Positions 1 through 62,623 of a stretch of 62,623 bases of DNA are shown here, in pieces (the first letter of the stretch is position 1; every line of letters starts with the position of its first letter). The DNA lies in IMG/VR virus record IMGVR_UViG_3300042452_000337, positions 1 to 62,623 of that record; one strand, written 5' to 3'. The notes beneath the pieces were generated by a model that did not search any database, was not told where the DNA came from, and was given only the letters and a program-made list of their open reading frames with translations. The stretch comes from a virus. Both the position numbers and the translations under genes were made by a program.

Positions 1-99
1 CGTGACGCGGCTGGGGGGGCTCGGGGGTAGGGGGTATCGCGTGCGTTCCATCTATATGCGGCACAACGGGTTCCGTTTCACGCTGTCGACCCCGAGCGT
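1..99. repeat. 99-bp terminal direct repeat, left copy
   Basis: Identical to 62525-62623. The simplest reading is a circular or circularly permuted genome whose ends were read twice. The length of 99 is also a common assembler k-mer size, so it need not be a biological terminal repeat. It lies in the divergent region between the single-stranded DNA-binding gene (leftward) and the first rightward gene. It contains three G-runs at 13-19, 23-27 and 30-34. Confidence 0.95.
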
Positions 100-139
100 G
101 AATCGGCCTGCGGAAACCCCACGAATCCCAGTCCATTCC

Positions 140-215
140 TCGCTGCGGAGTCTGTCTTTTGTCGGAACGGTGATCGGCGTTCGACCGTCGCTGTGACCGG
201 CTGGAGGGACGAACG
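140..215 (+). promoter_or_regulatory. 15-mer element copy 1 with leader of the first gene
   Basis: TCGCTGCGGAGTCTG at 140-154 (first base differs from consensus), ending 61 bases before the ATG at 216. The leader holds a weak stem ACGGT/ACCGT (168-172 with 184-188) and SD GGAGGG. This is the first of nine intergenic copies. Confidence 0.6.
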
Positions 216-455
216 ATGAACGGCAACATGATCTGCGTCTGGAACGGCTACACGATCTCTTGCAACGTCAACGTCGGCGAGATCGCCGTCTACCACCGGG
301 ACGACATGGAATGGTGCCCGGTGTATCGCGGTCATGGCTACGTTTTGCGTGCCACCTACGCCCGCATCTGCGACATGGCTCGCGAAGGTTCGCAGATCGA
401 CCTGTATCGCTACGGCTGGAACGGTCGCGAGGTCGTGGCGGAGTTCTGGGGCTGA
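216..455 (+). CDS. Hypothetical protein (79 aa)
   Basis: First gene of the rightward arm. I do not recognise the family. It is small, rich in aromatic residues and Cys, with no membrane segment or signal peptide. The start is supported by GGAGGG seven bases upstream and by lying 61 bases after a 15-mer copy, as for several other genes of this arm. The stop is followed almost at once by the next 15-mer, so it appears to be its own transcription or processing unit. Probably an early host-interaction protein; that is inference from position only. Confidence 0.7.
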   Translation: MNGNMICVWNGYTISCNVNVGEIAVYHRDDMEWCPVYRGHGYVLRATYARICDMAREGSQIDLYRYGWNGREVVAEFWG

Positions 456-460
456 AACGC

Positions 461-536
461 CCGCTGCGGAGTCTGTTTCTTGTCGGCACCACGTTGGTGC
501 TGGCTGTCCCGTGTTCTCTCACTGAGGGAGTGTTCC
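461..536 (+). promoter_or_regulatory. 15-mer element copy 2 and hairpin leader
   Basis: Perfect CCGCTGCGGAGTCTG at 461-475, seven bases after the previous stop. A stem of about 7 bp with a CGT loop follows at 485-501, then a pyrimidine-rich tract and SD GAGGGAG. Distance from element to ATG is 61 bases. Confidence 0.65.
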
Positions 537-653
537 ATGCGTGAGTTCAACTACTGGTACTGCTACATGCGGCTGTCGGGCTACGACCACTGGGCGGGCC
601 TGTTCCTCGCCATCGAATTGCGTCGCGCTGAGCGCAAGGGCTATCTCGTCTGA
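537..653 (+). CDS. Hypothetical small protein (38 aa)
   Basis: Starts MREFNYWYCYM and ends GYLV. It is supported by a clean SD (GAGGGAG) and by sitting between two 15-mer/hairpin leaders exactly as its larger neighbours do. It is rich in Tyr, Trp and Arg. Function unknown. If the 15-mer marks gene boundaries, this is a genuine very short early gene. Confidence 0.6.
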   Translation: MREFNYWYCYMRLSGYDHWAGLFLAIELRRAERKGYLV

Positions 654-657
654 TTCC

Positions 658-760
658 CCGCTGCGGAGTCTGGATGTCGGTGGGGCTGAGTGTGACAGCC
701 CCATCCTCACCCGCACTTCGCGGGAATGGTTCGATTGTTTCTTTCTCTGAGGAGGTTCCT
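658..760 (+). promoter_or_regulatory. 15-mer element copy 3 and double-hairpin leader
   Basis: Perfect copy at 658-672. Two hairpins follow: GGGGCTG/CAGCCCC (682-702) and CCCGC/GCGGG (710-724), then a T-rich stretch and SD GAGGAGG. The extra hairpin explains the longer 88-base spacing to the ATG. Confidence 0.65.
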
Positions 761-1201
761 ATGTCCACTGCTGACTTCAAGGCCGCTGTTCAACTCGCTG
801 TCGAAACCGCTCTCGGGCTGGTCAAGACCGACAAAGCCCCGCCGGTGCCTGCCGCTGATCCCACCCCAGCCCCCGTGCAGAAGCGCAAGGGCAACCCCGA
901 AGCCCTCAAGCGGTGGCGTGAGGAGCAGAAGGCCGCAAAGGCCGCTGGTACGGCTGCGCCTGCCAAGAAGGCGAAGCCCAAGCCGGAGCCTGTCGCTGCC
1001 ATCAAGGCCGACGCCCCCGCGTGGGTCGTGAAGCCTCACACCACGCAGAAGGGCGTGAAGGGCAAGATCATCAACGTCGGCCCGTTCAATGCGTGGCTGG
1101 CCGATGGCGATGAGGAGAAGCGGGTCGCCATCATCGCCGCCATCAACGGCGTGTTCCGCCACGCCCAGTGCAACGACCTCGTGAAGGCCATCTGCGGCTA
1201 A
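761..1201 (+). CDS. Ala/Lys/Pro-rich protein (146 aa)
   Basis: I do not recognise the family. The first 40 residues are compatible with a helix. A basic, Ala/Lys/Pro-rich linker (about residues 40-95, with AKKAKPKPEP-type runs) leads into a compact C-terminal domain (about 95-146) containing GPFNAWLADGDEEKR. The linker resembles flexible tails of DNA-binding or nucleoid-type proteins, so a DNA-binding role is possible but not shown. Start chosen for GAGGAGG upstream of the ATG. It is bracketed by 15-mer leaders on both sides. Confidence 0.75.
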   Translation: MSTADFKAAVQLAVETALGLVKTDKAPPVPAADPTPAPVQKRKGNPEALKRWREEQKAAKAAGTAAPAKKAKPKPEPVAAIKADAPAWVVKPHTTQKGVKGKIINVGPFNAWLADGDEEKRVAIIAAINGVFRHAQCNDLVKAICG

Positions 1202-1278
1202 CCGCTGCGGAGTCTGGGATACGGGGCAGGACTGACACTGCCCCCAATTTTGTTCACACCCAACAGGAGAACGTCGCT
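1202..1278 (+). promoter_or_regulatory. 15-mer element copy 4 and leader
   Basis: Perfect copy at 1202-1216 starting directly after the previous stop. It is followed by the terminator-like hairpin at 1223-1244 and SD CAGGAGA. Spacing from element to ATG is 62 bases. Confidence 0.65.
1223..1254 (+). terminator. Intrinsic terminator-like hairpin
   Basis: GGGGCAG (1223-1229), 8-base loop, CTGCCCC (1238-1244), followed by CAATTTTGTT. Sits between the 15-mer and the SD of the next gene. Confidence 0.55.
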
Positions 1279-1527
1279 ATGGCTGGTTTGCCGACATACG
1301 CCCCCGAAGAAGCACCGCAGTGGGTTCACGATGTAGTCGAGAACCTGCAACGTGAGCACGACAATCGCGTTGAGGAATACATCGCTCTTGAGAAGATGCT
1401 GCCCGCTGGCAAGGAGCGTGCGGCCATCCATGTCGCCATCAACGCCCTGCGTGAGAGCGGGCACGGCTACATTGCCGACATTCTCGACGGCTACATCAAG
1501 CGACTCGCCGCCAGCCCGCTCGGCTAA
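1279..1527 (+). CDS. Hypothetical protein (82 aa)
   Basis: Unrecognised. Mostly helical in appearance (VHDVVENLQREHDNRVEEY), with no membrane segment. Start chosen at the ATG after CAGGAGA, 62 bases from a 15-mer. An in-frame upstream extension would run back through the hairpin leader and is rejected. The gene is followed immediately by another 15-mer copy. Confidence 0.7.
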   Translation: MAGLPTYAPEEAPQWVHDVVENLQREHDNRVEEYIALEKMLPAGKERAAIHVAINALRESGHGYIADILDGYIKRLAASPLG

Positions 1528-1654
1528 CCGCTGCGGAGTCTGACCAGTGAGGGCCGACGACGGCTCGGGCAGGTTCGTAGCCTGCCCCCTCACCTACGCC
1601 CATCGCAACTTCGCGGTGGGCGTTTTTGTTTCCCTTGTGTCAAGGAGTTTTCCC
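1528..1654 (+). promoter_or_regulatory. 15-mer element copy 5 and long double-hairpin leader
   Basis: Perfect copy at 1528-1542. The leader is the longest of the set (112 bases to the ATG) and contains a stem GGGCAGG/CCTGCCC at about 1567-1587 as well as the terminator-like hairpin at 1597-1622. Confidence 0.65.
1597..1630 (+). terminator. Strong intrinsic terminator
   Basis: 10-bp stem CGCCCATCGC (1597-1606) with GCGGTGGGCG (1613-1622, one G-U pair), then TTTTTGTTT. This is the textbook shape of a Rho-independent terminator. Confidence 0.8.
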
Positions 1655-1858
1655 ATGATCGTGACGAAGTTTCGCGGCAACGACGGGCGTATGTACCTGC
1701 TCACCAACACGGCATCCATGCCCGTGCCGGTGTTCAACGAGGAGAACGCAGACCACGTGGCGTCTGCGCTCATCGTGCAGGAGATCGCGGACGAGATCGC
1801 CCGCCTGGACAGTGAGCCCCAGCCCGCTGCCCGTGCCCTCCCTGTGTTCGTGAGGTAA
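1655..1858 (+). CDS. Hypothetical protein (67 aa)
   Basis: Unrecognised. It begins MIVTKFRGNDGRMYLL, suggesting a beta-rich start, followed by a helix (ADHVASALIVQEIADEIARL). Start supported by AAGGAG upstream. Separated by two bases from the next gene, so the two are probably co-translated. Confidence 0.7.
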   Translation: MIVTKFRGNDGRMYLLTNTASMPVPVFNEENADHVASALIVQEIADEIARLDSEPQPAARALPVFVR

Positions 1859-1860
1859 GC

Positions 1861-2091
1861 ATGAGCAACACGCTCACGAAGCCCACTGTGTTCGCGGTCT
1901 GCCTGACACGGCAGGAGTTGCACGCGGCACGTGCCGTCCTGCGCTTCATGCACGGCCACTCACACGAGGCGGAGTTCTGCCCGTCCCTGTCCATGCACGA
2001 GGCGGACGAAGCCCGTCATGCACTCGGGCGGGCACTGACGAAAGTCCACAACGCCCTGCTCGATGCAGGCGGAGCGGACGACACGAAGTAG
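1861..2091 (+). CDS. Hypothetical helical protein (76 aa)
   Basis: Unrecognised. His-rich helical protein (motifs RFMHGHSHEAE and HEADEARHALGRAL). It starts two bases after the previous stop, which implies translational coupling. No conserved catalytic motif can be named. The Cys and repeated His residues might bind a metal, but nothing proves it. Confidence 0.7.
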   Translation: MSNTLTKPTVFAVCLTRQELHAARAVLRFMHGHSHEAEFCPSLSMHEADEARHALGRALTKVHNALLDAGGADDTK

Positions 2092-2102
2092 CGGCGGCTT
2101 CC

Positions 2103-2178
2103 CCGCTGCGGAGTCTTGATTCTGACCGGCGGCACGTTGCCGCTGGCTGTCCCTTGTCCCTAGTTCTGAGGAGTTCCC
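2103..2178 (+). promoter_or_regulatory. 15-mer element copy 6 and hairpin leader
   Basis: Copy at 2103-2117 with the last base T instead of G. A GC-rich hairpin (about 2126-2146, CGT loop) follows, then a pyrimidine tract and SD TGAGGAG. Spacing to ATG is 61 bases. Confidence 0.65.
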
Positions 2179-2343
2179 ATGCGCAAGAAGAACCATCTGC
2201 CCCACACCCTGCACTTCATCCGCCTCGACAACGCGGCGAAGCAGTTGGGGGCACAGTCGAAGCGTCAATTCGTGGCCGATCTTCGCACGCTGTCAGACGC
2301 ACAGCGCCGCGAGATGGCTGACCTCGTGAAGAAGGAGGGCTGA
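2179..2343 (+). CDS. Small basic protein (54 aa)
   Basis: Begins MRKKNHLPHTLHF and contains a predicted helical C-terminus (DAQRREMADLVKKEG). Basic and small; possibly a nucleic-acid or host-factor binder, but I recognise no family. Supported by SD GAGGAG, the upstream 15-mer leader and tight spacing (3 bases) to the next gene. Confidence 0.65.
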   Translation: MRKKNHLPHTLHFIRLDNAAKQLGAQSKRQFVADLRTLSDAQRREMADLVKKEG

Positions 2344-2346
2344 TAC

Positions 2347-2577
2347 ATGGAGTGGGTCAAGTGCAACGACAGGCTCCCGGTTCCTGAGCCGGGAATGAAC
2401 GACGCGCTGGTTCTTGCGTTCGCAGAGGGACGCACGTACGCCATGCACTACTACCCGCCGTTCGATGGCTTGCCGGGCGCGTGGGCGTGCGCGCAGGGCG
2501 ATGGCTGGGGTGTTCCAAGTCATCGCGTCACGCACTGGATGCCCATGCCTGCACCTCCCGCTGCGGAGTCTGCGTGA
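2347..2577 (+). CDS. DUF551-like protein (76 aa)
   Basis: Starts MEWVKCNDRLPVPEPG and ends near VTHWMPMPAPP. This matches the layout of the DUF551 family: a W-x-x-V-x-x-R-L-P opening and an HWMP-L/M-P-x-PP close. The molecular role of the family is unknown; such genes are common in phages and prophages. The last codons (PAAESA) are encoded by a complete 15-mer copy at 2558-2572, so here the repeat has become part of the coding sequence. The stop TGA overlaps the ATG of the next gene. Confidence 0.75.
   Translation: MEWVKCNDRLPVPEPGMNDALVLAFAEGRTYAMHYYPPFDGLPGAWACAQGDGWGVPSHRVTHWMPMPAPPAAESA
2558..2572 (+). repeat. 15-mer element copy 7, within the end of a coding region
   Basis: Perfect CCGCTGCGGAGTCTG that encodes the last codons of the DUF551-like protein and ends four bases before the next ATG. 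No hairpin follows, unlike the intergenic copies. Confidence 0.7.
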
Positions 2578-2702
2578 TGGGCAACAAGTGGAACGACCAG
2601 TGGTGGTCACTGGTCAAGGCCGAACGCATCAAGGAGGAGCAACGTCTGCGGGTGGTTCGCAAGAGCAAGCGAGCCACCCGACGCAAGCAGAAGCAGCGGT
2701 GA
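2577..2702 (+). CDS. Small basic protein (41 aa)
   Basis: Begins MGNKWNDQWWSLVK and ends in a Lys/Arg-rich tail (RKSKRATRRKQKQR). It overlaps the previous stop (TGATG), which implies coupled translation. The high positive charge suggests nucleic-acid binding; no family is recognised. An in-frame extension upstream (to 2481) would be embedded in the DUF551-like gene and is rejected. Confidence 0.6.
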   Translation: MGNKWNDQWWSLVKAERIKEEQRLRVVRKSKRATRRKQKQR

Positions 2703-2707
2703 AGTAG

Positions 2708-2784
2708 CCGCTGCGGAGTCTGGTTTTCGGCAAGGCCATCCCACTTCGGGGTGGCCTTTTCTTTTTCACTGAGGAGATGGGCAC
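2708..2784 (+). promoter_or_regulatory. 15-mer element copy 8 and terminator leader
   Basis: Perfect copy at 2708-2722, five bases after the previous stop. It is followed by a strong terminator hairpin (2734-2756) and SD TGAGGAGA. Spacing to ATG is 62 bases. Confidence 0.65.
2734..2765 (+). terminator. Strong intrinsic terminator
   Basis: Stem GGCCATCCC/GGGGTGGCC with loop ACTTC, then TTTTCTTTTT. It lies directly upstream of the amidoligase gene and could isolate it from upstream transcription. Confidence 0.8.
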
Positions 2785-4116
2785 ATGCCTACCAATGAGG
2801 ACACTGGCACTCTTGCGGATCGCCTTCTGTCGGAGGTGCCGCAGCACGACGCGAACGGGTTTGCTATCGCTCACCCCTACTTGCATCGTGAAACCAACAC
2901 GCTGTACGGGCCCGATGGATTCAACATCGACGGCTTCAATCTGTCCGGGTTTGACAGGGAAGGGTACGACGAGCGCGGGTTCAACGAAAACAACCTGCAT
3001 CGTGAGACAGGCACGCACTACCACCCCGTCGATCACCTGACATGGGATCGCGGACGATACAGCGAGGACAACAACGACCTCGACTGGCGTGGCCGTGACC
3101 GCTGCGACAACGGCGAGTGCGAGGACATGGAATGTGAGTCCTGCAACCCGCCGGATGACGACGAGGAGCCCGTCGATGCGTCTTTCAACGACCGACTCGA
3201 CTCATACGGCGAGAAAGCACCCCGCAAGTTGGGCTGGTCTGACCACAGCCATCGCACGTTCGACGGCGAGTACGTGGCAGACCGCACGCTCTATGCGGGC
3301 CACGAGATCGAGATGTATGCGGACGACGAGGACTACAGCAGCGTCGAGCACGTTCTCGACCAACTCAACTCCGCGTACCGCAACTTCAAGCCGCAGACGC
3401 GGACGCTACGTTGCGCCATCGCCAAGTACGACGGCTCGCTTGAATACAAAGACGGCGGCTTCGAGGCGGTGACTGTTCCGCTCACACGCGAGCAGACCTA
3501 CGGAATCTTCGGGTCGTTTCGCGTACTGGGTGGCGGCTCCTGCTCGGCGTGGGACTGCGGCCCTGAGGTCGGCCATCACATCCACCTGTCACGTGCAGCG
3601 ATAGGCCCGCTGACGCTTGGCAAGTTGCTTGTGTTCGCCAACGTCGAGTGCAACCAGTTGTTCATCGAGCGGGTGGCCGGGCGCAAGGCGGACTACAACA
3701 CGTTCGCTTCCAAGAAACTGACCGATGCCATGCACGACAGACCCAATGCGGACAGGCACGAGGTCATCAACGTGACGAATCACACCGTCGAGTTCCGCAT
3801 GTTCAAATCCAACCTGCTCAGTCGTGGCATCCTCAAGAACTACGAGTTCGCCGTGTCGCTTGTGCGGTACTGCGAGCAAGTGGACTACGGCAACGGCGAG
3901 GAGCCGGAAGATAGCGACCACCCGCTGCACTACCTGTCGTACCGGCGGTGGCTTGCGGCCAAGCACGCAGAGTACCCGTACCTGCACCAGTTCTTCCTGT
4001 CTCACGGGAGCATGGCCCGCAACTACCGCCAGCACGCGGGCCTCGCCAAGAACGCTGTCCCAACCGAACGCAGCCCGAAGTTCGCCCTCATCCGGACGTC
4101 GGCTATCGGTGCCTGA
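2785..4116 (+). CDS. Amidoligase (COOH-NH2 ligase) with N-terminal GFN repeats
   Basis: 443 aa. The C-terminal half matches amidoligase-type COOH-NH2 ligases, which form amide bonds with ATP: GHEIEM (172-177) for metal/ATP contacts, DGSLE (216-220), GHHIHLSR (263-270), and VEFRMFKSNL (335-344). The N-terminal region is unusual. It has five exact 5-residue repeats at about 44-68 (DGFNI, DGFNL, SGFDR, EGYDE, RGFNE) flanked by two copies of LHRETxTxY (33-41 and 71-79). A Cys/Asp-rich stretch (105-130) follows. The neighbour is a class II glutamine amidotransferase; the two may together ligate ammonia or an amine to a carboxyl group. Amidoligases are known in phages with such partners, but the substrate is unknown. 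Start supported by GAGGAG. Confidence 0.85.
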   Translation: MPTNEDTGTLADRLLSEVPQHDANGFAIAHPYLHRETNTLYGPDGFNIDGFNLSGFDREGYDERGFNENNLHRETGTHYHPVDHLTWDRGRYSEDNNDLDWRGRDRCDNGECEDMECESCNPPDDDEEPVDASFNDRLDSYGEKAPRKLGWSDHSHRTFDGEYVADRTLYAGHEIEMYADDEDYSSVEHVLDQLNSAYRNFKPQTRTLRCAIAKYDGSLEYKDGGFEAVTVPLTREQTYGIFGSFRVLGGGSCSAWDCGPEVGHHIHLSRAAIGPLTLGKLLVFANVECNQLFIERVAGRKADYNTFASKKLTDAMHDRPNADRHEVINVTNHTVEFRMFKSNLLSRGILKNYEFAVSLVRYCEQVDYGNGEEPEDSDHPLHYLSYRRWLAAKHAEYPYLHQFFLSHGSMARNYRQHAGLAKNAVPTERSPKFALIRTSAIGA

Positions 4117-4159
4117 CTTTTCATTCCCATTCATCATTCACACACAGGAGACACACGCT

Positions 4160-4990
4160 ATGTGCCTTGCAATCTACAAGCCCGCCACCACCGCCGCCGA
4201 CTGGGACGCCTACGCGGCGGGCCACAACTCCAACGCCCACTCATGGGGTTTCGCCGCCGTCGTTGACGGCCAACTCGTCACGCGATGCGGCATCGGTACG
4301 TTCGCAGAGTTCAAGCAGGCGTTCGAGCCTTACGCTGACAAGCAGGCCATCATCCACTTCCGATGGGCCACGCACGGCAGCAAGACGGAGGCCAACTGCC
4401 ACCCGTTCCTTGTGAGCGACGACCTCGCCGTCATTCACAACGGCATCATCCACATCGAGTGCAGCGTCCACTCCGACCGCTCGGACACGTGGCACTTCAA
4501 CGAGTTGGTGCTGCGGCCCATGCACTCACGCGATCCGGACTTCTACTCCCGGCCCGATGTGATCTACACGATGGAGCAGGCACACGGGGGCAACAAGTTC
4601 GTGTTCCTGCGTGCGGACGGGGACTGCGGAATCTGGAACGCCGACGCTGGCAAGTGGGAGTCCGACGGCCACTGGTATTCCAACAGTGACTACAAGGGAT
4701 ACAGCATCGGCTATCGCTGGGCCCGCCAGTCCACGCCCGCCGTCACGGCGGAGCCCCGCTGGTGGGAGGCCGACGAGGGAAAGTTCCAGTACGACGAGGA
4801 CACGCTCGGCGGCACCGCCTCCGCAACCATCGACATCGAGGCCGACGACGACGAGATGGATGACGCGATGGAGTACACCGACCTTCGGCTGTACGACCTT
4901 CGCATGTACGGGTTCAGTCGCAAGACCCTGACCGAAGTGTTCGAGTTGACGGGTCACTTGGGGATCGAGGCACTGCACGACGCTATCTAG
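4160..4990 (+). CDS. Class II glutamine amidotransferase-like protein
   Basis: 276 aa. The start MCLAIY places Cys at position 2, the N-terminal nucleophile of Ntn-type glutamine amidotransferases. Other family marks are HFRWATHGS (66-74), NCHPF (79-83), HNGII (93-97) and an aspartate in DRSDT (106-110). The expected reaction is release of ammonia from glutamine. The C-terminal 100 residues are acidic and not recognised. SD CAGGAG precedes the ATG; an upstream in-frame extension overlaps the amidoligase and would hide Cys2, so it is rejected. Adjacency to the amidoligase (43 bases) suggests a two-gene amide-forming system. Confidence 0.85.
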   Translation: MCLAIYKPATTAADWDAYAAGHNSNAHSWGFAAVVDGQLVTRCGIGTFAEFKQAFEPYADKQAIIHFRWATHGSKTEANCHPFLVSDDLAVIHNGIIHIECSVHSDRSDTWHFNELVLRPMHSRDPDFYSRPDVIYTMEQAHGGNKFVFLRADGDCGIWNADAGKWESDGHWYSNSDYKGYSIGYRWARQSTPAVTAEPRWWEADEGKFQYDEDTLGGTASATIDIEADDDEMDDAMEYTDLRLYDLRMYGFSRKTLTEVFELTGHLGIEALHDAI

Positions 4991-4999
4991 GAGGGAAGC

Positions 5000-5224
5000 A
5001 TGAACGCTTTCTGGTTTCACTACAACAAGCCGCTGTCTCAGCAGCGGGGGCAACCGACGATGACGTTGCATCACAAGGGTGCGTGCGTGTTCGTGCGCCG
5101 CATCGTGTGCAACGTCCCAACCCACAGCCGTGAGCGAACCCGCCAGCCACGCATGGTCATTGCCGGTGTCGGCAACGTGCGTATCTCGGGCGACACGGCG
5201 TACATCACAGGAGATAAGGCATGA
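5000..5224 (+). CDS. Hypothetical protein (74 aa)
   Basis: Unrecognised, with beta-rich character (MVIAGVGNVRISGDTAYITG). Start follows GGAGGGAAGC. The stop overlaps the next ATG (ATGA-type overlap), so it is coupled to the following gene. Its place directly after the amidotransferase (9 bases) means it might belong to the same operon and system. Confidence 0.65.
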   Translation: MNAFWFHYNKPLSQQRGQPTMTLHHKGACVFVRRIVCNVPTHSRERTRQPRMVIAGVGNVRISGDTAYITGDKA

Positions 5225-5556
5225 GTACCACGATCAGTCACGTTGATGCGGTGCGGCAGGCAGTCCGCAACTTCAAGCAGGTGCAGCAAGAGCATCGTGA
5301 GTTCGGGGCGTGCGACACGGAGCCGGACGGACAGTTCCAAGTGCGCATGCACCGTGCAGCACACGGGCTGAGGCCCACCTCCCCGCAGGGGTGCGCCGGA
5401 TGGGAACTATTCAGCGGCATGAAGGGCGTCCGCTCTGCCGCAAGCAGGCTCACCGCTGCCTGTGATGCGGTCATCAAGGCCATCGAATCCTGCCCGACCG
5501 GCGAGCGGGACGAACTGATGGCGTACGTCCGCGACTACTGCTGGCGAGTGTACTGA
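5221..5556 (+). CDS. Hypothetical protein (111 aa)
   Basis: Unrecognised, mainly helical, with several Cys. Translation is coupled to the preceding gene by a 4-base overlap. It is the last gene before the next 15-mer/terminator leader, so it closes the transcription unit that begins with the amidoligase. Confidence 0.7.
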   Translation: MSTTISHVDAVRQAVRNFKQVQQEHREFGACDTEPDGQFQVRMHRAAHGLRPTSPQGCAGWELFSGMKGVRSAASRLTAACDAVIKAIESCPTGERDELMAYVRDYCWRVY

Positions 5557-5559
5557 CCA

Positions 5560-5630
5560 CCGCTGCGGAGTCTGGTTGATAGCGGCCGGTGGCATGGTGC
5601 CATCGGCTTTCTCTTTTTCTGGAGGTTCAC
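5560..5630 (+). promoter_or_regulatory. 15-mer element copy 9 and terminator leader
   Basis: Perfect copy at 5560-5574, four bases after a stop, followed by a strong terminator and SD GGAGG. Spacing to ATG is 56 bases. Confidence 0.65.
5585..5620 (+). terminator. Strong intrinsic terminator
   Basis: 10-bp stem GCCGGTGGCA/TGCCATCGGC (one G-U pair) with a TGG loop, then TTTCTCTTTTTC. Separates the amidoligase operon from the clamp-like gene. Confidence 0.8.
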
Positions 5631-6341
5631 ATGAAGATTCCTCAGTTCATCAAGCAACTCGTGAAGGTGTGCGACCACGAGTCCAGTCGCTACGCACTGG
5701 GTGGTATCAAGTGCGAGAGCGATGGCACCACCGCCAAACTCACGGCTACGGACGGTCGCATCCTCGCCTCCGTCCACTACCCGGACGATGACAAGCCGGT
5801 GGATGTGATCGTGGAGACACGGGAACTAGCCCGTGCCCCGTCCGTACTGTGGAAGAAGGGGCCACCGCCTCGCTTCGACGGCAAGGCTTTGTGCGTGGGC
5901 AAAGACAGCACGCCCATCGACACAGTGGACGGCAGGTTCCCCAAGTACGAGTCCATCTTCACCATCCACGACCAGCCCGATGGGTACGTGGCGGTGAACT
6001 TGGACGCTGCCCTGCTTGCCAAGTTGTGCGCCCTGTCGCACGCCATGAACGACGACCAGCACAAGGGCAAGGGCATCACGCTGTTCGTGAAGGACGCTAC
6101 CTCCTGCGTGTTCGCAACCACCAAGAGCGAGGACGGCAAGCACGTTGCCCGCCTCGCCATCATGCCACTGGCTGCGGACGAGGAGGGATACAAGCACGTT
6201 TTCCCGGCTCGTCCCGGTGCGGAGTCTGAGGATCGGGAGCCAGCCCCGCCGCCGGAAGTTCTTGACGACGACGCCATCGCTGAGGCGGTGACTCGCGAGC
6301 CGGAGCCCATCGGGGAATACGGCACGCTCGCCCCCGTCTGA
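5631..6341 (+). CDS. Beta-clamp-like (DnaN-like) protein
   Basis: 236 aa. The opening resembles the first domain of DNA polymerase III beta clamps: ALGGIKCESDG followed by KLTATDGRILASVHYP. A bacterial clamp is about 370 aa with three domains; this protein is shorter and ends in an acidic, Pro-rich tail. It could be a processivity factor or a decoy that recruits host clamp-binding proteins. The residues GAESE near 195 come from a 15-mer-like copy (6214-6228). Start chosen for GGAGG close to the ATG. No phage DNA polymerase was found, so any clamp would have to work with a host polymerase. The assignment rests on motif resemblance only. Confidence 0.5.
   Translation: MKIPQFIKQLVKVCDHESSRYALGGIKCESDGTTAKLTATDGRILASVHYPDDDKPVDVIVETRELARAPSVLWKKGPPPRFDGKALCVGKDSTPIDTVDGRFPKYESIFTIHDQPDGYVAVNLDAALLAKLCALSHAMNDDQHKGKGITLFVKDATSCVFATTKSEDGKHVARLAIMPLAADEEGYKHVFPARPGAESEDREPAPPPEVLDDDAIAEAVTREPEPIGEYGTLAPV
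6214..6228 (+). repeat. 15-mer-like copy 10, inside the clamp-like gene
   Basis: CCGGTGCGGAGTCTG differs from consensus at one base. It is read in frame as part of the acidic tail (GAESE). Confidence 0.6.
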
Positions 6342-6366
6342 CTGTCACTACAAGGAGGGCAACTCA

Positions 6367-6462
6367 ATGTCACACGGATGGACACACACGGAGATCGAAC
6401 TGTTCCTGCTCATGGCACTGGTGCTGATGAAGGCACTGGTGGTGTGGGCCAAACTCGACTGA
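6367..6462 (+). CDS. Small single-pass membrane protein (31 aa)
   Basis: MSHGWTHTEIELF leads into a hydrophobic stretch (LLMALVLMKALVVW) and a short charged end. Supported by AGGAGGG ten bases upstream and a fitting gap to both neighbours. It could sit in the inner membrane; holin-like or superinfection roles are conceivable but unproven. Confidence 0.55.
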   Translation: MSHGWTHTEIELFLLMALVLMKALVVWAKLD

Positions 6463-6474
6463 AAGGAAACGAAC

Positions 6475-6759
6475 ATGGCTCGTGTTCTTGACGACATCGT
6501 GCATTACTTCAAGCAGCGTGGAGTGGACATACTCGCCACGAAAAAGAACCTCTACACGCTCTGCCTCGACCACTGCGACAGCGTGTATGAGTCGCTGCAA
6601 GCACGCTCGTACCCCAAGCCCGACCTCATCCGCTCGGTGATCGAGGCGGAGCAGCACGTGCTGATGCTTGAGGAGGAACTGCGGGAGGCGTGGGCTGACA
6701 AGCGTCGCCTCATGCAGCAACTCGCCGCCGCCCTCAAGAAGGAGGAGTCCAATGCATGA
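6475..6759 (+). CDS. Helical protein with C-terminal coiled coil (94 aa)
   Basis: Unrecognised. Residues about 50-90 (AEQHVLMLEEELREAWADKR and following) have coiled-coil character. Starts after AAGGAAAC. The last codons overlap the start of the LexA-like gene by 8 bases, so the two are coupled. Confidence 0.65.
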   Translation: MARVLDDIVHYFKQRGVDILATKKNLYTLCLDHCDSVYESLQARSYPKPDLIRSVIEAEQHVLMLEEELREAWADKRRLMQQLAAALKKEESNA

Positions 6760-7120
6760 CCTCACCCCACGTGAGCGAGAGATTCTCACGCTCATCGCCC
6801 GCTCGATAGAAGCCAACGGCTACCAGCCCACGTACCGGGACATCGCCCGGCACTTGGGGTGGGCAAGTCTCGGCTACCTCCACCACCTCTCCCGCTCACT
6901 CACCCGCAAGGGCGTGGTGACCGTGAACGGGGCGAGGGCGTGGTCGTTTGATTGGAAGTCCTACCTCACACAGGAGAAAAAGCATGACGCTCGCAGAACT
7001 GATGGAACTGTTGCGGCCCGTAGCACCCGACGCAATGTACGACGAGGACGGGGAGGGGCAGGTGATCGTGTTCACGGGACTCCTCCTCGAACCCGACGCC
7101 GACTGGCAGCGGCCCGCTGA
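6752..7120 (+). CDS. LexA-like winged-helix DNA-binding protein
   Basis: 122 aa as read. The first 70 residues match the LexA N-terminal DNA-binding domain: MHDLTPREREILTLIA, then SIEANGYQPTYRDIARHLG and a recognition-helix region with LHHLSRSLTRKG. There is no peptidase domain, so it would bind DNA without SOS self-cleavage. After about residue 77 the frame runs 137 bases into the next gene as an Arg-rich tail with poor third-position GC, so the real functional end may be near 6984 or a sequencing frameshift may be hidden here. Likely a transcription regulator of the early region. SD GGAGGAG lies inside the previous gene. Confidence 0.7.
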   Translation: MHDLTPREREILTLIARSIEANGYQPTYRDIARHLGWASLGYLHHLSRSLTRKGVVTVNGARAWSFDWKSYLTQEKKHDARRTDGTVAARSTRRNVRRGRGGAGDRVHGTPPRTRRRLAAAR

Positions 7121-7148
7121 TTGTGACCTTACCCACTACTCAATGTAG
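6984..7148 (+). CDS. Small acidic protein (54 aa)
   Basis: MTLAELMELLRPVAPDAMY then DEDGEGQVIVFTGLLL. This helix plus acidic beta-hairpin layout occurs in many small phage proteins of unknown role. Third codon positions are strongly G/C here, unlike the overlapping LexA-like frame, which supports this frame as the coding one. SD CAGGAGA precedes the ATG. Confidence 0.7.
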   Translation: MTLAELMELLRPVAPDAMYDEDGEGQVIVFTGLLLEPDADWQRPADCDLTHYSM

Positions 7149-7156
7149 GTGTACCT

Positions 7157-7348
7157 ATGTATACTCTCGACCATCGTCCGATCCCCACTGCGTCCCTCAC
7201 CCTCAGCCCACGCGAACTCGAACTCATCGAAATCTCCCTGCGAGATTCCGCTGCGGAGTCTGAGGAGTGTGGCGAAGGGCAGGCGGTGGAGTTCACCGTT
7301 CTGCTACGCAAGTTCGTGAAGGCGCACGCCTCACTCATCACCCACTAA
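7157..7348 (+). CDS. Hypothetical protein (63 aa)
   Basis: Unrecognised; mostly one long helix (SPRELELIEISLRDSAAESEE). The codons for SAAES are a perfect 15-mer copy (7248-7262), so the repeat lies in the middle of an intact gene. The SD is not obvious, since the start lies eight bases after the previous stop. Confidence 0.65.
   Translation: MYTLDHRPIPTASLTLSPRELELIEISLRDSAAESEECGEGQAVEFTVLLRKFVKAHASLITH
7248..7262 (+). repeat. 15-mer copy 11, inside a coding region
   Basis: Perfect CCGCTGCGGAGTCTG read in frame as SAAES in the 63-aa protein. No hairpin follows. Confidence 0.65.
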
Positions 7349-7358
7349 GGAGGTTCCC

Positions 7359-8225
7359 ATGACCGACGCTATCTCAATCGGTGCCCGCTCTGGCGGTGTC
7401 TGCATCCTCAATGCGGCGACCGCTCGGCGTGACACCGTGTTCGCTGCGGCCGATGCGGTTGGCTGCGGCAGGTACGTGCCTGCCCAGCCAGCCACTACCA
7501 CCACCCTCTCGATTGCCATGAAGGCGGTGGGCCGCACGCTGTATGGCAAGAAGCGCAAGCAGCCGATCAGTACCCGTCACATCGACGGCGACTCGTTCGA
7601 GTGCGTGCGTGTCGTGCCGTCGAGCGACCGCAACGACTACGTTCACCTGTTCTCTGCCCGGATCGACCGGGACTGGAACGTGAAGGTACTGGCACACAAC
7701 CACGACCAGCAATCGTGGACGCTGGATGCCGCACTCAGCAGTGCGGTCGTGACCATGCGTGACTTCCTGCCGTCGCCCATCGTGTCGCAGGTGGCGGTCA
7801 AGATGCTCACCTCATGGAAGGGTGTGCTGCTCAAAGACGACGGCGGTGTGTGGTTCCTTGCCGACGAGCATCTCGACAAGTACCGCACGTTCGCCGCTGG
7901 CCTGCGACAGAACGGCAGTAGCCCGAACTTCACACTCACCACCTTCCCCATCGACGCCAACCCTGACACGGTGGCACACGTGATCCAGAAGGTGCGTGAC
8001 ACGGTGAACGAGGGCGTCCAGCAGATCATGCAGGATGTGCTGGAGGCAGGCGGCGGGATGAACGACCGCTCGATCAACGTCCGCCTGTCCCGTGCCAACA
8101 AACTGCTCGCCCTCGTGGAGCAGTACCAGTCCCTCACCGGCATCGCTATGCCGGAACTGACCGATGCAATCGAGCAGTGCAAGCAGGCGGTTGCGGTCAA
8201 CCGTCTCCTCGCTGCTTCTGTCTGA
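7359..8225 (+). CDS. Conserved-looking hypothetical protein (288 aa)
   Basis: I do not recognise the family. The N-terminal 55 residues form a separate Ala/Thr-rich segment; the core (about 80-230) reads as a mixed alpha/beta fold with KGVLLKDDGGVWFL and DRDWNVKVLAHN. The C-terminal 60 residues are helical. Start supported by AAGGAGG. It precedes the HTH, MoxR and VWA/metallopeptidase genes in the same direction, so it may serve that group; that is inference from order alone. Confidence 0.75.
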   Translation: MTDAISIGARSGGVCILNAATARRDTVFAAADAVGCGRYVPAQPATTTTLSIAMKAVGRTLYGKKRKQPISTRHIDGDSFECVRVVPSSDRNDYVHLFSARIDRDWNVKVLAHNHDQQSWTLDAALSSAVVTMRDFLPSPIVSQVAVKMLTSWKGVLLKDDGGVWFLADEHLDKYRTFAAGLRQNGSSPNFTLTTFPIDANPDTVAHVIQKVRDTVNEGVQQIMQDVLEAGGGMNDRSINVRLSRANKLLALVEQYQSLTGIAMPELTDAIEQCKQAVAVNRLLAASV

Positions 8226-8253
8226 TCCCAACCCCACTGAAAGGAACTCAGTC

Positions 8254-8661
8254 ATGGCTATCAAGTACGACGTTGAGCAGTTCGTCAAGGAGTACACGGA
8301 GGCGGCTGCGGCTGGCCTGTCCACCAAAGAGTTGGCTGCGTTGATCGGCATTACGCAGTCCTCCCTGTGGTCGCGAGTTGATCGGTGCCGTCGCTTCGGC
8401 ATCGACCTTCCCGTGCTGCGTGGCGGACACAAACTCCCGCCCGCCACACGGGCTGCGAAGAAGGCGAAGTATCGCCGCACTCGCACCCGCAAACTGCGGA
8501 AGGCTGGGGCTGTGTCCGCCACGCCCAAGCCGCAGCCCGCAGCCAGCCTGCCCCACCCCGACATCGAGGCGTTGTCGGAGCGGGTGGCGGACAAGGTGTA
8601 CGACCGGCTGCGTGAGACGCTCCGGTTCCAGTTCTTCGTCGGCCCCGAAATCCCGGCCTAA
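8254..8661 (+). CDS. Helix-turn-helix protein (135 aa)
   Basis: The N-terminal part contains a helix-turn-helix: GLSTKELAALIGITQSSLWS with a following helix (RVDRCRRFGI). A basic linker (AAKKAKYRRTRTRKLRKAG) and a C-terminal helical segment, possibly for dimers, follow. Probably a DNA-binding regulator that acts on phage or host promoters. SD AAAGGAA. It ends just before 15-mer copy 12. Confidence 0.7.
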   Translation: MAIKYDVEQFVKEYTEAAAAGLSTKELAALIGITQSSLWSRVDRCRRFGIDLPVLRGGHKLPPATRAAKKAKYRRTRTRKLRKAGAVSATPKPQPAASLPHPDIEALSERVADKVYDRLRETLRFQFFVGPEIPA

Positions 8662-8664
8662 TCG

Positions 8665-8745
8665 CCGGTGCGGAGTCTAGTTTCTGGGGAGGGGTGGTAA
8701 CGTACTGCCCCTCCCCTTTCCCTTCACTTGAGGAGTTGATCCATC
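8665..8745 (+). promoter_or_regulatory. 15-mer element copy 12 and terminator leader
   Basis: CCGGTGCGGAGTCTA at 8665-8679 (two differences from consensus), followed by a very GC-rich hairpin and SD TGAGGAG. Spacing to ATG is 66 bases. It is the last intergenic copy in the arm. Confidence 0.6.
8686..8724 (+). terminator. Intrinsic terminator-like hairpin
   Basis: 9-bp stem GGGGAGGGG (8686-8694) with CCCCTCCCC (8708-8716), then TTTCCCTT. Upstream of the MoxR ATPase gene. Confidence 0.7.
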
Positions 8746-9849
8746 ATGGCCCGTACCAATCTCGGCAATACCCCTGCGTTCCTTGCCTGTCAGGTGGTGC
8801 CCGTCCTTGTGCGTGGCGGCACCGGCGTCGGCAAGTCATCAACGTGGGAGGCCCTTGCCGCTGCACTCAAGCGGACATTCATCCCGCTGCTCGGTGCAAC
8901 CCACCTGCCCGAAGACTTCTCCGGCTACCCGACGCCAGACCACAAGGCACAGGTCACTCGCATGATGGCCTCGTCGTGGGTCGCCAAGACTCGTGACGGC
9001 AAGGCACTCGTGCATGTGGACGAGGTGACGAACGTCCCTCCTGCCACACAGGGTGGCCTGCTCTCCGTGATCTCGGAGCGGCGAGTCGGTGACGAGGTGA
9101 TGCCCGAGTCCACCATCGTGGTGGGTTCATGCAACCCGCCGGAACTGTGCCCAAATGCAGTGCCTCTGTCGCCTGCCATGCGGGCACGGTTCTTCCACCA
9201 CGACTGGGTTGTGGACTACGACCACTGGTTCGCTGGCCTGCGTGCTGGCTGCGAGTGGACGGCACCGGAGTTTCCCATTGTCCCGGATCACTGGCGTGAC
9301 TTCCTCCCTCAGTTCGGCTCGCTCGTGGAGGCGTTCCTCCGTGCGGCCCCCGACTGCCGGGAGAAGTTGCCGACCGATGACGAGACGATGAGTTTCCCCA
9401 ACTGCCGCACGTGGACGTACCTCGTCAAGTGCTTCGCCGCTGCGGAGGCGTGCGGGTACGAGCGTGAGCACGCCATCTACAAGGCACTCGCACTAGGCAA
9501 CGTGGGCGAGGGCGTCGGCGGTGAGTTCCTCCGCTACTGGCGGAACCTTGACCTCGCCAACCCGGAGGCGTTCCTCTCGGGCGAGGAGAAGTACGAGTAC
9601 GTGAAGCGGCCGGATGCCAACATCTGCCTGCTCACTGGTCTGGTCAAGGGGCTGCGTGATAACACCAGCGAGGAGCGTTGGGTCAACGCAGCGAAGGTGT
9701 TCATCACCATCGGGGAACAGGAGATCGAGTCGTTCCTCATGCAGTTCAAGTCCTTGTGGCGTCCGGTCAAGGACGGTGGCGTGCGGCCCGATGGCTGGAC
9801 TCCCCCGAAGGATGTGCTTGCGAAGATGATGGCTCTGGTTCAGTCGTGA
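8746..9849 (+). CDS. MoxR-type AAA ATPase
   Basis: 367 aa. Walker A GGTGVGKSS (24-32), Walker B with D92-E93 in LVHVDEV, sensor-1 Asn130 in GSCNPPE, and RARFF (146-150) as the arginine region. MoxR ATPases work as chaperones with VWA-domain partners. Such a partner (HEXXH plus VWA) is encoded 466 bases downstream, with two small genes between. Start follows TGAGGAG. Together they form a likely remodelling pair acting in the cytoplasm. The C-terminal 150 residues are helical and specific to this protein. Confidence 0.9.
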   Translation: MARTNLGNTPAFLACQVVPVLVRGGTGVGKSSTWEALAAALKRTFIPLLGATHLPEDFSGYPTPDHKAQVTRMMASSWVAKTRDGKALVHVDEVTNVPPATQGGLLSVISERRVGDEVMPESTIVVGSCNPPELCPNAVPLSPAMRARFFHHDWVVDYDHWFAGLRAGCEWTAPEFPIVPDHWRDFLPQFGSLVEAFLRAAPDCREKLPTDDETMSFPNCRTWTYLVKCFAAAEACGYEREHAIYKALALGNVGEGVGGEFLRYWRNLDLANPEAFLSGEEKYEYVKRPDANICLLTGLVKGLRDNTSEERWVNAAKVFITIGEQEIESFLMQFKSLWRPVKDGGVRPDGWTPPKDVLAKMMALVQS

Positions 9850-9871
9850 TTCACACACACAGGAGATACCA

Positions 9872-10090
9872 ATGGGACGCATACTTCAATGGGAAACAGT
9901 CGTGATGAGCCGCGAGAGTGCGGAACATATTTGGAAATCGTTCGAGCCGACAGACCCACTGATCGCTTTCTATATCCGCAAAGACCTCGACACGCAGGAC
10001 GGCCACTTCGTGAACGTCGAACTTCCGTTGAGCGATGTGGCGAAGGTGAAAGAAGTTGTTCGTAAGTTGGCAGAAGGGAGGGCTGAGTGA
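9872..10090 (+). CDS. Hypothetical protein (72 aa)
   Basis: Unrecognised, mixed alpha/beta (WETVVMSRESAEHIWKS). Starts after CAGGAGA, and its stop overlaps the next ATG (TGATG). It lies between the MoxR ATPase and its VWA partner and might be an accessory subunit. Confidence 0.7.
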   Translation: MGRILQWETVVMSRESAEHIWKSFEPTDPLIAFYIRKDLDTQDGHFVNVELPLSDVAKVKEVVRKLAEGRAE

Positions 10091-10314
10091 TGTGCGTGTG
10101 GTATGAGGTCGATCAAGGCGAAGAGCGATGCCTCCCCGACAAGGAGAGGCGTGTGCTTGTCGCACAGGATGATGGCTACATAGAGATGGCGTACTGGAAC
10201 GGTCAAGACTTTGAGTTTGACTGGCCGACACTGGCCGTCGCACCAGCACCTCGCGTGCGGTACTGGTGCGACCTGCCAGAGACACCTACGGAGGACGGCG
10301 AAGCGCCGTACTGA
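10090..10314 (+). CDS. DUF551-like small protein (74 aa)
   Basis: The C-terminal part (VRYWCDLPETP) and the VLVAQDDGYIEMAYW core resemble the DUF551 layout, more weakly than the gene at 2347. The ATG at 10090 overlaps the previous stop. The GTG three bases upstream is an alternative start. Unknown role. Confidence 0.65.
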   Translation: MCVWYEVDQGEERCLPDKERRVLVAQDDGYIEMAYWNGQDFEFDWPTLAVAPAPRVRYWCDLPETPTEDGEAPY

Positions 10315-10315
10315 C

Positions 10316-11719
10316 ATGACACCACGACAACTACTGGGCCAAGCACGGGTGCATACCTTCGAGTACGTGCCCTACCTTGCGTCCTACATCTACAGCCTGC
10401 GTGAGCAGGAGACACCGGGCATCGGCACGGCTGCGGTGGACGAGGCGGGCAACCTCTACTGGTGCCCGAAGTTCGTGTCGGAGATCGGCCGTGACCAGAC
10501 GGCGTACCTCGTGGCACACGAGGCACTGCATCTGGGGTACGACCACCACTCACGGGCGAGGGAGATCATCGGTGAACACGCCGACGAGTTCCATCGCTTC
10601 GTGTGCAACGTGGCGGGCGACCTCGTGATCGAGCAGACCCTTCACATGATGCGGCACCTGCGACCGGAGGGGTGCGTGCATCTAGGCTGCAAGATCGAGG
10701 CGTGGGGTATCACGCTGGACTTCCCCGAGAACAAGTCCATGCAGGAGTACTACCGGCTGATCCTTGAGAAACTCAAGGGCCAGCAATCACCCAAGCAGGA
10801 GCAAAGCAATGACGGCCAGCACGGCAATGACAATCAGAATCCCGGAGATGCGAACGCTGACAGCGATGGAGAAACTGAGGGCAGTCAGGGCGATGGCTCG
10901 CAGGTTCCGCCTCCAAGCGGAGCGGGACAGCCTCCGTCTGGGCAGGGCCAAGTACCACCACCGCCCGGTGCGCCGGGTACGGGTGGCTCGTGCGGCGACG
11001 GTCAGGCCCGTCCGTACGAGATAGAGAACGACGGCTCGTGGGAAACATGGGGCAGCGACATGGCCGCAGCCAAAGCGGAGGAGGCCATCGCTGAGTACGA
11101 GCAGCAGCACGGCAAGGGTTCGGTTCCCGGCAGCATCAAGCAGGCACTCGACTGCAAGTTGCGTCCGCAGCCAGACCCCTTTGACAAACTGCGGTCGGCT
11201 GTGTGTACGAGCGTGGCATCGCCGGTCGGCGGGCGGGACTTCTCGCACCGCCGCCGGTCACGCAAGCAGCCGCCGGGTGACGACGACCCGCTGCTGCATG
11301 GCCGCATCACAGTGCAGCCTCACGCCGTCGTGATCGTGGATACCTCCGGCTCGATGATGGACAAGGACACGCAAGCCCGTGCCCTGTCAGTAATCAGTCA
11401 GGGCATCCGCAAACTGTCCCGCGTCAAGGTGTTCTGTGCCGACACGCACGTGCGCTCACACGCTCTGGTCGCTACGACGAAGGCGTTCGAGTGGCACGGC
11501 GGTGGCGGCACCAGCATGGCACGTGCCATCGCGGAGGTGGATCGCACGGACAAGCCGGACTCCATCATCCTCGTCACCGATGCCATCACCGCCTGGCCCG
11601 CCAAGAAGCCACGTGCCCGCGTGGTCGTCGCGTACACGGGCGTGGTCGGCAGTACCTATCACAAGCGCATCCCATCGTGGTGCCGCACTGTTCCACTGGA
11701 AGGAGGAGCCAATGCCTGA
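10316..11719 (+). CDS. Metallopeptidase-like/VWA protein (DUF2201-type), MoxR partner
   Basis: 467 aa. The N-terminal part carries HEALHLGYDHH (68-78), a zinc peptidase-type HEXXH motif with a further His. A Gln/Gly/Pro-rich linker spans about 155-230. The C-terminus is a VWA domain with complete MIDAS-type residues: DTSGS (342-346), T399 and D422. This arrangement is that of VWA-like metallopeptidase proteins that pair with MoxR ATPases, and such an ATPase lies just upstream. Possible roles are protein remodelling or metal insertion. The start ATG at 10316 is three bases after the preceding stop; a longer upstream frame overlaps the previous gene and is rejected. Confidence 0.85.
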   Translation: MTPRQLLGQARVHTFEYVPYLASYIYSLREQETPGIGTAAVDEAGNLYWCPKFVSEIGRDQTAYLVAHEALHLGYDHHSRAREIIGEHADEFHRFVCNVAGDLVIEQTLHMMRHLRPEGCVHLGCKIEAWGITLDFPENKSMQEYYRLILEKLKGQQSPKQEQSNDGQHGNDNQNPGDANADSDGETEGSQGDGSQVPPPSGAGQPPSGQGQVPPPPGAPGTGGSCGDGQARPYEIENDGSWETWGSDMAAAKAEEAIAEYEQQHGKGSVPGSIKQALDCKLRPQPDPFDKLRSAVCTSVASPVGGRDFSHRRRSRKQPPGDDDPLLHGRITVQPHAVVIVDTSGSMMDKDTQARALSVISQGIRKLSRVKVFCADTHVRSHALVATTKAFEWHGGGGTSMARAIAEVDRTDKPDSIILVTDAITAWPAKKPRARVVVAYTGVVGSTYHKRIPSWCRTVPLEGGANA

Positions 11720-12602
11720 GGTCAAGCGGCGGGTTCGTACTTACGAGCAACTGGATCGGATGCTGTGCAAGCGGCCGACACGAGGGAACTTCCTTGTGTC
11801 CACCAATGTGTACGGCAAGGTCAATGCGTCTGCGGACTTCACGAACTCCAGCCCGGAGATCGTGCTGAAGTACGTGGCACAGGGAGGCCACTACTTCTTC
11901 GAGGTCGCCCGTGTGTGGCGTGTGTCGGGCGGCGACACCGTGTACAGGGTGTCTGGGTGCAGGGCGGAGATACGCAAGGAGGCGGTCGGCCGGAAGCGTT
12001 ATCGCAAGTACGTCCAGCGGCTCACCCCTCGTGACATCACTGGCCGCACGCCACGTGAACACGACGTTCGGTGGTATCGGATACGGGATGGGGTGGCGAC
12101 GCAGATCGAGGGCCCGCCGAAAGGCAGGCCGTTCTGCTGGACGTCCTTGCCTCAGTGCATCACGCCCTCGCTCAAGGAGTGGCTTGCCTCGCACGGCACC
12201 CTGCCCAAGTTCGTAGCCCGCAGCAGGGCGTTCGCCATCAACCTGCGGAGGGGACTGGCGGACGGACTGCCGTGCCAAGTGCAGTTGCTTACGCACCGGC
12301 AGGCTCCGGCAGGCGGGCTCAGCAGCAAGACGAGTTCCCTGTGGCTACACGTTTGCACGCCACCGACGGGCACGAGCAACGGGCGGCGGCTTGTGATCGA
12401 GACGTTCACGCACTCCCGAGAGTCCCGCACCCACTTCCACGTGGACGGCGACTACGGGATGCGGCACTCGCAGTTCGCTGCCCTTGAGCCAAAGGGGCCG
12501 CACGGCTGGCGAGTGGTTGACCGATGGCCGTGTGCCCGCGACGCCATCGCTGGCATCAAAGAGTGGGTTCTTTCGACGGTCTACATTCCCGGCCCCATGT
12601 GA
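11712..12602 (+). CDS. Hypothetical protein (296 aa)
   Basis: Unrecognised. Beta-rich, basic protein with several Trp and Arg; no membrane segment. It overlaps the VWA gene by 8 bases and has SD GGAGGAG inside it, so it is translated with the MoxR/VWA pair and may be its third component or its substrate. That link is inference from context. Confidence 0.75.
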   Translation: MPEVKRRVRTYEQLDRMLCKRPTRGNFLVSTNVYGKVNASADFTNSSPEIVLKYVAQGGHYFFEVARVWRVSGGDTVYRVSGCRAEIRKEAVGRKRYRKYVQRLTPRDITGRTPREHDVRWYRIRDGVATQIEGPPKGRPFCWTSLPQCITPSLKEWLASHGTLPKFVARSRAFAINLRRGLADGLPCQVQLLTHRQAPAGGLSSKTSSLWLHVCTPPTGTSNGRRLVIETFTHSRESRTHFHVDGDYGMRHSQFAALEPKGPHGWRVVDRWPCARDAIAGIKEWVLSTVYIPGPM

Positions 12603-12613
12603 GGAGCACCATC

Positions 12614-12769
12614 ATGTTCACTTGGATCATTCGTATTGCACTGTTTTGTTTCATGGCGTGGACGATGAGCATTCCCGGAACGGAGTGCTATATCTCACCA
12701 GGCATCTGGTCGTGCATCATCCTCGCCTACTGGTTCTGCAATCACCCCATGCACACGAAGTGGAGGTAA
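12614..12769 (+). CDS. Small membrane protein (51 aa)
   Basis: Two hydrophobic segments: IIRIALFCFMAW near the N-terminus and IWSCIILAYWFC near the C-terminus, separated by a short loop. SD GAGGAGC. A holin-like role is possible because of size and topology, but its place in the early arm argues for a membrane-linked early function instead. Confidence 0.6.
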   Translation: MFTWIIRIALFCFMAWTMSIPGTECYISPGIWSCIILAYWFCNHPMHTKWR

Positions 12770-12771
12770 TC

Positions 12772-13512
12772 ATGCCAGTCGTTTATTGCTACGGTCGGGC
12801 CAGCACGAGCAGCCAGACCCTCACCGAAGACAATCAGCGTTCCGTGTGCGAGGAGTACGTGACTCGCTCGCTCGTGCCGGAGGGATACACCTATGGCGGG
12901 TGGCTGTACGACTCTGCCACCAGCGGCAGCAGGCCCATGTTCGAGCGGGAGGAGGGCCGCAAGTTGTGGGCCCTTGTCCAGCCGGGAGACAAGATCGTGT
13001 GGGCGAAGTTGGATCGGGCGTTCCGCTCCGTCCTCGACGCCGCCCAGACCATGATGCTCCTGTCGCAGAAGGGCGTGTCGTTCAACTCGCTGGACTTGGG
13101 CCTCGACACCAGCACGCCCATCGGCCGCTGTGTGTTCACCATCCTGACGGCGTTTGCCGAACTCGAACTAGAGTTTATCCGGCAACGCACGAGGGAGGGG
13201 CTGCGGGCCAAGCGGAAGTCCGGCAAGCCGCACGGCAGGCACGCCCCGATTGGCTGGCAGAAGATCGGCAAGAAGAAGGACTCGTACTACCTGCCCTGCC
13301 AGGAGGAGCGGGCTCAGGTCGCCACCATGCAGGCCATGCGGCGGGACGGGGCATCCCTCGAACGCATCACCCTCCACATGCACGGGGTTCGTCGGCCCAA
13401 TGGCAAGAGGTGGAACATCAACTCCATCACCCGTGCCCTCAGGGCGGCGGAGGCTCGCTTTCCAAAAGCCTTTGGAGAATCTCCAAAGCGGAGGCGAGCC
13501 GTCGCCGGATAG
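12772..13512 (+). CDS. Serine recombinase (resolvase/invertase family)
   Basis: 246 aa. The N-terminal catalytic domain starts VVYCYGRASTSSQ, with Ser11 as the expected nucleophile after YxRAS. Later family marks are IVWAKLDRAFRS, GVSFNSL, and FAELELEFIRQRTREGL (E-helix). The C-terminal part has a helix-turn-helix region (GASLERITLHMHG...RWNINSITRAL). Length fits small resolvases rather than large integrases. It could resolve genome multimers, invert a segment or integrate. SD GGAGG. Its 3' end overlaps the opposing sigma-factor gene by 74 bases. Confidence 0.9.
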   Translation: MPVVYCYGRASTSSQTLTEDNQRSVCEEYVTRSLVPEGYTYGGWLYDSATSGSRPMFEREEGRKLWALVQPGDKIVWAKLDRAFRSVLDAAQTMMLLSQKGVSFNSLDLGLDTSTPIGRCVFTILTAFAELELEFIRQRTREGLRAKRKSGKPHGRHAPIGWQKIGKKKDSYYLPCQEERAQVATMQAMRRDGASLERITLHMHGVRRPNGKRWNINSITRALRAAEARFPKAFGESPKRRRAVAG

Positions 13513-13957
13513 TGCGTGGGTCGCAGCCTGCTTGCTCGCCAATCTCCCGGAGAGACAGGCCCCGATAGAACCGGGCTTGGATCAACTTGCGGGACTTGGC
13601 GGGCAGGCGGGCGATGCACACGTGGAGCCTGCCTGTCAGCCCCTTCTGGGATGTGACCAGCACCTCCGCCAACTCCATCGGCACCCTGTCCGGTGAGTCG
13701 TAGCGGGCCCGGCGGTTCCGGTCGATCTCCTTGAGGATCGCATTGCGGATGGCGGTCGAGAAGTACGTCGTGACCTTCGACTGGGCAGGGTCGTACGTCA
13801 GGGCGGCACGGCAGATGGCAAGGTATGCCACGCTCGTGGAATCAATCGCCGCCACCTGCCTGCGAAGCGTGGGGTAGCGGCAGCGGAAGGCGGCCATCGC
13901 CTTCGGCACCACCGGCAGTGCGGATTCTACGAGCCTCTGCTGTTCGGGCGTGAGCAT
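13439..13957 (-). CDS. Sigma-70-family RNA polymerase sigma factor
   Basis: 172 aa from the ATG. Region 2-like segment: AYLAICRAALTYDPAQ and TTYFSTAIRNAILKEI. Region 4 helix-turn-helix: RLPAKSRKLIQARF then SLREIGEQAGCDPRTIRRRL. The size and two-region layout match ECF-type or phage sigma factors that redirect host RNA polymerase to phage promoters. No SD is clear; an in-frame TTG four codons upstream (13969) is an alternative start. A small inverted repeat (AACGG/CCGTT, 13972-13987) precedes it. It is convergent with the serine recombinase. Its target sites may be one of the two repeated motifs of this genome, which is inference. Confidence 0.85.
   Translation of the reverse strand: MLTPEQQRLVESALPVVPKAMAAFRCRYPTLRRQVAAIDSTSVAYLAICRAALTYDPAQSKVTTYFSTAIRNAILKEIDRNRRARYDSPDRVPMELAEVLVTSQKGLTGRLHVCIARLPAKSRKLIQARFYRGLSLREIGEQAGCDPRTIRRRLASALEILQRLLESEPPPP
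13452..13500. terminator. Nested palindrome in convergent 3' ends (possible bidirectional terminator)
   Basis: Inner arms CTTTGGAGA/TCTCCAAAG (13470-13478, 13480-13488) around a single A, and outer arms GGCTCGC (13452-13458) with GCGAGCC (13494-13500). It lies inside both coding regions and has no long T-tract, so it may stop or stall both transcripts. Confidence 0.45.
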
Positions 13958-14041
13958 CCATGCGGCCAATCAACGGGACGTACCGTTTCATGGGAGCATG
14001 GACAGGAGGCTCTCGATAGTCTCTCCCTTCGCTCAAGAGCG

Positions 14042-14326
14042 TCACTGATCCATTCTTGGGCTTGGCTTTCTGAACGACTTCATGCTTTCGTTCGTAGCCT
14101 TTTCCGCTGCGGACTCGGTTTCGGCAAGAAACGATTCGGCTTCGCGGATTTCATACCAGCGGCATTCATGCCATTCCATGTCGGCAGACTTTGCGTCTAC
14201 GCCTGCCCGCTTGGGCGGCGGCTTGGGTATTCCGTTCTCCATGACATCTTTGAAATATCCCGTCATCCCTGCGAGCAGGGATCGCATACGAACTAGATCG
14301 TCGGCATCGTAGGTATCGGCAGCCAT
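14042..14326 (-). CDS. Hypothetical protein (94 aa)
   Basis: Unrecognised, largely helical and charged, with EWHECRWYEIREAESFLAE near the centre. SD GGAGGACACC precedes the ATG. It ends directly upstream of the sigma gene and may be cotranscribed with it. Confidence 0.7.
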   Translation of the reverse strand: MAADTYDADDLVRMRSLLAGMTGYFKDVMENGIPKPPPKRAGVDAKSADMEWHECRWYEIREAESFLAETESAAEKATNESMKSFRKPSPRMDQ

Positions 14327-14350
14327 AGTGGTGTCCTCCTACCTACCTAT

Positions 14351-14405
14351 ACGCCGCAGGGGTCTAGTTTGGTAACCCCCGATTTTTCGTCCCTCTCTGC
14401 GGCGT
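14351..14405. promoter_or_regulatory. Nested inverted repeat between small genes
   Basis: Outer arms ACGCCGCAG (14351-14359) and CTGCGGCGT (14397-14405) enclose an inner stem GGGGT/ACCCC (14359-14363, 14375-14379) followed by GATTTTT on the plus strand. It sits just upstream of the 94-aa gene on the minus strand; it may be an operator, an RNA structure or a terminator. Confidence 0.45.
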
Positions 14406-14411
14406 GTAGTG

Positions 14412-14618
14412 TCAGTGTTCTAGCAGTTCGCTTGGGATCATCGTCCGAATATGCGCCGCCAGCCGCCCCTCATCCGGCGTTGTCTCGCCATGCTTCAGCA
14501 GCGTGCGGCAGTGCTGGTCGATCTGCCACAGCGTAGACAACGCCTCGCCGCCCAGCCGGGCGGCGTCGTACTCGCTCTGTTCGTCTGGCAGCGTGAATCG
14601 GAGGGTGACGGTCGGCAT
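14412..14618 (-). CDS. Conserved small phage-type protein (68 aa)
   Basis: Begins MPTVTLRFTLPDEQSEYD, then a helix with ALSTLWQIDQHCRTLLKHG. I know this layout from many small phage proteins with a beta-strand, LP-x-E and a long helix; their role is unknown. No SD is evident. A -10-like TAGAAT (14626-14631) lies so close to the ATG that the mRNA could be leaderless. Confidence 0.7.
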   Translation of the reverse strand: MPTVTLRFTLPDEQSEYDAARLGGEALSTLWQIDQHCRTLLKHGETTPDEGRLAAHIRTMIPSELLEH

Positions 14619-14625
14619 GGCTCAC

Positions 14626-14653
14626 ATTCTAACGCCTCGCATAGCGGGCGCAA
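14626..14653 (-). promoter_or_regulatory. Candidate sigma-70-type promoter
   Basis: On the minus strand, TTGCGC (14648-14653) and TAGAAT (14626-14631) are 16 bases apart. The start point predicted from this spacing coincides with the ATG at 14618. Confidence 0.3.
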
Positions 14654-14865
14654 TGCCGTTTTCGTACCAAAAACGGTACACGGCTGGCGCAAGTTGGCCG
14701 GAAGTTTGGCCGTTACAAAACCCCTGCCGGACTCGTTGCAAAGCAGAGGTTGCGTAACAGGCTGGCCGGTTCGATGGCCGGTATCGCAGTTTGCGATTGC
14801 CGCACGACTCTGGTGCAAGAGCGTCATACCCAAATGGGTATAGCCGTCTCTAAAGGCGAAGAGCG
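14632..14865. other. Non-coding stretch with several small inverted repeats
   Basis: About 250 bases without a convincing gene. It holds GTACC-AAAAAC-GGTAC (14664-14679), ATCGCA-GTT-TGCGAT (14783-14797) and ATACCC-AAAT-GGGTAT (14826-14841). These look like operators or short RNA hairpins. The string TGACGCTCTT on the minus strand also occurs here twice (near 14827 and 14868) and once at the stop of the 94-aa gene. Confidence 0.5.
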
Positions 14866-15183
14866 TCACACCACCGGATCGGGCGGCAGCAACGCGATAG
14901 CCTCCGCAATCGGCACTACCTCCACCGCTGGCAACAGAATCGTTTTGTCCGCAGCCTCCCACATCTCATGTAGGTAGCCGCCGGGTTCCGTTGCGAGCAG
15001 AATGTCGGCCATGTGCATGAACCTCCCGTCTGTCAACTGGCGAGGAATCGCCGTGCAGTCGGGTCGGCCGTACTCGGCGTGCAGTTCCGCGAGGCGTTGG
15101 GCTAACTGCGCCGAAAACAGGAGGGCGTGCGCCCGCCCCCATTCGTCCGTGATCGGCATGGCAACATCCGCCAGCGTCATCAT
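14866..15183 (-). CDS. Hypothetical protein (105 aa)
   Basis: Unrecognised, helical, no membrane segment. It overlaps the stop of the LamG gene (ATGA overlap) and has SD GGGGAGGAC inside it, so its translation is coupled to LamG. It may assist folding or assembly of the LamG protein; a tail-fibre chaperone is one possibility, unproven. Confidence 0.7.
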   Translation of the reverse strand: MMTLADVAMPITDEWGRAHALLFSAQLAQRLAELHAEYGRPDCTAIPRQLTDGRFMHMADILLATEPGGYLHEMWEAADKTILLPAVEVVPIAEAIALLPPDPVV

Positions 15184-17537
15184 GTCCTCCCCAGTGCTGT
15201 CTGAAAGGTGGTCATGGCTGTGTTGTAGTCAGACACCTGTTGCGGCGTCATGCCCAGCCCGACGCTGTATCCTCGCATTCTGTGGCCGAAATGCCCGAAC
15301 GTGGAAGTGCCGTTCCAGCGGGCGAAGATGGACACGGGGTTAGTTGGCACTCCAGCGCCCGTCACGCTGACCGCCGTGCTGGCCTGTTCCGTGTTACCGT
15401 TATACAGTTTGAGGTCTGTACCGCTGACGCGGGACGCAACCCACAGCCCACCGGGTATCGTCGCGCCATTTGTGGCCGCGATGTTTTTGGTAGCCAGAGA
15501 AGTGCCACCGCTACCCAATATGGCCTGCGACTCCGTATTTCCAGAATAGGCGTTGTAGTTAAGCCAGAATCGCTCGTTGACGGCGGCGTTGATAATCGAC
15601 ACAGCAAACCAGTTATTATTGGCTGGATGGGAATACGCAGGGAAAACCGTACTCAGGTGCATACTGTTTACGGTAAGACCGGCGGTGTTGGCGTTGAGCC
15701 CCGTGTTCAGCCACTTGGACGAAGCCGTACTCCCCAGCAGGCCATTGTTCTCTGCGTAGTCGGTCTGCTGAAATGCGTTGTTCGCGTCGGTGGCATCGCC
15801 GTACTGCGTCCCGGTGCGCGACTGCCCGCGATAGAGTGGCGTCCGCACGGCGTTGAGCGAGGCGTCGGAGTTTCCGCAGAACAGGTTCAGCCGGTAGAAC
15901 CGATCCCGAATCACAGCGGCGTCGATGTCATTGCAGAACGTATTCACCGCAGCCGCAGTGCTGGTGCTGACGGTGCCGCCGTTGGCATAGACGCGGTTGA
16001 TCCAGTCTTGGGCGTCGGCGTTGGACGCGGTGGGGGCGAGGGTGATGCCCCACTTGGAGGCGAGGTAGCGTTCGACTCGCTGGCGGTCTGCGTCGGACAG
16101 GACGGACGGGTACGCGATCAACTCCGCGATGTTGCCGGTGAATGGGCTCGCCCCATTGGTAGACGAGCCGATGTTGCGCAACAGGTTGGCGAGGTTGTAT
16201 CCAGAAAACGCACCGCCCTCATCGTTGATAGTTCTCGCGCCGTTATAGTAGCCGCGAAGCAGCGTGGACGAGTTCTTTTCGGTACCATAGAGGACGGTCG
16301 CCCCTCCGTGAAGCGGATAGATCAGTTCAGTGCGGCCTGCGGGATACAAAGTGAGCCGATTACCGCCGGAGTTCTGGAAGTGCAACGCTATTGTGAAGTT
16401 GCCACCCCGCTCTCCCATTAAAACTCCGCTGCCCGAAGTAGCGTTCCGAACCACAGCCAGCAGCGTAAACAGTTGCGAGTCGTTGCCGGGAACGACGGCT
16501 CCGAGCCTCTGCGCCGATGCCCCAGCGAACGACACTGTGTTGCGAGAGTTGATCGAAGCCGTCGCCAGCGTCGGACGATTCGTCCCGCTGGCCTGCGTGG
16601 CGTGCCGCCCGTTCCCGCTCTTGTCGCCCCAGTATCCCACCGGATCGCTGGTTGCGGTGGCTGCGGCGTGGACTCCCGAGACACCCCACTTCGCGGCGAG
16701 GTAGGCTTCGACGCGGGCTCGGTTAGTGGTGGTGAGGGCGGAGTTGAAGGCGATGATCTCGGCAATCTCGCCGTTCCAGAAGCCGTAAGTCCCACCGGCT
16801 TGTGTGCCGACCGAGACGGAAGACGCCACATTCTCGCTGACGCCCGCCGCCATGTAGGTGGTGTCGGCGGCGTATGTTGCACCGTTGCGAATCCCTGCGA
16901 GCGACTGCGTTGTGTGGTTGACAACCGCCGACTGAATGAAAGTAGCACCAACGGACAGTTCACTTGCTGTCCCGGTAACGCTCTCCAGAGTGTCTGCACC
17001 AACGCGCCGACCGCCCATAAACGAGCGGCTATCAGTCTGCCCGGTGCGGAACAGCACAGTTGCCCCCACGCCAAACGCAAGACGCTCGCCAGCCGCGATG
17101 CTGGCCGTCCGCAGTACCGTGAAGACGGTGTAGCCTGCGAGGTTGCGGATAACATCTTGTGCAGCCGCGTTTCCGGTCAGCGTGTTAGTTGATCCGTTGA
17201 ACGTGACGGCACTGCGCGAGTTGATGACTGACGCCGTGAGCGTTGGCCGTGCGGTACTGGTAGCAGTGAAGTCTCGCCCGTTCCCGCTCTTGTCTCGCCA
17301 TGAGGAAACTGCCGTACCGTCCAGCGTCATGCTTGCCGCCGATGAGTCAGCCCCGTCCAGCCACAACGCACACCCCGTAATGTCTCTCGGGTCGGTCACC
17401 GCCGTCACCGGACCCGCGTCTGTGGTGTAGGTAGTGCTGGAGTCCGCACCGTCCAGCCACAGGGCGAGGCCGGAGATGGAGCGGGGGTTGAAGCCTGTCT
17501 GGCGGGGCCGTAACAGGCGGGGTGACATCGGGCACAT
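15180..17537 (-). CDS. LamG/concanavalin-like repeat protein, probable virion adsorption protein
   Basis: 785 aa. Two LamG-like units are visible, each with DKSGNGR near its start, a PTL..S.NSR stretch, and a close like IAEIIAFNSALT or IAELIAYPSVLS followed by R.RVE.YLA.KWG. A short partial third copy of ALWLDGADSS lies at the N-terminus, the mark of internal duplication. The last 280 residues form another beta-rich domain (WLNTGLNANTAGLTVNS). LamG folds bind carbohydrate or protein, so the protein may bind the host surface. It is distant from the structural operon, so virion association is inference. The SD is weak. Confidence 0.8.
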   Translation of the reverse strand: MCPMSPRLLRPRQTGFNPRSISGLALWLDGADSSTTYTTDAGPVTAVTDPRDITGCALWLDGADSSAASMTLDGTAVSSWRDKSGNGRDFTATSTARPTLTASVINSRSAVTFNGSTNTLTGNAAAQDVIRNLAGYTVFTVLRTASIAAGERLAFGVGATVLFRTGQTDSRSFMGGRRVGADTLESVTGTASELSVGATFIQSAVVNHTTQSLAGIRNGATYAADTTYMAAGVSENVASSVSVGTQAGGTYGFWNGEIAEIIAFNSALTTTNRARVEAYLAAKWGVSGVHAAATATSDPVGYWGDKSGNGRHATQASGTNRPTLATASINSRNTVSFAGASAQRLGAVVPGNDSQLFTLLAVVRNATSGSGVLMGERGGNFTIALHFQNSGGNRLTLYPAGRTELIYPLHGGATVLYGTEKNSSTLLRGYYNGARTINDEGGAFSGYNLANLLRNIGSSTNGASPFTGNIAELIAYPSVLSDADRQRVERYLASKWGITLAPTASNADAQDWINRVYANGGTVSTSTAAAVNTFCNDIDAAVIRDRFYRLNLFCGNSDASLNAVRTPLYRGQSRTGTQYGDATDANNAFQQTDYAENNGLLGSTASSKWLNTGLNANTAGLTVNSMHLSTVFPAYSHPANNNWFAVSIINAAVNERFWLNYNAYSGNTESQAILGSGGTSLATKNIAATNGATIPGGLWVASRVSGTDLKLYNGNTEQASTAVSVTGAGVPTNPVSIFARWNGTSTFGHFGHRMRGYSVGLGMTPQQVSDYNTAMTTFQTALGRT

Positions 17538-17567
17538 ATGAATGTCGCTACTGCAGGTGATGTAAGG

Positions 17568-17873
17568 TCAGTTCTTCGGCTCGTCTTCCGGTTCGTACAC
17601 ACCCGTCGTGTACATCTTTTCCGGCCCGGCGCGCATGGCGTAGATCAGCCTCGTCTGCTCTTGGATAGCACGGGAGATGTCGTGCTGGGTGGCGGACATC
17701 TCCCGGAGGAATGACTTGTGTGCGTCCACCATTGGCAGCACGAGGTCGGTGCGGACGAACCACAGGATCGCCGTCGCCAGCACAAGTCCGAACCCGTACC
17801 GCTCCAGCATCCGAAGCGCCGCTTCGTAAACGTCCACGCTACTCACGACCCACCTTTCATTGCGTATTGCCAT
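17568..17873 (-). CDS. Single-pass membrane protein (101 aa)
   Basis: One membrane segment (FGLVLATAILWFV, about residues 28-40) followed by a helical soluble part (HKSFLREMSATQHDISRAIQEQTRLI), the topology of class II/III holins, spanins or anchor proteins. It overlaps the next membrane-protein gene by 31 bases. It lies in a cluster with a papain-like peptidase and three other membrane proteins. Confidence 0.7.
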   Translation of the reverse strand: MAIRNERWVVSSVDVYEAALRMLERYGFGLVLATAILWFVRTDLVLPMVDAHKSFLREMSATQHDISRAIQEQTRLIYAMRAGPEKMYTTGVYEPEDEPKN

Positions 17874-18217
17874 GCCGCCATTTTCACCCTGTTCGACGCT
17901 CTCGATAGCCACCATTGCAGTACCAGTTGCACGATTGCCGAGACTACGGAGGACAGCACAAATGCCCAGAGAAACCCGTAGCGTTTTTCGGAGCCATGAA
18001 CGGATTCGTACGTCCGGGCCACGCTCTTGGACACAGAGTCGAGCAGCCGTTCCTCGTCGCCCGACCCCCTGCGGGAATCCATGAGGGGCTGGATCGGCCA
18101 CTCTGTGATCGCCATGAGCGTGAGGTCGTTCAGCCGCTCCTTGCCCACGAGACGGGCGCGCAGCGGCAGCGCGCTCCGAACGTACTCGCACAGTTCGTGC
18201 GGGCCTTCACCGGACAT
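17843..18217 (-). CDS. Membrane protein with C-terminal hydrophobic segment (124 aa)
   Basis: Soluble N-terminal two-thirds (MSGEGPHELCEYVR...), then a membrane stretch at about 82-102 (FLWAFVLSSVVSAIVQLVL), ending in a basic tail. Start chosen for GGGAG before the ATG; the longer in-frame reading overlaps the next gene and is rejected. Role unknown; possibly part of a lysis or envelope cluster. Confidence 0.65.
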   Translation of the reverse strand: MSGEGPHELCEYVRSALPLRARLVGKERLNDLTLMAITEWPIQPLMDSRRGSGDEERLLDSVSKSVARTYESVHGSEKRYGFLWAFVLSSVVSAIVQLVLQWWLSRASNRVKMAAWQYAMKGGS

Positions 18218-18452
18218 GGCAACTCCCGCTGGTGCAGATGGTGCCTGACATTGTGACCTTAGGTCGGTTCTTAGCGCAAGCGCAGGTGGGTGGGCAGGAG
18301 CATGGGAACCGATGGAGTTTGTCGCCCGACCACACCATGCCCGTGCCGCCGCACTCAGAGCAGCACTTGGCGGGCTGCGGTGCGGGAGCGGGGCCAGCGC
18401 CCGGCGAGGAGAAGGCGAGCCAGACGGCGACAGTAGCAACGGAAAGGTTCAT
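18207..18452 (-). CDS. Secreted Cys-rich (zinc-finger-like) protein (81 aa)
   Basis: An N-terminal signal-like segment (MNLSVATVAVWLAFSSPG) is followed by CCSECGGTG and PCSCPPTCACAK. The CxxCGGTG signature recalls DnaJ-type zinc-binding repeats. SD GGAGG supports this start. It may be exported and form disulfides or bind zinc. It sits between two membrane/peptidase genes. Confidence 0.65.
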   Translation of the reverse strand: MNLSVATVAVWLAFSSPGAGPAPAPQPAKCCSECGGTGMVWSGDKLHRFPCSCPPTCACAKNRPKVTMSGTICTSGSCHVR

Positions 18453-19387
18453 CCCAGCACCTCCTTCGCGCCCCAGTCCTTGAGTTCTCGCTTCGGGAAC
18501 CCAACCACATTCGATACTGCATACGTGCCCCCCTGACCTATCATCCGCTGGGCGACGTCCTGGCTGATCCAGAACGATCCTTCGGGCTGGTCGTGTACCT
18601 TCGGCCCGGATACCCACGTGTAACCCCATGAGTTCTGCACGAGGAACCGGCACTCTCCACTGCGGGTGTCGTCAGCCGCCGTCCACTGCATCGCGTGGTG
18701 CCACGTGCCTCGTGGGAAGCACATGCCCTCTGCGTTGCGCTGGGAGTTGAAGCCCACGCTGGAGCAGCACACCAGCCCGTACCCCGATGCGATGCAGTCA
18801 CGGGCCTGCTGCCATGTCGTGACCAGAGAGATGGTGCCAATGCGGTGCTTCGCCGCAGTGGATGTGATGTTGTCTGGCACTCCCCTGCTGCCCCAGCCGA
18901 TACCGAGACGGGCGTTGTAGAGAGACAGGTCGATGTTGAGTTCCGGGTAGTTCTGCCGGAGCATCAGCCCGCCGGTCTTGTGCGCCCAGCCCACGATCTC
19001 GGAGCAACTGGCACCCTCGCCGCCATGACCACGAGCCCCGTACAGTGGCTCCGTCGCAGTCCGGTCTACCCAGTCCTCCGTCTTGTGCAGGTCAGGGTCG
19101 TTGGCCCGTGCTTGATCGGCCGCTCCACGCACGCCATGACTGACGCAATCGCCCGTCGTTTGGGCCTCGTCGTACGGCTTACGCCCAGCCGACATCTCGA
19201 ACGCCACGACCGCCTTGAAGCCCAGCGAGAGTTTGCCCTCGCCAGACCCGGATAGCGTGTCGCCAAACAAGGGGAGCGGCAGAGTGGCGAGCAGTTTCTC
19301 GGTGGCAACCGGATCGCAGTACGAGCCCACGAGCCCATGCTCGTACGCCTCGATCAAGTCTCTGGTGGACGAGAACAACTCACTCAC
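18449..19387 (-). CDS. Papain-like cysteine peptidase (C1 family)
   Basis: 312 aa. Catalytic triad visible in C1 order: Cys81 in TTGDCVSHG, His230/231 in GTWHHAMQW, Asn252 in LVQNSWG. No signal peptide is evident, so it may act in the cytoplasm, in the virion or be exported by another route. It is the only peptidoglycan- or protein-degrading candidate near the membrane-protein cluster; a lysis role in a host with a protein-rich envelope is a guess. Start is GTG with GAGG upstream, shortly after the previous stop. Confidence 0.85.
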   Translation of the reverse strand: MSELFSSTRDLIEAYEHGLVGSYCDPVATEKLLATLPLPLFGDTLSGSGEGKLSLGFKAVVAFEMSAGRKPYDEAQTTGDCVSHGVRGAADQARANDPDLHKTEDWVDRTATEPLYGARGHGGEGASCSEIVGWAHKTGGLMLRQNYPELNIDLSLYNARLGIGWGSRGVPDNITSTAAKHRIGTISLVTTWQQARDCIASGYGLVCCSSVGFNSQRNAEGMCFPRGTWHHAMQWTAADDTRSGECRFLVQNSWGYTWVSGPKVHDQPEGSFWISQDVAQRMIGQGGTYAVSNVVGFPKRELKDWGAKEVLG

Positions 19388-19395
19388 CGTCCACC

Positions 19396-19809
19396 TCAGC
19401 GAATCTCAGCGAACGCCTTCGCAGCGGAGCGTCGGCTTTCTTGGGTGAGCGGGACGTCCAGTTTCCCGATGGCGTCGAGTAGGTACGTGTCGAGCCTGTC
19501 TCCCAGACCGGGATACTTCCCGACCATCTCGGTCTTCTCGAACGCCAACTGGAGTGCGTCCTTGTGGCGGTTCCGCAGGTCGAACGTGGTCTTCACCACC
19601 TGACTGTCCCGCAACACGATGTCGGCCATAGCGGCGTAGAAGTCACGCAACTGCTTGGCGTCGGCGTTGCTGACCCCAGCCAGGATGGCGGAGGGTACGA
19701 CGACAGGCCGGTCCACCGGCTTGAGTACCGACTGCACCCAGCCCACGCCAGCGGCACCAGCGGCCACCGTAACGCCAGCAGCGATCACCGCCACACGTAG
19801 CCAGTTCAT
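19396..19809 (-). CDS. Membrane-anchored protein (137 aa)
   Basis: N-terminal membrane or signal segment (VAVIAAGVTVAAGAAGVGW), then a helical domain (about 50-137). SD GAGGGG precedes the ATG. The topology matches spanin i-type or a periplasmic anchor protein. Function not identified. Overlaps the next gene by 4 bases. Confidence 0.65.
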   Translation of the reverse strand: MNWLRVAVIAAGVTVAAGAAGVGWVQSVLKPVDRPVVVPSAILAGVSNADAKQLRDFYAAMADIVLRDSQVVKTTFDLRNRHKDALQLAFEKTEMVGKYPGLGDRLDTYLLDAIGKLDVPLTQESRRSAAKAFAEIR

Positions 19810-20051
19810 CGTCCACCCCTCTTGGCTGGCTCCTGCTGGTTGACCAGCGAGGCTATGAGAGCGCGAGCGGACGAGGCCACCAGCGTCTCTCCGGCAGCGT
19901 CTGCGTCCGACGCGAGCGAGAACAGGCGGTTGACCCACCACGCCCGGTCGGATGGGGACAGTGAGGCGGGCCGCAGTTTGAGGATGTACGGCCACGCCAG
20001 CGCAGCGGCAGCCGCCACCCCGCCAACGATAGCCACCCAGTACGGGCTCAT
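19806..20051 (-). CDS. Small membrane protein (81 aa)
   Basis: Begins MSPYWVAIVGGVAAAAALAW, one membrane segment, then a helical cytosolic or periplasmic part with LASDADAAGETLVAS. It overlaps both neighbours by 4 bases. Holin-like by size and position next to the peptidase cluster; not proven. Confidence 0.65.
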   Translation of the reverse strand: MSPYWVAIVGGVAAAAALAWPYILKLRPASLSPSDRAWWVNRLFSLASDADAAGETLVASSARALIASLVNQQEPAKRGGR

Positions 20052-20323
20052 ACCTCGATCTCCGTCTCGCTCACGGCCGTCGCCAGCCGAACGATGTAGT
20101 CCACGAGTTCCTGTCCCGGAGGGCTGAGAAGCACGTTCTCCACCCGCTCCAGCAATTCGTCGTCAATCGGGGTCGCCGTCTTAGCGGCGACAAACTGCAT
20201 GAGATTGAGCACCCCTGCGACCTTCTTTTGCACTGTTTCTGCGCCGGAGATTTCCGACACGATGGACAATGCTGGGGCCCACTCGACCAGTTGCCGAATC
20301 TTGTCGCCTACGGTCGTGACCAT
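20048..20323 (-). CDS. Hypothetical helical protein (91 aa)
   Basis: Unrecognised. Begins MVTTVGDKIRQLVEW; helical throughout. Start chosen for GGAGGAG; a longer reading (to 20350) is rejected. First gene of the membrane/peptidase cluster, preceded by a GGACATAAAT motif at 20367-20376. Confidence 0.7.
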   Translation of the reverse strand: MVTTVGDKIRQLVEWAPALSIVSEISGAETVQKKVAGVLNLMQFVAAKTATPIDDELLERVENVLLSPPGQELVDYIVRLATAVSETEIEV

Positions 20324-20702
20324 TTGGTTTCTCCTCCAAGTAGCAGGCACACCATCTCACTAGGAGATTTATGTCCGGCCGGAGTCTGGCCCGTGACACG
20401 AGTTTGGCCCGCACTAGGCGGGGGTCGAGGCCCAAATCCTCGCAGGTCTGGGCGAAGGTGAACTCCCCGCCCGTGTCCTCGAAGGCCCAGCGGTAGGCCG
20501 CTATCTGGCGGCGGAGGTCTTCCGCAGCCTTGCGGTGGCGAGGGCGTGTCAGGGCCATACCGTACCTCCGGTGGTCACGGGCCAGCCTGCACAAGTGGAA
20601 GTTGGTGCGGACAAGAACCTCTATGCAAAACCGCCTCCAGCCAGTCTCGCACTCCTCAACGATGTTCTGGTCGTCGTAATCCTTTACGGCGACGGCGATC
20701 AT
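20181..20702 (-). CDS. HTH-like protein with overlapping tail (173 aa as read)
   Basis: The core (about 1-130) is helical and includes EFTFAQTCEDLGLDPRLVR, a helix-turn-helix-like segment seen in small phage proteins of unknown role. The last 47 residues lie out of phase over the start of the next gene (20181-20323), are Arg-rich and have weaker third-position GC, so they may be a passive extension. It starts one base from the MazZ-like gene. Confidence 0.6.
   Translation of the reverse strand: MIAVAVKDYDDQNIVEECETGWRRFCIEVLVRTNFHLCRLARDHRRYGMALTRPRHRKAAEDLRRQIAAYRWAFEDTGGEFTFAQTCEDLGLDPRLVRAKLVSRARLRPDINLLVRWCACYLEEKPNGHDRRRQDSATGRVGPSIVHRVGNLRRRNSAKEGRRGAQSHAVCRR
20367..20376 (-). promoter_or_regulatory. 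GGACATAAAT motif, copy 1 (candidate promoter -10)
   Basis: On the minus strand, followed by the inverted repeat ATCTC-CTAGT-GAGAT and then the SD and ATG at 20323. Similar motifs precede three other minus-strand genes. On the plus strand the adjoining bases read CCGGCCGGAGTCTG, close to the 15-mer. Confidence 0.45.
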
Positions 20703-21062
20703 TTATTTTCGTGGTGCCTCACAGTAACCCGTGCGGAGAGTTCCCTCGTTGAGTTCGGGCCAGACTTCGAGGGAGTGGATCGCCCCGATGACGTTCCACG
20801 CGGCGTGCCCCAAATGGTCTTCGTCCCTGTTCCCAGACAGGAACAGGTAGATGTGCCGCAGGGCATGGTTAATCATGTCGTGGGCGGGCATTCCCTTCTC
20901 CCAGTTGTAGTCCCCGTACTTGGACGCTCCCTCCGCGCACGCAGCGGCCACAGCCGCCAGTCCGACGGGGGAGATGAGGTCGTACCTCGTCCCCTCTGCG
21001 TCCGACGACCGTACGGCACCACTACCAAACTTTACGGACGAACTCTCAGTGTGCTTTATCAC
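20703..21062 (-). CDS. DUF5664/MazZ-like nucleotide pyrophosphohydrolase
   Basis: 119 aa. Motifs SKYGDYNWEKG and NHALRHIYLFLSG followed by DEDHLGHAAWN match the DUF5664 (dATP/dGTP diphosphohydrolase N-terminal) family, the one that includes MazZ of Z-genome phages. The Glu/Asp/His set suits metal-dependent hydrolysis of dNTPs to dNMPs. GTG start overlaps the stop of the HD gene (GTGA). The adjacent HD hydrolase recalls the dNTP-clearing gene pair of 2-aminoadenine phages, but no PurZ was found here, so ordinary nucleotide salvage is the safer reading. Confidence 0.7.
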   Translation of the reverse strand: MIKHTESSSVKFGSGAVRSSDAEGTRYDLISPVGLAAVAAACAEGASKYGDYNWEKGMPAHDMINHALRHIYLFLSGNRDEDHLGHAAWNVIGAIHSLEVWPELNEGTLRTGYCEAPRK

Positions 21063-21574
21063 TTCACGATCTCCTTGAAACGGTCCTCGAACATCTGCTT
21101 AGACTCTTGCCACCCGCGCGGGAGGACGGCCTCACACGCGGGCTCTATGTCGATCCCCCAGTCCACTCCGCAGGGGATGATGTCTCTCTTCTCCCCCATG
21201 AGGGCCCGCAGGTCCGCGATCTTGACGTCGGGCGGAATGGGCCAGGGGAGAAAGAATGCTTTGGCAATCGTTTGCTGTACGTGTTCCTCCAGTTCCCGGT
21301 ACTGGGGAAGCATGGCCTTGAGAGGAGTTGCCATGTCGCCCAGATACGCCTCGCTTGCGTCGTGCAGCAGCCCCCACAGCGCATTCTCCGGATTGCACAT
21401 GCGGCTGACCATGACGCTGTGCTGCGCCACCGAGTACGGCACCTTGCTGTGGCCGGTGAATCGGTTGAGGAGCGCGAGGGAATGGGCGATGTCCGGCAGG
21501 CGGACATCCTCGACGGTGAATCTGGACAGGTCTACCAACTTGCCGGTGAATGTCTGCATGGTCGTAGCGTTCAT
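21059..21574 (-). CDS. HD-domain phosphohydrolase (YfbR/DatZ-like)
   Basis: 171 aa. HD signature: H52 in QHSVMV, H71-D72 in LLHDASE with E75, and D80 in GDMATPLK. YfbR-like nucleotidases and phage dATP triphosphohydrolases share this layout and about this length. Start chosen at the ATG after GAGGAGG; five codons of in-frame sequence upstream are rejected. Likely removes a phosphate from (d)NTP or dNMP to adjust nucleotide pools. Coupled to the MazZ-like gene by overlap. Confidence 0.8.
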   Translation of the reverse strand: MNATTMQTFTGKLVDLSRFTVEDVRLPDIAHSLALLNRFTGHSKVPYSVAQHSVMVSRMCNPENALWGLLHDASEAYLGDMATPLKAMLPQYRELEEHVQQTIAKAFFLPWPIPPDVKIADLRALMGEKRDIIPCGVDWGIDIEPACEAVLPRGWQESKQMFEDRFKEIVK

Positions 21575-22047
21575 GTGGCCTCCTCGCAAACGAATCGGTC
21601 AATCGGGTGCAGGTCTGCGGCAGGGACGAAGAACGCCTCCCCGTACTGTCCGTAGTTCGCCCGATACTTGTCCTGCTTGGCCTCCTCCGCACCCATCCAA
21701 CCACGTATCTCGTACTCGTTCGGGCCTCCCGTGACGAGAACGAAGACGTCCTCATCCTTGTCGCCATCCCGGACGATGAGGTCGTAGCAGTGCTGGGATC
21801 GTGTACGCACCTGTATGTTCCTGCCTATGTCGCCGCCGCTCTTGAACGTGTTCACGCTGCCCGACCAGTACCGCCCCGTTGCTTTCGCGAACGCACACTC
21901 ACCTAGCGCGCCGAGAATGTGGATGTGCCACTCGTTTTCTTTTGTTGGCCTTGAGTTTTGCAGGCCCTTTCTTAGCGCTTCGACGTTTCGGCTTACGCCT
22001 ACGAGCGCCGCCCTGCTTACCTCGAACCACTCCAGATTGACTCTCAT
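21571..22047 (-). CDS. Conserved phage protein, possible nuclease fold (158 aa)
   Basis: Recurring layout in phages: HILGALGECAFAKATG, then GGDIGRNIQVRTR, LIVRDGDKDEDVFVLVTG, IRGWMGAEEAK and EAFFVPAADLHPI. Positions E, D and Q-V-R resemble a PD-(D/E)XK fold (E...D...QxR/K), so a nuclease-like fold is plausible; no activity is known to me. The upstream gene overlaps its first 149 bases in another frame. SD GGAGCAGGG. Confidence 0.7.
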   Translation of the reverse strand: MRVNLEWFEVSRAALVGVSRNVEALRKGLQNSRPTKENEWHIHILGALGECAFAKATGRYWSGSVNTFKSGGDIGRNIQVRTRSQHCYDLIVRDGDKDEDVFVLVTGGPNEYEIRGWMGAEEAKQDKYRANYGQYGEAFFVPAADLHPIDRFVCEEAT

Positions 22048-22150
22048 TGCCCTGCTCCTTCTTGAGGCGCACCCAGCCATCGTCGTCGGGGATAGGACTT
22101 CCAATGTCCTCCTCGTCCTCGTCGTCGTGCGGCAACATCTCTGCGTGCAT
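21899..22150 (-). CDS. Acidic-then-basic small protein overlapping the next gene (83 aa)
   Basis: MHAEMLPHDDEDEEDIGSP opens acidic; the second half is Lys/Arg-rich (RRRKPKRRSAKKGPAKLK). 149 bases overlap the next gene out of phase. Unlike the other overlaps, the codons of the basic tail look like ordinary coding codons (AAG, CGT, AAA), so both frames may be used. The ATG overlaps the previous stop (TGATG). A DNA- or RNA-binding role is possible. Confidence 0.55.
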   Translation of the reverse strand: MHAEMLPHDDEDEEDIGSPIPDDDGWVRLKKEQGNESQSGVVRGKQGGARRRKPKRRSAKKGPAKLKANKRKRVAHPHSRRAR

Positions 22151-22854
22151 CACAACGCTCCATCCACCTGCTGAACGAATCGCTTGATCTGCTCCAGCGG
22201 GAACGTGACCATCCATTCCCCTCCGTTCTTGCGGTGCAGCACGACCGGGCACAGTTCCCCGCACTGCTCACGAGACTTCTCCATCACGGCATCGAGGTTC
22301 AGCCCACGCTCGACACGCTTCACCTCCAGCCAGAGGTGCGGCGTGCCCGGCGAGATGAGGTCGCTGGCCGACTCCGTTCCGCTGTGTTGCTGGCTGCGAC
22401 GGCTGTGGGCGTTGGGGACGAGTCGGTTCCATTCCGCCGACGCCTCCAACTCGCCGCGCTTGCCTTTGGCCCGACTCATCTTTCCCATGTCAATCAACTC
22501 CTTTGGGATTCCGTGCTTCCTTCGCCACCCGAACACACGCGCCGGGTAGCGTTGCGGGCCATAACCCAGATGAGCCTTGTGGCGGAGGCGAGCCAGGAAC
22601 TCCGGGTCGTAATGCTCGTCGTCCACCTCTCGCTTGGCGGTGAGGCACATGCCTTTTGTGAGGTCGTGCTTGCCGCCGAAGTGCAGCCCGTCGTGGCACC
22701 AGTGGCAGAGCCGCAACAGGTTCCTCCTGTCGTGCTTCCGCCCTGCCCCCTGTTGCAGGTGGTGGATGTGCAGCGCTTCCGTCCGCGTCCAGCACACCGC
22801 ACAGAACTGGTACTCGCTGGCGAAGGACGATAGTTCTTCACGCTCATCGCTCAC
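22150..22854 (-). CDS. HNH - PD-(D/E)XK nuclease fusion
   Basis: 234 aa, two nuclease domains. N-terminal HNH: C18xxC21, HIHH (29-32), CxxC (50-53) with GLHFG. C-terminal PD-(D/E)XK: GKRGELEAS (E135), SDL (D165), LEVKR (E177, K179). A second in-frame ATG (22488) has AAAGGAG nine bases upstream and begins MGKMSRAKGKRGE, so the second domain may also be made alone. GTG start overlaps the previous stop. Possible roles: host DNA breakdown, recombination or packaging. Such fusions are uncommon in my experience. Confidence 0.75.
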   Translation of the reverse strand: MSDEREELSSFASEYQFCAVCWTRTEALHIHHLQQGAGRKHDRRNLLRLCHWCHDGLHFGGKHDLTKGMCLTAKREVDDEHYDPEFLARLRHKAHLGYGPQRYPARVFGWRRKHGIPKELIDMGKMSRAKGKRGELEASAEWNRLVPNAHSRRSQQHSGTESASDLISPGTPHLWLEVKRVERGLNLDAVMEKSREQCGELCPVVLHRKNGGEWMVTFPLEQIKRFVQQVDGAL

Positions 22855-23096
22855 CGCTCCTCTCCCGTGACGGTCTTCACAATTCCCCGCAGTGAGTCGC
22901 TGAACAGGTCGGCGTCCTCCTGTGACTTGAACTCGATCTGCCAGCGGTACACCCGCTCGCCAGTGTCGTAGTTCGTCGCCGTCTCCCGGCGGCACAGGCG
23001 GCACGCCGCCACCCCCGCCAGCACCTTCGCGTTCGAGATCAACTCCTCGTTCTCCACAAGCAGGCCGCTCAACGCCTTGCCAAGAAATCCAGCCAT
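22851..23096 (-). CDS. Hypothetical protein (81 aa)
   Basis: Unrecognised. Contains a pair of Cys (CRLCRRETATNYDTGERVYRW) and a beta/alpha close (IEFKSQEDADLFSDSLRG). Start at 23096 has GGGAGG upstream; an ATG at 23126 has GGAGG too and cannot be excluded. Overlaps the HNH fusion gene by GTGA. Confidence 0.6.
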   Translation of the reverse strand: MAGFLGKALSGLLVENEELISNAKVLAGVAACRLCRRETATNYDTGERVYRWQIEFKSQEDADLFSDSLRGIVKTVTGEER

Positions 23097-23127
23097 GAGA
23101 ATCCCTCCCTTCGTGGTTGCGGTCATG

Positions 23128-23394
23128 TCATCCTCCGTGAGTCTTCAACCAGTTCGCCGCCGTCGCCAGCCAGAACGACAGCATCGTCAAGTGTTCGTGA
23201 TCCGTGACTGTGACCAGACCTTCTGTGGCGATTGCCACCAGCGACTTGTCCGGCAACTGCTTCCACTCCTCGCCGTCCGGGTCGTTACCCACGATGGCGC
23301 TGAGTACGTCCATGCCCTCGCGTGGTCGGCACAGAGCCGCCAATCGCTGGCCGTTGTTTCCGGAAAACTTCAGTAGTACGAGGTCTTTCGCCAT
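23128..23394 (-). CDS. Hypothetical protein (88 aa)
   Basis: Unrecognised. Mixed alpha/beta, ending in a helix with WLATAANWLK. No SD is visible. It is the first gene after the 23395-23723 non-coding stretch, so its promoter must lie in or before that region. Confidence 0.6.
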   Translation of the reverse strand: MAKDLVLLKFSGNNGQRLAALCRPREGMDVLSAIVGNDPDGEEWKQLPDKSLVAIATEGLVTVTDHEHLTMLSFWLATAANWLKTHGG

Positions 23395-23723
23395 TGGTGT
23401 CTTGTGCGCTCTAAGCGCTCTTAGTAACCAACCTGCTCACTGTTTGAAGGCTCGCTGCGGGTGGACGGCGACTATCCCCAGCCAGAAGGCTAGGGTTAGC
23501 CGCCACCTGCCCACTGTTCGTTAGGACGCAGTAGGGGTGTCCTCCTTGCCGCAGGGGCGGAGGCATGAGTCCTGCTTATCGGGCATCCTGCTACCCGCGT
23601 GACTTGGCCCTGACTCTTGCGGCTGGCCTACCCACTCTCGTCACGATCCCTTCTGGTCGTGGGTCATGCGTCTGCGTGCCAGAGGTTGCCCCAACCCACG
23701 CAGCCGTTCGTGTTGTGTGTTAG
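23395..23723. other. 329-bp stretch without a clear gene; repeated strings and hairpins
   Basis: No convincing coding region on either strand. On the minus strand a 21-codon frame (MPDKQDSCLRPCG...) is followed after an in-frame TAA by a second stretch with WRLTLAFWLGIV, ending TGA. On the plus strand CCTGCTCACTGTTTG and CCTGCCCACTGTTCG are two near-repeats about 85 bases apart. A GCGC-TCTAA-GCGC hairpin sits near the start of the next gene. It may encode an untranslated RNA, a leader or promoter region, or a decayed gene. Confidence 0.45.
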
Positions 23724-24116
23724 TTACCTGTGCTGTCGCAGCCTCCTGAGTACGCCAAAATCCGAATGGCGATCAGCGTCACTCCAGTTGAACCATGCGC
23801 GACCAGAAGCAACTGCAACTGGAACGCAGGCGATGACTCGGGTGTTTGTGTTGACGAGGATGAATGCGTCCACGTGCTTCCCGCAGTAGTGCGTGGTCTT
23901 TCTCTTGCCGTGCCGAATGCGGATGCGGGAACGGTTCTTCCCCTGAGAACCGCTGGCCTTGACTTGAAGCCTCCAATACAGGCGCTCTTGAAAGGCCAGC
24001 AGGTCATACCCGTCATCGACCAGCGGAATGGCGACCGCGAAGCCTTCGCGGAGCAGACGCTCCACAGCCATCGCGATCCCGATTTCACATATGACGCGAC
24101 CATCTGGTGCCTCCAT
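23724..24116 (-). CDS. PD-(D/E)XK nuclease (Holliday-junction-resolvase-like)
   Basis: 130 aa. E11 in CEIGIAMAVERLL, D38 in DDGYDLLAF, and Q51-V-K53 in WRLQVKASG form the PD-(D/E)XK active-site pattern. Small single-domain enzymes of this type cut branched DNA or act as endonucleases. SD AGGAGG. It is followed 12 bases upstream (in transcript order) by the SF2 helicase and is probably part of the recombination operon. Confidence 0.7.
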   Translation of the reverse strand: MEAPDGRVICEIGIAMAVERLLREGFAVAIPLVDDGYDLLAFQERLYWRLQVKASGSQGKNRSRIRIRHGKRKTTHYCGKHVDAFILVNTNTRVIACVPVAVASGRAWFNWSDADRHSDFGVLRRLRQHR

Positions 24117-24128
24117 GCACGCCTCCTG

Positions 24129-25691
24129 TTAGGACGGGCGAGCCTCCTTCGAGCGGCGATCCAGTTCCTTGCGGATCGCGGACTTGAACGGCGACTCCTT
24201 CTTCGTGGACGCCATGACCCAAGACAGGTAGCCCTCAGGAATCGAGGTCAGCGGCTGGCCCCGATACTTGCCGTACATCATCCTCCAGCCACGCTGCTTC
24301 TTCCCCTCAGGCTTGGCGAAGGGATCGCGTGACTCGTGGTCGAACGTCACTCCGACCAGCAGCGACTTGCGCTTCTCGAACAACTCCTGCGCTTGCCGCT
24401 CCAGCGCCTCATGGTCGGCAGCGTCTGCCTCTCGGATGGCCTCCAGCGGATCAACGCCGTCCATCGAGAGCGTGCCCGCCAGTTGCTCACGGCGCGTGGG
24501 TGACTTGCGAACCTTCGCGTCGAGAATGTCGAACACCGTGAGGAGTTGCTGGTTGCGGATGTTGCCCGTGATGTCGTAGTAGTTGAAGTGCGGCTTGCCG
24601 CTGGCAAGGATCGCTGCCCGACGTTCATCGACAGTCATCTCCGGGTGAAGGGTGCCGGTCTTGGCACGGGTTCCGCGACCGATGCGTTGCTCCAGTTTCG
24701 AGGGGCTCTTGGTCGGTGCGGCCGAATAGATGTTGACCAGTTCTGGAAAGTCCCAGCCGAAGCCCAAGATGCCCACGTTCACGATGATCTTGGTGGCACC
24801 CGACAGGAACGCATCCATGTTCGCCTTGCGCTCGTCCGGACGCTGCTTTGAGTAGACGATGCTGACTCGGGTGCCGTAGCGCCCGAACACCTCCGCCAGC
24901 AACTGGGCCTGCCGGACGTTGTGGGCGTAGACCACGCTTGGCTGCTGCCGGAACGTGGAGAGCACGAGCGATGTCACCTCTTGGGCGCAGTGTTCGGCCG
25001 TGAGGATGTCGCTCAACTGCTTGCGATCCCACTCGCCAGCCACCTCGTCCACGAGCGTGAGGTCGAACGACTTCGATTCGCTGACGAAGCACTTGGGTGG
25101 CACCAGCCACGCATCATCGAGCGCCTGCCGCAGCGTGTAGACCGACTGCGGTCTGGGGAAGTACCGCAACCCCTTGCCCTTGCCCTTGTAGGGCGTGGCA
25201 GAGAAGCCCACGACGGTCGCCCCCTGCTGCTCGAAGTGGCACAGCATCCGCTCCATCTCAGCCGTCATCTTATAGTGGCACTCGTCCACGCACACGAGGG
25301 ACACGCGGTCGTACGCACGGGCCTTGAACCGGTCTTGAGAGAGCAGGCTGTCTCGTGAGCCGACGATCACCCGGCTCCGCAGGCCGTCGATCCACTCCGC
25401 CCGACTGCCTTGATGCTCGACGTCGCACTTCTCCCCCAGTCGCAATTCCAGACGGTCACGGCCCTGCCGCATGAGGTCGATCAGCGGGACGATAAACAGC
25501 GGATGTTTGGCGATACGGCACAGTTCCGCCACCACCTCCGTCTTGCCGGTGCCGACAGGCTGGCAAACGGTGATGCGGCGCTCGCCGTTCTTGGCGGCAC
25601 GGCAAACGTCCTCGACCGCACGCAACTGGTAGTCGCGGAGGAACTGACGCTTGGCGGCACGCTCGACTTGGCGGGACACTTCTTCGGTCAT
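24129..25691 (-). CDS. SF2 helicase (DEAD/DEAH-like) with DUF3820-like C-terminus
   Basis: 520 aa from the ATG. Motif I QPVGTGKTE (44-52), motif II DECH (136-139), motif III SATP (164-167), motif VI-like RIGRGTR. The C-terminal end GKYRGQPLTSIPEGYLSW resembles a DUF3820-type domain. Likely unwinds DNA in replication or recombination. A long upstream in-frame extension in the opposite-strand-rich region is rejected; the start MTEEVSRQV overlaps the next gene by 4 bases. Confidence 0.9.
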   Translation of the reverse strand: MTEEVSRQVERAAKRQFLRDYQLRAVEDVCRAAKNGERRITVCQPVGTGKTEVVAELCRIAKHPLFIVPLIDLMRQGRDRLELRLGEKCDVEHQGSRAEWIDGLRSRVIVGSRDSLLSQDRFKARAYDRVSLVCVDECHYKMTAEMERMLCHFEQQGATVVGFSATPYKGKGKGLRYFPRPQSVYTLRQALDDAWLVPPKCFVSESKSFDLTLVDEVAGEWDRKQLSDILTAEHCAQEVTSLVLSTFRQQPSVVYAHNVRQAQLLAEVFGRYGTRVSIVYSKQRPDERKANMDAFLSGATKIIVNVGILGFGWDFPELVNIYSAAPTKSPSKLEQRIGRGTRAKTGTLHPEMTVDERRAAILASGKPHFNYYDITGNIRNQQLLTVFDILDAKVRKSPTRREQLAGTLSMDGVDPLEAIREADAADHEALERQAQELFEKRKSLLVGVTFDHESRDPFAKPEGKKQRGWRMMYGKYRGQPLTSIPEGYLSWVMASTKKESPFKSAIRKELDRRSKEARPS

Positions 25692-25984
25692 TTCGCCCTC
25701 GCCTTCTTCTTGCGTGGCTTGCGTGGCTTTTTGACTGCGGCAGCGGGCTCCGGCTTCTTCCACCGGTCGCTGCAAATCGTCGCCTCGCAGGGCTTTGCCT
25801 CCGGCTGCGGAGTCAGTTGCAGCACCGTCTCGAACTTCGCGTTGACGCGAGACAGCACCTCCAGTTCCGCCAGCAGTTGCGGGACGGCTTGGGCGCAGAA
25901 CGTCAGTGCAGCCTCCGCATCCAGACGGTTCTGGGCTGCGGCGATTGCGACAAGTCGTGAGTAGGCCAGGAGTTTTTCGTTCAT
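25688..25984 (-). CDS. Small protein with basic tail (98 aa)
   Basis: Helical N-terminal half (MNEKLLAYSRLVAIAAAQNRL), then a Lys/Arg/Pro-rich end (KKPRKPRKKKARAK). Probably binds nucleic acid. Overlaps the helicase by 4 bases and starts with an ATGA overlap, so it is cotranslated in the recombination operon. Confidence 0.65.
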   Translation of the reverse strand: MNEKLLAYSRLVAIAAAQNRLDAEAALTFCAQAVPQLLAELEVLSRVNAKFETVLQLTPQPEAKPCEATICSDRWKKPEPAAAVKKPRKPRKKKARAK

Positions 25985-26082
25985 AGGAAAAAGTGCCGGA
26001 TGATCTGGTTCCGCCGTCCGGCACGGCGCTGAGGTTCCACCCAGACCTCGTGGTGTGTGGGATCAAGCCAACGCTGGTTCAC
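25981..26082 (-). CDS. Possible small ORF between ERF and the basic protein (33 aa)
   Basis: GTG start, stop in an ATGA overlap with the next gene; reads NQRWLDPTHHEVWVEPQRR. The SD is too close to the start (AAGGAGC). Supported by the overlap geometry only. Confidence 0.35.
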   Translation of the reverse strand: MNQRWLDPTHHEVWVEPQRRAGRRNQIIRHFFL

Positions 26083-26740
26083 GCTCCTTCTGGCCGGACG
26101 CCTTTGCGTCGAGGTCAGCCGCCAACTTCTCGATCCGTTCCGCAGCAGCGGGTGGCAGCATTCCCTCGCTGACGCCCTTCTTTGCACGAGCAACCTCTGC
26201 CTTGCGGGCAGCGGCGTCCTTTGCCGACCGCACCTTCGACACAAGGGCCTGCTCGATGCGAACCTCGTCGTTCGCCACCGCCACCGCCGTCGAGCGGTTG
26301 GCCGTTTCGCCGTCGTCGTCGTCGTCCGCAGCGATGCCCACCGCCGCACACAGGGCAACGCGCTTGAGGTAGGTCGCCGTCTTGGCGATCTCCTGCGGCG
26401 GGATGTTGCCCTTCATGGGGAGGTACGAACGCTCGAACTGCCCACTGCTGTGACCGATGGTGGTCACGAGCATGAGCGTCCCGTCGTCCTTGTGGGGGTG
26501 AAACGTCTGGCGGATGCTCAGTCCGTTCTTGCCGTACACCGCACGGATGGTGTCGAACACGGTGGCGAGGTCGGCGTAGTCCGGCACCAACTCGCCGGTC
26601 TTGCGATCCTTCTTCGCCCAGTTGGAGTAGCAGGTGCGAGGAGCGTTCTTGAGTTCACCGAACGCCTTCGCCATTGCGGCGTAGAGTTCGTCAACGTGTT
26701 CGCTCTGCTCCTGCCACACCGATGTATAAATGCCAGCCAT
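26063..26740 (-). CDS. ERF-family single-strand annealing protein
   Basis: 225 aa from the ATG. The ERF signature spans YADLATVFDTIRAVYG, the IGHSSGQFERSYLPMK strand and TYLKRVALCAAVGIA, ending in an acidic run DDDDDG. ERF proteins pair with a 5'-3' exonuclease in phage recombination; here a RecE-like nuclease precedes it (TGATG overlap). SD GAGGAG. The C-terminal part is Ala-rich and basic, typical of the family. Confidence 0.9.
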   Translation of the reverse strand: MAGIYTSVWQEQSEHVDELYAAMAKAFGELKNAPRTCYSNWAKKDRKTGELVPDYADLATVFDTIRAVYGKNGLSIRQTFHPHKDDGTLMLVTTIGHSSGQFERSYLPMKGNIPPQEIAKTATYLKRVALCAAVGIAADDDDDGETANRSTAVAVANDEVRIEQALVSKVRSAKDAAARKAEVARAKKGVSEGMLPPAAAERIEKLAADLDAKASGQKEREPALA

Positions 26741-27579
26741 CACAGTCTCCTCAGTGCATGAGCCGGAAATGGAAGTTCAACAACGCGACCGTGCGTTTCC
26801 GGCAACCACCAGTCGAGTTCTTCACGGAGTCGGAGGTCAGCCAGCGCCTTGTCCATGAGGCGGCGACCGGCGTCGATCACCTCCTGCGGGAGAGTCACGA
26901 CCTGACAGTCGTGGGCGGCGGAGGTGCTGATGACGATGAAGCGGAGCGGCTGCGGGGTCATGCCCATCGCCGCCATCCCGCACTGATACCAAGCGTCTTG
27001 GAGGTGGTACTTGAACCGCACCACCGAATCGTGGAACGAGGCGAGGATGTCCTCCTCGCGAGTCGTCTTGAGGTCGAGGGCGAACTCGTCGGTCAAGGCG
27101 TCGAACTTGCTCTTGAGCCGGTGCCCGTCCTGCTCCCAGCGAACGGAGATTTCCCGATCCACTACACGTTCGTTCAGTTCAACGAACGCCGGGTTGGCAA
27201 GCAGGGCATCTCGCTCCCTGCGCAACTGTCCAACCTCCTTCGGAGCCACGATTTTGGCCCCAGCCGGGAAGTGGTCGGCGCAATGCTGCTTGGCTTCTTT
27301 GCCAATCAGTCCCGTGCTGGTTAGGGTTGATTCCGGAGGAACCGCTAGGGTGGCAAGGAAGCCGTCGCTGAAATCGGCTTCCCACCATTCGTGCAGGAGG
27401 GAGCCGTGATACACGGCATCGCCACTCAGCGGCGGCAGCGTCTGCGTCACATGGCGGGCGTGGTATAGCCGGACGCTCTCGCAAAACGTCTTGACCGGGC
27501 TGCACGACTTGTGGCCGTCTTTGGCGTGGTACGACTCGTTCGGTTCGCCACGCCGAACCTCCGCACCCACACACTGCAT
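26740..27579 (-). CDS. RecE-like exonuclease (PD-(D/E)XK, DUF3799-type)
   Basis: 279 aa from the chosen ATG. Layout of RecE/lambda-exonuclease relatives: SPVKTFCES, YHARH, GSLLHEWWE, then FDALTDEFALDLKTTRE (D...D-K active-site set) and FKYHLQDAWYQCG. Generates 3' overhangs for the ERF protein in the overlapping gene downstream. The longer reading back to 27714 overlaps the intergenic region and integrase start and is rejected; the start at 27579 lies inside an inverted repeat. SD weak (GGAACC). Confidence 0.85.
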   Translation of the reverse strand: MQCVGAEVRRGEPNESYHAKDGHKSCSPVKTFCESVRLYHARHVTQTLPPLSGDAVYHGSLLHEWWEADFSDGFLATLAVPPESTLTSTGLIGKEAKQHCADHFPAGAKIVAPKEVGQLRRERDALLANPAFVELNERVVDREISVRWEQDGHRLKSKFDALTDEFALDLKTTREEDILASFHDSVVRFKYHLQDAWYQCGMAAMGMTPQPLRFIVISTSAAHDCQVVTLPQEVIDAGRRLMDKALADLRLREELDWWLPETHGRVVELPFPAHALRRL

Positions 27580-27604
27580 GTACGGTTCCGTTGCGACCGT
27601 ACAT
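27578..27604. promoter_or_regulatory. Perfect 9-bp-arm inverted repeat at the recombination/integrase divide
   Basis: ATGTACGGT (27578-27586), 9-base spacer, ACCGTACAT (27596-27604). It overlaps the start codon of the RecE-like gene and lies 109 bases upstream of the integrase, on the divergent side. This is the shape of a repressor operator. Confidence 0.55.
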
Positions 27605-27712
27605 GGTGCTTGTAGGTGCCCGTCGACTGTGCGGGCTGTAGCGGTCGTAGCGGGGGATTTACTCCCCTCGACGACGACGGCATCATCCCGACTACTGAGC
27701 GAGGCCACCACC
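27605..27712. other. Divergent intergenic region before the integrase
   Basis: About 110 bases without a gene. Contains the direct repeat AGCGG-TCGT-AGCGG and a GGGG-GATTTACT-CCCC hairpin (about 27653-27668). Could hold divergent promoters or an attachment site; neither can be shown from the sequence alone. Confidence 0.4.
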
Positions 27713-28537
27713 ATGAGAGTCCCTTCTTTGCCAGTGCTTTGCGAGCGCTACCTGCGCTCACGAGTTGTCAGTCCTCACTACGCCTACAACGTGCGGCACA
27801 CCTGCGGGCAGTGCCGAACCCTGTCCGTCGATTCCATCAACCGATACCTACAAAAGCGACTCACGGAAGTGGCGTCCATCACTGTCTCCACCGAGCGAGC
27901 CATCCTCGTGGGTATCTGGAGGTGGGCCTACGACACCGGAGTAGTGGACACCCTTCCACGAGGACTTGTCAAGATCAAAGTGGCAAGGCGTCCTACTCGG
28001 GCGTGGACTCTAGAACAGTGCTGTACGGCTGTCAAGGGCACTTTCCTGCTGGCCGAACCGATCCGCAAGAGGGGCGTGACACTTGGCCTGTTCCTCCGGG
28101 CATGGATGCTCTTGGGGTACGAGGTGGGGGCGAGGCAGGGCGACCTCTGGAAACTGCGGGCCGAAGACTTCGATGGCGATGTGGTGCGGTGGTCGCAGCA
28201 CAAGACGGGCGAGCCGCACCTCAAGACCCTTTCCCCAGCCTGCCTCGATGCTGTCAATGCAATGCTGGCAAAGTCTCCGGACGGGAGAGTGCTGGGCTGG
28301 GTGATGACCCGGAACTCAGGTCGCCGCCGGATGCGGGCCTACCTCAAGTCCATCAAGTTCACCGGCAGCAGTAAGTGGTTGAGGCGGTCTGGGGCGACCC
28401 ATGTGGAAATGGAGAATCCTGGCAAGGGCAAACTCCACTTGGGTCACAAGACGCCGGGCCTAGCAGAACGCTGCTACATAGATTGGTCGCAGGTCAGGCG
28501 GGACATCCCTCGCGTGCCGCAACTAATCGAACAGTGA
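27713..28537 (+). CDS. Tyrosine recombinase / integrase
   Basis: 274 aa. Catalytic residues by position: R141 in GARQGDLW, K221-W-L-R224 (HxxR box with Lys at the His place), H245 in LHLGHKTPG, and Y255 in ERCYID. N-terminal core-binding part includes a CxxC pair (31-34). Likely integrates the phage into a host chromosome or resolves it, so the phage may be temperate, although no clear repressor was recognised besides HTH genes. It is the only plus-strand gene in this region and overlaps the 3' end of the next large gene by 15 bases. SD weak. Confidence 0.85.
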   Translation: MRVPSLPVLCERYLRSRVVSPHYAYNVRHTCGQCRTLSVDSINRYLQKRLTEVASITVSTERAILVGIWRWAYDTGVVDTLPRGLVKIKVARRPTRAWTLEQCCTAVKGTFLLAEPIRKRGVTLGLFLRAWMLLGYEVGARQGDLWKLRAEDFDGDVVRWSQHKTGEPHLKTLSPACLDAVNAMLAKSPDGRVLGWVMTRNSGRRRMRAYLKSIKFTGSSKWLRRSGATHVEMENPGKGKLHLGHKTPGLAERCYIDWSQVRRDIPRVPQLIEQ

Positions 28538-31500
28538 GGGCGTCTGCGTGTCGGACTTCCTCTTCTTCTTCCGCTTGTCTCGCTCGCTGCGAGGCTTGCG
28601 GAGGTCGCGGCGTTCCCGTGCCAGACCACGAGCGACGGCCTGCCGCTGGAGCGCCCACGCTGGCACCTCCGGCTCCATGTCCTTCGGGATGTAGACTTGT
28701 TTGAACTCGCGGGTGTACGGGTCGATGCTCCCCTCGATCTCCCGGATGGCGTCGGCCAGTGCCTCCTCCTGCGAAACGTCCCGGAACTTCGTGCCGGTCA
28801 ATGCGTTCACCGCAGTCTTGGCAACGCGGGACGAGAGCGGAGCGTCTCCTCGCAGGTCGGTCAGTGAGCGGGCCATATAGAGTGGACGGCCGACGAACGG
28901 CAGTGCCTCGATGGGCTTCTCCAGAATCGCCGGAACGTCGAACGAGCGGTCGCCCGTGACGTTCCGGCCGATGGCGTCGAGGGTAGAAGTGGATTCCCCC
29001 AGCGGGCGGCGAGTGAAAAAGTCCTGCCCGGAGAGTAGTTCTGCACCCATGCGATACGCCGGATGCAACTGCAACCCGAGTTGACGAGCCGTGCCGTATA
29101 TCGCCCCCGAAGGAGTGCCGGGAGTCTCGATCATGTTGATCTGATCGAAGCCGGGAAAATCGAGGTCTGTCCAGTACCGCTGCGTGCCCGGCGCAGGACG
29201 TCCGCCCAGCATCTCCGGCACCGGAACGGCGAACTGCGAGCGGAGCGACGACGGGATGTACTGTCCGTCGTTCGACTCCTGCGCGTTCTCGGTTCCCTGC
29301 AAGATTTGGCCGTACCGTCCGCCCGGTCGCTCGACCAACTGCTTGAGAATCTCCCGGAAAATCCTGCTCTGGTACGTGTACCAGGGGAAAATGTTCTTGA
29401 GATAGCGGCGTTCGAAGTCACTAAGGCTGCTCATATCAGCCTGCACACCCTTGATTCGCGCAGCCGCAGCGGCGGGGTCGAAGCCCTGCCCGACGAGCGA
29501 CATGAAACCGCTGATGCGGTTGATGCCGTCCGTCAGGGAGTTCATCTGCTCACCTGCCCGCAGGACTGGGTTCTTCGTCTCCACGTACGGGTCGAGTTGT
29601 GACCGCCAAGTCTTGAAGTCCTGCCACGCCTGCGTCCACGAGCGGCCCTGCTGCGGAGCAAACTCGCCCAGCATGGTGCCGATGTTGATGGGCCGAGCGC
29701 CAACGATGGGATCGAGGGCGGCGTTGCCCAGCGTGCTGGCCTGCAACTCGCCGTACATCTGGCCGTTACCCTGCACCAGTTGGTTGGCGTGCAGGTCTTG
29801 GAAGAACAGGGCCAGCCCGTCGTCTCCGGAGTAGCGGCTCTGGCTCGCAAGCCACTTGCGGAACGCAGGGCTGTTGGGGCCATCGGACATGAGGCCCGCT
29901 GCGGCACCCACCGCACCCGGCTCGAACGCACCGGCGAGCCAGTTGCTCACCGCACCGGAGTAGAGGTCACGCACTGCACGGGAGGGCCACGTAAGGATCG
30001 AGCCACGCCATGCCGCCGTGTAGCGGTCGAGGTACTTTGCCAGCGCTCCTGCCGCTTCGCCGCTGGAGTAGACGTCCCTCGCCCTCGTCAGCCGCTCGAC
30101 GGCCTCCTCCGGAATGGACACCTCAGACAACTTGATGTCGTCCGGGTCCATGCCCCAGAGTTTGCCAAGACGCTCCCGCATCTGCTGGGCACCGCCCTCT
30201 TGGGCATTGCGGACAAACTGCCCAGCCTCGTCGGTGATGAACTCGGAGGCGTCGTCGTAGGTCTTGGAGCCGATCCGGTTGAGCGCCTCTTGCATGGAGA
30301 TGTGGCGACTCTTGCCGCTGTACGCACCCCTTGCAGCAAACGTCGCCAGCGAGTCGTGCATCGTACTCATCGTGGCTTCGGCCTCCGCCCGCCCCGTCAG
30401 GTACGAGCCGATGCTCTCGACTGGGTGCTGGCCGAACAGCGGAGCCTGCTTGATAACGTCGTCCGGGAGTTCGTTCAGCGTGCGAGCGACCTTGATCGCC
30501 TGCTTCATTTCGATGGGAGGCTGTCCTGGCTGCACGAGCGGAGTCAGTTTGTCGATGATGTGCTGGGCAGCAGCCTCGTCGCTGCCTGCCGTCCGCTTCG
30601 CGCCCGCCACCACAGGGTCTTGCGACAACTCCATGATGGTGTTGCGTCCGCCTGGCAACTGAAACGCATCGGTGCGGCGGAGCATATCGCCCGTGAATGC
30701 GGAGAGGACGTCGCCCAGTTTCTTGTCCCGCTTGCCAGCCATCTCCAGTGCGGCAGCGGCCCGGCGAGGGAGGTACTCGGTGCCGTAGGCGTCGATGGCC
30801 TCTGCGTCGGAGAGCCCGGCCTTGCGGGAGCGATCCAGAGCCTCGTCACGAATGTCCTTCCAGTAGCCGATGTAGTTCTTGGCACCCGGTCGGGCGTCGA
30901 GCCACGCCTTGTCGGCTGCATCCCACGCCTCCTCAGGCGTCTCGATCAGCCGCCCCATGATCCGGTTGCCGTCTTCGGTGAAGGCTTCTGGAGTGGACTC
31001 CCAGAGTTTGGTGACGTTGTAGGCGTGGGAGCCACGAGCCAGCGATCCTGCCTTGCGGCGGGCCTCGAAGTTGGCGATGTTCGTCAGTTGCTCCTCTGGG
31101 TCAATCGCTCCGAACACCTTGTTGTTGAACATGGCGGCGGCAACGCGGCCCGGCCCCGACCACCGAACCTTCTGCCCCAGCGTGTCGAGGGCGTCGGCGT
31201 AGGCGTTGCCAAATCCCTCGCCCAGAAAGTCTCCGGTGATCTTCGCATCGCCCAGCGGGAGCCCTAGACCGAACGAGTCAGAGAGCCGCTGCCCACGAGC
31301 AGCCTCAAACCCATCCCCCAGAAACCGTCTAGCGGCCTCTGCGGCCTTCTCTGGGTCGTCTGCGTACTGGATGAGGTCGTCCAGCGTGACGGCTCTACGG
31401 GCCGTTCTGGTGCCGTATAGAGGGCGTCCCACGACGGCGGGATCAAAGGTGCTGAGAGTGCGTCCGGTCTTTTGCAACTCACCCAGTGTGTTCTTTGCAA

Positions 31501-31987
31501 CCTGCGGGATGTCGCCTGCGGCCACCGCACCTGAGGAGATGGCCTTCTTGGTGGCGACGGTCGCCGCATTGTCGAGCAGGCCCGCCGCCTCTGCGGCCCG
31601 ACCGGCCTTCGTCAGTGCGGTCGCCGGACCCGAGACGAAACTGAGGGGGTCCGTTACGAGGTCAACCCCCAAGCCCGCTACGAATGATCCCCAGTTGTCC
31701 TCTTGGGGAACGATGCCGTAGGACTTGAGGAGGTCGCGTCCGCTCACCCGTTCGCCAGCCCGACCGGCGAGGGCACCTCGCAGGTAGTCGCCTGGAGCGG
31801 AGAGCGTGTCGGCTACGCGGCCAACGGTGCCACCGGCCAGTTCTCCGGCTTGCCGCAGCACGGAGTCGCGCTCGAAAGGGCTGACCACACCCTGACGAAC
31901 GTCCTCGTCCGCCAGCGCCGCTTCGTCAAACAGCGGCAGATAGCCGGGAGGCCGCTTGCCGATTCGTGGGCGGTCGAAGAGTTCCAT
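28523..31987 (-). CDS. Large virion-associated protein (1154 aa)
   Basis: No enzymatic domain recognised. Mostly helical and Ala/Gly/Arg-rich. Around residue 865 it has YLKNIFPWYTYQSRIF, a motif I know from very large internal or polyvalent phage virion proteins. A basic C-terminal tail ends in RKKKRKSD. Probably injected with the DNA or part of the internal core, consistent with a podovirus. Last gene of the structural operon, 4 bases after the next upstream one. Confidence 0.65.
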   Translation of the reverse strand: MELFDRPRIGKRPPGYLPLFDEAALADEDVRQGVVSPFERDSVLRQAGELAGGTVGRVADTLSAPGDYLRGALAGRAGERVSGRDLLKSYGIVPQEDNWGSFVAGLGVDLVTDPLSFVSGPATALTKAGRAAEAAGLLDNAATVATKKAISSGAVAAGDIPQVAKNTLGELQKTGRTLSTFDPAVVGRPLYGTRTARRAVTLDDLIQYADDPEKAAEAARRFLGDGFEAARGQRLSDSFGLGLPLGDAKITGDFLGEGFGNAYADALDTLGQKVRWSGPGRVAAAMFNNKVFGAIDPEEQLTNIANFEARRKAGSLARGSHAYNVTKLWESTPEAFTEDGNRIMGRLIETPEEAWDAADKAWLDARPGAKNYIGYWKDIRDEALDRSRKAGLSDAEAIDAYGTEYLPRRAAAALEMAGKRDKKLGDVLSAFTGDMLRRTDAFQLPGGRNTIMELSQDPVVAGAKRTAGSDEAAAQHIIDKLTPLVQPGQPPIEMKQAIKVARTLNELPDDVIKQAPLFGQHPVESIGSYLTGRAEAEATMSTMHDSLATFAARGAYSGKSRHISMQEALNRIGSKTYDDASEFITDEAGQFVRNAQEGGAQQMRERLGKLWGMDPDDIKLSEVSIPEEAVERLTRARDVYSSGEAAGALAKYLDRYTAAWRGSILTWPSRAVRDLYSGAVSNWLAGAFEPGAVGAAAGLMSDGPNSPAFRKWLASQSRYSGDDGLALFFQDLHANQLVQGNGQMYGELQASTLGNAALDPIVGARPINIGTMLGEFAPQQGRSWTQAWQDFKTWRSQLDPYVETKNPVLRAGEQMNSLTDGINRISGFMSLVGQGFDPAAAAARIKGVQADMSSLSDFERRYLKNIFPWYTYQSRIFREILKQLVERPGGRYGQILQGTENAQESNDGQYIPSSLRSQFAVPVPEMLGGRPAPGTQRYWTDLDFPGFDQINMIETPGTPSGAIYGTARQLGLQLHPAYRMGAELLSGQDFFTRRPLGESTSTLDAIGRNVTGDRSFDVPAILEKPIEALPFVGRPLYMARSLTDLRGDAPLSSRVAKTAVNALTGTKFRDVSQEEALADAIREIEGSIDPYTREFKQVYIPKDMEPEVPAWALQRQAVARGLARERRDLRKPRSERDKRKKKRKSDTQTPSLFD

Positions 31988-31990
31988 TCA

Positions 31991-33895
31991 TCACGATCCG
32001 CGACGATATGGGTGGTTCGTATTAGGGAGTCGCGGGCCGGTGCCGGAAAAGAAATCCCTAATGGCTGTATCTGCCGCATCCGCCATTGCTCCACGACCAG
32101 ATGCGGGCGGAGCGGTGCCGGGCGTTGCCGCCTGCTGGGGCGGAAGGGCCGGACCCGGCACGCCAGCGGGCAGTGGTTTGGGTTGCTGTGGTGCCGCCGG
32201 AGTTTGCGGCGTGCCAGTGAGCCACTGCCACCACGTGCGCGTTTGCTCAGGCGTAACGGCACCGCCGGAGGCCGACATGATGAGGGCGTCGGCCACCTTC
32301 TCGACTTGATCGGGAGGCACAACCTCCATCTTGGTGAGGATGCCGATGAGTGCGGTGCGTCTCGTCACGGGGTCCGGGTTCCGCATCGCAGCCGCCACTT
32401 CTTCGCTGAACCGTTCGGCGTACGGCTTGTCCGCTGGCGTATCCTGATCCCTCGCCCGCGCGGCCGACTCTCCCGCCGCCACCACCGCAGCCGCATCGGC
32501 CTGCTGTGCAGCCAGCGACATATAGTCACGAGCCGCACGGTCGTTGCCGAATGACGAATGAACTGCCGCCACCCGGAACGGATCACCGCTTTCGGCGGCG
32601 GCTTGCAGGCTCCGCATGTACAAGCCCTGAGCGACCATCGGGTTGTTCGCAGCAATCGTCATGTTGCGGTTGGCCCAGTTGTTGCGGACGTTCTGTGCCC
32701 GCATCCCGCCAGCCATTGCATTGGCCGACTGGTTCAGCATTCGCAGTTCTGCGAAGCCGTTGGGCGTAGAGGCTTTGTTCATGACGTCCTCGAACGTCAG
32801 GAACGGCTTGCCGTCCTCGCCGGTCAACCCCCTGTGGCGGGCGTAGATTTCTTTGGCGAACTGCAACTTCCGCTGATCGCTCATCCCTGCTTCGCGGTCA
32901 GCGACGGCTTCGTTCGACTTCTGCTGGTTGAACTTGTAGCGGAAACCGCCCATGCCGTTGTCAACGACGTCGTAGGACTTCCCCAGCGCGTCGTGCCGCT
33001 GCTTCTCTCGCATGACGTCAGCCTTGAGCAAGTCCATGTCATCGCCGTACTGCGAGGCGTCGATGCCGTAGGCCATAGCAAGCGCCATCGTGTGTGACGC
33101 AGAGCCAGCCCCCTGCTCCGGGTCGGCGGCGATCTGGTCGGCCGTCTCAAGCATCTGTGGATTCGGTGCCCGCGACGACACGGACCCGTCCACGTTATGA
33201 GTGAACGTGCCGCCGAAGCGAGTCATCGGAACTTCTGGGCTGTGGACGTTCCGCTGCATTCGGCGGCGTTGCTCCTCGCTGTACTGGCTGGCCTCGCGGC
33301 CTTCTGGCAGCGGCTTCCCGGCGGCTACCCGAGACTGAGCGACGGCACTGTTCTGGCCCGGTTCGAGCGTGGGGTCTTTGCCGCCTTGAATCCGGACGGT
33401 GCGGCCAGCGGCCGTTTCCACTTCGTGCGGGAACGAGCCGGTGAAGTTGTCTTGATACCAGTCCTCGAACGGCATGGTCTGGGTGTGGCCGCTGTTCTCG
33501 TACTTCTTGCGCAAGTTGGCCTGTGCGGCCGGAGACAGGGTTGCGAAACCGGCCGCAGGGGCGTCTGCGGATGCATCGCCGCCCTCTTGCCATGCCCGTT
33601 GACCACGAGCCAAAGCGCCCTGCGCAGAACCGCCCTGCGCAGCAGCCTGCCGTGCGGTATTCGCAGCCGCATCTCGCGTCTGCTGCTGGCGGGCTTCTTG
33701 CGACCGCATCCTCGCCTCTGCATCCGGCCGCAGGTCAGGCTCAAACGCGCCAGTCGCAGGGTTCATGCGCTCGACCGTGACCTCCGGCAACTCCATCGGG
33801 TCTGGGCGAGCATCCGGAAGATCGAGGACCGGAGCCTGTCGCGCTTGCCGCTGGAGTTCCAGAAGCATCCGTGCTTTGTCTTGTGCGGGCGTCAT
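31991..33895 (-). CDS. Large Ala/Gln-rich virion protein (634 aa)
   Basis: Unrecognised. N-terminal third Gln/Arg/Ala-rich with helical repeats (EARQQQTRDAAANTARQAA), then a globular middle and a Pro-rich linker (TPAAPQQPKPLPAG) near residue 585. Between the two largest genes of the operon, so an internal or tail component is likely. Start directly after the next gene. Confidence 0.6.
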   Translation of the reverse strand: MTPAQDKARMLLELQRQARQAPVLDLPDARPDPMELPEVTVERMNPATGAFEPDLRPDAEARMRSQEARQQQTRDAAANTARQAAAQGGSAQGALARGQRAWQEGGDASADAPAAGFATLSPAAQANLRKKYENSGHTQTMPFEDWYQDNFTGSFPHEVETAAGRTVRIQGGKDPTLEPGQNSAVAQSRVAAGKPLPEGREASQYSEEQRRRMQRNVHSPEVPMTRFGGTFTHNVDGSVSSRAPNPQMLETADQIAADPEQGAGSASHTMALAMAYGIDASQYGDDMDLLKADVMREKQRHDALGKSYDVVDNGMGGFRYKFNQQKSNEAVADREAGMSDQRKLQFAKEIYARHRGLTGEDGKPFLTFEDVMNKASTPNGFAELRMLNQSANAMAGGMRAQNVRNNWANRNMTIAANNPMVAQGLYMRSLQAAAESGDPFRVAAVHSSFGNDRAARDYMSLAAQQADAAAVVAAGESAARARDQDTPADKPYAERFSEEVAAAMRNPDPVTRRTALIGILTKMEVVPPDQVEKVADALIMSASGGAVTPEQTRTWWQWLTGTPQTPAAPQQPKPLPAGVPGPALPPQQAATPGTAPPASGRGAMADAADTAIRDFFSGTGPRLPNTNHPYRRGS

Positions 33896-33900
33896 AGTGC

Positions 33901-36900
33901 TTACCTCCAGCCAGTCCAGTTCTGTATTACTTGTGTCGTCGGCATACCGTCATTGCGGCGGGAGCCACGAATCCGCTCCAATGCACGGTCGATGGCGTCC
34001 ATCTCTGCTGCGGCGTCGTCCATGCCCACGCCACCGCCGCCGGGCGGGACGGGGATGGGGCCACCGGCCATGACGTTGGCCGACCGTCCGCCCATGTTTG
34101 CCGCAATCAAGCCACCGGCCGTAGCCGCACCCACGAGAGCGCGGGGCCACGTAAACCAGCCCTTCTTCGGTGGCGGCGTCTTGTCTTTGCCGGACGGATC
34201 GGAGTCGGACTTCTTGGCGGGGGTGTCGCCGTCTTTGGCGGGCTTGGTCGGACCGTCATCGGCGGGTTTTGTGCTGGCGTCTGCCGCTTCGCTCTTGGTG
34301 CTGCTGCCATTCGCCTGCGGGTCAGCGACGGGATCGAGTGTTTCCCCGTCCGCCTTTGGGGCAGAGGCCGGGTCGGTCTTTGTCGCAGCCTCTGGCTTGG
34401 GGGCGGCGGTCGAACCGTCTGCCGGTGGCAGGGTGCCGCTCGCTTGCATCTCGGCCCGCACCTTGTCGGCGGCGTCTCGTGCCACAGCCTGTGCGTCCGC
34501 GTTGCCCATGCCTTCGTCTTTTGCCGTTTGGTAGGCCATCCCGTATGCCTCTGTCGCGGCGTCTTCAATCTCTTCCGGCGTGTAGGCCCGCGTTGCTTTG
34601 GCGGACGATGCGCCGCCGCTGCCCGTTGCGGCCGTAGCAAGGGGGTCCGCGACGGGCGACACCTCGCCCAGTTCTGTGGCTGAGGAGTTGAGGTTGACTT
34701 GATTAGGCAGCGGCTTCGGGCCCGGAAGGGCCAACTGGCCTGCGGGCGGCAGGGTTTGTCCGGAGTTGGTCGTGCTGCCAACCACTGTCGCCGTCACGGT
34801 CTTGGGCTGCTTTGGTTTGCCGCCAAGAGAGGATCGCGCCCACTCGCCTGTCTTGGGGTCAAACCGCTTGACACCGGCCGACGCTGGCGTGGCGGTGGAC
34901 GGCAGGTCGTCGGCCAATGATCCCGGAGATGGCTCAAACAGCGACACCGAGTTCGCCATGTCGTTGTACGTCAGGCCCGGACGAGAGGCATCGGCACTGT
35001 CCACCTGCGCAAATGCAGACTCAGCAGCCCCGAGTTCATCGGCGGACTGGCGGGCTGCTTGGCGTGCTGCCTGCACCGCCGCAGGGTCGTAGTTCTTTGC
35101 GTTCTCCGCCTTTGCGACAGCGCGGACTGCACGGTCATGCGCAATGCGAGCCCGCACAACCTCCACCCGCCGCTGGTCGTACTCCTCGACTCCCGACCAG
35201 GGGTTGGCGCGGCCCGGCACTCGTGTCTCAACTTGGCTTTCAATCAACTCCTGCCGTGCGGGCGGCGGGAGGTCGGCCTCGCTCATGTAGGCAGGGTTGC
35301 CATCGCTGTCTGTCGTAATGCGGTTGGTAGTGATGAGGCCCGGCTGGAACTGCCGCTCCTCGCCAGGACTCACCTGCGACGTCATGGCAGGCGCGTTAGA
35401 CAGGTCGTCAGCGCTCTCCCCGCCGTAGAACTGCTCGATGTTGCGAACAATGCCCTCACGAGCCATGTCGTAGTCGGCCGTGCCGATCTGGTATGGCCCC
35501 TTCGACAGAATCTCGTCGGCAACTTGTTCGGCCGTCATGCCATAGGACAGCGGGTTGCGACCGCCGAACAGGTACTGCCCAGCGCCCATCAACCGCTCGT
35601 TAGACAGTCGCCCGCCACGCACGCGACCACCGCCGCCGGGATTGTTCGCCCGCAGGTCGGCACCAGAGACTTCTCCGGAATCCGGAAGCATGGCGGCTGC
35701 GTCGTCCCCGAACTCGTCAACAACTTCGTCGGCAAGGGTGGCCCGATCAGCGGGCGACAGTGAGTCGGATGCACGATTCAATCGCTCCGCACCGCGCGGC
35801 CTGCTGCCACCCGCAAACGCAATCACCGCATCGTCGTAGTGGCGGCGCTGCCCCACGTTCGTGTCTTGGAATCCAGGGGCGTTCGGATCGACGCGCGGCT
35901 CAAACGCACCGAGCATGTCGTCTTCGCCCTTGAGCCACAGGGGAAGTTTCCTAATGGCGTTCGTGCGGACGCGCTTCAGTTGCGCCAACGCATCAGTCTT
36001 CTGCTGACTGTCGGGCAGTGCCTCCACAGCCGCCTGCTGTTGCGTCAGGTAATCAACGGCCTCGTCGCCGTAGTGCAGTCGCAGCCGCTTGTCCATGTCC
36101 ATGCCCGGAGCATTGCGGGCCTGAGTCTGCGCCGCCTCCGCTTGCCGCATGGCCCCTAGTTCATCGTCCAACCACGTGGGCGGCTCGACGGCAGCGTTAG
36201 TCGCAACCTCTGGAGACATAGCGCCGGGACGACGCAAGGAAGGCTGACCGGCGCTGGCTGCGGCCTGCGGAGCGGGGTCTGCCTGCTGCACAGCGTTTCG
36301 CAGTTCGGCCTCAATGGCTGAGCGTCGGCGGACGGCGGCTATGGCTGCTGCTCGCTGATCGGCGGGCAGTTCCCGCACAAGGGATCGCAGCGTGTCAGCC
36401 GTTTCCACGTTGTGGTACGGGTCTGCGATTAGGGTGTTGAGTTCTTGCACCAAATCGTCGCCGGAGTTGACCGGCGTCATCAGTGCATCGACGGCCTCTG
36501 GGCTGACGGACGCACCGTCCGCGTCCTGAGCCAAAATCGCACGAGCCTCTGGGCTCAGTTTCTCGACAATCTCTGCGCGGATTGAGGGGGGCAGTTCGTT
36601 GAACCGTGACGCGATGGACGGAAGGCCGGGACCGACGCCCTCCATGAACGAGGTTCGCGGCGAGCGTGGTGTTCCAGATGCGGCGCGCTCGTCGGCGGCT
36701 TCGGCAACCTGCTGGGCAGCGCGAGCATTCGGGTCACGGCGGAAGTCGCCCGCCATCTCGGCAATGAGGTTGAGGCGACGGCGAGCCACACGATCATCGC
36801 CGTACGATGCGATGAGATCAGCGCGCTCTTCCGGCGTCAGGGCGTCAATGCTTTTCTGTACGCCACGAACGAACTGCGGCTTTGCCGCCTCCTGCGATGC

Positions 36901-37596
36901 TCCATCCCCAGCGTACTGGTCGATGAGGTTTCGCAGCCGCTCCACCTTCGTCTCGCGCTTGGTGCGTCCCTTGCGGAGGTTCGGGTTGGTGGCCTGTCGA
37001 GGAACGTCCGGCCCCTCACCAATCTCGACGGCCGACTGCTCAAGGTTGCCGTCAAGCGGCGTGGCGTCAGCGGTGGCTGTCAGGTCGGGGGATGCGTCTG
37101 CCGTGACTGTGTTGGTCAGTACGGCCCGCCCTTCCTGCAAGTCTTCTATGAGAATGAGGTCTTCGACGGCGAGGGAGTCCTGCCCCTCCTCCTGCACTTT
37201 GCGGAAAATCTCACGGGCTCTGTCCATCGTCACGGGGTACGGGCCCGGAATGTCCGGCTCTGCGGCCGGGACAGGAGAAGCGGGTGATGCCGGGCGTGGT
37301 CGCGGGATGTCTTCGCCAACGCCAGCCTGTCGCGCACGCATCTCTTGCAGGACTGGCCCTGCCTGTGCCTCGCGAGCGGCAGCACGGGCCTGCGCAGCAG
37401 CACGGTTCTCGGCGGCAATGGAGGCCCGCAACTCCATGCCCTCCGGGCCAGCGCCAGTCAGCAACTCTTGAAGTTGCCGCAGACGCAACGCCCGAGACTG
37501 GGGCGTCATCTTGGCCGCGAGGACTTGGCGAGGCGTGAGCGAAGCCGCGTTACTGGCCGCCCTCGCCGCCTTCTGTGCTGCCTGCGAGATTCCCAC
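33901..37596 (-). CDS. Very large virion protein (1231 aa) with C-terminal hydrophobic segment
   Basis: Unrecognised. Long Ala/Pro/Gln-rich coiled stretches, an acidic/Lys linker near the end (KSDSDPSGKDKTPPPKKG), then WPRALVGAATAGGLIAANMGG, a possible membrane segment, and a short C-terminus. The membrane segment suits a protein that penetrates or docks to the host membrane during DNA entry, as internal core proteins do; inference. Confidence 0.6.
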   Translation of the reverse strand: MGISQAAQKAARAASNAASLTPRQVLAAKMTPQSRALRLRQLQELLTGAGPEGMELRASIAAENRAAAQARAAAREAQAGPVLQEMRARQAGVGEDIPRPRPASPASPVPAAEPDIPGPYPVTMDRAREIFRKVQEEGQDSLAVEDLILIEDLQEGRAVLTNTVTADASPDLTATADATPLDGNLEQSAVEIGEGPDVPRQATNPNLRKGRTKRETKVERLRNLIDQYAGDGASQEAAKPQFVRGVQKSIDALTPEERADLIASYGDDRVARRRLNLIAEMAGDFRRDPNARAAQQVAEAADERAASGTPRSPRTSFMEGVGPGLPSIASRFNELPPSIRAEIVEKLSPEARAILAQDADGASVSPEAVDALMTPVNSGDDLVQELNTLIADPYHNVETADTLRSLVRELPADQRAAAIAAVRRRSAIEAELRNAVQQADPAPQAAASAGQPSLRRPGAMSPEVATNAAVEPPTWLDDELGAMRQAEAAQTQARNAPGMDMDKRLRLHYGDEAVDYLTQQQAAVEALPDSQQKTDALAQLKRVRTNAIRKLPLWLKGEDDMLGAFEPRVDPNAPGFQDTNVGQRRHYDDAVIAFAGGSRPRGAERLNRASDSLSPADRATLADEVVDEFGDDAAAMLPDSGEVSGADLRANNPGGGGRVRGGRLSNERLMGAGQYLFGGRNPLSYGMTAEQVADEILSKGPYQIGTADYDMAREGIVRNIEQFYGGESADDLSNAPAMTSQVSPGEERQFQPGLITTNRITTDSDGNPAYMSEADLPPPARQELIESQVETRVPGRANPWSGVEEYDQRRVEVVRARIAHDRAVRAVAKAENAKNYDPAAVQAARQAARQSADELGAAESAFAQVDSADASRPGLTYNDMANSVSLFEPSPGSLADDLPSTATPASAGVKRFDPKTGEWARSSLGGKPKQPKTVTATVVGSTTNSGQTLPPAGQLALPGPKPLPNQVNLNSSATELGEVSPVADPLATAATGSGGASSAKATRAYTPEEIEDAATEAYGMAYQTAKDEGMGNADAQAVARDAADKVRAEMQASGTLPPADGSTAAPKPEAATKTDPASAPKADGETLDPVADPQANGSSTKSEAADASTKPADDGPTKPAKDGDTPAKKSDSDPSGKDKTPPPKKGWFTWPRALVGAATAGGLIAANMGGRSANVMAGGPIPVPPGGGGVGMDDAAAEMDAIDRALERIRGSRRNDGMPTTQVIQNWTGWR

Positions 37597-37881
37597 TTAC
37601 TTCCCTCGCTTCTTGGCCGGGACGTCTTCGCTCTCAGAGTCCGCGTCGTCGTCCTCGCTCTTGAGGGCTTCCGGGAGGTCGTCGTCGGTGACGGGGATGT
37701 CAGGGCCCTTGCCCTTGTGTTCGGCGTGGAGGTCAGCCAAGTCCTCCCGCTCCTTCTCGGCAGCATCCTCCGCCTCTTCGCCCTGCTCTGAGCGAGGCTT
37801 GCCCTTCTTCGCCATGAGTTGCCGCAGCATCTTGCGCAGCACCTTCGGCGGGAGATCGTCAATGTCCAGTTCGGCATCCAT
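37597..37881 (-). CDS. Small charged protein (94 aa)
   Basis: Begins MDAELDIDDLPPKVLRKML; very acidic middle and tail with KKRGK at the end. No family recognised. One base before the next gene (transcript order) with a G/A-rich SD inside it. Possibly a scaffolding or chaperone helper for the large virion proteins. Confidence 0.65.
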   Translation of the reverse strand: MDAELDIDDLPPKVLRKMLRQLMAKKGKPRSEQGEEAEDAAEKEREDLADLHAEHKGKGPDIPVTDDDLPEALKSEDDDADSESEDVPAKKRGK

Positions 37882-37894
37882 GCCTTGCTTGCTC

Positions 37895-38431
37895 CTAATT
37901 GCGAAGTAACGAGTCGATCAGCGGCGTCTTGTCGAGGTAGATGGAATCCAGCCCAAACTGACCACGACGAATTGCCTCTAGTAAGTCCTGCTGCCAGCCT
38001 TGTTTCGCGTAACGCTCACGCACGTTGGCCGCACGGAGTCCTTCAAGCAGCCCGGCGTTGCCCAGTTGCTCGCCACGCATGGTCGTCTCGTACGCCTGAC
38101 GAGCCCGTTGGTTGGCGTCCTGCACGCCCATCTCGACCTGCGCTGCACCAGTAGCGGCCTGCACATCGGCTCCGGCCTGCGCCATGTCGGCACGCAACTG
38201 CTGACCACGCCCGCGAGAGACGCCAGCCCGATCCATGCCCTGCATGGCTGCGCGGCCCGCACCAGCGGAGGCGGCGTAGAGGTTGTTCGTCTGGTCGTTC
38301 ACCTTCGAGTCGGAGATCATCGGCGGCATATAGCCGTACGACGGCGGGGATGCCTGCTTCGTGCCCACAGGCTTGGGGGCCAGCGGGGAAGGCGTCTGCT
38401 GCGGGAGCGAGCGGTCGGCAAACACCGCCAT
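37895..38431 (-). CDS. Virion-operon protein (178 aa)
   Basis: Unrecognised. Pro-rich N-terminus (LPQQTPSPLAPKPVG), then helical Ala/Gln/Arg-rich repeats (AQAGADVQAATGAAQVEMG). Overlaps the previous gene by one base (ATGA-type). Similar composition to the two genes upstream, so the three may form one assembly. Confidence 0.65.
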   Translation of the reverse strand: MAVFADRSLPQQTPSPLAPKPVGTKQASPPSYGYMPPMISDSKVNDQTNNLYAASAGAGRAAMQGMDRAGVSRGRGQQLRADMAQAGADVQAATGAAQVEMGVQDANQRARQAYETTMRGEQLGNAGLLEGLRAANVRERYAKQGWQQDLLEAIRRGQFGLDSIYLDKTPLIDSLLRN

Positions 38432-38805
38432 CAGAAGTCCCTCGCCATGTTGTTGAGGAGGGCTTGCTGGAGGTTCGTCTGCTTCCGCTTCCGCAGGGCT
38501 GCGTAGTCGAAGTTCATGCCGGTGTCGAACACCGACCTTCGGGAGTCCAGTGCCCCCTTCTGCATCCGGGCGTCCACTTCGTTGCCTGCACGCTGCGCCA
38601 TGTTCTGGTTGCCCTGCTGACGAAGTTGGCTGTCCTCCTTCATCTGCTGGACGCCAAACTCTTGGTTCTTCTGCTCACGGTCCATGCCGAGCCCGGCCGC
38701 AGCCGCCATCGCCTGACCCTTGCCAAACGCACCCGCATCGCCGGTCTTCTTGGTGAGCCCGGAGAGCAACTGCTTCGAGGGGTTCTGGCCGACAGCCGCG
38801 TACAT
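38431..38805 (-). CDS. Virion-operon protein (124 aa)
   Basis: Unrecognised. Helical, Gln/Asn/Met-rich (GVQQMKEDSQLRQQGNQNMA). It shares this composition with its neighbours at 37895 and 38805, which hints at a duplicated gene family. One-base overlap on both sides. Confidence 0.65.
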   Translation of the reverse strand: MYAAVGQNPSKQLLSGLTKKTGDAGAFGKGQAMAAAAGLGMDREQKNQEFGVQQMKEDSQLRQQGNQNMAQRAGNEVDARMQKGALDSRRSVFDTGMNFDYAALRKRKQTNLQQALLNNMARDF

Positions 38806-39116
38806 CAGAAGCCCCTCAGGAGCCCGCCAAGCAGGCCGTACTTCTTGTCCTGTCCCATGCGGGCCGTCTCGGAGTCGTACTGGCGGCGCTGTGCCTCAGA
38901 CGCTTGCAGGTTGCGTTCATGGGCTGCTTGCCAAGTGGCTTGAGCGCGGTTCTGGTGGTACTCCTGCCGCCCCTCCTCGTCCTGTCGATCAAGGTGCTCG
39001 TGGGCCTTTGCCATCTCGTTGCCTCTGTCCATTCCGACAAGGCTGCCACTCCACTGGGCCTTCTTCGTGTCGATGGGGTCGTACACACCAACGCCTCTTG
39101 AACCCATGTAGGGCAT
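38805..39116 (-). CDS. Virion-operon protein (103 aa)
   Basis: Unrecognised. Starts MPYMGSRGVGVYD after GGAGACG; helical, Gln/Arg-rich (QDEEGRQEYHQNRAQ), ending in GGLLRGF. The longer in-frame reading to 39146 is rejected for lack of an SD. Likely related in origin to the two neighbours. Confidence 0.65.
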   Translation of the reverse strand: MPYMGSRGVGVYDPIDTKKAQWSGSLVGMDRGNEMAKAHEHLDRQDEEGRQEYHQNRAQATWQAAHERNLQASEAQRRQYDSETARMGQDKKYGLLGGLLRGF

Positions 39117-39126
39117 CTCTCGTCTC

Positions 39127-39603
39127 CTATGCGTAGAAGTTGCCAAGCGACCGGCCGTCGTTGCCGATCCCTTGAGGGTTGCCTGCGATGTTGTTGCTCA
39201 TCGCTTTCTTGCGGAAACCCGAGTTCTGCCTGTTCGGGGGCTTGTATCCAGCCACGACGGACGGGCTGCCTGCGGGTCGGTTTTCCTTCGGCTCGTCGTG
39301 CGTGCCCCCCAACTCGGCGCTTTCGCTGGGGCCGTCGTAGTCCTGCGACTGGCCCGCAATCCGGACGGGGGCGATCTCGTTGAGCGACGACAGGAGATTG
39401 CGGATGCGATGGCCCGTAGACACAGAAGCCAGCGGGTCGTTCATCAACTGGTCGGAGTAGGCGGCAGAGAGGTCGCCAGCCTCCTTCTTCCGCTTGAGAA
39501 TCTCGTCCGACCCGCTGTAGTCGTACGTGGTGGACGAACGCAGTCCGGGAGCGCTGACGGTGCGGCGGGCGCTCGTCAGATATGGGGGCAGATACGAAGC
39601 CAT
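39127..39603 (-). CDS. Virion-operon protein (158 aa)
   Basis: Unrecognised. Low-complexity middle with Asn/Gly/Pro (KPPNRQNSGF). First gene of a sub-operon preceded by a GGACATAAAT motif and a hairpin that contains its SD (AAAGG). Confidence 0.65.
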   Translation of the reverse strand: MASYLPPYLTSARRTVSAPGLRSSTTYDYSGSDEILKRKKEAGDLSAAYSDQLMNDPLASVSTGHRIRNLLSSLNEIAPVRIAGQSQDYDGPSESAELGGTHDEPKENRPAGSPSVVAGYKPPNRQNSGFRKKAMSNNIAGNPQGIGNDGRSLGNFYA

Positions 39604-39610
39604 AAACCTG

Positions 39611-39635
39611 TGGCCTTTCCACAGGATTTATGTCC
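39611..39635 (-). promoter_or_regulatory. GGACATAAAT motif copy 2 with SD-containing hairpin
   Basis: GGACATAAAT at 39626-39635, then stem CCTGTGG-AAAGG-CCACAGG directly upstream of the ATG at 39603. The loop AAAGG is the likely SD, so the hairpin may control translation as well as mark a promoter. Confidence 0.5.
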
Positions 39636-39644
39636 CCCGACTGC

Positions 39645-40130
39645 CTACCGAGCGACCTTTTTCCGTGCCCGCCGAATCGCCAGTTTCACGGCCTGTTCTG
39701 CGGCAAAGCGCACGAACGGGAGTTTCCTGGCCGTCGCCTGCTCCTCCAGCCAGCCCACGATGGTCGGGATGTTCTGCTCGCAGAGGTCCGGACCCCACTC
39801 GTCCATCTGGCGGGCTCTGGCGTTACACGAGCAGTTGGGGCTGGCTTGGATGCCGAGCCAGTCTTTGAGGAGGGCTTTGAGTTCTGTGCCGGGCCCGGAG
39901 GCTGGGGGCTGTGGTGGTGGCGGCGGTGGCTCCTCCACCTCCTGAGGAACGTACCCTTCGCGGTACTTGGCTTTGAGGGCTTCGTACGCTTTCGCGGAGA
40001 GCGTTACCCCGATCTTTTGGTCGCCTGCCGTGTGCAGAGTTCCGGCAGCAATTATGTCCTGTATGTAGCCCTGAGGCCGCTCGGAAGCCGCACGCTCGAT
40101 AGATTCCCAAGAAAAGTGGACTGTGTTCAT
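39645..40130 (-). CDS. Conserved phage protein (161 aa)
   Basis: Has a Pro-run linker (EEPPPPPPQPP) followed by GPGTELKALLKDWLGI and SPNCSCNARARQMDEWG, a layout found in phage proteins near tail genes. The Cys pair and the ordered C-terminal helix suggest a folded domain of unknown role. Overlaps the Cys-rich gene by 4 bases. Confidence 0.7.
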   Translation of the reverse strand: MNTVHFSWESIERAASERPQGYIQDIIAAGTLHTAGDQKIGVTLSAKAYEALKAKYREGYVPQEVEEPPPPPPQPPASGPGTELKALLKDWLGIQASPNCSCNARARQMDEWGPDLCEQNIPTIVGWLEEQATARKLPFVRFAAEQAVKLAIRRARKKVAR

Positions 40131-42004
40131 GGTGGTGGAAGGCAGGTGGGGGCGGTGTCAAAAAATCCAGTGTCCGGCTCGACAGCATCGCATTCGGCGC
40201 ACGGCATACACTCTCGGGGGTTCATTTTCACGCAGTACGTGCCTTCCGGGCAGTTCCCGAGATTGACGATAACCGCGCCGAACGGCGGCCCGGAGTTGAC
40301 TTGGCAATCATCTATGGGGTCGCCAACGCAATCGGCTTTGCTGACGTAATAATCTTCTGTAACGTCGCGAAGGCGGTCGCCATCACACACGTACAGTTTT
40401 TTCTTGAACTTCACCTTTACGCAGCAGGAGTAGTTGGGATTCCCCGTCGGGCAATCGCCGGGCTCTTGGTATCTGCCATACGACGTAGACGCATACAAGA
40501 TTCGTTTGTGGCATCCCAGCAGGTTCTTTCCGGGCTTGAGCGGCGTGCTGGGCTCGCTAAATAGTCCGGAGGGTTCACCGTAATACACTGCTTGCGTGTC
40601 GTTCTCGCACTCGCATGGCGGATAGAACAATGCACCGCCGCCCGGGCACGGCGCAGACCATACGTTGCCCTTAGGCTGGCAAAACGTATCAATTCCGTCC
40701 GCGATACCATCGCATTCGCATGGCTTGGCGCACACGCCTCCGCAGCACGCGCACTCCGGGCCGCAGTCGTTTCCGTCGACGCACATGCAGCGCGCTATCT
40801 CAAGGTCGTCGCACGCGTCGTCGCACTTGATGTCGAGTTGCACGCTGATGCCGAACACGGGGCACGGGTTCAGAACAACCACCTCGAATTGCGTTGCGCC
40901 CGCAGGCTTGCTCCACGTGAGCGTGCCGTGCGGCTCCCCGTCTAGGTCGCCTCCGTTCCTGTCGTCCGGGCAGTCGCAGCACTCAAAACCTCGCCAGCCT
41001 GAGTCGCGCTTTATTACTCGACTTCCGGGCTGCGGGCAGCCGTCGACCATGATCGGCCCCCAAATCTGCACGCGGATCGGTCGTCCCGCAGGGCTGCTGT
41101 AGTTCACGCAAATCTCGCGCTCGCAGCCGTCTATGGAGTAGACGCCCGGAGCGTTGCCACCCGCAAACGAGCACGGTAATGCGCACGGGTCTTCCGGACA
41201 CGAATCACGGCATTCCGCGAGTGTGTCGTACGGGCCATCGGGGTCGGGCTGGCAGGACAGGGTGCCGCAGCCGTCCTGCTTGCAGTCGTAGCGCCGACAG
41301 TTGGAAATGCACGATGTAGTAGCGCTTCCAGTATTTGTGCTGTACGGCCCGCTTTTGGTGAGGCTGCACTGAACTGTGCCAGTGCCTCCTCCGGGCGATG
41401 GAACGGTCGCGAAGCCGCACGGGCTCTGTGGCTGGCCGAAGGCGTCGTACGATGCGGGCTTGCAGGTAGTTGTGGGCGGCGGGTCTTTTGGATTACCGTT
41501 TTCGTCGTTGGGGCACTCGTCCCAGCAGCAGTAGTGAGATTCGACTCTTGGGAGACACTCGCCGCCCACGCAGTTTTCTTCTGGTCCGCAGGGATAGCAG
41601 AACCCCTCAACGCAGACCGTGCATGGGCCGCATGGCAGGCAGTATCCATCGACGCACTCTTCGCACGGCCCGCACGGGACGCACACACCATCCTCGCACT
41701 TGTGGCATGGTGGGCATGGCCCACCGTCAGCGCAGCACTCCTCGATACGCTCGCACTTGCGGTCAACGCACTCGTAGCACTGCGGGCAGGGAACGAACGG
41801 CCCGCACTCGCAGGGAGTTGTAGGCGGCACGCACGACTCGGTGCATGGCTCCTGCGAGTCGCCCGGATCGTTGCTGCACTCCTGCACGGGATTGCCGCAC
41901 TCGTCGGGTCTGGTGCGGCAGAAGCGATTGCAGCAGCACTGCACGCCAGCGGCAAGTGCGGCACCAACTCGCAGAAGGCTTCCGCGAAGCGTCCGGAGTG
42001 TCAT
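40127..42004 (-). CDS. Cys-rich repeat protein (625 aa), probable virion surface protein
   Basis: Extremely Cys-rich with tandem units such as CGPCEECVDGYCLP and CGPCTVCVEGFCYP at about residues 108-150, then more Cys-rich loops across the whole length. Such spacing suggests disulfide- or metal-stabilised extracellular modules. The N-terminus (LLRVGAALAAGVQ) could be a short signal or anchor. Unusual for a phage. Sits between the nozzle-like gene set and the other virion genes, so it is likely part of the virion or exported. Host-cell contact is a guess. Confidence 0.7.
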   Translation of the reverse strand: MTLRTLRGSLLRVGAALAAGVQCCCNRFCRTRPDECGNPVQECSNDPGDSQEPCTESCVPPTTPCECGPFVPCPQCYECVDRKCERIEECCADGGPCPPCHKCEDGVCVPCGPCEECVDGYCLPCGPCTVCVEGFCYPCGPEENCVGGECLPRVESHYCCWDECPNDENGNPKDPPPTTTCKPASYDAFGQPQSPCGFATVPSPGGGTGTVQCSLTKSGPYSTNTGSATTSCISNCRRYDCKQDGCGTLSCQPDPDGPYDTLAECRDSCPEDPCALPCSFAGGNAPGVYSIDGCEREICVNYSSPAGRPIRVQIWGPIMVDGCPQPGSRVIKRDSGWRGFECCDCPDDRNGGDLDGEPHGTLTWSKPAGATQFEVVVLNPCPVFGISVQLDIKCDDACDDLEIARCMCVDGNDCGPECACCGGVCAKPCECDGIADGIDTFCQPKGNVWSAPCPGGGALFYPPCECENDTQAVYYGEPSGLFSEPSTPLKPGKNLLGCHKRILYASTSYGRYQEPGDCPTGNPNYSCCVKVKFKKKLYVCDGDRLRDVTEDYYVSKADCVGDPIDDCQVNSGPPFGAVIVNLGNCPEGTYCVKMNPRECMPCAECDAVEPDTGFFDTAPTCLPPP

Positions 42005-42006
42005 GG

Positions 42007-42696
42007 CTATCCGCAGGAGGTGGTGGAGATGGTGTCAGGCGCTATGTCTTCGGCCGCCAGCACCCGAATCCGCTTCTTCGGGAACGTGAGGGTTGTGCCG
42101 TCGAATGTGGCACCAGTGACCACATCAATTTCTTGACCGAATGCCGAAAGGAAATCGCTCAACTGCAACCGCCACACCAATTCTGTACCCGTCTCCTCGA
42201 TGAAGAAACGCAGGCCGGAGTCGTCTGCTTCGCAGCGGACGTTCTTCCCTAGAACAGTGTTGCTCTGCGGGTCCAAAAGCGCGACCCTACCGCTACCGTT
42301 CACCTTCAAGTCCACCTGCACCGACTCGCCCCTGCCCTTCGCCTCCGTGTACTGCCCACCCTGCACGCGGTAGGTGGCAGTGGTCTGCTGCGGCGACGGC
42401 TCCCGGCGCACCGTACTGGCCTGCTGGGCAACCCGCCTCTCTTCGCTCGTCTCCAGCAGCGTCGGCCGGTAGTCGGGGTCGCCCTGACGGAAGTCGAGTC
42501 CGGGCAGTTGGTACGTCCTGCGTTCAGGCGTCACGTACCGCATGGCCTCCGGAGTCAGGTCAACCGTCTCCGGGTTTGTGCGGACGAGAGTCTGGACGCC
42601 GTTGCCGAGAATGGCGGCGATCTTCTGGGCCGCATCGGGGGCCAGCCCCGCCGCTTTGAGGGCGTTCGCGATCTGACCGGCCTGTGCGGAGAACAT
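42007..42696 (-). CDS. Tail/neck-associated protein (229 aa)
   Basis: Unrecognised. N-terminal helix (MFSAQAGQIANALKAAGL), then beta-rich C-terminus (LTFPKKRIRVLAAEDIA). Lies two bases from the Cys-rich gene and overlaps the nozzle-like gene by one base. Its place suggests a tail component. Confidence 0.65.
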   Translation of the reverse strand: MFSAQAGQIANALKAAGLAPDAAQKIAAILGNGVQTLVRTNPETVDLTPEAMRYVTPERRTYQLPGLDFRQGDPDYRPTLLETSEERRVAQQASTVRREPSPQQTTATYRVQGGQYTEAKGRGESVQVDLKVNGSGRVALLDPQSNTVLGKNVRCEADDSGLRFFIEETGTELVWRLQLSDFLSAFGQEIDVVTGATFDGTTLTFPKKRIRVLAAEDIAPDTISTTSCG

Positions 42697-45659
42697 TAGC
42701 CACCCGCCTTGCCTGCGGTGCCTGCGATCTCAAGCCCGTAGAACGTGACCGTATCGGCGTTCTTGCGGGCACCGGCCAACTCGACGGCGATATGCCGGTC
42801 GGCCGACTTCACATCTGCAAGCGTGCGGCCCGTGAACATGGCGGTGGCAACGCCGCTATCCGCCCCAGTGGACTGCGTGGGTGCGGCCATGTCGTAGCGG
42901 GCACCGGCGTCTACCGTGCTGTGCGTGAACCCCACGCCTCTGTTGCGGGGAGCGACGTTGTATCGTGGCGAGTGAGAGTTGTTGTAATACGTCCGCAGAG
43001 CCACCTCGCAGGTGTTTGGCTGCGGATCGTAGGCGAGCGTAATGCCACGCTGCATCTCGCTTGCGGCCTTCGGGTCGAGGGCCTCAGAGATGAGTTCCGC
43101 ATTGCCGCCCTTGAAGCGGTAGGTCGGGTATAGCGGCATATCGGAGGTCTTGTCGGTCGTGGTGTACACGGCGACCGCATTCGTCTTGTTGGTGGCCTTC
43201 GGGTCGTCGGGAGCGCTGATCGTCAGCCCGCCGCCCGAGTACCCGTATCCCGGAGAGTTGATCCAGATGGCCGTGACGGAACCCTGAGCGTTGATGCTGG
43301 CTTGGAACTCCGCTCCGCTCCCGCCGGTGGCGGTGACGGCAGGTGGGGTGCGGTAGCCAGTCCCGCCGTTCACGAGGGCCACCGACACGACAGAGCCTCG
43401 ACCTAGATCGGCCATGCCTTCGTTGAGCAGGAGCGGCCCGCTCTGGCCTGCATACGCGCACCGGAAGTCGCCGTTGGAAAGGCGGACCTGCGCACCGCCA
43501 GTGATGCGCTGAGGGTACTTCTCGTACCACCACGCCTTCGAGTCGAGCGAGTAGCACAGCACGCGAGTGGGGTATCCGGAGGGGTTGTCCTCCTTGAACG
43601 GCACGAACGCCCTCAACGTCTTGGTCTTGGCATCCACCAGCAGGAACGCCCACTTCATCGACCCGTAGTCAACGTGATCCCGGAACAGGTTCTCGATGGA
43701 GTCTGAGAGGTTCTCGATCTGCCCGGTCGGAGCGATTCCGTAGATTCCGTACTGGTCGAGAACGTAGCACGTCCCGTCGTAGATGTCCCAGCAACGCTGG
43801 TTCACGCACCCGCGATACGCTATGGGTGTCACCTGCGCATCAAGCAGCGGAGTCTTGGCGAACGTGAGCGAGTACGAGTGCCGCTCCTGCATCAGCAGCA
43901 GGGCGGAGCCGAACGGAATCATGGCTCGCAGCCGGTCGGCGTCTCTGGCGTTCTGCTGGAGGATGATCTCGTTGGCGTCAGGGACGCTCTCCGGCTCGTC
44001 CACCTCCGAGTAGTAGATGTGGTTCGGTTCGTCGCCGCTTGTGTCCACGCCATACCAGAAACGGTCTTGGAACCGCACGACCACCGACTTGTCGCTGGGT
44101 GGAACTCCAAACCGGTTTGCGTTGAGTTCGCCGTTCGGCAGGACGATGGGCATGGCGGCGTAGCCATCGCGATCTGGGTCGCGCAGTTCGTCGTCTGTCA
44201 GGTCGTCGGTGAAGGTGGTTCCTGTCAGAGTCGTCACGCGGTACAGGGTCGTAGCCTGATTGCCGGTCGAGCGCCACAACTCGATCTTTTTGGCACGCCC
44301 GGTTGCAGCAGGAACCGTCCACGACACAGACGCCTTGCCCTCGCCTGCGTCAATCTCCTTGAGCGGAGAGAGATTGCTGGGGATCGGCCCGCCTTTGTCC
44401 TCTGCTGTGTCGTCCGCGTAGCGGTAGTAGCACTGGTACGTTCCGCGCAGGTGCGGCCGGGATACGGCGAATGCCTCTGCCCCGCCAGACACCACCTCCA
44501 CCTTCGGGGCCGTCTTGTATCCGCCACCGCCGTTCTCCAGTGTCACCTCTGTGATTTTGCCGTTCTTCACCTTGCATGTGGCGTAGGCACCAAAGCCGGA
44601 GTCGCTGGTGATCTTGATTTGCGGGGCGACGAGATAGCCGCTGCCGCCGTTCTTGAGAAGGAGTTCTTTGACTTTGTAGCGCGGAGCCCCAGCATTGTTA
44701 TCGTTCCCGCGCGTCAGCCCCTCAATGATGACCTTGTTCGCGGAGTCTCCAAGAATGGGGTTGATGGTGACGCGGATGGTGGACTTGTCGGAGTAACCTG
44801 CACCGTATCGCCTTCGCTCCGCAAGCCGCAGAGACGGTGCGCCGTCGTAGAAGAACGTGCTCGCGCCACCTGCGTTGGTGCAACTACTGTTGAAACTCCC
44901 GCCGTTCCACTGAATTCTCAACACCGCGCCACTTCCTGTCGTAACGCCAGACACCGTGTAGGTAAGGATGTTGGTGTAGCCGATGTACGGTGGGGTGAAG
45001 CACACGATGCGGGTCGCGGCGGCGTTGCGGATGTAGTACCACCACGTGTAGGTAAACGTGCCGTTGCGCGTGATCGGCAGGTCAACATAAAAAGGAGTGG
45101 CGTTAGCGCCTCCTATGCCAGCGAACAGTGCGTCTTGCCCTCCGTTCTCGATAATCTCCCAATCGGTGATGCCGGTCTTGGGATCGTTGGTCGGGTCTTC
45201 TGGAGCGCTGCTGCCATCGCCGTCCAGCACCGCCTCGATCACCGCACCCTTGCCGTGCGAGTCGCTCAACTCCACCGACGGCTGCTCGCTGTACCCCTTG
45301 CCACCATCGAGGACGAGAATCTCTCCGACGGCGGATTGGTTGAGGTACGACGCCGCTTTGGCCGGGCGGGTGCTGCTGCCGCCGGACGAGAACGTCACCT
45401 CCGGCGGGCCGTAGTAGCACGCTCCAGGCTTCGTCATGTCTACGCGGGCGACGTAGTGCAAAGCGGGGCCGTTTGCCGTAATGGCTGGCGCTGCGGTCGG
45501 GGCGTCCATCCCGGCGTCCACTGCTGCCGCAGACCCGTCCCATCGGGCGGGGCGGATGTTGTTGCCCTGCGCAATGATGAGTTCCTCGTGCCGCCCCTGC
45601 GCCATGCTGACGGGGGAGTCTTTCGAGAACCGGGATGTGATGGTTGATGGGGCCGTCAT
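42696..45659 (-). CDS. Tail nozzle-like protein (987 aa) with GG-x-GY repeats
   Basis: The central part (about 430-780) has beta-propeller features of podoviral tail nozzle or gp10/gp12-type proteins (DRFWYGVD, HIYYSEVDEP, RAMIPFGSALLLMQ, YGIYGIAPTGQIENLSDS). Inserted around it are beta-strand repeats of the type GG-x-GY...P-x-V (LDGGKGYSEQPSV, LKNGGSGYLVAP, LENGGGGYKTAPKV, VNGGTGYRTPPAV). Four or more copies are visible. The protein likely closes the tail and may carry receptor-binding modules. The start ATG lies two bases after the FnIII gene. Confidence 0.7.
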   Translation of the reverse strand: MTAPSTITSRFSKDSPVSMAQGRHEELIIAQGNNIRPARWDGSAAAVDAGMDAPTAAPAITANGPALHYVARVDMTKPGACYYGPPEVTFSSGGSSTRPAKAASYLNQSAVGEILVLDGGKGYSEQPSVELSDSHGKGAVIEAVLDGDGSSAPEDPTNDPKTGITDWEIIENGGQDALFAGIGGANATPFYVDLPITRNGTFTYTWWYYIRNAAATRIVCFTPPYIGYTNILTYTVSGVTTGSGAVLRIQWNGGSFNSSCTNAGGASTFFYDGAPSLRLAERRRYGAGYSDKSTIRVTINPILGDSANKVIIEGLTRGNDNNAGAPRYKVKELLLKNGGSGYLVAPQIKITSDSGFGAYATCKVKNGKITEVTLENGGGGYKTAPKVEVVSGGAEAFAVSRPHLRGTYQCYYRYADDTAEDKGGPIPSNLSPLKEIDAGEGKASVSWTVPAATGRAKKIELWRSTGNQATTLYRVTTLTGTTFTDDLTDDELRDPDRDGYAAMPIVLPNGELNANRFGVPPSDKSVVVRFQDRFWYGVDTSGDEPNHIYYSEVDEPESVPDANEIILQQNARDADRLRAMIPFGSALLLMQERHSYSLTFAKTPLLDAQVTPIAYRGCVNQRCWDIYDGTCYVLDQYGIYGIAPTGQIENLSDSIENLFRDHVDYGSMKWAFLLVDAKTKTLRAFVPFKEDNPSGYPTRVLCYSLDSKAWWYEKYPQRITGGAQVRLSNGDFRCAYAGQSGPLLLNEGMADLGRGSVVSVALVNGGTGYRTPPAVTATGGSGAEFQASINAQGSVTAIWINSPGYGYSGGGLTISAPDDPKATNKTNAVAVYTTTDKTSDMPLYPTYRFKGGNAELISEALDPKAASEMQRGITLAYDPQPNTCEVALRTYYNNSHSPRYNVAPRNRGVGFTHSTVDAGARYDMAAPTQSTGADSGVATAMFTGRTLADVKSADRHIAVELAGARKNADTVTFYGLEIAGTAGKAGG

Positions 45660-45661
45660 GG

Positions 45662-46318
45662 CTACGTCAGGTCTGTCGGATAGTCGTAGGTGGCAATGAA
45701 GTATTCTTTGAATGGCACGGCGCGACTGAATCCTTCTGACGTTCCGGAAGGCACGCCGTCCACAATCCTAGTGGCGGTGACGCGGCAACGAACCTCCCAG
45801 TAGTTGCTTGGGAATACGACGTTTGCATGCACGGGGGAGCCGCCGTACCCCTGCCAATAGTAAATGTTCCAGAGGACATTGGGCGTGGGGCCAGCGCGAT
45901 GGAATCCCGGATTCTGTAATATGCTCCCTGTGGCAAGCGTAATGGTTTCCCATGACGAAGACGCCGGAGTGGTGAACCGGCACGCTGGGCCTATGCAAAG
46001 CGCTGGGCTGATCGTGCGTAAAAATCTCCCCTGCCAGGTGTAAACCACATTCGCGAGCGTCGCGCCATCGGCTGAGGCGGCAGCGGTCACGGAAGACGCT
46101 ATGCCGCCTGTAGTCCCCGTAGCCGGAGTCAAACTTAGACTGACTTGAAGTGCTGGAGCGGGCGGCGTGGTGGTGCCGCCGGTCGGCGTGCCCGGCGTAG
46201 ACCACTGGCTGAACGGCCCGAAGCCGACGGCATTCTTGGCCCGCACCCGGAATCGGTATTGCGTGCCGGGAGTGAGTCCAGTGACGGTGGTGGTTGTTTC
46301 TGTGACTGTGGTGCCCAT
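45662..46318 (-). CDS. Partial FnIII virion protein (218 aa)
   Basis: Begins mid-domain: VTGLTPGTQYRFRVRAKN is the second half of an FnIII domain, with no N-terminal half. The remainder is a beta-rich, Ser/Thr-rich sheet domain. SD AAAGGAG supports this start, so the half-domain is real as written. The preceding gene ends in a complete FnIII, so the two could have been split by a stop or pair on assembly. Confidence 0.65.
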   Translation of the reverse strand: MGTTVTETTTTVTGLTPGTQYRFRVRAKNAVGFGPFSQWSTPGTPTGGTTTPPAPALQVSLSLTPATGTTGGIASSVTAAASADGATLANVVYTWQGRFLRTISPALCIGPACRFTTPASSSWETITLATGSILQNPGFHRAGPTPNVLWNIYYWQGYGGSPVHANVVFPSNYWEVRCRVTATRIVDGVPSGTSEGFSRAVPFKEYFIATYDYPTDLT

Positions 46319-46347
46319 GAAGAATCTCCTTTGTGCTGCTGCGGTAC

Positions 46348-47529
46348 TTAGGTCACCGTAAAGGGCGCGGACTTCGGGCCTTCGCCAACGGCGTTGACTG
46401 CGGCCACCCGCACAGTCTCACCGCCGGACGGCTCGGGGTCTGGTTCAAAAAACGCGCTCGTCGCGGTGCCGGACGCCTGCACAGATGCGACGGTCGCGCC
46501 GTTGTAGTAGACGCGGTAGGCCGTAATCGCAGAGCCGCCGTTGCTGGCGGGCGCGCTCCATGTCGTCGTGATCCGGCCGAAGCCGCCGTCGTAGACCGAC
46601 GACGTAATCGTGGGTGCGCCCGGAACAGTTGCGAAAACCTCTTGTTCCAAATCCAGCGTCCATCCAGACGGAAGCGACTGCCCGATGGGCCACAGTCGCA
46701 AGGTAGCGGACGTATTACCCCAAGCGGTGACAATCGGTGGATCAAGTGCGTCCGGGAGCGGGGTGGGCGTGTTCCCGCCCACCGTAGACACCTCCATGTC
46801 ATAGGACAGCACCGGAGAGCCGCCGTCGTAGAGCGGAGCCTGCCATGCCACCGTAGCGCCCGATGCAATGAAGGAAGCGTTGACGTTTCGCGGAGCGGAC
46901 GGGACAGCGCCTTCGGGCGGGGTTGGGTTGGGGTTGGTGTCGGCTCCGCACAGGCCAGTAACGACTTCCAAGCAATCGGCAACAGACGACGCCGTTCCTC
47001 CGTCGAACGCCTGCTCAAGCGGCTGCTCGGCGCATCCAGAGGCGTCGAGTCGCGGTGTAGCGACGAACGTGTAGGCTGTTCCGCCAAGCAGTGATTCCTT
47101 GCAGTCGGAGGCATCGCCGCCACTCCACCCTCCACCCGGATTCGGGTCAAGTTCCGGATCGGGGGGATCGAAGGAGTCTGCTGGCCCCTCGACAAAACGC
47201 TGTGTGTAGCCGGTGGTCACAAGAGGAGAGCCGCCCAAGTCAGGCTCGTACGGCACCTTCGACTGCCAGCCGTACGCTGGGCTGGGCTGGAACACAATCC
47301 GACCGTCAGGCAGCATCGAAATGAGCGCCGACCTGCCGTCTTTCTCGTAAGGAAAACAGTCCAGAATATCTGGCGATCCGCCAACAACGGCGACCTTTCG
47401 CATCCCTCCGCGAACGTAAACCTGACCGGGAACATTGCAGGCGAGGTTCGTCTGCTCTACGGCGGCTGTCGGCGGGATTGCAAATGGGCTGGCGGCTGTC
47501 ACCAGACCGGGCCACTGGGATGTGGGCAT
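46348..47529 (-). CDS. FnIII-containing virion protein (393 aa)
   Basis: N-terminal part not recognised; about residues 205-393 hold two FnIII-like domains (PSAPRNVNASFIASG and TITSSVYDGGFG... with SAITAYRVYYNG). A Pro/Gly linker with DPPDPELDPNPGGG lies near residue 130. FnIII domains in phages are extensions on fibres or tail proteins. Separated from its neighbour by 29 bases. Confidence 0.7.
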   Translation of the reverse strand: MPTSQWPGLVTAASPFAIPPTAAVEQTNLACNVPGQVYVRGGMRKVAVVGGSPDILDCFPYEKDGRSALISMLPDGRIVFQPSPAYGWQSKVPYEPDLGGSPLVTTGYTQRFVEGPADSFDPPDPELDPNPGGGWSGGDASDCKESLLGGTAYTFVATPRLDASGCAEQPLEQAFDGGTASSVADCLEVVTGLCGADTNPNPTPPEGAVPSAPRNVNASFIASGATVAWQAPLYDGGSPVLSYDMEVSTVGGNTPTPLPDALDPPIVTAWGNTSATLRLWPIGQSLPSGWTLDLEQEVFATVPGAPTITSSVYDGGFGRITTTWSAPASNGGSAITAYRVYYNGATVASVQASGTATSAFFEPDPEPSGGETVRVAAVNAVGEGPKSAPFTVT

Positions 47530-47532
47530 GGC

Positions 47533-48423
47533 TCACGCTCCCAGAGGGGTGTCCGGGCCGGGTGGCGAGTAATACCCAAGTGCGCGGGCGGCGCTGATTG
47601 AGCCGCCGCCGGTACGCTGTCCACTGACGGGCACCACAGAGTCCGCCTCGAACGCCAGCCGCAGGTCGCGGTTATAGATCGTGAGGGCACCTTCGACGTT
47701 CTTGCCGTACAGTCTGGCAAGCCACACCTCCGCACCGGAGAGGACCGCAGTGAACATCGAGTCGCTGGCGTCAACGTAGTCGGACACCACCGTCTTCGCC
47801 CCAGTGGGCGGGGTGCCGACCATGCTTCCAGTCAGGCCGATAATCTCTTGGGCGGTGAACGGATACAGACCGGACAGACCCTCCGGGAAGGCGTTGGCCG
47901 TGCCGTACCTACGCACCGCACCGGCCAGCGTGAATCCGGCCTGACGGGCCTCCGGTTCCACGCCGAAGTACCGCAGGGGCGAGGGGCGTCTACGGAAGAT
48001 GTAGTTGAAGGTGACATCCGGCGGTGCCCCAGCCATGCGAATCTGCCACCGATCCGGCAGGGACGGGTCTTTCATCACCGTCCAGTAGATCGGGGCGTTG
48101 AGGGCGGGCAGCATGATGTTGATACGCTGCCACTCTGTCGGCGTGACGTAGGTCGTGACGGTAGGGTTGGTGACGGGCGGGATCAGCGAGTCGATGTTCT
48201 TGACGTTCTCCGGCAGCGTGAACGAGGTCACTCCGTTGCCGCTGCCGCCGCCGCCGCTGGTCAGCGTCCCGGTGGCGACATGGAAGTTCCAGTCGCGGGC
48301 GTTCATCACATCGCGATAGCCGTGATGTGCCGCAGACCGGAGCAGCCGGTTCTCTGTGTCCTGCGCACCTCCTCCAACGGAGTTGAGCAGGTATTCCATG
48401 ATGTCTTGGGCGGCGTAGTACAT
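47533..48423 (-). CDS. Tail adaptor (head-tail connector)-like protein (296 aa)
   Basis: The opening MYYAAQDIMEYLLNSVGGG and HHGYRDVMNARDWNFHV resembles podoviral tail adaptor (gp4/gp11-type) proteins, which bind the portal. The C-terminal part (GAEVWLARLYGKNVEGAL) fits the helical end. Adjacent to the nozzle and fibre genes, as expected. Moderate confidence because motifs are weak. Confidence 0.65.
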   Translation of the reverse strand: MYYAAQDIMEYLLNSVGGGAQDTENRLLRSAAHHGYRDVMNARDWNFHVATGTLTSGGGGSGNGVTSFTLPENVKNIDSLIPPVTNPTVTTYVTPTEWQRINIMLPALNAPIYWTVMKDPSLPDRWQIRMAGAPPDVTFNYIFRRRPSPLRYFGVEPEARQAGFTLAGAVRRYGTANAFPEGLSGLYPFTAQEIIGLTGSMVGTPPTGAKTVVSDYVDASDSMFTAVLSGAEVWLARLYGKNVEGALTIYNRDLRLAFEADSVVPVSGQRTGGGSISAARALGYYSPPGPDTPLGA

Positions 48424-48425
48424 GC

Positions 48426-49928
48426 TCAGGACACCGTAGTAAATGTGACGTAGGAGAAGGGGCCGTACACGCCGTTGAGGTACGCTGCGCGAACCCGAGC
48501 CACATACGGAGTGGCGGGGCTCAGGAAGTCAATCGTGTTGCCACTCTGGCTGTATGGCCTGCCGGACAAAAGCGGCATGACGTCCGTCCAATTTTCACTT
48601 ACAGTCGCCTGCGTCGAGGACGCAAGTGATTGCACTTGGATTTGGAACGCTGGCTGCTGCGGGTTGGCGCTCATGCCAGCGATGGTGGCGCTGGGGGCGC
48701 TCCACGCCAGAGTGACGGCCCGAGCGGCGCTGCTGTATGCGTAGGTGCTTCCGCCGGGATAGGAAAACATCGCACCCGCCGCGAGAGGAGTGGCCGTCAG
48801 GCTGGTGATTTGGAACACGTGATCGACGATTGGCGGCACGCGCACCGTCACCTTTGGGCTCTCTCCGGCACTATTCACCGCCGACACCGAGATGTACCGC
48901 TCTGCCGAGATGGCGCTCCACGTGACAGTAGCAGTTCGATACTTGCCGACGGCCGTGCGCTCGTATTGCCCAGCGTCGGAGGCGGCGATAGTCAGAACTG
49001 AAGTCGTGGACGCAGCGCCGTCGTACACTCGATAGGAGGTGACGGCCGATCCGCCCGAGTACGTCGGGCCCGTGAAACGCACAACTGCGCCGCCAGTGTT
49101 CTGGACGGTGACGGAGGTGCGGAATGGCTCGTACAGCCGCCCCAGTTCAGGAGTCCCCTCCAGTTTCGGAGTGCCGGGAACTGTCGTGGGGGCAGTGATC
49201 GAGCCCGTTGCTGTGCTGTACCCGGAGATGGGGGCGTACACGCTGTCTGCGGTGCTTGGAACGTATCCGGCATAGACGCGAAACCGATAGGCGGTGCCGG
49301 GCACCAGAGGCAGACTCCCGCCGATGGTGATGTTGTAGTACGTCTGGGACGTTCCTGTGGCACTGAGAAACGACCACGTGGTTCCGCTGTCGGCGCTGTA
49401 TTGCACCCAGTAGTAGATCGGGCCCGATCCGGTCGAGGCCGACCACGACAGGGTGATTCCGCCAGCGTTCGTGGTTCCTGTAAGCCCAGTGGGAGTCGTT
49501 GGCGCGGAGTGAACAGTCGCGCCTGCGGATGCGTTGCTGTATTGCCCAACCCCAGAGGCCGTAGTGGCGGCAACCCTGAACGTATATCGCGCACCCGCAG
49601 TGGGAGCCGCTAACGTGGCCGTGCCAGTGATGACGCCAGCCGCAGTAGTGCTTGTGGCCGTGAGTCCCGAATCAAGCCACTGCGCGCCGCCGTTCGTGCT
49701 GAACTGCACCTGAAAGCCTGTGGGGCCCGTTGCGGACTGCCACTGCACGACGATGGTGCCGGTGTTTGTCGCCGTTGCAGTGACGGCGATTGGCGTCGGT
49801 ATGCCGGGCGTTGGAGCCACCGGCCCGTCGGTCGCGCTGTAGGCAAGAGCAGACCCCAAGTACATGCGTGACACGGCGGATGTGCCAAGCCGCAAGGTTG
49901 GTGTCGCCGTGCCAGCACGAACGGGCAT
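48426..49928 (-). CDS. FnIII multi-domain protein (500 aa)
   Basis: Several FnIII-like units in tandem: IVVQWQSATGPTGF with RYTFRVAATTASGVG, then ITLSWSAST with YRFRVYAGYVPS, and later TVTWSAISAERYISVSAVN and TPYVARVRAAYLNGVYG. Such arrays form the shafts of fibres or decorate capsid or tail and can bind sugar. One-base overlap with the next gene. Confidence 0.75.
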   Translation of the reverse strand: MPVRAGTATPTLRLGTSAVSRMYLGSALAYSATDGPVAPTPGIPTPIAVTATATNTGTIVVQWQSATGPTGFQVQFSTNGGAQWLDSGLTATSTTAAGVITGTATLAAPTAGARYTFRVAATTASGVGQYSNASAGATVHSAPTTPTGLTGTTNAGGITLSWSASTGSGPIYYWVQYSADSGTTWSFLSATGTSQTYYNITIGGSLPLVPGTAYRFRVYAGYVPSTADSVYAPISGYSTATGSITAPTTVPGTPKLEGTPELGRLYEPFRTSVTVQNTGGAVVRFTGPTYSGGSAVTSYRVYDGAASTTSVLTIAASDAGQYERTAVGKYRTATVTWSAISAERYISVSAVNSAGESPKVTVRVPPIVDHVFQITSLTATPLAAGAMFSYPGGSTYAYSSAARAVTLAWSAPSATIAGMSANPQQPAFQIQVQSLASSTQATVSENWTDVMPLLSGRPYSQSGNTIDFLSPATPYVARVRAAYLNGVYGPFSYVTFTTVS

Positions 49929-50656
49929 TAGGTAATCACGTACAGGGTGGTTGCGTTCTTGGTGGTCAGTGCGTCGTACGCCGTCTGGGAGAGCGACACG
50001 ATGTTGGTAATCGCGGTCGAGTTGGGCACCGACGTCACATCGCTCGTCGGACGTATGGCGAGAGCGTCACCCAAGCCGGTGACGTCGATGATGGCGTGCC
50101 CGTGAACGATGGCGGGCTTCCCGTCGAGTTCCGCCTGCAATCCCGTGATGGTGGAAATCGCCTGATTGTGCGAGCCGACAGCGACGGTGAGTTTGTTGGC
50201 AAACTCGACGTACGTAAGGGAGATGCCAGTGCCCTGTACGAGCAAAGTAGCCACACGGTCATCTATTGCATCGCCCAAGTCCGGGATGTTGCCTGCCGAA
50301 ATGGACTGACTGGCGGCAGTGAGCGTTCCGGTCACGGACAGGTTGCCGCCAATGGTCGCGTTCCCGCTCGTGGCGAGCGTTGCGACAGAGAGGGCTGTCG
50401 GCATGGCGTGAACGTGGTCGGCACGTGCGGCCGTGAGGGCAGTGCCGGAGGCGGCGGTGCCTACGGCGGCAGGCGTGGAGCCGGAGAGAAACGGCTCGAT
50501 GTCATACGGCAGCGTAGTCCAGTTGCGGATGCCGTCGCCAGTCTTGGTCTTGCCGGTATCCGTTTCCACTGCGGGCTCACCAGCCGCCAGCACGGGGTTG
50601 GAGGCCGTCCAGTTGGCGGCAGTGTCCCTGCGGATTTGGATGCGTACGAGGGGCAT
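49928..50656 (-). CDS. Tail-fibre-like protein with Mtd-type N-terminus (242 aa)
   Basis: N-terminus VRIQIRRDTAANW, then GEPAVETDTGKTKTGDGIRNW, the Mtd N-terminal type that attaches phage fibres. C-terminal SQTAYDALTTKNATTLYVIT-like close is common in fibre tips. The middle is repetitive (GNLSVTGTLTAAS). Likely an attachment-fibre segment. One-base overlap upstream. Confidence 0.75.
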   Translation of the reverse strand: MPLVRIQIRRDTAANWTASNPVLAAGEPAVETDTGKTKTGDGIRNWTTLPYDIEPFLSGSTPAAVGTAASGTALTAARADHVHAMPTALSVATLATSGNATIGGNLSVTGTLTAASQSISAGNIPDLGDAIDDRVATLLVQGTGISLTYVEFANKLTVAVGSHNQAISTITGLQAELDGKPAIVHGHAIIDVTGLGDALAIRPTSDVTSVPNSTAITNIVSLSQTAYDALTTKNATTLYVIT

Positions 50657-50659
50657 GGG

Positions 50660-50998
50660 TTACCCCTTGATGCAAAAGCGAAGTGCGGCCGACCCGGTGT
50701 TCGTTACGACCGAAATAAACGGGGCCCCGAACACTGCGTCCGGTATCGGGTAGCACGTATTGGCGGTCACTGAGGTCGTGACTGCCGCCGAGCCGTCGTT
50801 GACGGGGCGCGGTGTGAGTTCGTCCCCAAAGGCCACGTGCCACGTAAGCGTGGTCGGAGAGGTGGTCAGGCTGTCCACGATGAAAACGCCACCGGCGGCA
50901 GAACCGAAATTGATTCTTGGGGTCGTGGCACTCGGTGCGGCGTTGGTCGCGGTGATCGTTCCCGTAACTACGCTCAGACGCTCAATCTTGTTGGGCAT
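50660..50998 (-). CDS. Small virion-operon protein (112 aa)
   Basis: Unrecognised. Beta-rich, Ser/Thr/Ala-rich (TITATNAAPSATTPRIN). Possibly a decoration or fibre-base protein. The start overlaps the previous stop by one base. Confidence 0.65.
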   Translation of the reverse strand: MPNKIERLSVVTGTITATNAAPSATTPRINFGSAAGGVFIVDSLTTSPTTLTWHVAFGDELTPRPVNDGSAAVTTSVTANTCYPIPDAVFGAPFISVVTNTGSAALRFCIKG

Positions 50999-51552
50999 TA
51001 CTTCTTCTTCCTTTTCCAGTGCGGCACGATTCGGTCCTTCACTTTCTCGACGGCCTCTCCGCGAGAGAGTTTCGGGTTCTCCTTCATCTCCTTGCGAACG
51101 TGTTCGTTGAGGATGCGCGGGTTGATGTCGATTTCCTTCGGCGGTCCCTTCTGGGGGGGCACGTATTCCACGATGCCGTGAACCTCAAGGTCGCGCTTCT
51201 TTGCCACCCGCAGGATGTCGGCGGTGCTATCCACCCACGCCTCTGGATCGCGGTGGGCCCGCAAGTCCGCGATGCCGCCCATGTAGAACTTGCCGGAGGT
51301 CGTGATGCCAGCGGCCTTAGCCTCACGCAGCATCCTCTCCGTGAGCGCCTTCGGCTGATGCTTCATCCACTCGTTCGCATAACGGCCCTGCATGAACGCA
51401 CGGTCGGTGCCACGAGTTCCCGGAGGCTGCTGGAGGGCACACATCTCCGCCCACCGCTCGCTCATCCCCTCTGCGATCATGCGGCGATAATGCCCCTGCA
51501 CCTCCGCAGGCGCTGCGGCGATTTCCGGCGGATAGGAGGCGGTTTTCGGCAT
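50998..51552 (-). CDS. Hypothetical virion-operon protein (184 aa)
   Basis: Unrecognised. N-terminal helical part (AEVQGHYRRMIAEGMSERWAE), middle with GKFYMGGIADLRAHRDPEAW, and a basic tail (PHWKRKKK). Possibly a DNA-binding structural protein. It lies between portal and fibres. Confidence 0.65.
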   Translation of the reverse strand: MPKTASYPPEIAAAPAEVQGHYRRMIAEGMSERWAEMCALQQPPGTRGTDRAFMQGRYANEWMKHQPKALTERMLREAKAAGITTSGKFYMGGIADLRAHRDPEAWVDSTADILRVAKKRDLEVHGIVEYVPPQKGPPKEIDINPRILNEHVRKEMKENPKLSRGEAVEKVKDRIVPHWKRKKK

Positions 51553-51576
51553 GGAGTCACCTACTTACTTCTTGTC

Positions 51577-53622
51577 TCACTGGGGCTGCATTTCCGGCGG
51601 AACTTGCGGCAACTCCGGGTTTAGTGCTGGTTCTGGCGGTAGTCCGGGAGGAGCCTGTTCTGGGGGAGGCGGAGGCATCCCACCCGCCCCCTCCGGGCCT
51701 GCGGGCGGCTGCTGGGAGGGGTCAGCGGCTGGCGGCGGCGGCGGAATGAGATACGGTTTGGCGTCAATGTCGAGGCTGTCTGCCCAGTCAGAGATGAGCG
51801 AGTTCATCGGTTCCACAATGCCCATCGGGATGAGCCCTTGCAGGATCGGCCCCAGCGTCTGGAGTGCAGCCTGCATCTGCTCGACTCTCGTCGCTTTGTT
51901 CGGTTTCCTCGCAGAACCCGACTCGATCCGGTACTCAAACTCACGGGCAATGGTGGACGGGTCGAGCATCTTCACGTGCTGCGCCCATGCCGCAGCACCA
52001 AGCGGGCCCAGAATCGGCTCCACATCCTGAGGCTCAAGCAGCCAGCGGGACGCAAACGCCTCCCTGCGGGCCAGTAGGCTCATGGCGTCTTCGAGCCGGT
52101 TCGCCATGTCGTCCGGCCTCACGGACAGTTGCTCGGCCTTCACGCTCGCTTCTGTGGCGCTGCGTATCTGGCTGGAGGTCATGGCGTAGGCGAGTTCGGT
52201 GAGTCCGACCCGCTTGTCGAACATATCCGTGACCTTTTCCACGATCTTCCAGAGTTCCGGCGATACCTCCGGCAACTGGAACACTGAAATCAGATCGTTG
52301 ACCGACCGGCCTAGCGTCTCGCTGATCTCGCACACCTTGAATCCACGTTCCGACTGCGCAAGGATTTGATCCTTGATGTCTTGATCCGCAGCCTTGCTCA
52401 CGCCGATGAGCGTCTCGCAACTCGTGGCGACACGCTGGGCGATGAACGACAACGCGAAGTTGATGAACCGCAGTTCGCCCACGCCGGGCTTGATGTGGCT
52501 GATCGGCCAGACGTAGCCCGGCTTGCGGTGGAAATCGAGCGTCACAAACGGCCACCCATTGGCCTCCGCCCAGAAGGGGATCGGCCACTGCACGGCACGG
52601 AACAGGCTGGCGGGCACGCCAGTGTTCGGGTCTACCTCCTCCTCCAACGAGGCGGGCGGCATATTCAGCGGGTACGGGATGCCTTCGCAGACGACGATGT
52701 AGCAGTTGTCGCCAACGCCATCGAACGACCCGACGATCTCCGACGGCATTTCCCTGAGCCGGTCGCCCAGACCCGTCTTGCTGTAAATCTTCCAGTACGT
52801 GACCAGTTCGTTGCTCTTGCCGACGCGACGGCCCTTGAGCGGCGCATCTTCGTCTGTGAAAATCTGATCGTCCGCCTCACGGTCGATGGGCTTGGCTCCT
52901 TCGAGGTGGCCCTTCAACTGCTCGCGATCCAGACCATACTGCCGGGCCACGACGTCAATCGGGTGGACGCAGCGGCGGGCACACCACGTGATGTCCTCGA
53001 TCTCGGTGGCGTCCGGGTCCATCGTGAAGTTGTCCACGCTGTCCGCGAACGACCCGACCATCGCCATCCCCGATCCGGGAAGCGTGACGAGTTCCGTCCA
53101 CCACAGGCCCATGCCCTTGATGATCGCCTCGTCCACGACCCGTCGGCTGTGCGTCTTGAGGTCGAGTTCGTTGGGCGTGTAGTTCAGCAGCCGCTCCATG
53201 AGCAGGGACGCTGCCTTGCGAACCTCCGTCCGCTGCACCGTCTCCTGAGCGGCCTGCTGGTAGGCCATCATGCTCTGGTCGTCCATCACGCCGATCACAT
53301 CGGGGCTGACGAACGGGTAGCGGGCGGGAGTCACCTGACGCACCGGATTGCGGTGGTAGATGACTGAGCCAAACAACTTTACGGCCTCGAAAACACGGTT
53401 GCACTGCATACGAAATGCGGGGGGCGCAATCGTGCGGTTGTAGCCGTACTCGTGGCGGGCGTAGGTGTCCTTCCAGAACCAGTTGTGCGGGCCGTCAAAG
53501 AAGCACATCGCCTCCTTCGCGTCTTCCGTGAAGGGGCGCTTGTGCTTCAGTGACAGTTCGATCTTCTTCAGCCAGCCCGTCGCAATGGCGCGAAGGGCAT
53601 CTTCACCGGTTCTGGTTTCCAC
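51577..53622 (-). CDS. Portal protein
   Basis: 681 aa from the GTG. Follows the terminase as usual for portals and has portal-like features: an N-terminal helical region, a central part with RPDDMANRLEDAM, and a Pro-rich C-terminal tail (PPPPEQAPPGLPPEP) in place of a barrel. The dodecameric ring would form the DNA entry vertex. AGGAAG lies upstream of the GTG at 53622; TTG at 53640 is an alternative. Overlaps the previous gene by 20 bases. Confidence 0.8.
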   Translation of the reverse strand: METRTGEDALRAIATGWLKKIELSLKHKRPFTEDAKEAMCFFDGPHNWFWKDTYARHEYGYNRTIAPPAFRMQCNRVFEAVKLFGSVIYHRNPVRQVTPARYPFVSPDVIGVMDDQSMMAYQQAAQETVQRTEVRKAASLLMERLLNYTPNELDLKTHSRRVVDEAIIKGMGLWWTELVTLPGSGMAMVGSFADSVDNFTMDPDATEIEDITWCARRCVHPIDVVARQYGLDREQLKGHLEGAKPIDREADDQIFTDEDAPLKGRRVGKSNELVTYWKIYSKTGLGDRLREMPSEIVGSFDGVGDNCYIVVCEGIPYPLNMPPASLEEEVDPNTGVPASLFRAVQWPIPFWAEANGWPFVTLDFHRKPGYVWPISHIKPGVGELRFINFALSFIAQRVATSCETLIGVSKAADQDIKDQILAQSERGFKVCEISETLGRSVNDLISVFQLPEVSPELWKIVEKVTDMFDKRVGLTELAYAMTSSQIRSATEASVKAEQLSVRPDDMANRLEDAMSLLARREAFASRWLLEPQDVEPILGPLGAAAWAQHVKMLDPSTIAREFEYRIESGSARKPNKATRVEQMQAALQTLGPILQGLIPMGIVEPMNSLISDWADSLDIDAKPYLIPPPPPAADPSQQPPAGPEGAGGMPPPPPEQAPPGLPPEPALNPELPQVPPEMQPQ

Positions 53623-53962
53623 CGCTTTGCTTCCTTGCAAGTGATGCCTGTTCCGTCAGGCTGGCAATCTGGGCCATCATCCCATCCAACTTCTTCAACT
53701 GAGCCGTCTGTGGGGCGTACTCCCACGCTCCCCACTGCCGCCAGTCGCCGTTCTCCTGCAAGCCGGGATCGTCCTTGTGGCGGACGGACGGCTTTTCTTG
53801 AAACCCGACGAACGGCGTGAACACGATGATGTTGACGGTCGAAACGCCGGGAGCCTGTGAAACCCAGCCGAGACATGGGTTCGTGCAGGAGAGGGCGTCG
53901 TGATACCAGTAGACGGCATCCCCGATCTTGAGCGGCGGCGGGCTAAAAGACTCGGCTTCCAT
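53603..53962 (-). CDS. Small SH3-like protein next to the portal (119 aa)
   Basis: LKIGDAVYWYHDAL and STVNIIVFTPF suggest a small beta-barrel; the C-terminus is helical (AQLKKLDGMMAQIASL). Common as a spacer gene between terminase and portal in phages; role unknown. The start overlaps the terminase end by 20 bases. Confidence 0.65.
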   Translation of the reverse strand: MEAESFSPPPLKIGDAVYWYHDALSCTNPCLGWVSQAPGVSTVNIIVFTPFVGFQEKPSVRHKDDPGLQENGDWRQWGAWEYAPQTAQLKKLDGMMAQIASLTEQASLARKQSGGNQNR

Positions 53963-55652
53963 ACTTTGCTCCGGATTGTGGGCCTAAAAAGATGTAGTCG
54001 TCGGCTTCTCCGGCGAGGCGCTTTTTGCGCTTCCGCATCCACTCGACGTACCAGGGTTCTGGTCCGGCCTCCACCTTAGGCTTGTGGTATCGAGGTCGAT
54101 AGGCACAGAGGTACTCCAGACACTGGCAGGCGTGGACTTCGCCCCTCGTGTTCGGGACGTCCGTGACCACGTACGTGCCGCCGATCAACTGGGTCTTGTG
54201 CTTGTACCGCCGGAGTTCCCGCTCCAAGTCAGGGCAGGCACCCTTGAGAATCCGCAGCGTAGGGGTGCCCTCAGGGCGGATATGGAGGTAGTTCCGGACA
54301 GAGGACATGCGTGCCTGGATGTCATCACAGCCAGCAAGAAAACTGTGCCCGGTCGTCTCGGACGAGACGTTCTGCTTCTTGAGTTCCTCCGTGTACAGTT
54401 CGACCGGCAGCCTGCCGGAGCCGATTTCCCGCAGCCGACCGCCGTGCATGTCGATTAAGAAGGCGTAGAAGTTCTGGCCCATGCACTTCTCCCTCATCTT
54501 CTCCCCGAAGACGATGGCGTTGCAGTTGCGGATGTAGAGTTGGTCGTACACGAGCAGCATGGACTCGTCCGGCGGCACGGCGGCAAACAGCACGCTCGTG
54601 ACGGCATGGCCGGGATCAATGGCGGCGTAGCGACACCAGTCGCCGGGAACCGTCATGTTCTCCAGATTGGAGCGGTCGTACCCGTGAACGTGCATGGCGA
54701 ACGTGGGGTAGCAGAGGATCGAGTCGCTGATGAACTCGCCCTCGCTGCGCATCCGCAGGACGTCCTCGCCAAGAGCGGCCCACGATTCGATACGCTTCCG
54801 CTTCTCCTCGTCTGCGATGTGCGGGTTGTCGAGGAACCGCAGAACGAACTTCACGATGTCCGGGTTCTCGACCCCTGCCTCCACCAACTTGTCCGCTCGT
54901 TCGGCAAGGTTCTGGAGCGAGTCATTCCGGCTGTGCGGCATGGCCGACCACGACAGCACGCCACGCAAGTCAGAGAGACGAGCCTGCATTTCGGGAATCC
55001 ACGCATCGCCGTTGTTGACGTCCTCGTCAATGTGGACACGCGAGGCTTTCCAGCCCTGCGGCGGCTCGCCCTCTGAGGAGAAGAAGTAGATTTGCCAGCC
55101 GTTCGTGAGTTCACACGACTGGATGTAGCGGGCACTCTTGAGTACCCACGACTTCTTCTTCACCATTCGCGGCGGAATGAGCGGAGGCGCTGGCTTGGCC
55201 TCCTTTTCTCTCGCAGCGTCCGTGCTGGGGTTGTACGCCCGCCACTCGCCCGTCTGTTCGTCCCGAATGATCTTGAACGCCCCAGCCATGAACAGCATGG
55301 GGTAGACCACGAGCCCGATGTGCTTCCAGTCCTTGCCCACGATGGCGAGAATCCCGTCCTTCTCCGGGTACTTGCCATACGGGTCTTTGCCGCAGACGGC
55401 TCTGGCGTCCTCCACGAACGTGCAGAGACTCTTGCCCGACCGATTGCCACCGATGACGAGGATTTCACTGGCCTTGCTCTGGTGAACCAACTCCTGCTGC
55501 GGCGTCGGCCGGTACAACCGCAAGGCTTCGATGCGGCGGCTCGCCAACTCCGCCTGCATCTCCTTCAGTTCGTTCCGCTGGTGTTCCCCCAAGCGCTTGA
55601 CTGACGGCAGCGGCGAAATCTGAGGGGGTTTGCGGCGGCGTGATTTGGACAT
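53943..55652 (-). CDS. terL: Terminase large subunit
   Basis: 569 aa. Packaging ATPase motifs: Walker A GGNRSGKS at about residues 68-75, Walker B RVHIDED. The nuclease part begins AAIDPGH with aspartates expected for RNase-H-like terminase nucleases (LIDMHGG). Terminases cut and package DNA into the prohead. Its first 188 bases overlap the previous gene in another frame; the start could be later (Met32). SD GGGAGAC. Confidence 0.95.
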   Translation of the reverse strand: MSKSRRRKPPQISPLPSVKRLGEHQRNELKEMQAELASRRIEALRLYRPTPQQELVHQSKASEILVIGGNRSGKSLCTFVEDARAVCGKDPYGKYPEKDGILAIVGKDWKHIGLVVYPMLFMAGAFKIIRDEQTGEWRAYNPSTDAAREKEAKPAPPLIPPRMVKKKSWVLKSARYIQSCELTNGWQIYFFSSEGEPPQGWKASRVHIDEDVNNGDAWIPEMQARLSDLRGVLSWSAMPHSRNDSLQNLAERADKLVEAGVENPDIVKFVLRFLDNPHIADEEKRKRIESWAALGEDVLRMRSEGEFISDSILCYPTFAMHVHGYDRSNLENMTVPGDWCRYAAIDPGHAVTSVLFAAVPPDESMLLVYDQLYIRNCNAIVFGEKMREKCMGQNFYAFLIDMHGGRLREIGSGRLPVELYTEELKKQNVSSETTGHSFLAGCDDIQARMSSVRNYLHIRPEGTPTLRILKGACPDLERELRRYKHKTQLIGGTYVVTDVPNTRGEVHACQCLEYLCAYRPRYHKPKVEAGPEPWYVEWMRKRKKRLAGEADDYIFLGPQSGAKYGSRVF

Positions 55653-56148
55653 TGAGGAGTCTCCCTTCGTAACTCACGGCGATGCGACGGAGACGCTGGT
55701 CGAGTTCGGCCTCGATCTCTTCGTCCGTCCACTGCATCAGAGGCTTCTTGGCACCGCCCAGTTCCGTGTTCTTCGTGACCAGCCGGACCACACCCTCCAA
55801 CAACTTTGTGCGGTGGGCACCGCCGGGAGGGGAGTCGAAATACTGTTTGACCATCAGTGCGGCGAAGCCGGAACTCCCGCCGAAGTAGTCCATCAGCCGC
55901 TCCAGCAGTTCGCTGGAGTGCGGGATGTTCTCCCCGCCACGCTGCGCGGCCTTGAGGAAGGCACCCATTGCCCCCTGCTCGATGGCCTTCATGTCGCCAG
56001 TCTTCTGCTTGGCCTTTTTCCCCCTGTTCACTTTTGCCCGACAGATGACGCAGCGGGTGTCCCAACTGCCGTCCTTCTTCTTCCGGAAGTGGTCGGCGTT
56101 GATCGGGAAGGACTCGCCGCAGTCGTTGCAGAGTTTGTCGTCGGCCAT
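55465..56148 (-). CDS. Zinc-finger-type protein before terminase (possible small terminase)
   Basis: 227 aa. N-terminal CNDCGESF...TRCVICRAK is a CxxC/CxxC zinc finger. Then a helical middle (LLERLMDYFGGSSGF). Its C-terminal 63 residues lie over the start of the terminase gene; third-position GC drops there, so the last part may not be functional. By position it could be the small terminase or an HNH-type helper. Confidence 0.65.
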   Translation of the reverse strand: MADDKLCNDCGESFPINADHFRKKKDGSWDTRCVICRAKVNRGKKAKQKTGDMKAIEQGAMGAFLKAAQRGGENIPHSSELLERLMDYFGGSSGFAALMVKQYFDSPPGGAHRTKLLEGVVRLVTKNTELGGAKKPLMQWTDEEIEAELDQRLRRIAVSYEGRLLNVQITPPQTPSDFAAAVSQALGGTPAERTEGDAGGVGEPPHRSLAVVPADAAAGVGSPEQGQ

Positions 56149-56149
56149 G

Positions 56150-56425
56150 TCAGCAGTTCCAGGCCCGGAGGCTCTTGTTGATCCGGCTGTCCGGGTCGTT
56201 GGCCGTCTCCTTGCTAGTCAACTTCCGCTTCATGCCCTTCATGCGGGCACAGAACGAGTCCCGTCTCGGCCCCCCCTCCGGCTGCGGCGGCTTGAGGTTG
56301 CCGCCCGTCTCCCGGTTGTAGGAGGCCCGCCCAGCGGCGTTCAGCCCGCCATCCGGGTCTTTCCCTTCCTTGCGCGTCCACGCCGCAGACTTGGCCTTAC
56401 GCACCCGTTCGCCGTGCGAGTCCAT
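56150..56425 (-). CDS. DUF6321-like protein (91 aa)
   Basis: Features of the DUF6321 family: GGLNAAGRASYNRETGGNL, then RRDSFCARMKGMKRKLT and DPDSRINKSLRAW. Small basic phage proteins near terminase; role unknown, perhaps DNA packaging or capsid assembly. Confidence 0.8.
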   Translation of the reverse strand: MDSHGERVRKAKSAAWTRKEGKDPDGGLNAAGRASYNRETGGNLKPPQPEGGPRRDSFCARMKGMKRKLTSKETANDPDSRINKSLRAWNC

Positions 56426-56428
56426 GCG

Positions 56429-56629
56429 TCACCTGTCCGCCTGCGGGACAGAGGAGATCATCGGGGCCATGCCTGAGCGGGGGGCCGGAACCTTGCCAGC
56501 GCCAGCCTCCTGCTTGGCACGGAACTCAGAGAGTTCCTCGATGTCGAGAAGCCCCGCCCTCTGCAACTGATCCATGATGGACGCACGGTCGTCCTTGAAC
56601 TGCGTCATGGGGGTCGGCTGATTTTGCAT
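56429..56629 (-). CDS. Small protein (66 aa)
   Basis: MQNQPTPMTQFKDDRAS then a short helical part (QLQRAGLLDIEELSEF). No family recognised. It is the first gene downstream of the capsid-operon terminator, so it must have its own promoter or depend on read-through. Confidence 0.6.
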   Translation of the reverse strand: MQNQPTPMTQFKDDRASIMDQLQRAGLLDIEELSEFRAKQEAGAGKVPAPRSGMAPMISSVPQADR

Positions 56630-56640
56630 TCGTCACTCCA

Positions 56641-56683
56641 ACGAAAAGGCCGCTGGTAGGGCGTCCCTTCCCCACCAGCGGCC
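56641..56683 (-). terminator. Intrinsic terminator after the capsid genes
   Basis: On the minus strand: GGCCGCTGGT ... ACCAGCGGCC (10-bp arms, 56648-56683) followed by TTTTCGT. Separates capsid/decoration genes from the terminase group. Confidence 0.85.
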
Positions 56684-56709
56684 ACTCGTCACGACGCTAC
56701 GGACAAGGA

Positions 56710-57297
56710 TCAGAAACCAGCGGTCGTACGCACGAGGACTCGGCCGGTCGTGGTGCCGGTGCCCGCGTCACTGATGGCGTAGCCGAGCAGGGCGTTTGCG
56801 CCCTGAGCAGCGGCCTGACCGTCCGTCGCGGACGGGCCATACGCAGCACCCGCACTGACGGCCGTCGAGGTCTTCCTGACCGTCGAGGGGCCACGCACCA
56901 CCAGCCAGAACACTTCGCCGTTCGCCGCGCCACCGGAGGGCAGGTACTCGTCCACCACGCCGAACAGGGCCGCATTGGCTCCGGTGGGGGTCGTGGTGTT
57001 AGCCTTCGCCTTGATCTCTCCGAGAATACCGCCGACAGTCGGAATGTCCGCCGAAGCAGCGCTCTGGAACATGGCGATCTCGCCCGGAAGCAGGGCTGCT
57101 CCAGACGAGTTCTTCACGGCGATGCACTCAACGGTGCGGTTGCTGTTGATGACGCCCGTAATCGGGCTCTCGTCGCGAAACGCCTTGCGAGCGCCGATTA
57201 CAGTCGTACCGTCGCCGTTCTCGGCCTCGTACAACTTGACGGTAATGCCAAGCGTCTGGCCGCGACCGAATCCGGGATCAGCATACAACGTACTCAT
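56710..57297 (-). CDS. Possible capsid decoration/cement protein (195 aa)
   Basis: Beta-rich with Ala/Gly/Thr repeats (GAAYGPSATDGQAAAQ). Right after the major capsid gene, where decoration or cement proteins are typical. Function not proven. Confidence 0.55.
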   Translation of the reverse strand: MSTLYADPGFGRGQTLGITVKLYEAENGDGTTVIGARKAFRDESPITGVINSNRTVECIAVKNSSGAALLPGEIAMFQSAASADIPTVGGILGEIKAKANTTTPTGANAALFGVVDEYLPSGGAANGEVFWLVVRGPSTVRKTSTAVSAGAAYGPSATDGQAAAQGANALLGYAISDAGTGTTTGRVLVRTTAGF

Positions 57298-57321
57298 CTG
57301 TCGTCAGTCTCCTAGAAAAGG

Positions 57322-58458
57322 TCAGGCGAGGGCAGCGAACTTCACAAAGTTGCGGGGCGACTTCATCTTGATGTTGGCGAGGACGCTCACCGCGTAGCGA
57401 TACGAAGAAAGTTCCTCGTTAAAATAAGGGCCCTCTGCTTCGAGCAACTGGCCGGTCATCACCTTCATCTCCATGTTCCCAATCGACAAGGCGTACCCCA
57501 TACCGGCTCCGCAGCCGTAGTCGCTGGCGACTTCGATGCCGTCGATCTCGGTCGTGTCGAAGCCGAACGACCGGAGGCCGTTGCTCTTAGTCACGATGGC
57601 ACGCTCGCGAGCATCGAGCCGGTTCAGCAGTTCGATGTACATGGAGCGGTCGAGGAGGATCATGTCAATTTGATTCTCCTTCGTATCATTTCGCTTCGCG
57701 TGGTTCACCGAGAGGCGGATGGCCTCAAGGCAGTTGTTCCGCCACGTGAGCAGCGGCGTCGAAGCGGCCGCACCGAAGTAGGTGCTGGTGTAATTACAGA
57801 CCAGGGGCGACCAAAAGTCGTACTCCGGATCGGCTGCGGCTGCGGGCCACGCACCCGTGCCGGTCTGCGAGCCAGCGTACTGACCCAGACCGCACTTGAG
57901 GCCCGCGTACTCGTCGTTCGGGAAGCCGAACGGATCGGCGGCGTTGGCCGCACGCTGCTGGCCTGCGCTGGCACCGCTGATCGTGACCGTGCCGTTCACC
58001 GAAAACATGGACTCAAGCCCATGCCACCGGTTCTCGTTGCCCGGCGCGTTCCCGTCAACGAACACTTCCTTCGCGAGGTGTTCCTCGATGCTCTCCTTGA
58101 GCCGGTTCGCCATCTTGCCAGCGACGTCGATCAGTTGCGCCTGACCTCTGTTTTCGAGCATCTCTCGCTTGCTGATCTGATCCGTGACCGTATACCCCCG
58201 ATAGGGGAGGTTTGCCCTCTGCCAGAGGGCGTGGCGTGCGAAGACGCGCGGCGACTCGCCCGTGTACGAAGACACAGGGACGTTTCTGTAGCGGACCTGC
58301 CAATCAAAGCCCCTTCCCCCTTGATTCATCGCGACGTTGCCGTTGGCCTGCAGCGCGGCGAAGACCTTGAACTTGCGAAAGGTGGTCTGTTCCTCTTCCT
58401 TCAAATGAAGGGTCAGAGTCGTGCCAATAGAACGGGCCCAATCTACGCTCGACGCCAT
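57322..58458 (-). CDS. Major capsid protein (HK97-like)
   Basis: 378 aa. Directly after the scaffold and before a decoration-type gene. Segments that look like the HK97 fold: N-terminal arm (HLKEEEQTTFRKF), E-loop-like RYRNVPVSSYTG, a spine-type helix, and the close EIDGIEVASDYGCG. It forms the icosahedral shell. The operon has strong A/G-rich SDs here. Confidence 0.8.
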   Translation of the reverse strand: MASSVDWARSIGTTLTLHLKEEEQTTFRKFKVFAALQANGNVAMNQGGRGFDWQVRYRNVPVSSYTGESPRVFARHALWQRANLPYRGYTVTDQISKREMLENRGQAQLIDVAGKMANRLKESIEEHLAKEVFVDGNAPGNENRWHGLESMFSVNGTVTISGASAGQQRAANAADPFGFPNDEYAGLKCGLGQYAGSQTGTGAWPAAAADPEYDFWSPLVCNYTSTYFGAAASTPLLTWRNNCLEAIRLSVNHAKRNDTKENQIDMILLDRSMYIELLNRLDARERAIVTKSNGLRSFGFDTTEIDGIEVASDYGCGAGMGYALSIGNMEMKVMTGQLLEAEGPYFNEELSSYRYAVSVLANIKMKSPRNFVKFAALA

Positions 58459-58471
58459 GTCGCTTTACCTT

Positions 58472-59584
58472 TCAGTTGATTCCGTCCCGCGAGATTTGTT
58501 TCGCGAGACGCTGTTCAAAGGTCAGGGGTGCTTGAGGTGTTCTCGGGTCGTTCGTTCCCGCACTCCTGCTCGGATTGCGAGACGCTTCCCTTCTAAGAAA
58601 CTCTATGTCCTTTTGCGCCTGAGTTGAGACATCGGCAGGTGCTTCCGGCGCAGCAGGAGCGTAAGCCTGAGGTGCGGTTTGCTGCGGTAATCCAGCCTCA
58701 AACGCACTTCGTTGCTGGGTGCCCTTGTACTGCTCCACGAGTTTCGCAAGGAGATCACGCTCCACTGCAATCGTGGCCCATTCCCAGCGCTGCTCGGGAG
58801 TTCCTATGCCCGCTTCTGCGAGTTGGTCGATGTACTTGTTCGCAGCCAAACCCTCCGGAGTGGGCTGGCCCTGCTCGTCGTACAGCCAGTCGCGATTCTC
58901 CTTCTCCAGCCCCGCAACGTACTGCGTGCGCTGCACTTCCTCGAACTGCTTCTGCACGATCTCTTGAGCAATGTTCTTGGCTTGCTCTTGGATCATCGGC
59001 CCGAGAGCCTCCTCAGGATTGGTGAGGAACTTCTGGGCGAAGTCGGCCTTGTACTTCTGGTACTCGTACAGCGCGTGGCGTGCGTCGAGCGGAGCGTTCT
59101 CCGCAATCACCTCACGGCCGTTCTCGTCCTTCACGAGGTACTGCTTGTACGACTCGCGAACCTCCGGAGGGTTCCACCACTTCTTCATCGCCTCCTGTGC
59201 GGCCGACTGCTGCGGCTGCTGCGGGGCTACGGGCTGCTGGGCCTGTCCTCGCCGGGAGGCAAGGTACTGCTCGAAGGGTTCTCGGTGTTCGAGGTACTGT
59301 TGGGCGTAGGGGATGTACTGCTGATACTGGGCAAGTGCTTGTGTTGCTGCTTTCTCTCGCTCCATCGAGGCGTAGAGGCGGCGAGCAATCGCCACATCGT
59401 CTGCCCCCTTGAAGTCAGGGAGAGCCTTGAAGGCATCCCACACCGACTGCTGCGCCGGTGCAGCGGGTGCAGCAGTTTGCGGCGTCGTGGTTTCTGGTGC
59501 AGATGCCGCACTGGTGTCTACCGTGTCGGTTGAGGTGGAGGTGTCGAGTCCCGAATCGGCTTCCATGACGGCTTCGTCTGACAT
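58472..59584 (-). CDS. Scaffolding-like protein (370 aa)
   Basis: Acidic, Ser/Thr-rich N-terminus, then long helices rich in Gln/Ala/Glu (QYLEHREPFEQYLASRRG) with no membrane segment. Immediately upstream of the capsid gene in the transcript, the usual place for scaffolds that guide shell assembly. Confidence 0.75.
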   Translation of the reverse strand: MSDEAVMEADSGLDTSTSTDTVDTSAASAPETTTPQTAAPAAPAQQSVWDAFKALPDFKGADDVAIARRLYASMEREKAATQALAQYQQYIPYAQQYLEHREPFEQYLASRRGQAQQPVAPQQPQQSAAQEAMKKWWNPPEVRESYKQYLVKDENGREVIAENAPLDARHALYEYQKYKADFAQKFLTNPEEALGPMIQEQAKNIAQEIVQKQFEEVQRTQYVAGLEKENRDWLYDEQGQPTPEGLAANKYIDQLAEAGIGTPEQRWEWATIAVERDLLAKLVEQYKGTQQRSAFEAGLPQQTAPQAYAPAAPEAPADVSTQAQKDIEFLRREASRNPSRSAGTNDPRTPQAPLTFEQRLAKQISRDGIN

Positions 59585-59598
59585 GACGGCTTCCTGCG

Positions 59599-60837
59599 TT
59601 AGAGATTGGTGCGGCTGGGTGCCAGCCCTGACTGTTGCAATCTCTTGTACGCCTCCGCATCTGCTGTAGATACACCCGGCACGCTGGCTCTCCGCTCCAT
59701 GCCCTGCCCGTATTGCCGCTGGCGGGCTTCGTTCGCCGCCTGGACTTCGGCAGGTGACTTCAACTTGGCGGGCTCAGGAATCAAGTTCACGTAGTCAGCC
59801 CACGTGCGTTCTGGATTGGCTCCAATCGCACCGATGATCCCTGCGGTGGTGCCCTGCTCCATCAAGTGGTCCGCCGCCAACCCACGTGCCGCACCGGCTG
59901 CTGCCGTGCCCATCGCAGCCCTGCCGCCGATCTTTGCCGCCGTGCCGATGGCTTTCGCCGCGCCCGCCATTGGGAACAGGATCGTGGGGTCGGCGCTCGA
60001 CATAGACGCATCGCCCATGTCTTGCAGGAACGGGGCTGGCGTGAATCCTGCCGTCCGCTGCCACCGCTCTCCGGCGTCCGGGATCGCCGCTGCACCCTGC
60101 AACTCCCGTAGTTCGGCAAGCCGCTGGCGGATGGCTTCGGGGCTTGAGCCGGAGGGCAGGTCGAGGATAGGGGCTGGTGAGTCTGGCCGGACGTCGGTCT
60201 GCATCATGTATTTGCCGGTGGCCGTCCGCCACGAGTCGTTCGCCGTCTCGGACTCACCGCTGCCCTGCATCCGCAGGAAATCCGGGATGAGTTCTGTCAT
60301 GCCCAAGTACTGCCCGGACGTAAGGTCGGGGTTCGAGACGGCGTTCGCCGTCGCCATACCCACGCCATCCTGCGACTTCCACCCGCCGGAATCCCGCCAG
60401 TTGTTGCGGTACAGCGGGTTGTTGTTCGTGGCGTCCCACGCGACGACGGCTTGCTGCAACGCCGCCTTCGCCGGGCTGTACCCCCTGCCAGCGTCTGCCA
60501 TTGAGCGGGATGCGTCCACACCAGTCATCCGCTCAAGGAACTCCTTGTCTCGGAGGAACCGCTGGCGGAACTCGTGCGTGGCGGGATCGACCAGATAGAT
60601 CGACTCCTCCCATCGCTTCTGCACTTCGTCGGGTGTGCTGCCGACTTTGGCGTACTCCGCCCGTGCGGTGGCCCGCTCCTCCGGGTTGGCCCAGCCAGCG
60701 GGAGCCTGCTTGTGCAGTTGGGCACGATCCTCGATCCACTTGATCGCATCCTCGTCCGACACATCCTGCGGGATGAAATGCCGGGCGAAGATGTCTCGGC
60801 GGAGGGAGCGGGCACGGATTTCGTTTGGGTCAGCCAT
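59599..60837 (-). CDS. Virion protein with hydrophobic middle (412 aa)
   Basis: Unrecognised. Ala/Gly-rich hydrophobic stretch around residue 290 (FPMAGAAKAIGTAAKIGG) resembles segments in ejection proteins. Follows the start of the structural operon. Role unknown. Confidence 0.6.
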   Translation of the reverse strand: MADPNEIRARSLRRDIFARHFIPQDVSDEDAIKWIEDRAQLHKQAPAGWANPEERATARAEYAKVGSTPDEVQKRWEESIYLVDPATHEFRQRFLRDKEFLERMTGVDASRSMADAGRGYSPAKAALQQAVVAWDATNNNPLYRNNWRDSGGWKSQDGVGMATANAVSNPDLTSGQYLGMTELIPDFLRMQGSGESETANDSWRTATGKYMMQTDVRPDSPAPILDLPSGSSPEAIRQRLAELRELQGAAAIPDAGERWQRTAGFTPAPFLQDMGDASMSSADPTILFPMAGAAKAIGTAAKIGGRAAMGTAAAGAARGLAADHLMEQGTTAGIIGAIGANPERTWADYVNLIPEPAKLKSPAEVQAANEARQRQYGQGMERRASVPGVSTADAEAYKRLQQSGLAPSRTNL

Positions 60838-61103
60838 TACTTTCTCAGTAGGTTGCTGATGATCGAGGGAACCTGTCCCGACTTTGGGAGGTCGCGCTGC
60901 ATCTCAGCCTCACGCCAGAACTCGTCGTCGGACATATACTTTGGCCCGTCGATGCTCTGGGCGCGCTTCTCCACCGCACTGGTGTGCTGGTTGTCCGCGA
61001 TGGTCTGGTGCGGCGTGCCAAGCGGGCGGAACGCCTCGTAGATGCGCCAGTTCTTCCGGCGATCATCGACGTTCGTGCTTTGGCGGCGACCGGTGAAGTC
61101 CAT
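60837..61103 (-). CDS. Small virion-operon protein (88 aa)
   Basis: Begins MDFTGRRQSTNVDDRR; charged, helical end. SD GAGGGA within a TCCC-GTGA-GGGA hairpin. A GGCCATAAAT motif lies upstream at 61119. The four-codon longer GTG reading is rejected. Confidence 0.65.
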   Translation of the reverse strand: MDFTGRRQSTNVDDRRKNWRIYEAFRPLGTPHQTIADNQHTSAVEKRAQSIDGPKYMSDDEFWREAEMQRDLPKSGQVPSIISNLLRK

Positions 61104-61118
61104 GCAATCCCTCACGGG

Positions 61119-61128
61119 ATTTATGGCC
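61119..61128 (-). promoter_or_regulatory. GG(A/C)CATAAAT motif copy 3
   Basis: Variant GGCCATAAAT on the minus strand, then the SD-containing hairpin TCCC-GTGA-GGGA and ATG at 61103. Confidence 0.45.
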
Positions 61129-61139
61129 GCACCGGGAGG

Positions 61140-61487
61140 CTATCGGTCCATGTCCTTCGGGAGGTAGCCGCCCTTGATCTTGGGAATGTCCTTGAGCAGG
61201 CCGTCTAGCAGCCGCTTTGCGGACCGGCTCACGCCATCGGAGCCGTCGTAGAGGGGCTTGCTGGCCGCACGCTGGTACGCCCCCGTATTGTCTGGCTCCG
61301 ACGACCCGTCTTCGTAATGAATCGGGTCGCCAGCCTTCCGCATGTACTGCGTCTGCTTCTTGGGAGCAGGCGGCTTTCCGGGCGGCTCGTCTCTGAATGG
61401 GTAGGGCACCGGCCCGTCGCCGGAACTCTTCCTCTTCGTGGTGGATGGCTTTCCCGGCGGCTCGTCGCTGAATGGATTCTTCGGCAT
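61140..61487 (-). CDS. Pro-rich small protein with PF-x-DEPPGKP repeats (115 aa)
   Basis: Two copies of PF-x-DEPPGKP (PFSDEPPGKP, PFRDEPPGKP) in the N-terminal 40 residues, then a basic helical part (RSAKRLLDGLLKDIPK). No family recognised. Preceded by GGACATAAAT copy 4. Confidence 0.65.
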   Translation of the reverse strand: MPKNPFSDEPPGKPSTTKRKSSGDGPVPYPFRDEPPGKPPAPKKQTQYMRKAGDPIHYEDGSSEPDNTGAYQRAASKPLYDGSDGVSRSAKRLLDGLLKDIPKIKGGYLPKDMDR

Positions 61488-61504
61488 GGAGGTTCTCCTG
61501 CCGT

Positions 61505-61514
61505 ATTTATGTCC
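61505..61514 (-). promoter_or_regulatory. GGACATAAAT motif copy 4
   Basis: On the minus strand, then CGGCAGGAGAACCTCC and the ATG at 61487. Confidence 0.45.
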
Positions 61515-61516
61515 CG

Positions 61517-61660
61517 TCAGCGGGCCAGCAGATACAGCCCGACGTTCGAGAAGGCGTACCCCAGATACGCGATGCCCATGCCGGTATTGCCCCGCCAGAA
61601 CTGGTCTGCGGAGACGTAGGCGTAAATCACGCCGGTCAGGGCTATGAGAGGGCCGCTCAT
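61517..61660 (-). CDS. Small membrane protein (47 aa)
   Basis: Two hydrophobic segments: MSGPLIALTGVIYAYV and GIAYLGYAFSNVGLYLLA. SD GGGAGGGG; the longer reading to 61795 is rejected. A holin role is possible by topology but not proven. Confidence 0.6.
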   Translation of the reverse strand: MSGPLIALTGVIYAYVSADQFWRGNTGMGIAYLGYAFSNVGLYLLAR

Positions 61661-61664
61661 TCCG

Positions 61665-61916
61665 TCACCCCTCCCACTCTGCGGAATGGAACCGCCCGCC
61701 GTGATACGCATGGTCGGCACGACTTTGCGGGGAGCCGCCGTACCCGCCGGTCGCGTGAACCGAACAGGAGCCGCATTGCGGGGCATCGCCGCCAAACTCC
61801 TCGACTATGGCCTTGCTTGTCACGACCATCCGCCCTCCGCAGAACCGACACCAAGCGTCGAACATCCCGTCTGGGCGACTCCTGCGTTCAGCGAATTTGA
61901 CGAGCGGACTACTCAT
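61665..61916 (-). CDS. Zinc-ribbon-like small protein (83 aa)
   Basis: CRFCGGRM and PQCGSCS form a CxxC/CxxC pair; His/Gly-rich end. The start overlaps the previous stop (ATGA). Could bind zinc and nucleic acid. Unrecognised family. Confidence 0.6.
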   Translation of the reverse strand: MSSPLVKFAERRSRPDGMFDAWCRFCGGRMVVTSKAIVEEFGGDAPQCGSCSVHATGGYGGSPQSRADHAYHGGRFHSAEWEG

Positions 61917-62020
61917 GGCTTGAAAATAGGCGGCGCTGGCGGTGGCGTAAGGGATGAAACCACCACCGCCAGCAGCACGCCAGCGCAAAAGCACAGGAAC
62001 AGGAGAAGGTGGAGTCGCAC
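61913..62020 (-). CDS. Tiny membrane/lipoprotein-like protein (35 aa)
   Basis: GTG start overlapping the SSB stop (TAGTG). Hydrophobic LLLFLCFCAGVLLAVVV then a Pro-rich end (LTPPPAPPIF). The Cys near the start of the segment and the Pro-rich tail recall small outer-membrane lipoproteins such as Rz1-type spanins; only a resemblance. Stop overlaps the next start. Confidence 0.45.
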   Translation of the reverse strand: MRLHLLLFLCFCAGVLLAVVVSSLTPPPAPPIFKP

Positions 62021-62394
62021 TAGAACGGGATGACCTCATCCACCTCACTGACACCGGCACCGACCGCCTCCCGATCCTTCGGCATCCACCGGAGGCTCCT
62101 GCCCACCTCATCCGCCATTAGACGCAATGAGGAGCCCGGAGTGCCGTCCTTCTTCTGGTACGTCTCCAGAGCCAGCCGACCGGTGACGACCACCCTGTCG
62201 CCCTTCTTGAGCGTCTGGGACACCATGTCAGCCTGCTCGTCAAAACAGACGACATCGACCCACGTGGTCTGAGGCTCCTGCCCGTCCTTCTTGTAGGTCG
62301 AGGCGACGGAGAACGAGAGCATGGGCTTGCCGGAACGGGTGGTGCGGGGCTCCTGCACCTTCCCGACGTTGCCCGTAATCGTAGCGGTAATCAT
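62020..62394 (-). CDS. ssb: Single-stranded DNA-binding protein (SSB)
   Basis: 124 aa. OB-fold pattern: MITATITGNVGKV, TRSGKPMLSFSVAS, TTWVDVVCFDEQADMV, KKGDRVVVTGRLALETYQKKDG. The C-terminal EVIPF is a short acidic/hydrophobic tip similar to bacterial SSB tails that bind partners. SD AAAGG. It is the first gene of the rightmost leftward operon, unusual because it leads a mostly structural operon. Confidence 0.95.
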   Translation of the reverse strand: MITATITGNVGKVQEPRTTRSGKPMLSFSVASTYKKDGQEPQTTWVDVVCFDEQADMVSQTLKKGDRVVVTGRLALETYQKKDGTPGSSLRLMADEVGRSLRWMPKDREAVGAGVSEVDEVIPF

Positions 62395-62524
62395 GGGAAT
62401 CCTTTCACCGTAGGGGGACGATAACTGGGCAGCAGTATAGCGGATCACGGGCGTACAGATACCCACCCAGCGGAGGGGTTGCAATGAAACTGGGAAAAAA
62501 TCCAGGAGGCGTACGTAACTAATA
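62395..62524. other. Divergent intergenic region at the circle junction (continues into 1-215)
   Basis: No gene was found from the SSB start through the junction to base 215, about 345 bp of unique sequence. Seen: an inverted repeat ACGTA-ACTAA-TACGT at 62513-62527 that spans the junction; CTGG/CCAG arms at 62490-62505 around an A6 tract; then the G-rich runs of the terminal repeat. Leftward transcription starts on one side and rightward on the other, so divergent promoters must lie here. An origin of replication is possible but unproven. Confidence 0.5.
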
Positions 62525-62623
62525 CGTGACGCGGCTGGGGGGGCTCGGGGGTAGGGGGTATCGCGTGCGTTCCATCTATATGCGGCACAACGGGTTCCGT
62601 TTCACGCTGTCGACCCCGAGCGT
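62525..62623. repeat. 99-bp terminal direct repeat, right copy
   Basis: Second copy of bases 1-99. Joining the copies gives a unit genome of about 62,524 bp with no gene broken at the junction. Confidence 0.95.

Follow-up and report, generated by a model that had tools for sequence, protein, structure and literature searches.

The genes at positions 8746 to 12602 of the window (the whole 62,623-nucleotide stretch of viral DNA analysed) raise the question of what a phage does with a MoxR-type ATPase and a VWA partner, and of which further gene completes the system. Genes of the N4 gp24/gp25 type are among the most conserved in N4-like phages, and the cited literature assigns no established function to them. 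An earlier note had described, in one direction, a MoxR gene, two small genes, the gene of an HExxH/VWA protein and a 296-aa gene (u296), and all these open reading frames were confirmed at their given coordinates on the + strand. The overlaps that it had also reported were found at two junctions only, between the small genes (4 bp) and between the VWA gene and u296 (8 bp). Since dN/dS was well below 1, MoxR, VWA and the neighbouring frames are selected genes rather than chance open reading frames.

The MoxR ATPase and its HExxH/VWA partner

The ATPase (8746..9849, + strand, 367 aa) is of the AAA_5/MoxR type, as indicated by its matches to PF07728 AAA_5 (E 4.5e-10, 40.1 bits for a cut-off of 22) and to phrog_1297 (E 2.8e-34). 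Its Walker A motif (GGTGVGKS at 24, G24 to K30) and Walker B motif (88-93, with D92 and E93) were invariant across 14 aligned sequences; sensor-1 N130 and the candidate arginine fingers R146/R148 were invariant too. A dN/dS of 0.04-0.17 indicated purifying selection, and identity to phage records was low, about 20-27%. The closest PDB sequences were the AAA domains of midasin, an AAA ring that acts together with a tethered MIDAS domain.

The partner (10316..11719, + strand, 467 aa) consists of an N-terminal DUF2201_N putative zinc metallopeptidase, a low-complexity linker and a DUF2201 VWA/MIDAS domain. Both domains were indeed recognised on the one polypeptide, which places it in the pair, with 74.6 bits to PF13203 DUF2201_N (E 1.3e-20, cut-off 23.2) and 43.2 bits to PF09967 DUF2201 (E 5e-11, cut-off 26.4). 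The complete MIDAS-type residues and the HExxH motif claimed from the first reading were borne out, as HExxH (68-72), D342/S344/S346 (DxSxS, 342-346), T399 and D422 were invariant in 17 aligned sequences; D102, a candidate third metal ligand, was likewise invariant. The VWA domain ends at residue 457 of 467, so that no C-terminal effector is fused to it, and dN/dS (0.11-0.27) again indicated purifying selection. An apparent splitting of the VWA gene by an insert in four loci (L017, L032, L033 and L038) was dropped, the frames being intact and the linker alone variable.

Direct tblastn of this protein against phage records gave no matches, which reflects distance and not absence, since the homologue of a Thermus phage, used as query, found a DUF2201 protein in 556 phage records. 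The same MoxR and DUF2201 domain pair was found in Thermus phage phiFa, Stenotrophomonas phage C121 and Cronobacter phage GAP32. A gene of Vibrio phage VBP47 (L116:5431-6732), considered as a further DUF2201 candidate, was discarded as a Band_7 protein. DUF2201 VWA proteins of phages are frequently annotated as 'HNH endonuclease'. The MoxR-DUF2201 pair is already known: it is of the N4 gp24/gp25 type, core in N4-like phages and present also in jumbo phages.

Conserved and variable neighbours

Related loci comprised 39 viral loci and 8 loci of Planctomycetota MAGs, and synteny among these related phages partly reflects shared ancestry. Conservation of gene order, proposed earlier as a check, was verified: wherever both genes occur, MoxR precedes VWA on the same strand, with a spacing from a 4-bp overlap up to about 1.2 kb. 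In the window this interval holds small gene 1 (9872..10090, + strand, 72 aa, start possibly at 9905), which had no homologue among the related loci, and small gene 2 (10087..10314, + strand, 75 aa), present in some relatives only. As judged from the loci compared, the small genes occupy a slot of variable cargo outside the conserved unit. The host of the window virus is probably a planctomycete bacterium, and the findings point to Planctomycetota as the bacteria infected by a group of phages of about 60 kb.

The constant companion of the pair lies upstream and was absent from the earlier list, which had taken the 296-aa gene as the third gene of the system. It encodes a DUF6744-like protein (7359..8225, + strand, 288 aa) and precedes MoxR in all 32 loci with at least 3.5 kb of upstream sequence. 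The window protein itself scored below threshold against PF20529, but it matched its homologue from another locus (L103; E 8.7e-12), which in turn reached 41.9 bits against PF20529 (cut-off 27), and 14 of 21 family members matched this profile. Purifying selection was apparent here as well (dN/dS 0.07-0.27). The AF2 model had a pLDDT of 87.4, and a PDB fold search with it gave no confident match. By these profile matches and this synteny, it is this gene, encoding what appears to be a remote DUF6744 protein, that forms the constant third component, and the lineage that always carries it beside the pair thereby offers a concrete third-partner candidate. DUF6744 was dropped as a general marker of MoxR-VWA systems, since in other settings it occurs on its own or ahead of a different AAA+ gene. 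In further regions, from Planctomycetota and Actinomycetota, DUF6744-type genes did not adjoin MoxR-VWA, and in three loci (L136-L138) they lay directly 5' of the gene of another kind of AAA+ ATPase (PF00004), which hints that such proteins serve AAA+ motors. No DUF6744 relative was found in the N4-like, jumbo-phage and cellular MoxR-DUF2201 loci examined, which suggests that the pair can work without it.

The 296-aa protein, u296 (11712..12602, + strand), behaves differently. Its gene was present in 30 of the 39 viral loci and in none of the 8 MAG loci, directly downstream of VWA wherever it occurred, and its dN/dS (0.32-0.62) was the highest of any gene in all seven pairs compared; u296 was 29-51% identical to homologues for which MoxR was 71-88% identical. 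Family members diverge in their N-terminal parts and share a C-terminus (EWVL..xYIPGP). A pattern search with u296 alone found no relatives, and its alignment, used as query, found 25 loci. The AF2 model was confident (pLDDT 87.7), with no significant fold match in PDB or BFVD. XisI-like matches in the fold searches with u296 and the DUF6744-like protein (prob 0.80-0.98) were set aside, their E values being 0.05 or worse. The adaptor or substrate role suggested earlier for u296 may hold, given its fast evolution and its place directly 3' of VWA, but it would be a lineage-specific one: from its distribution, u296 is an addition limited to one virus lineage, and a candidate for the target side of the system.

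The conserved neighbourhood is also wider downstream, where it includes a 51-aa hydrophobic, likely membrane protein (12614..12769, + strand) and a serine recombinase/resolvase (PF00239; 12772..13512, + strand). The former had no Pfam match, and profile matches to it were found between u296 and the resolvase in loci spanning that region; the latter was the downstream neighbour in 46 of 47 loci.

Genome context and proposed mode of action

The MoxR unit lies on the + strand, among RusA-like and regulatory genes and a repeated leader, and the capsid, portal and tail-type genes of the window are on the - strand. The MoxR leader (8665..8716, + strand), located before the ribosome-binding site, combines a hairpin with a 13-nt motif that has one mismatch to CCGCTGCGGAGTC. 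This motif-and-hairpin leader recurs before early genes, MoxR among them. An Rfam search gave no match.

On balance, we lean towards a phage-encoded AAA+ machine of the N4 gp24/gp25 type that remodels and clips proteins, acting early or midway, with the DUF6744-like protein as its dedicated partner; the protein-remodelling role first attributed to the pair is supported, though for a type already known from gp24/gp25 and jumbo phages. The MoxR-type ATPase would assemble into a ring and pull by means of ATP, with the DUF2201 protein as co-chaperone. The C-terminal VWA/MIDAS domain of the latter may hold a protein via its metal ion, and the flexible linker would connect it to a zinc metallopeptidase presumably able to cleave the protein so held. 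As third component, the DUF6744-like protein could be an adaptor, a scaffold or a regulated substrate, and u296 a later, lineage-specific adaptor or substrate facing a changing partner. Since the unit sits among early/middle non-structural genes, its target is likelier to be a host or phage enzyme or a nucleoprotein complex than the mature virion. The sequence itself shows the order of the genes, their intact motifs and conservation, the purifying selection and the distribution among lineages; that the proteins form a complex, that the peptidase is active, and the pulling, timing and target are what we infer. A more far-reaching proposal, which we hold to be unlikely, is that DUF6744-MoxR-DUF2201 would be an AAA+/MIDAS/zincin machine in its own right, made of three parts and carried by phages and integrated elements of planctomycetes, and that a slot downstream would take an interchangeable targeting subunit that evolves fast (u296, whose fold appears to be new) and redirects the machine against host complexes.

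Virion assembly or maturation, in which MoxR-VWA would remodel structural proteins and its peptidase trim them during capsid or tail assembly, seems to us somewhat unlikely. Such a role has been put forward for the homologous genes in group 2.2 jumbo phages, the MoxR-vWA tail chaperones of Acidianus two-tailed virus serving as precedent (PMC7824862), and one roseophage has a second, mid-phase structural module near its gp24/25 homologues (PMC4193335). However, N4 gp24/gp25 are middle transcripts (PMC4193335), and the window genes lie among non-structural ones, on the strand opposite to the recognised structural genes. Since the unit sits among early/middle non-structural genes, its target is likelier to be a host or phage enzyme or a nucleoprotein complex than the mature virion.

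The motor might also extract or cut a host defence or regulatory complex, with u296 as a fast-evolving targeting subunit, as its leading dN/dS in 7/7 pairs, low identity and variable N-terminal parts would suggest. Nevertheless, a defence-system library gave no usable match to any defence family, MoxR and VWA are highly conserved core genes whereas typical counter-defence genes are accessory, and a dN/dS below 1 is equally well explained by relaxed constraint, so that counter-defence or host takeover appears quite improbable. Metal insertion by a CobS/CobT-like chelatase, put forward in the earlier note, is hardly credible: AAA and MIDAS pairs are broadly alike and MoxR weakly matched phrog_249 'porphyrin biosynthesis' (E 0.002), but the matches to phrog_1297 and DUF2201 were far stronger, an invariant HExxH marks the N-terminal domain as a putative metallopeptidase, and no CobN-like subunit was recognised among the window proteins scanned.

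Comparison with known systems

Among the closest counterparts is the gp24 (AAA ATPase)/gp25 (pfam13203 metallopeptidase, vWFA) pair of N4 and other Schitoviridae, conserved core genes of N4-like phages expressed as middle transcripts (PMC4193335). The window shares with it the two domain families, their order and orientation, the small genes that sometimes intervene and the non-late position; by contrast, MoxR identity is low, the phage group and predicted host differ, and the Schitoviridae loci examined had no DUF6744 relative and no u296, both present in the window. In group 2.2 jumbo phages, for whose MoxR and metallopeptidase-vWA pair a role in virion assembly or proteolysis was proposed, the vWA is likewise fused to an N-terminal metallopeptidase beside MoxR (PMC7824862), although these phages are much larger and neither DUF6744 nor u296 was detected at the GAP32 locus. 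Cellular MoxR-DUF2201 pairs (Dactylosporangium, Actinomycetes MAGs, Bacterium HR29) are adjacent genes as in the window, but they form a deep branch in the MoxR tree, and DUF6744 and u296 were not detected there. VMAP ternary conflict systems (vWA-MoxR-VMAP) resemble the window in combining MoxR, vWA and a third gene, with one fast-evolving component (PMC7159879); however, neither u296 nor the DUF6744-like protein matched VMAP in Pfam at E<=1, and the window vWA has an N-terminal peptidase instead of a C-terminal effector. Finally, the VWA partner in RavA-ViaA is devoid of a peptidase domain, whereas that of the window carries DUF2201_N with its invariant HExxH.

Gene content and conservation of the MoxR-VWA neighbourhood

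The window is a complete IMG/VR virus record of 62.6 kb, and the five open reading frames that an earlier note had treated as one group were all present where it had placed them, on the plus strand. They comprise a MoxR AAA+ ATPase (8746-9849, +) and a DUF2201_N/DUF2201 protein, hereafter VWA (10316-11719, +), both with Pfam matches above curated cut-offs, together with u296, of 296 aa (11712-12602, +), and two small genes (9872-10090 and 10087-10314); these last three gave no Pfam match. In the alignments of relatives, the Walker A/B and sensor residues of MoxR were invariant, as were, in VWA, HExxH (68-72), the candidate third ligand D102 and the MIDAS residues D342/S344/S346/T399/D422. The low-complexity linker of VWA spans about 60-95 residues, with a D/E content of 0.15-0.38 across relatives.

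Related contigs were collected from IMG/VR by searches with MoxR, VWA and u296 queries and by alignments, GTDB species genomes were covered in one scan, and loci were mapped by profiles, one locus per contig. The MoxR-VWA order was conserved at every locus having both genes, so that the gene order implied by the grouping holds in related phages for this pair. The DUF6744-like gene (7359-8225) lay upstream of MoxR in 32/32 loci with at least 3.5 kb of upstream sequence, while u296 followed VWA in 30 of 39 viral loci (window counted) and in 0 of 8 loci from Planctomycetota MAG contigs; the constant third gene of the system is the former, and not u296 as had been proposed. A serine recombinase was found within 3 kb after VWA in 46 of 47 loci, and amidoligase and GATase genes occurred upstream in 13/19 loci with at least 6.5 kb. 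Such counts overstate independence, because several contigs are near-copies. The two small genes, also assigned to the unit by the earlier note, are cargo rather than components, since MoxR and VWA may overlap by 4 bp or stand up to about 1.2 kb apart, and the small genes between them differ from locus to locus.

The name DUF6744-like was retained because the window protein by itself falls under the Pfam DUF6744 threshold; at E 8.7e-12 it matches its counterpart on a Planctomycetota MAG contig (L103/L151), and that counterpart reaches 41.9 bits against DUF6744 (cut-off 27). AF2 modelled the window protein with confidence (pLDDT 87.4), as an alpha/beta part leading into long helices at the C-terminus, and the model gave no confident fold match in the PDB. 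Elsewhere in Planctomycetota and Actinomycetota genomes, DUF6744-type genes do not adjoin MoxR-VWA, and at three mutually related loci in other genomes (L136-L138) they immediately precede another AAA+ ATPase (PF00004); proteins of the DUF6744 type may partner AAA+ motors more generally. The N4-like, jumbo-phage and cellular MoxR-DUF2201 loci examined yielded no relative of DUF6744, and the papers searched contained no mention of it.

The amidoligase-like gene (phrog_2443, 2785-4116) and a class-II glutamine amidotransferase gene (4145-4990) lie upstream and point the same way as the MoxR operon, and in L071/L072 such genes stand between the DUF6744-like gene and MoxR; they may form a pathway that modifies peptides or proteins and is tied to the operon. 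In nearly all related phages, a sigma-70-like factor gene (13439-13969, -) is conserved at the end of the block, where it converges on the resolvase (12772-13512, the serine recombinase); it is a candidate reader of late genes.

The u296 family, genome form and host

The u296 family aligns over its full length, most members being 31-53% identical, with variable N-terminal parts and a common C-terminus ending EWVL..xYIPGP. Its confident AF2 model (pLDDT 87.7) had no significant match in the PDB or BFVD. In the MoxR tree (37 distinct rows), all u296-bearing rows form one clade (support 100/99), whose sole row lacking the gene, L025, is a contig ending in VWA. Over seven pairs of relatives, u296 had the highest dN/dS of four genes (0.32-0.62, vs 0.04-0.17 for MoxR, 0.07-0.27 for DUF6744-like and 0.11-0.27 for VWA), which fits either a changing partner or weak constraint, not separable on these data. 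In one phage contig (L009), two tandem copies follow VWA, at 1454-2257 and 2299-3189 of that locus.

In the 62-kb contig 3300042141_000119 (L019 and L085), the 296-aa gene is divided between the two ends, an arrangement suggesting that genomes in this phage group, at about 62 kb, are circular or circularly permuted. The two ends of contig 3300005528_000063 (L024 and L041) carry different DUF6744-MoxR copies, their MoxR being 81% and 77% identical to that of the window; either the locus is duplicated or the assembly is chimeric.

Among named genomes, VWA has its closest relatives on eight Planctomycetota MAG contigs (GTDB scan). One of them, G002:C100 (L150-L153), has PfkB/cytidylyltransferase, biotin-carboxylase-type and kinase-caspase genes, and near its DUF6744-MoxR-VWA block it encodes a phage integrase as well as a zinc-ribbon protein of the primase type; it thus has the appearance of an element integrated into a bacterial chromosome. 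Taken together, these relatives and this integrated appearance point, with moderate confidence, to Planctomycetota as the likely host phylum.

A repeated leader before early genes

Within its first 9 kb, the window has nine exact copies of the 13-nt motif CCGCTGCGGAGTC (461, 658, 1202, 1528, 2103, 2558, 2708, 5560 and 7248), with several more at one mismatch (140, 6214 and 8665), on the plus strand only; the copy before MoxR belongs to a leader at 8665-8716 (+). The motif is usually followed by a hairpin, then by the RBS and start codon, typically 70-90 nt (about 76 nt) from motif to start. This leader recurs before early genes in the window phage and most close relatives: among 22 records scanned, the 12-nt core was present in 17, with 136 sites on the early-gene strand vs 1 on the other. 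Of the 136 sites, 78 were followed by a hairpin with 8 or more pairs, vs 11% of random 60-mers, and the stems differ in sequence while keeping complementarity. Rfam gave no match to the leader, and the fuller pattern retrieved 16 stretches from all IMG/VR, mostly contigs already in this phage group. Its layout resembles that of mycobacteriophage SAS/ESAS elements, in which, however, the inverted repeat precedes the motif (PMC3203893) instead of following it. The leader is possibly an operator/stoperator, a terminator-antiterminator or a start-associated element.

Possible mechanism, target and known relatives

By analogy with midasin-like and MoxR-VWA systems, and judged by the domain families, the anatomy fits a mechanism in which an AAA+ ring would work with a MIDAS domain tethered to it; this domain would grip a partner protein, and the N-terminal zincin could cut it. 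What is shown here are the sequence features. As for the target, the main rival reading is the role in virion assembly and processing proposed in a jumbo-phage survey, where a MoxR and metallopeptidase-vWA pair occurs in group 2.2 (PMC7824862). Here, MoxR-VWA lies among early-type genes, with capsid, portal and tail-type genes on the opposite strand, which favours a non-structural target.

In N4, gp24 is annotated as an AAA-superfamily ATPase and gp25 as a vWFA protein (PMC2784036), the gp25 type also as a pfam13203 metallopeptidase (PMC6992544); both are listed in the conserved gene core of the N4-like phages and are transcribed as middle genes (PMC4193335). We confirmed with Pfam that DUF2201 stands beside MoxR in phiFa, C121 and GAP32. 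Many phage records, and phrog_1314, label the DUF2201 metallopeptidase-VWA protein 'HNH endonuclease', a label for which its domains give no support. Lastly, while the other defining features of VMAP ternary systems are absent from the window system, a MoxR-vWA core is common to both (PMC7159879).
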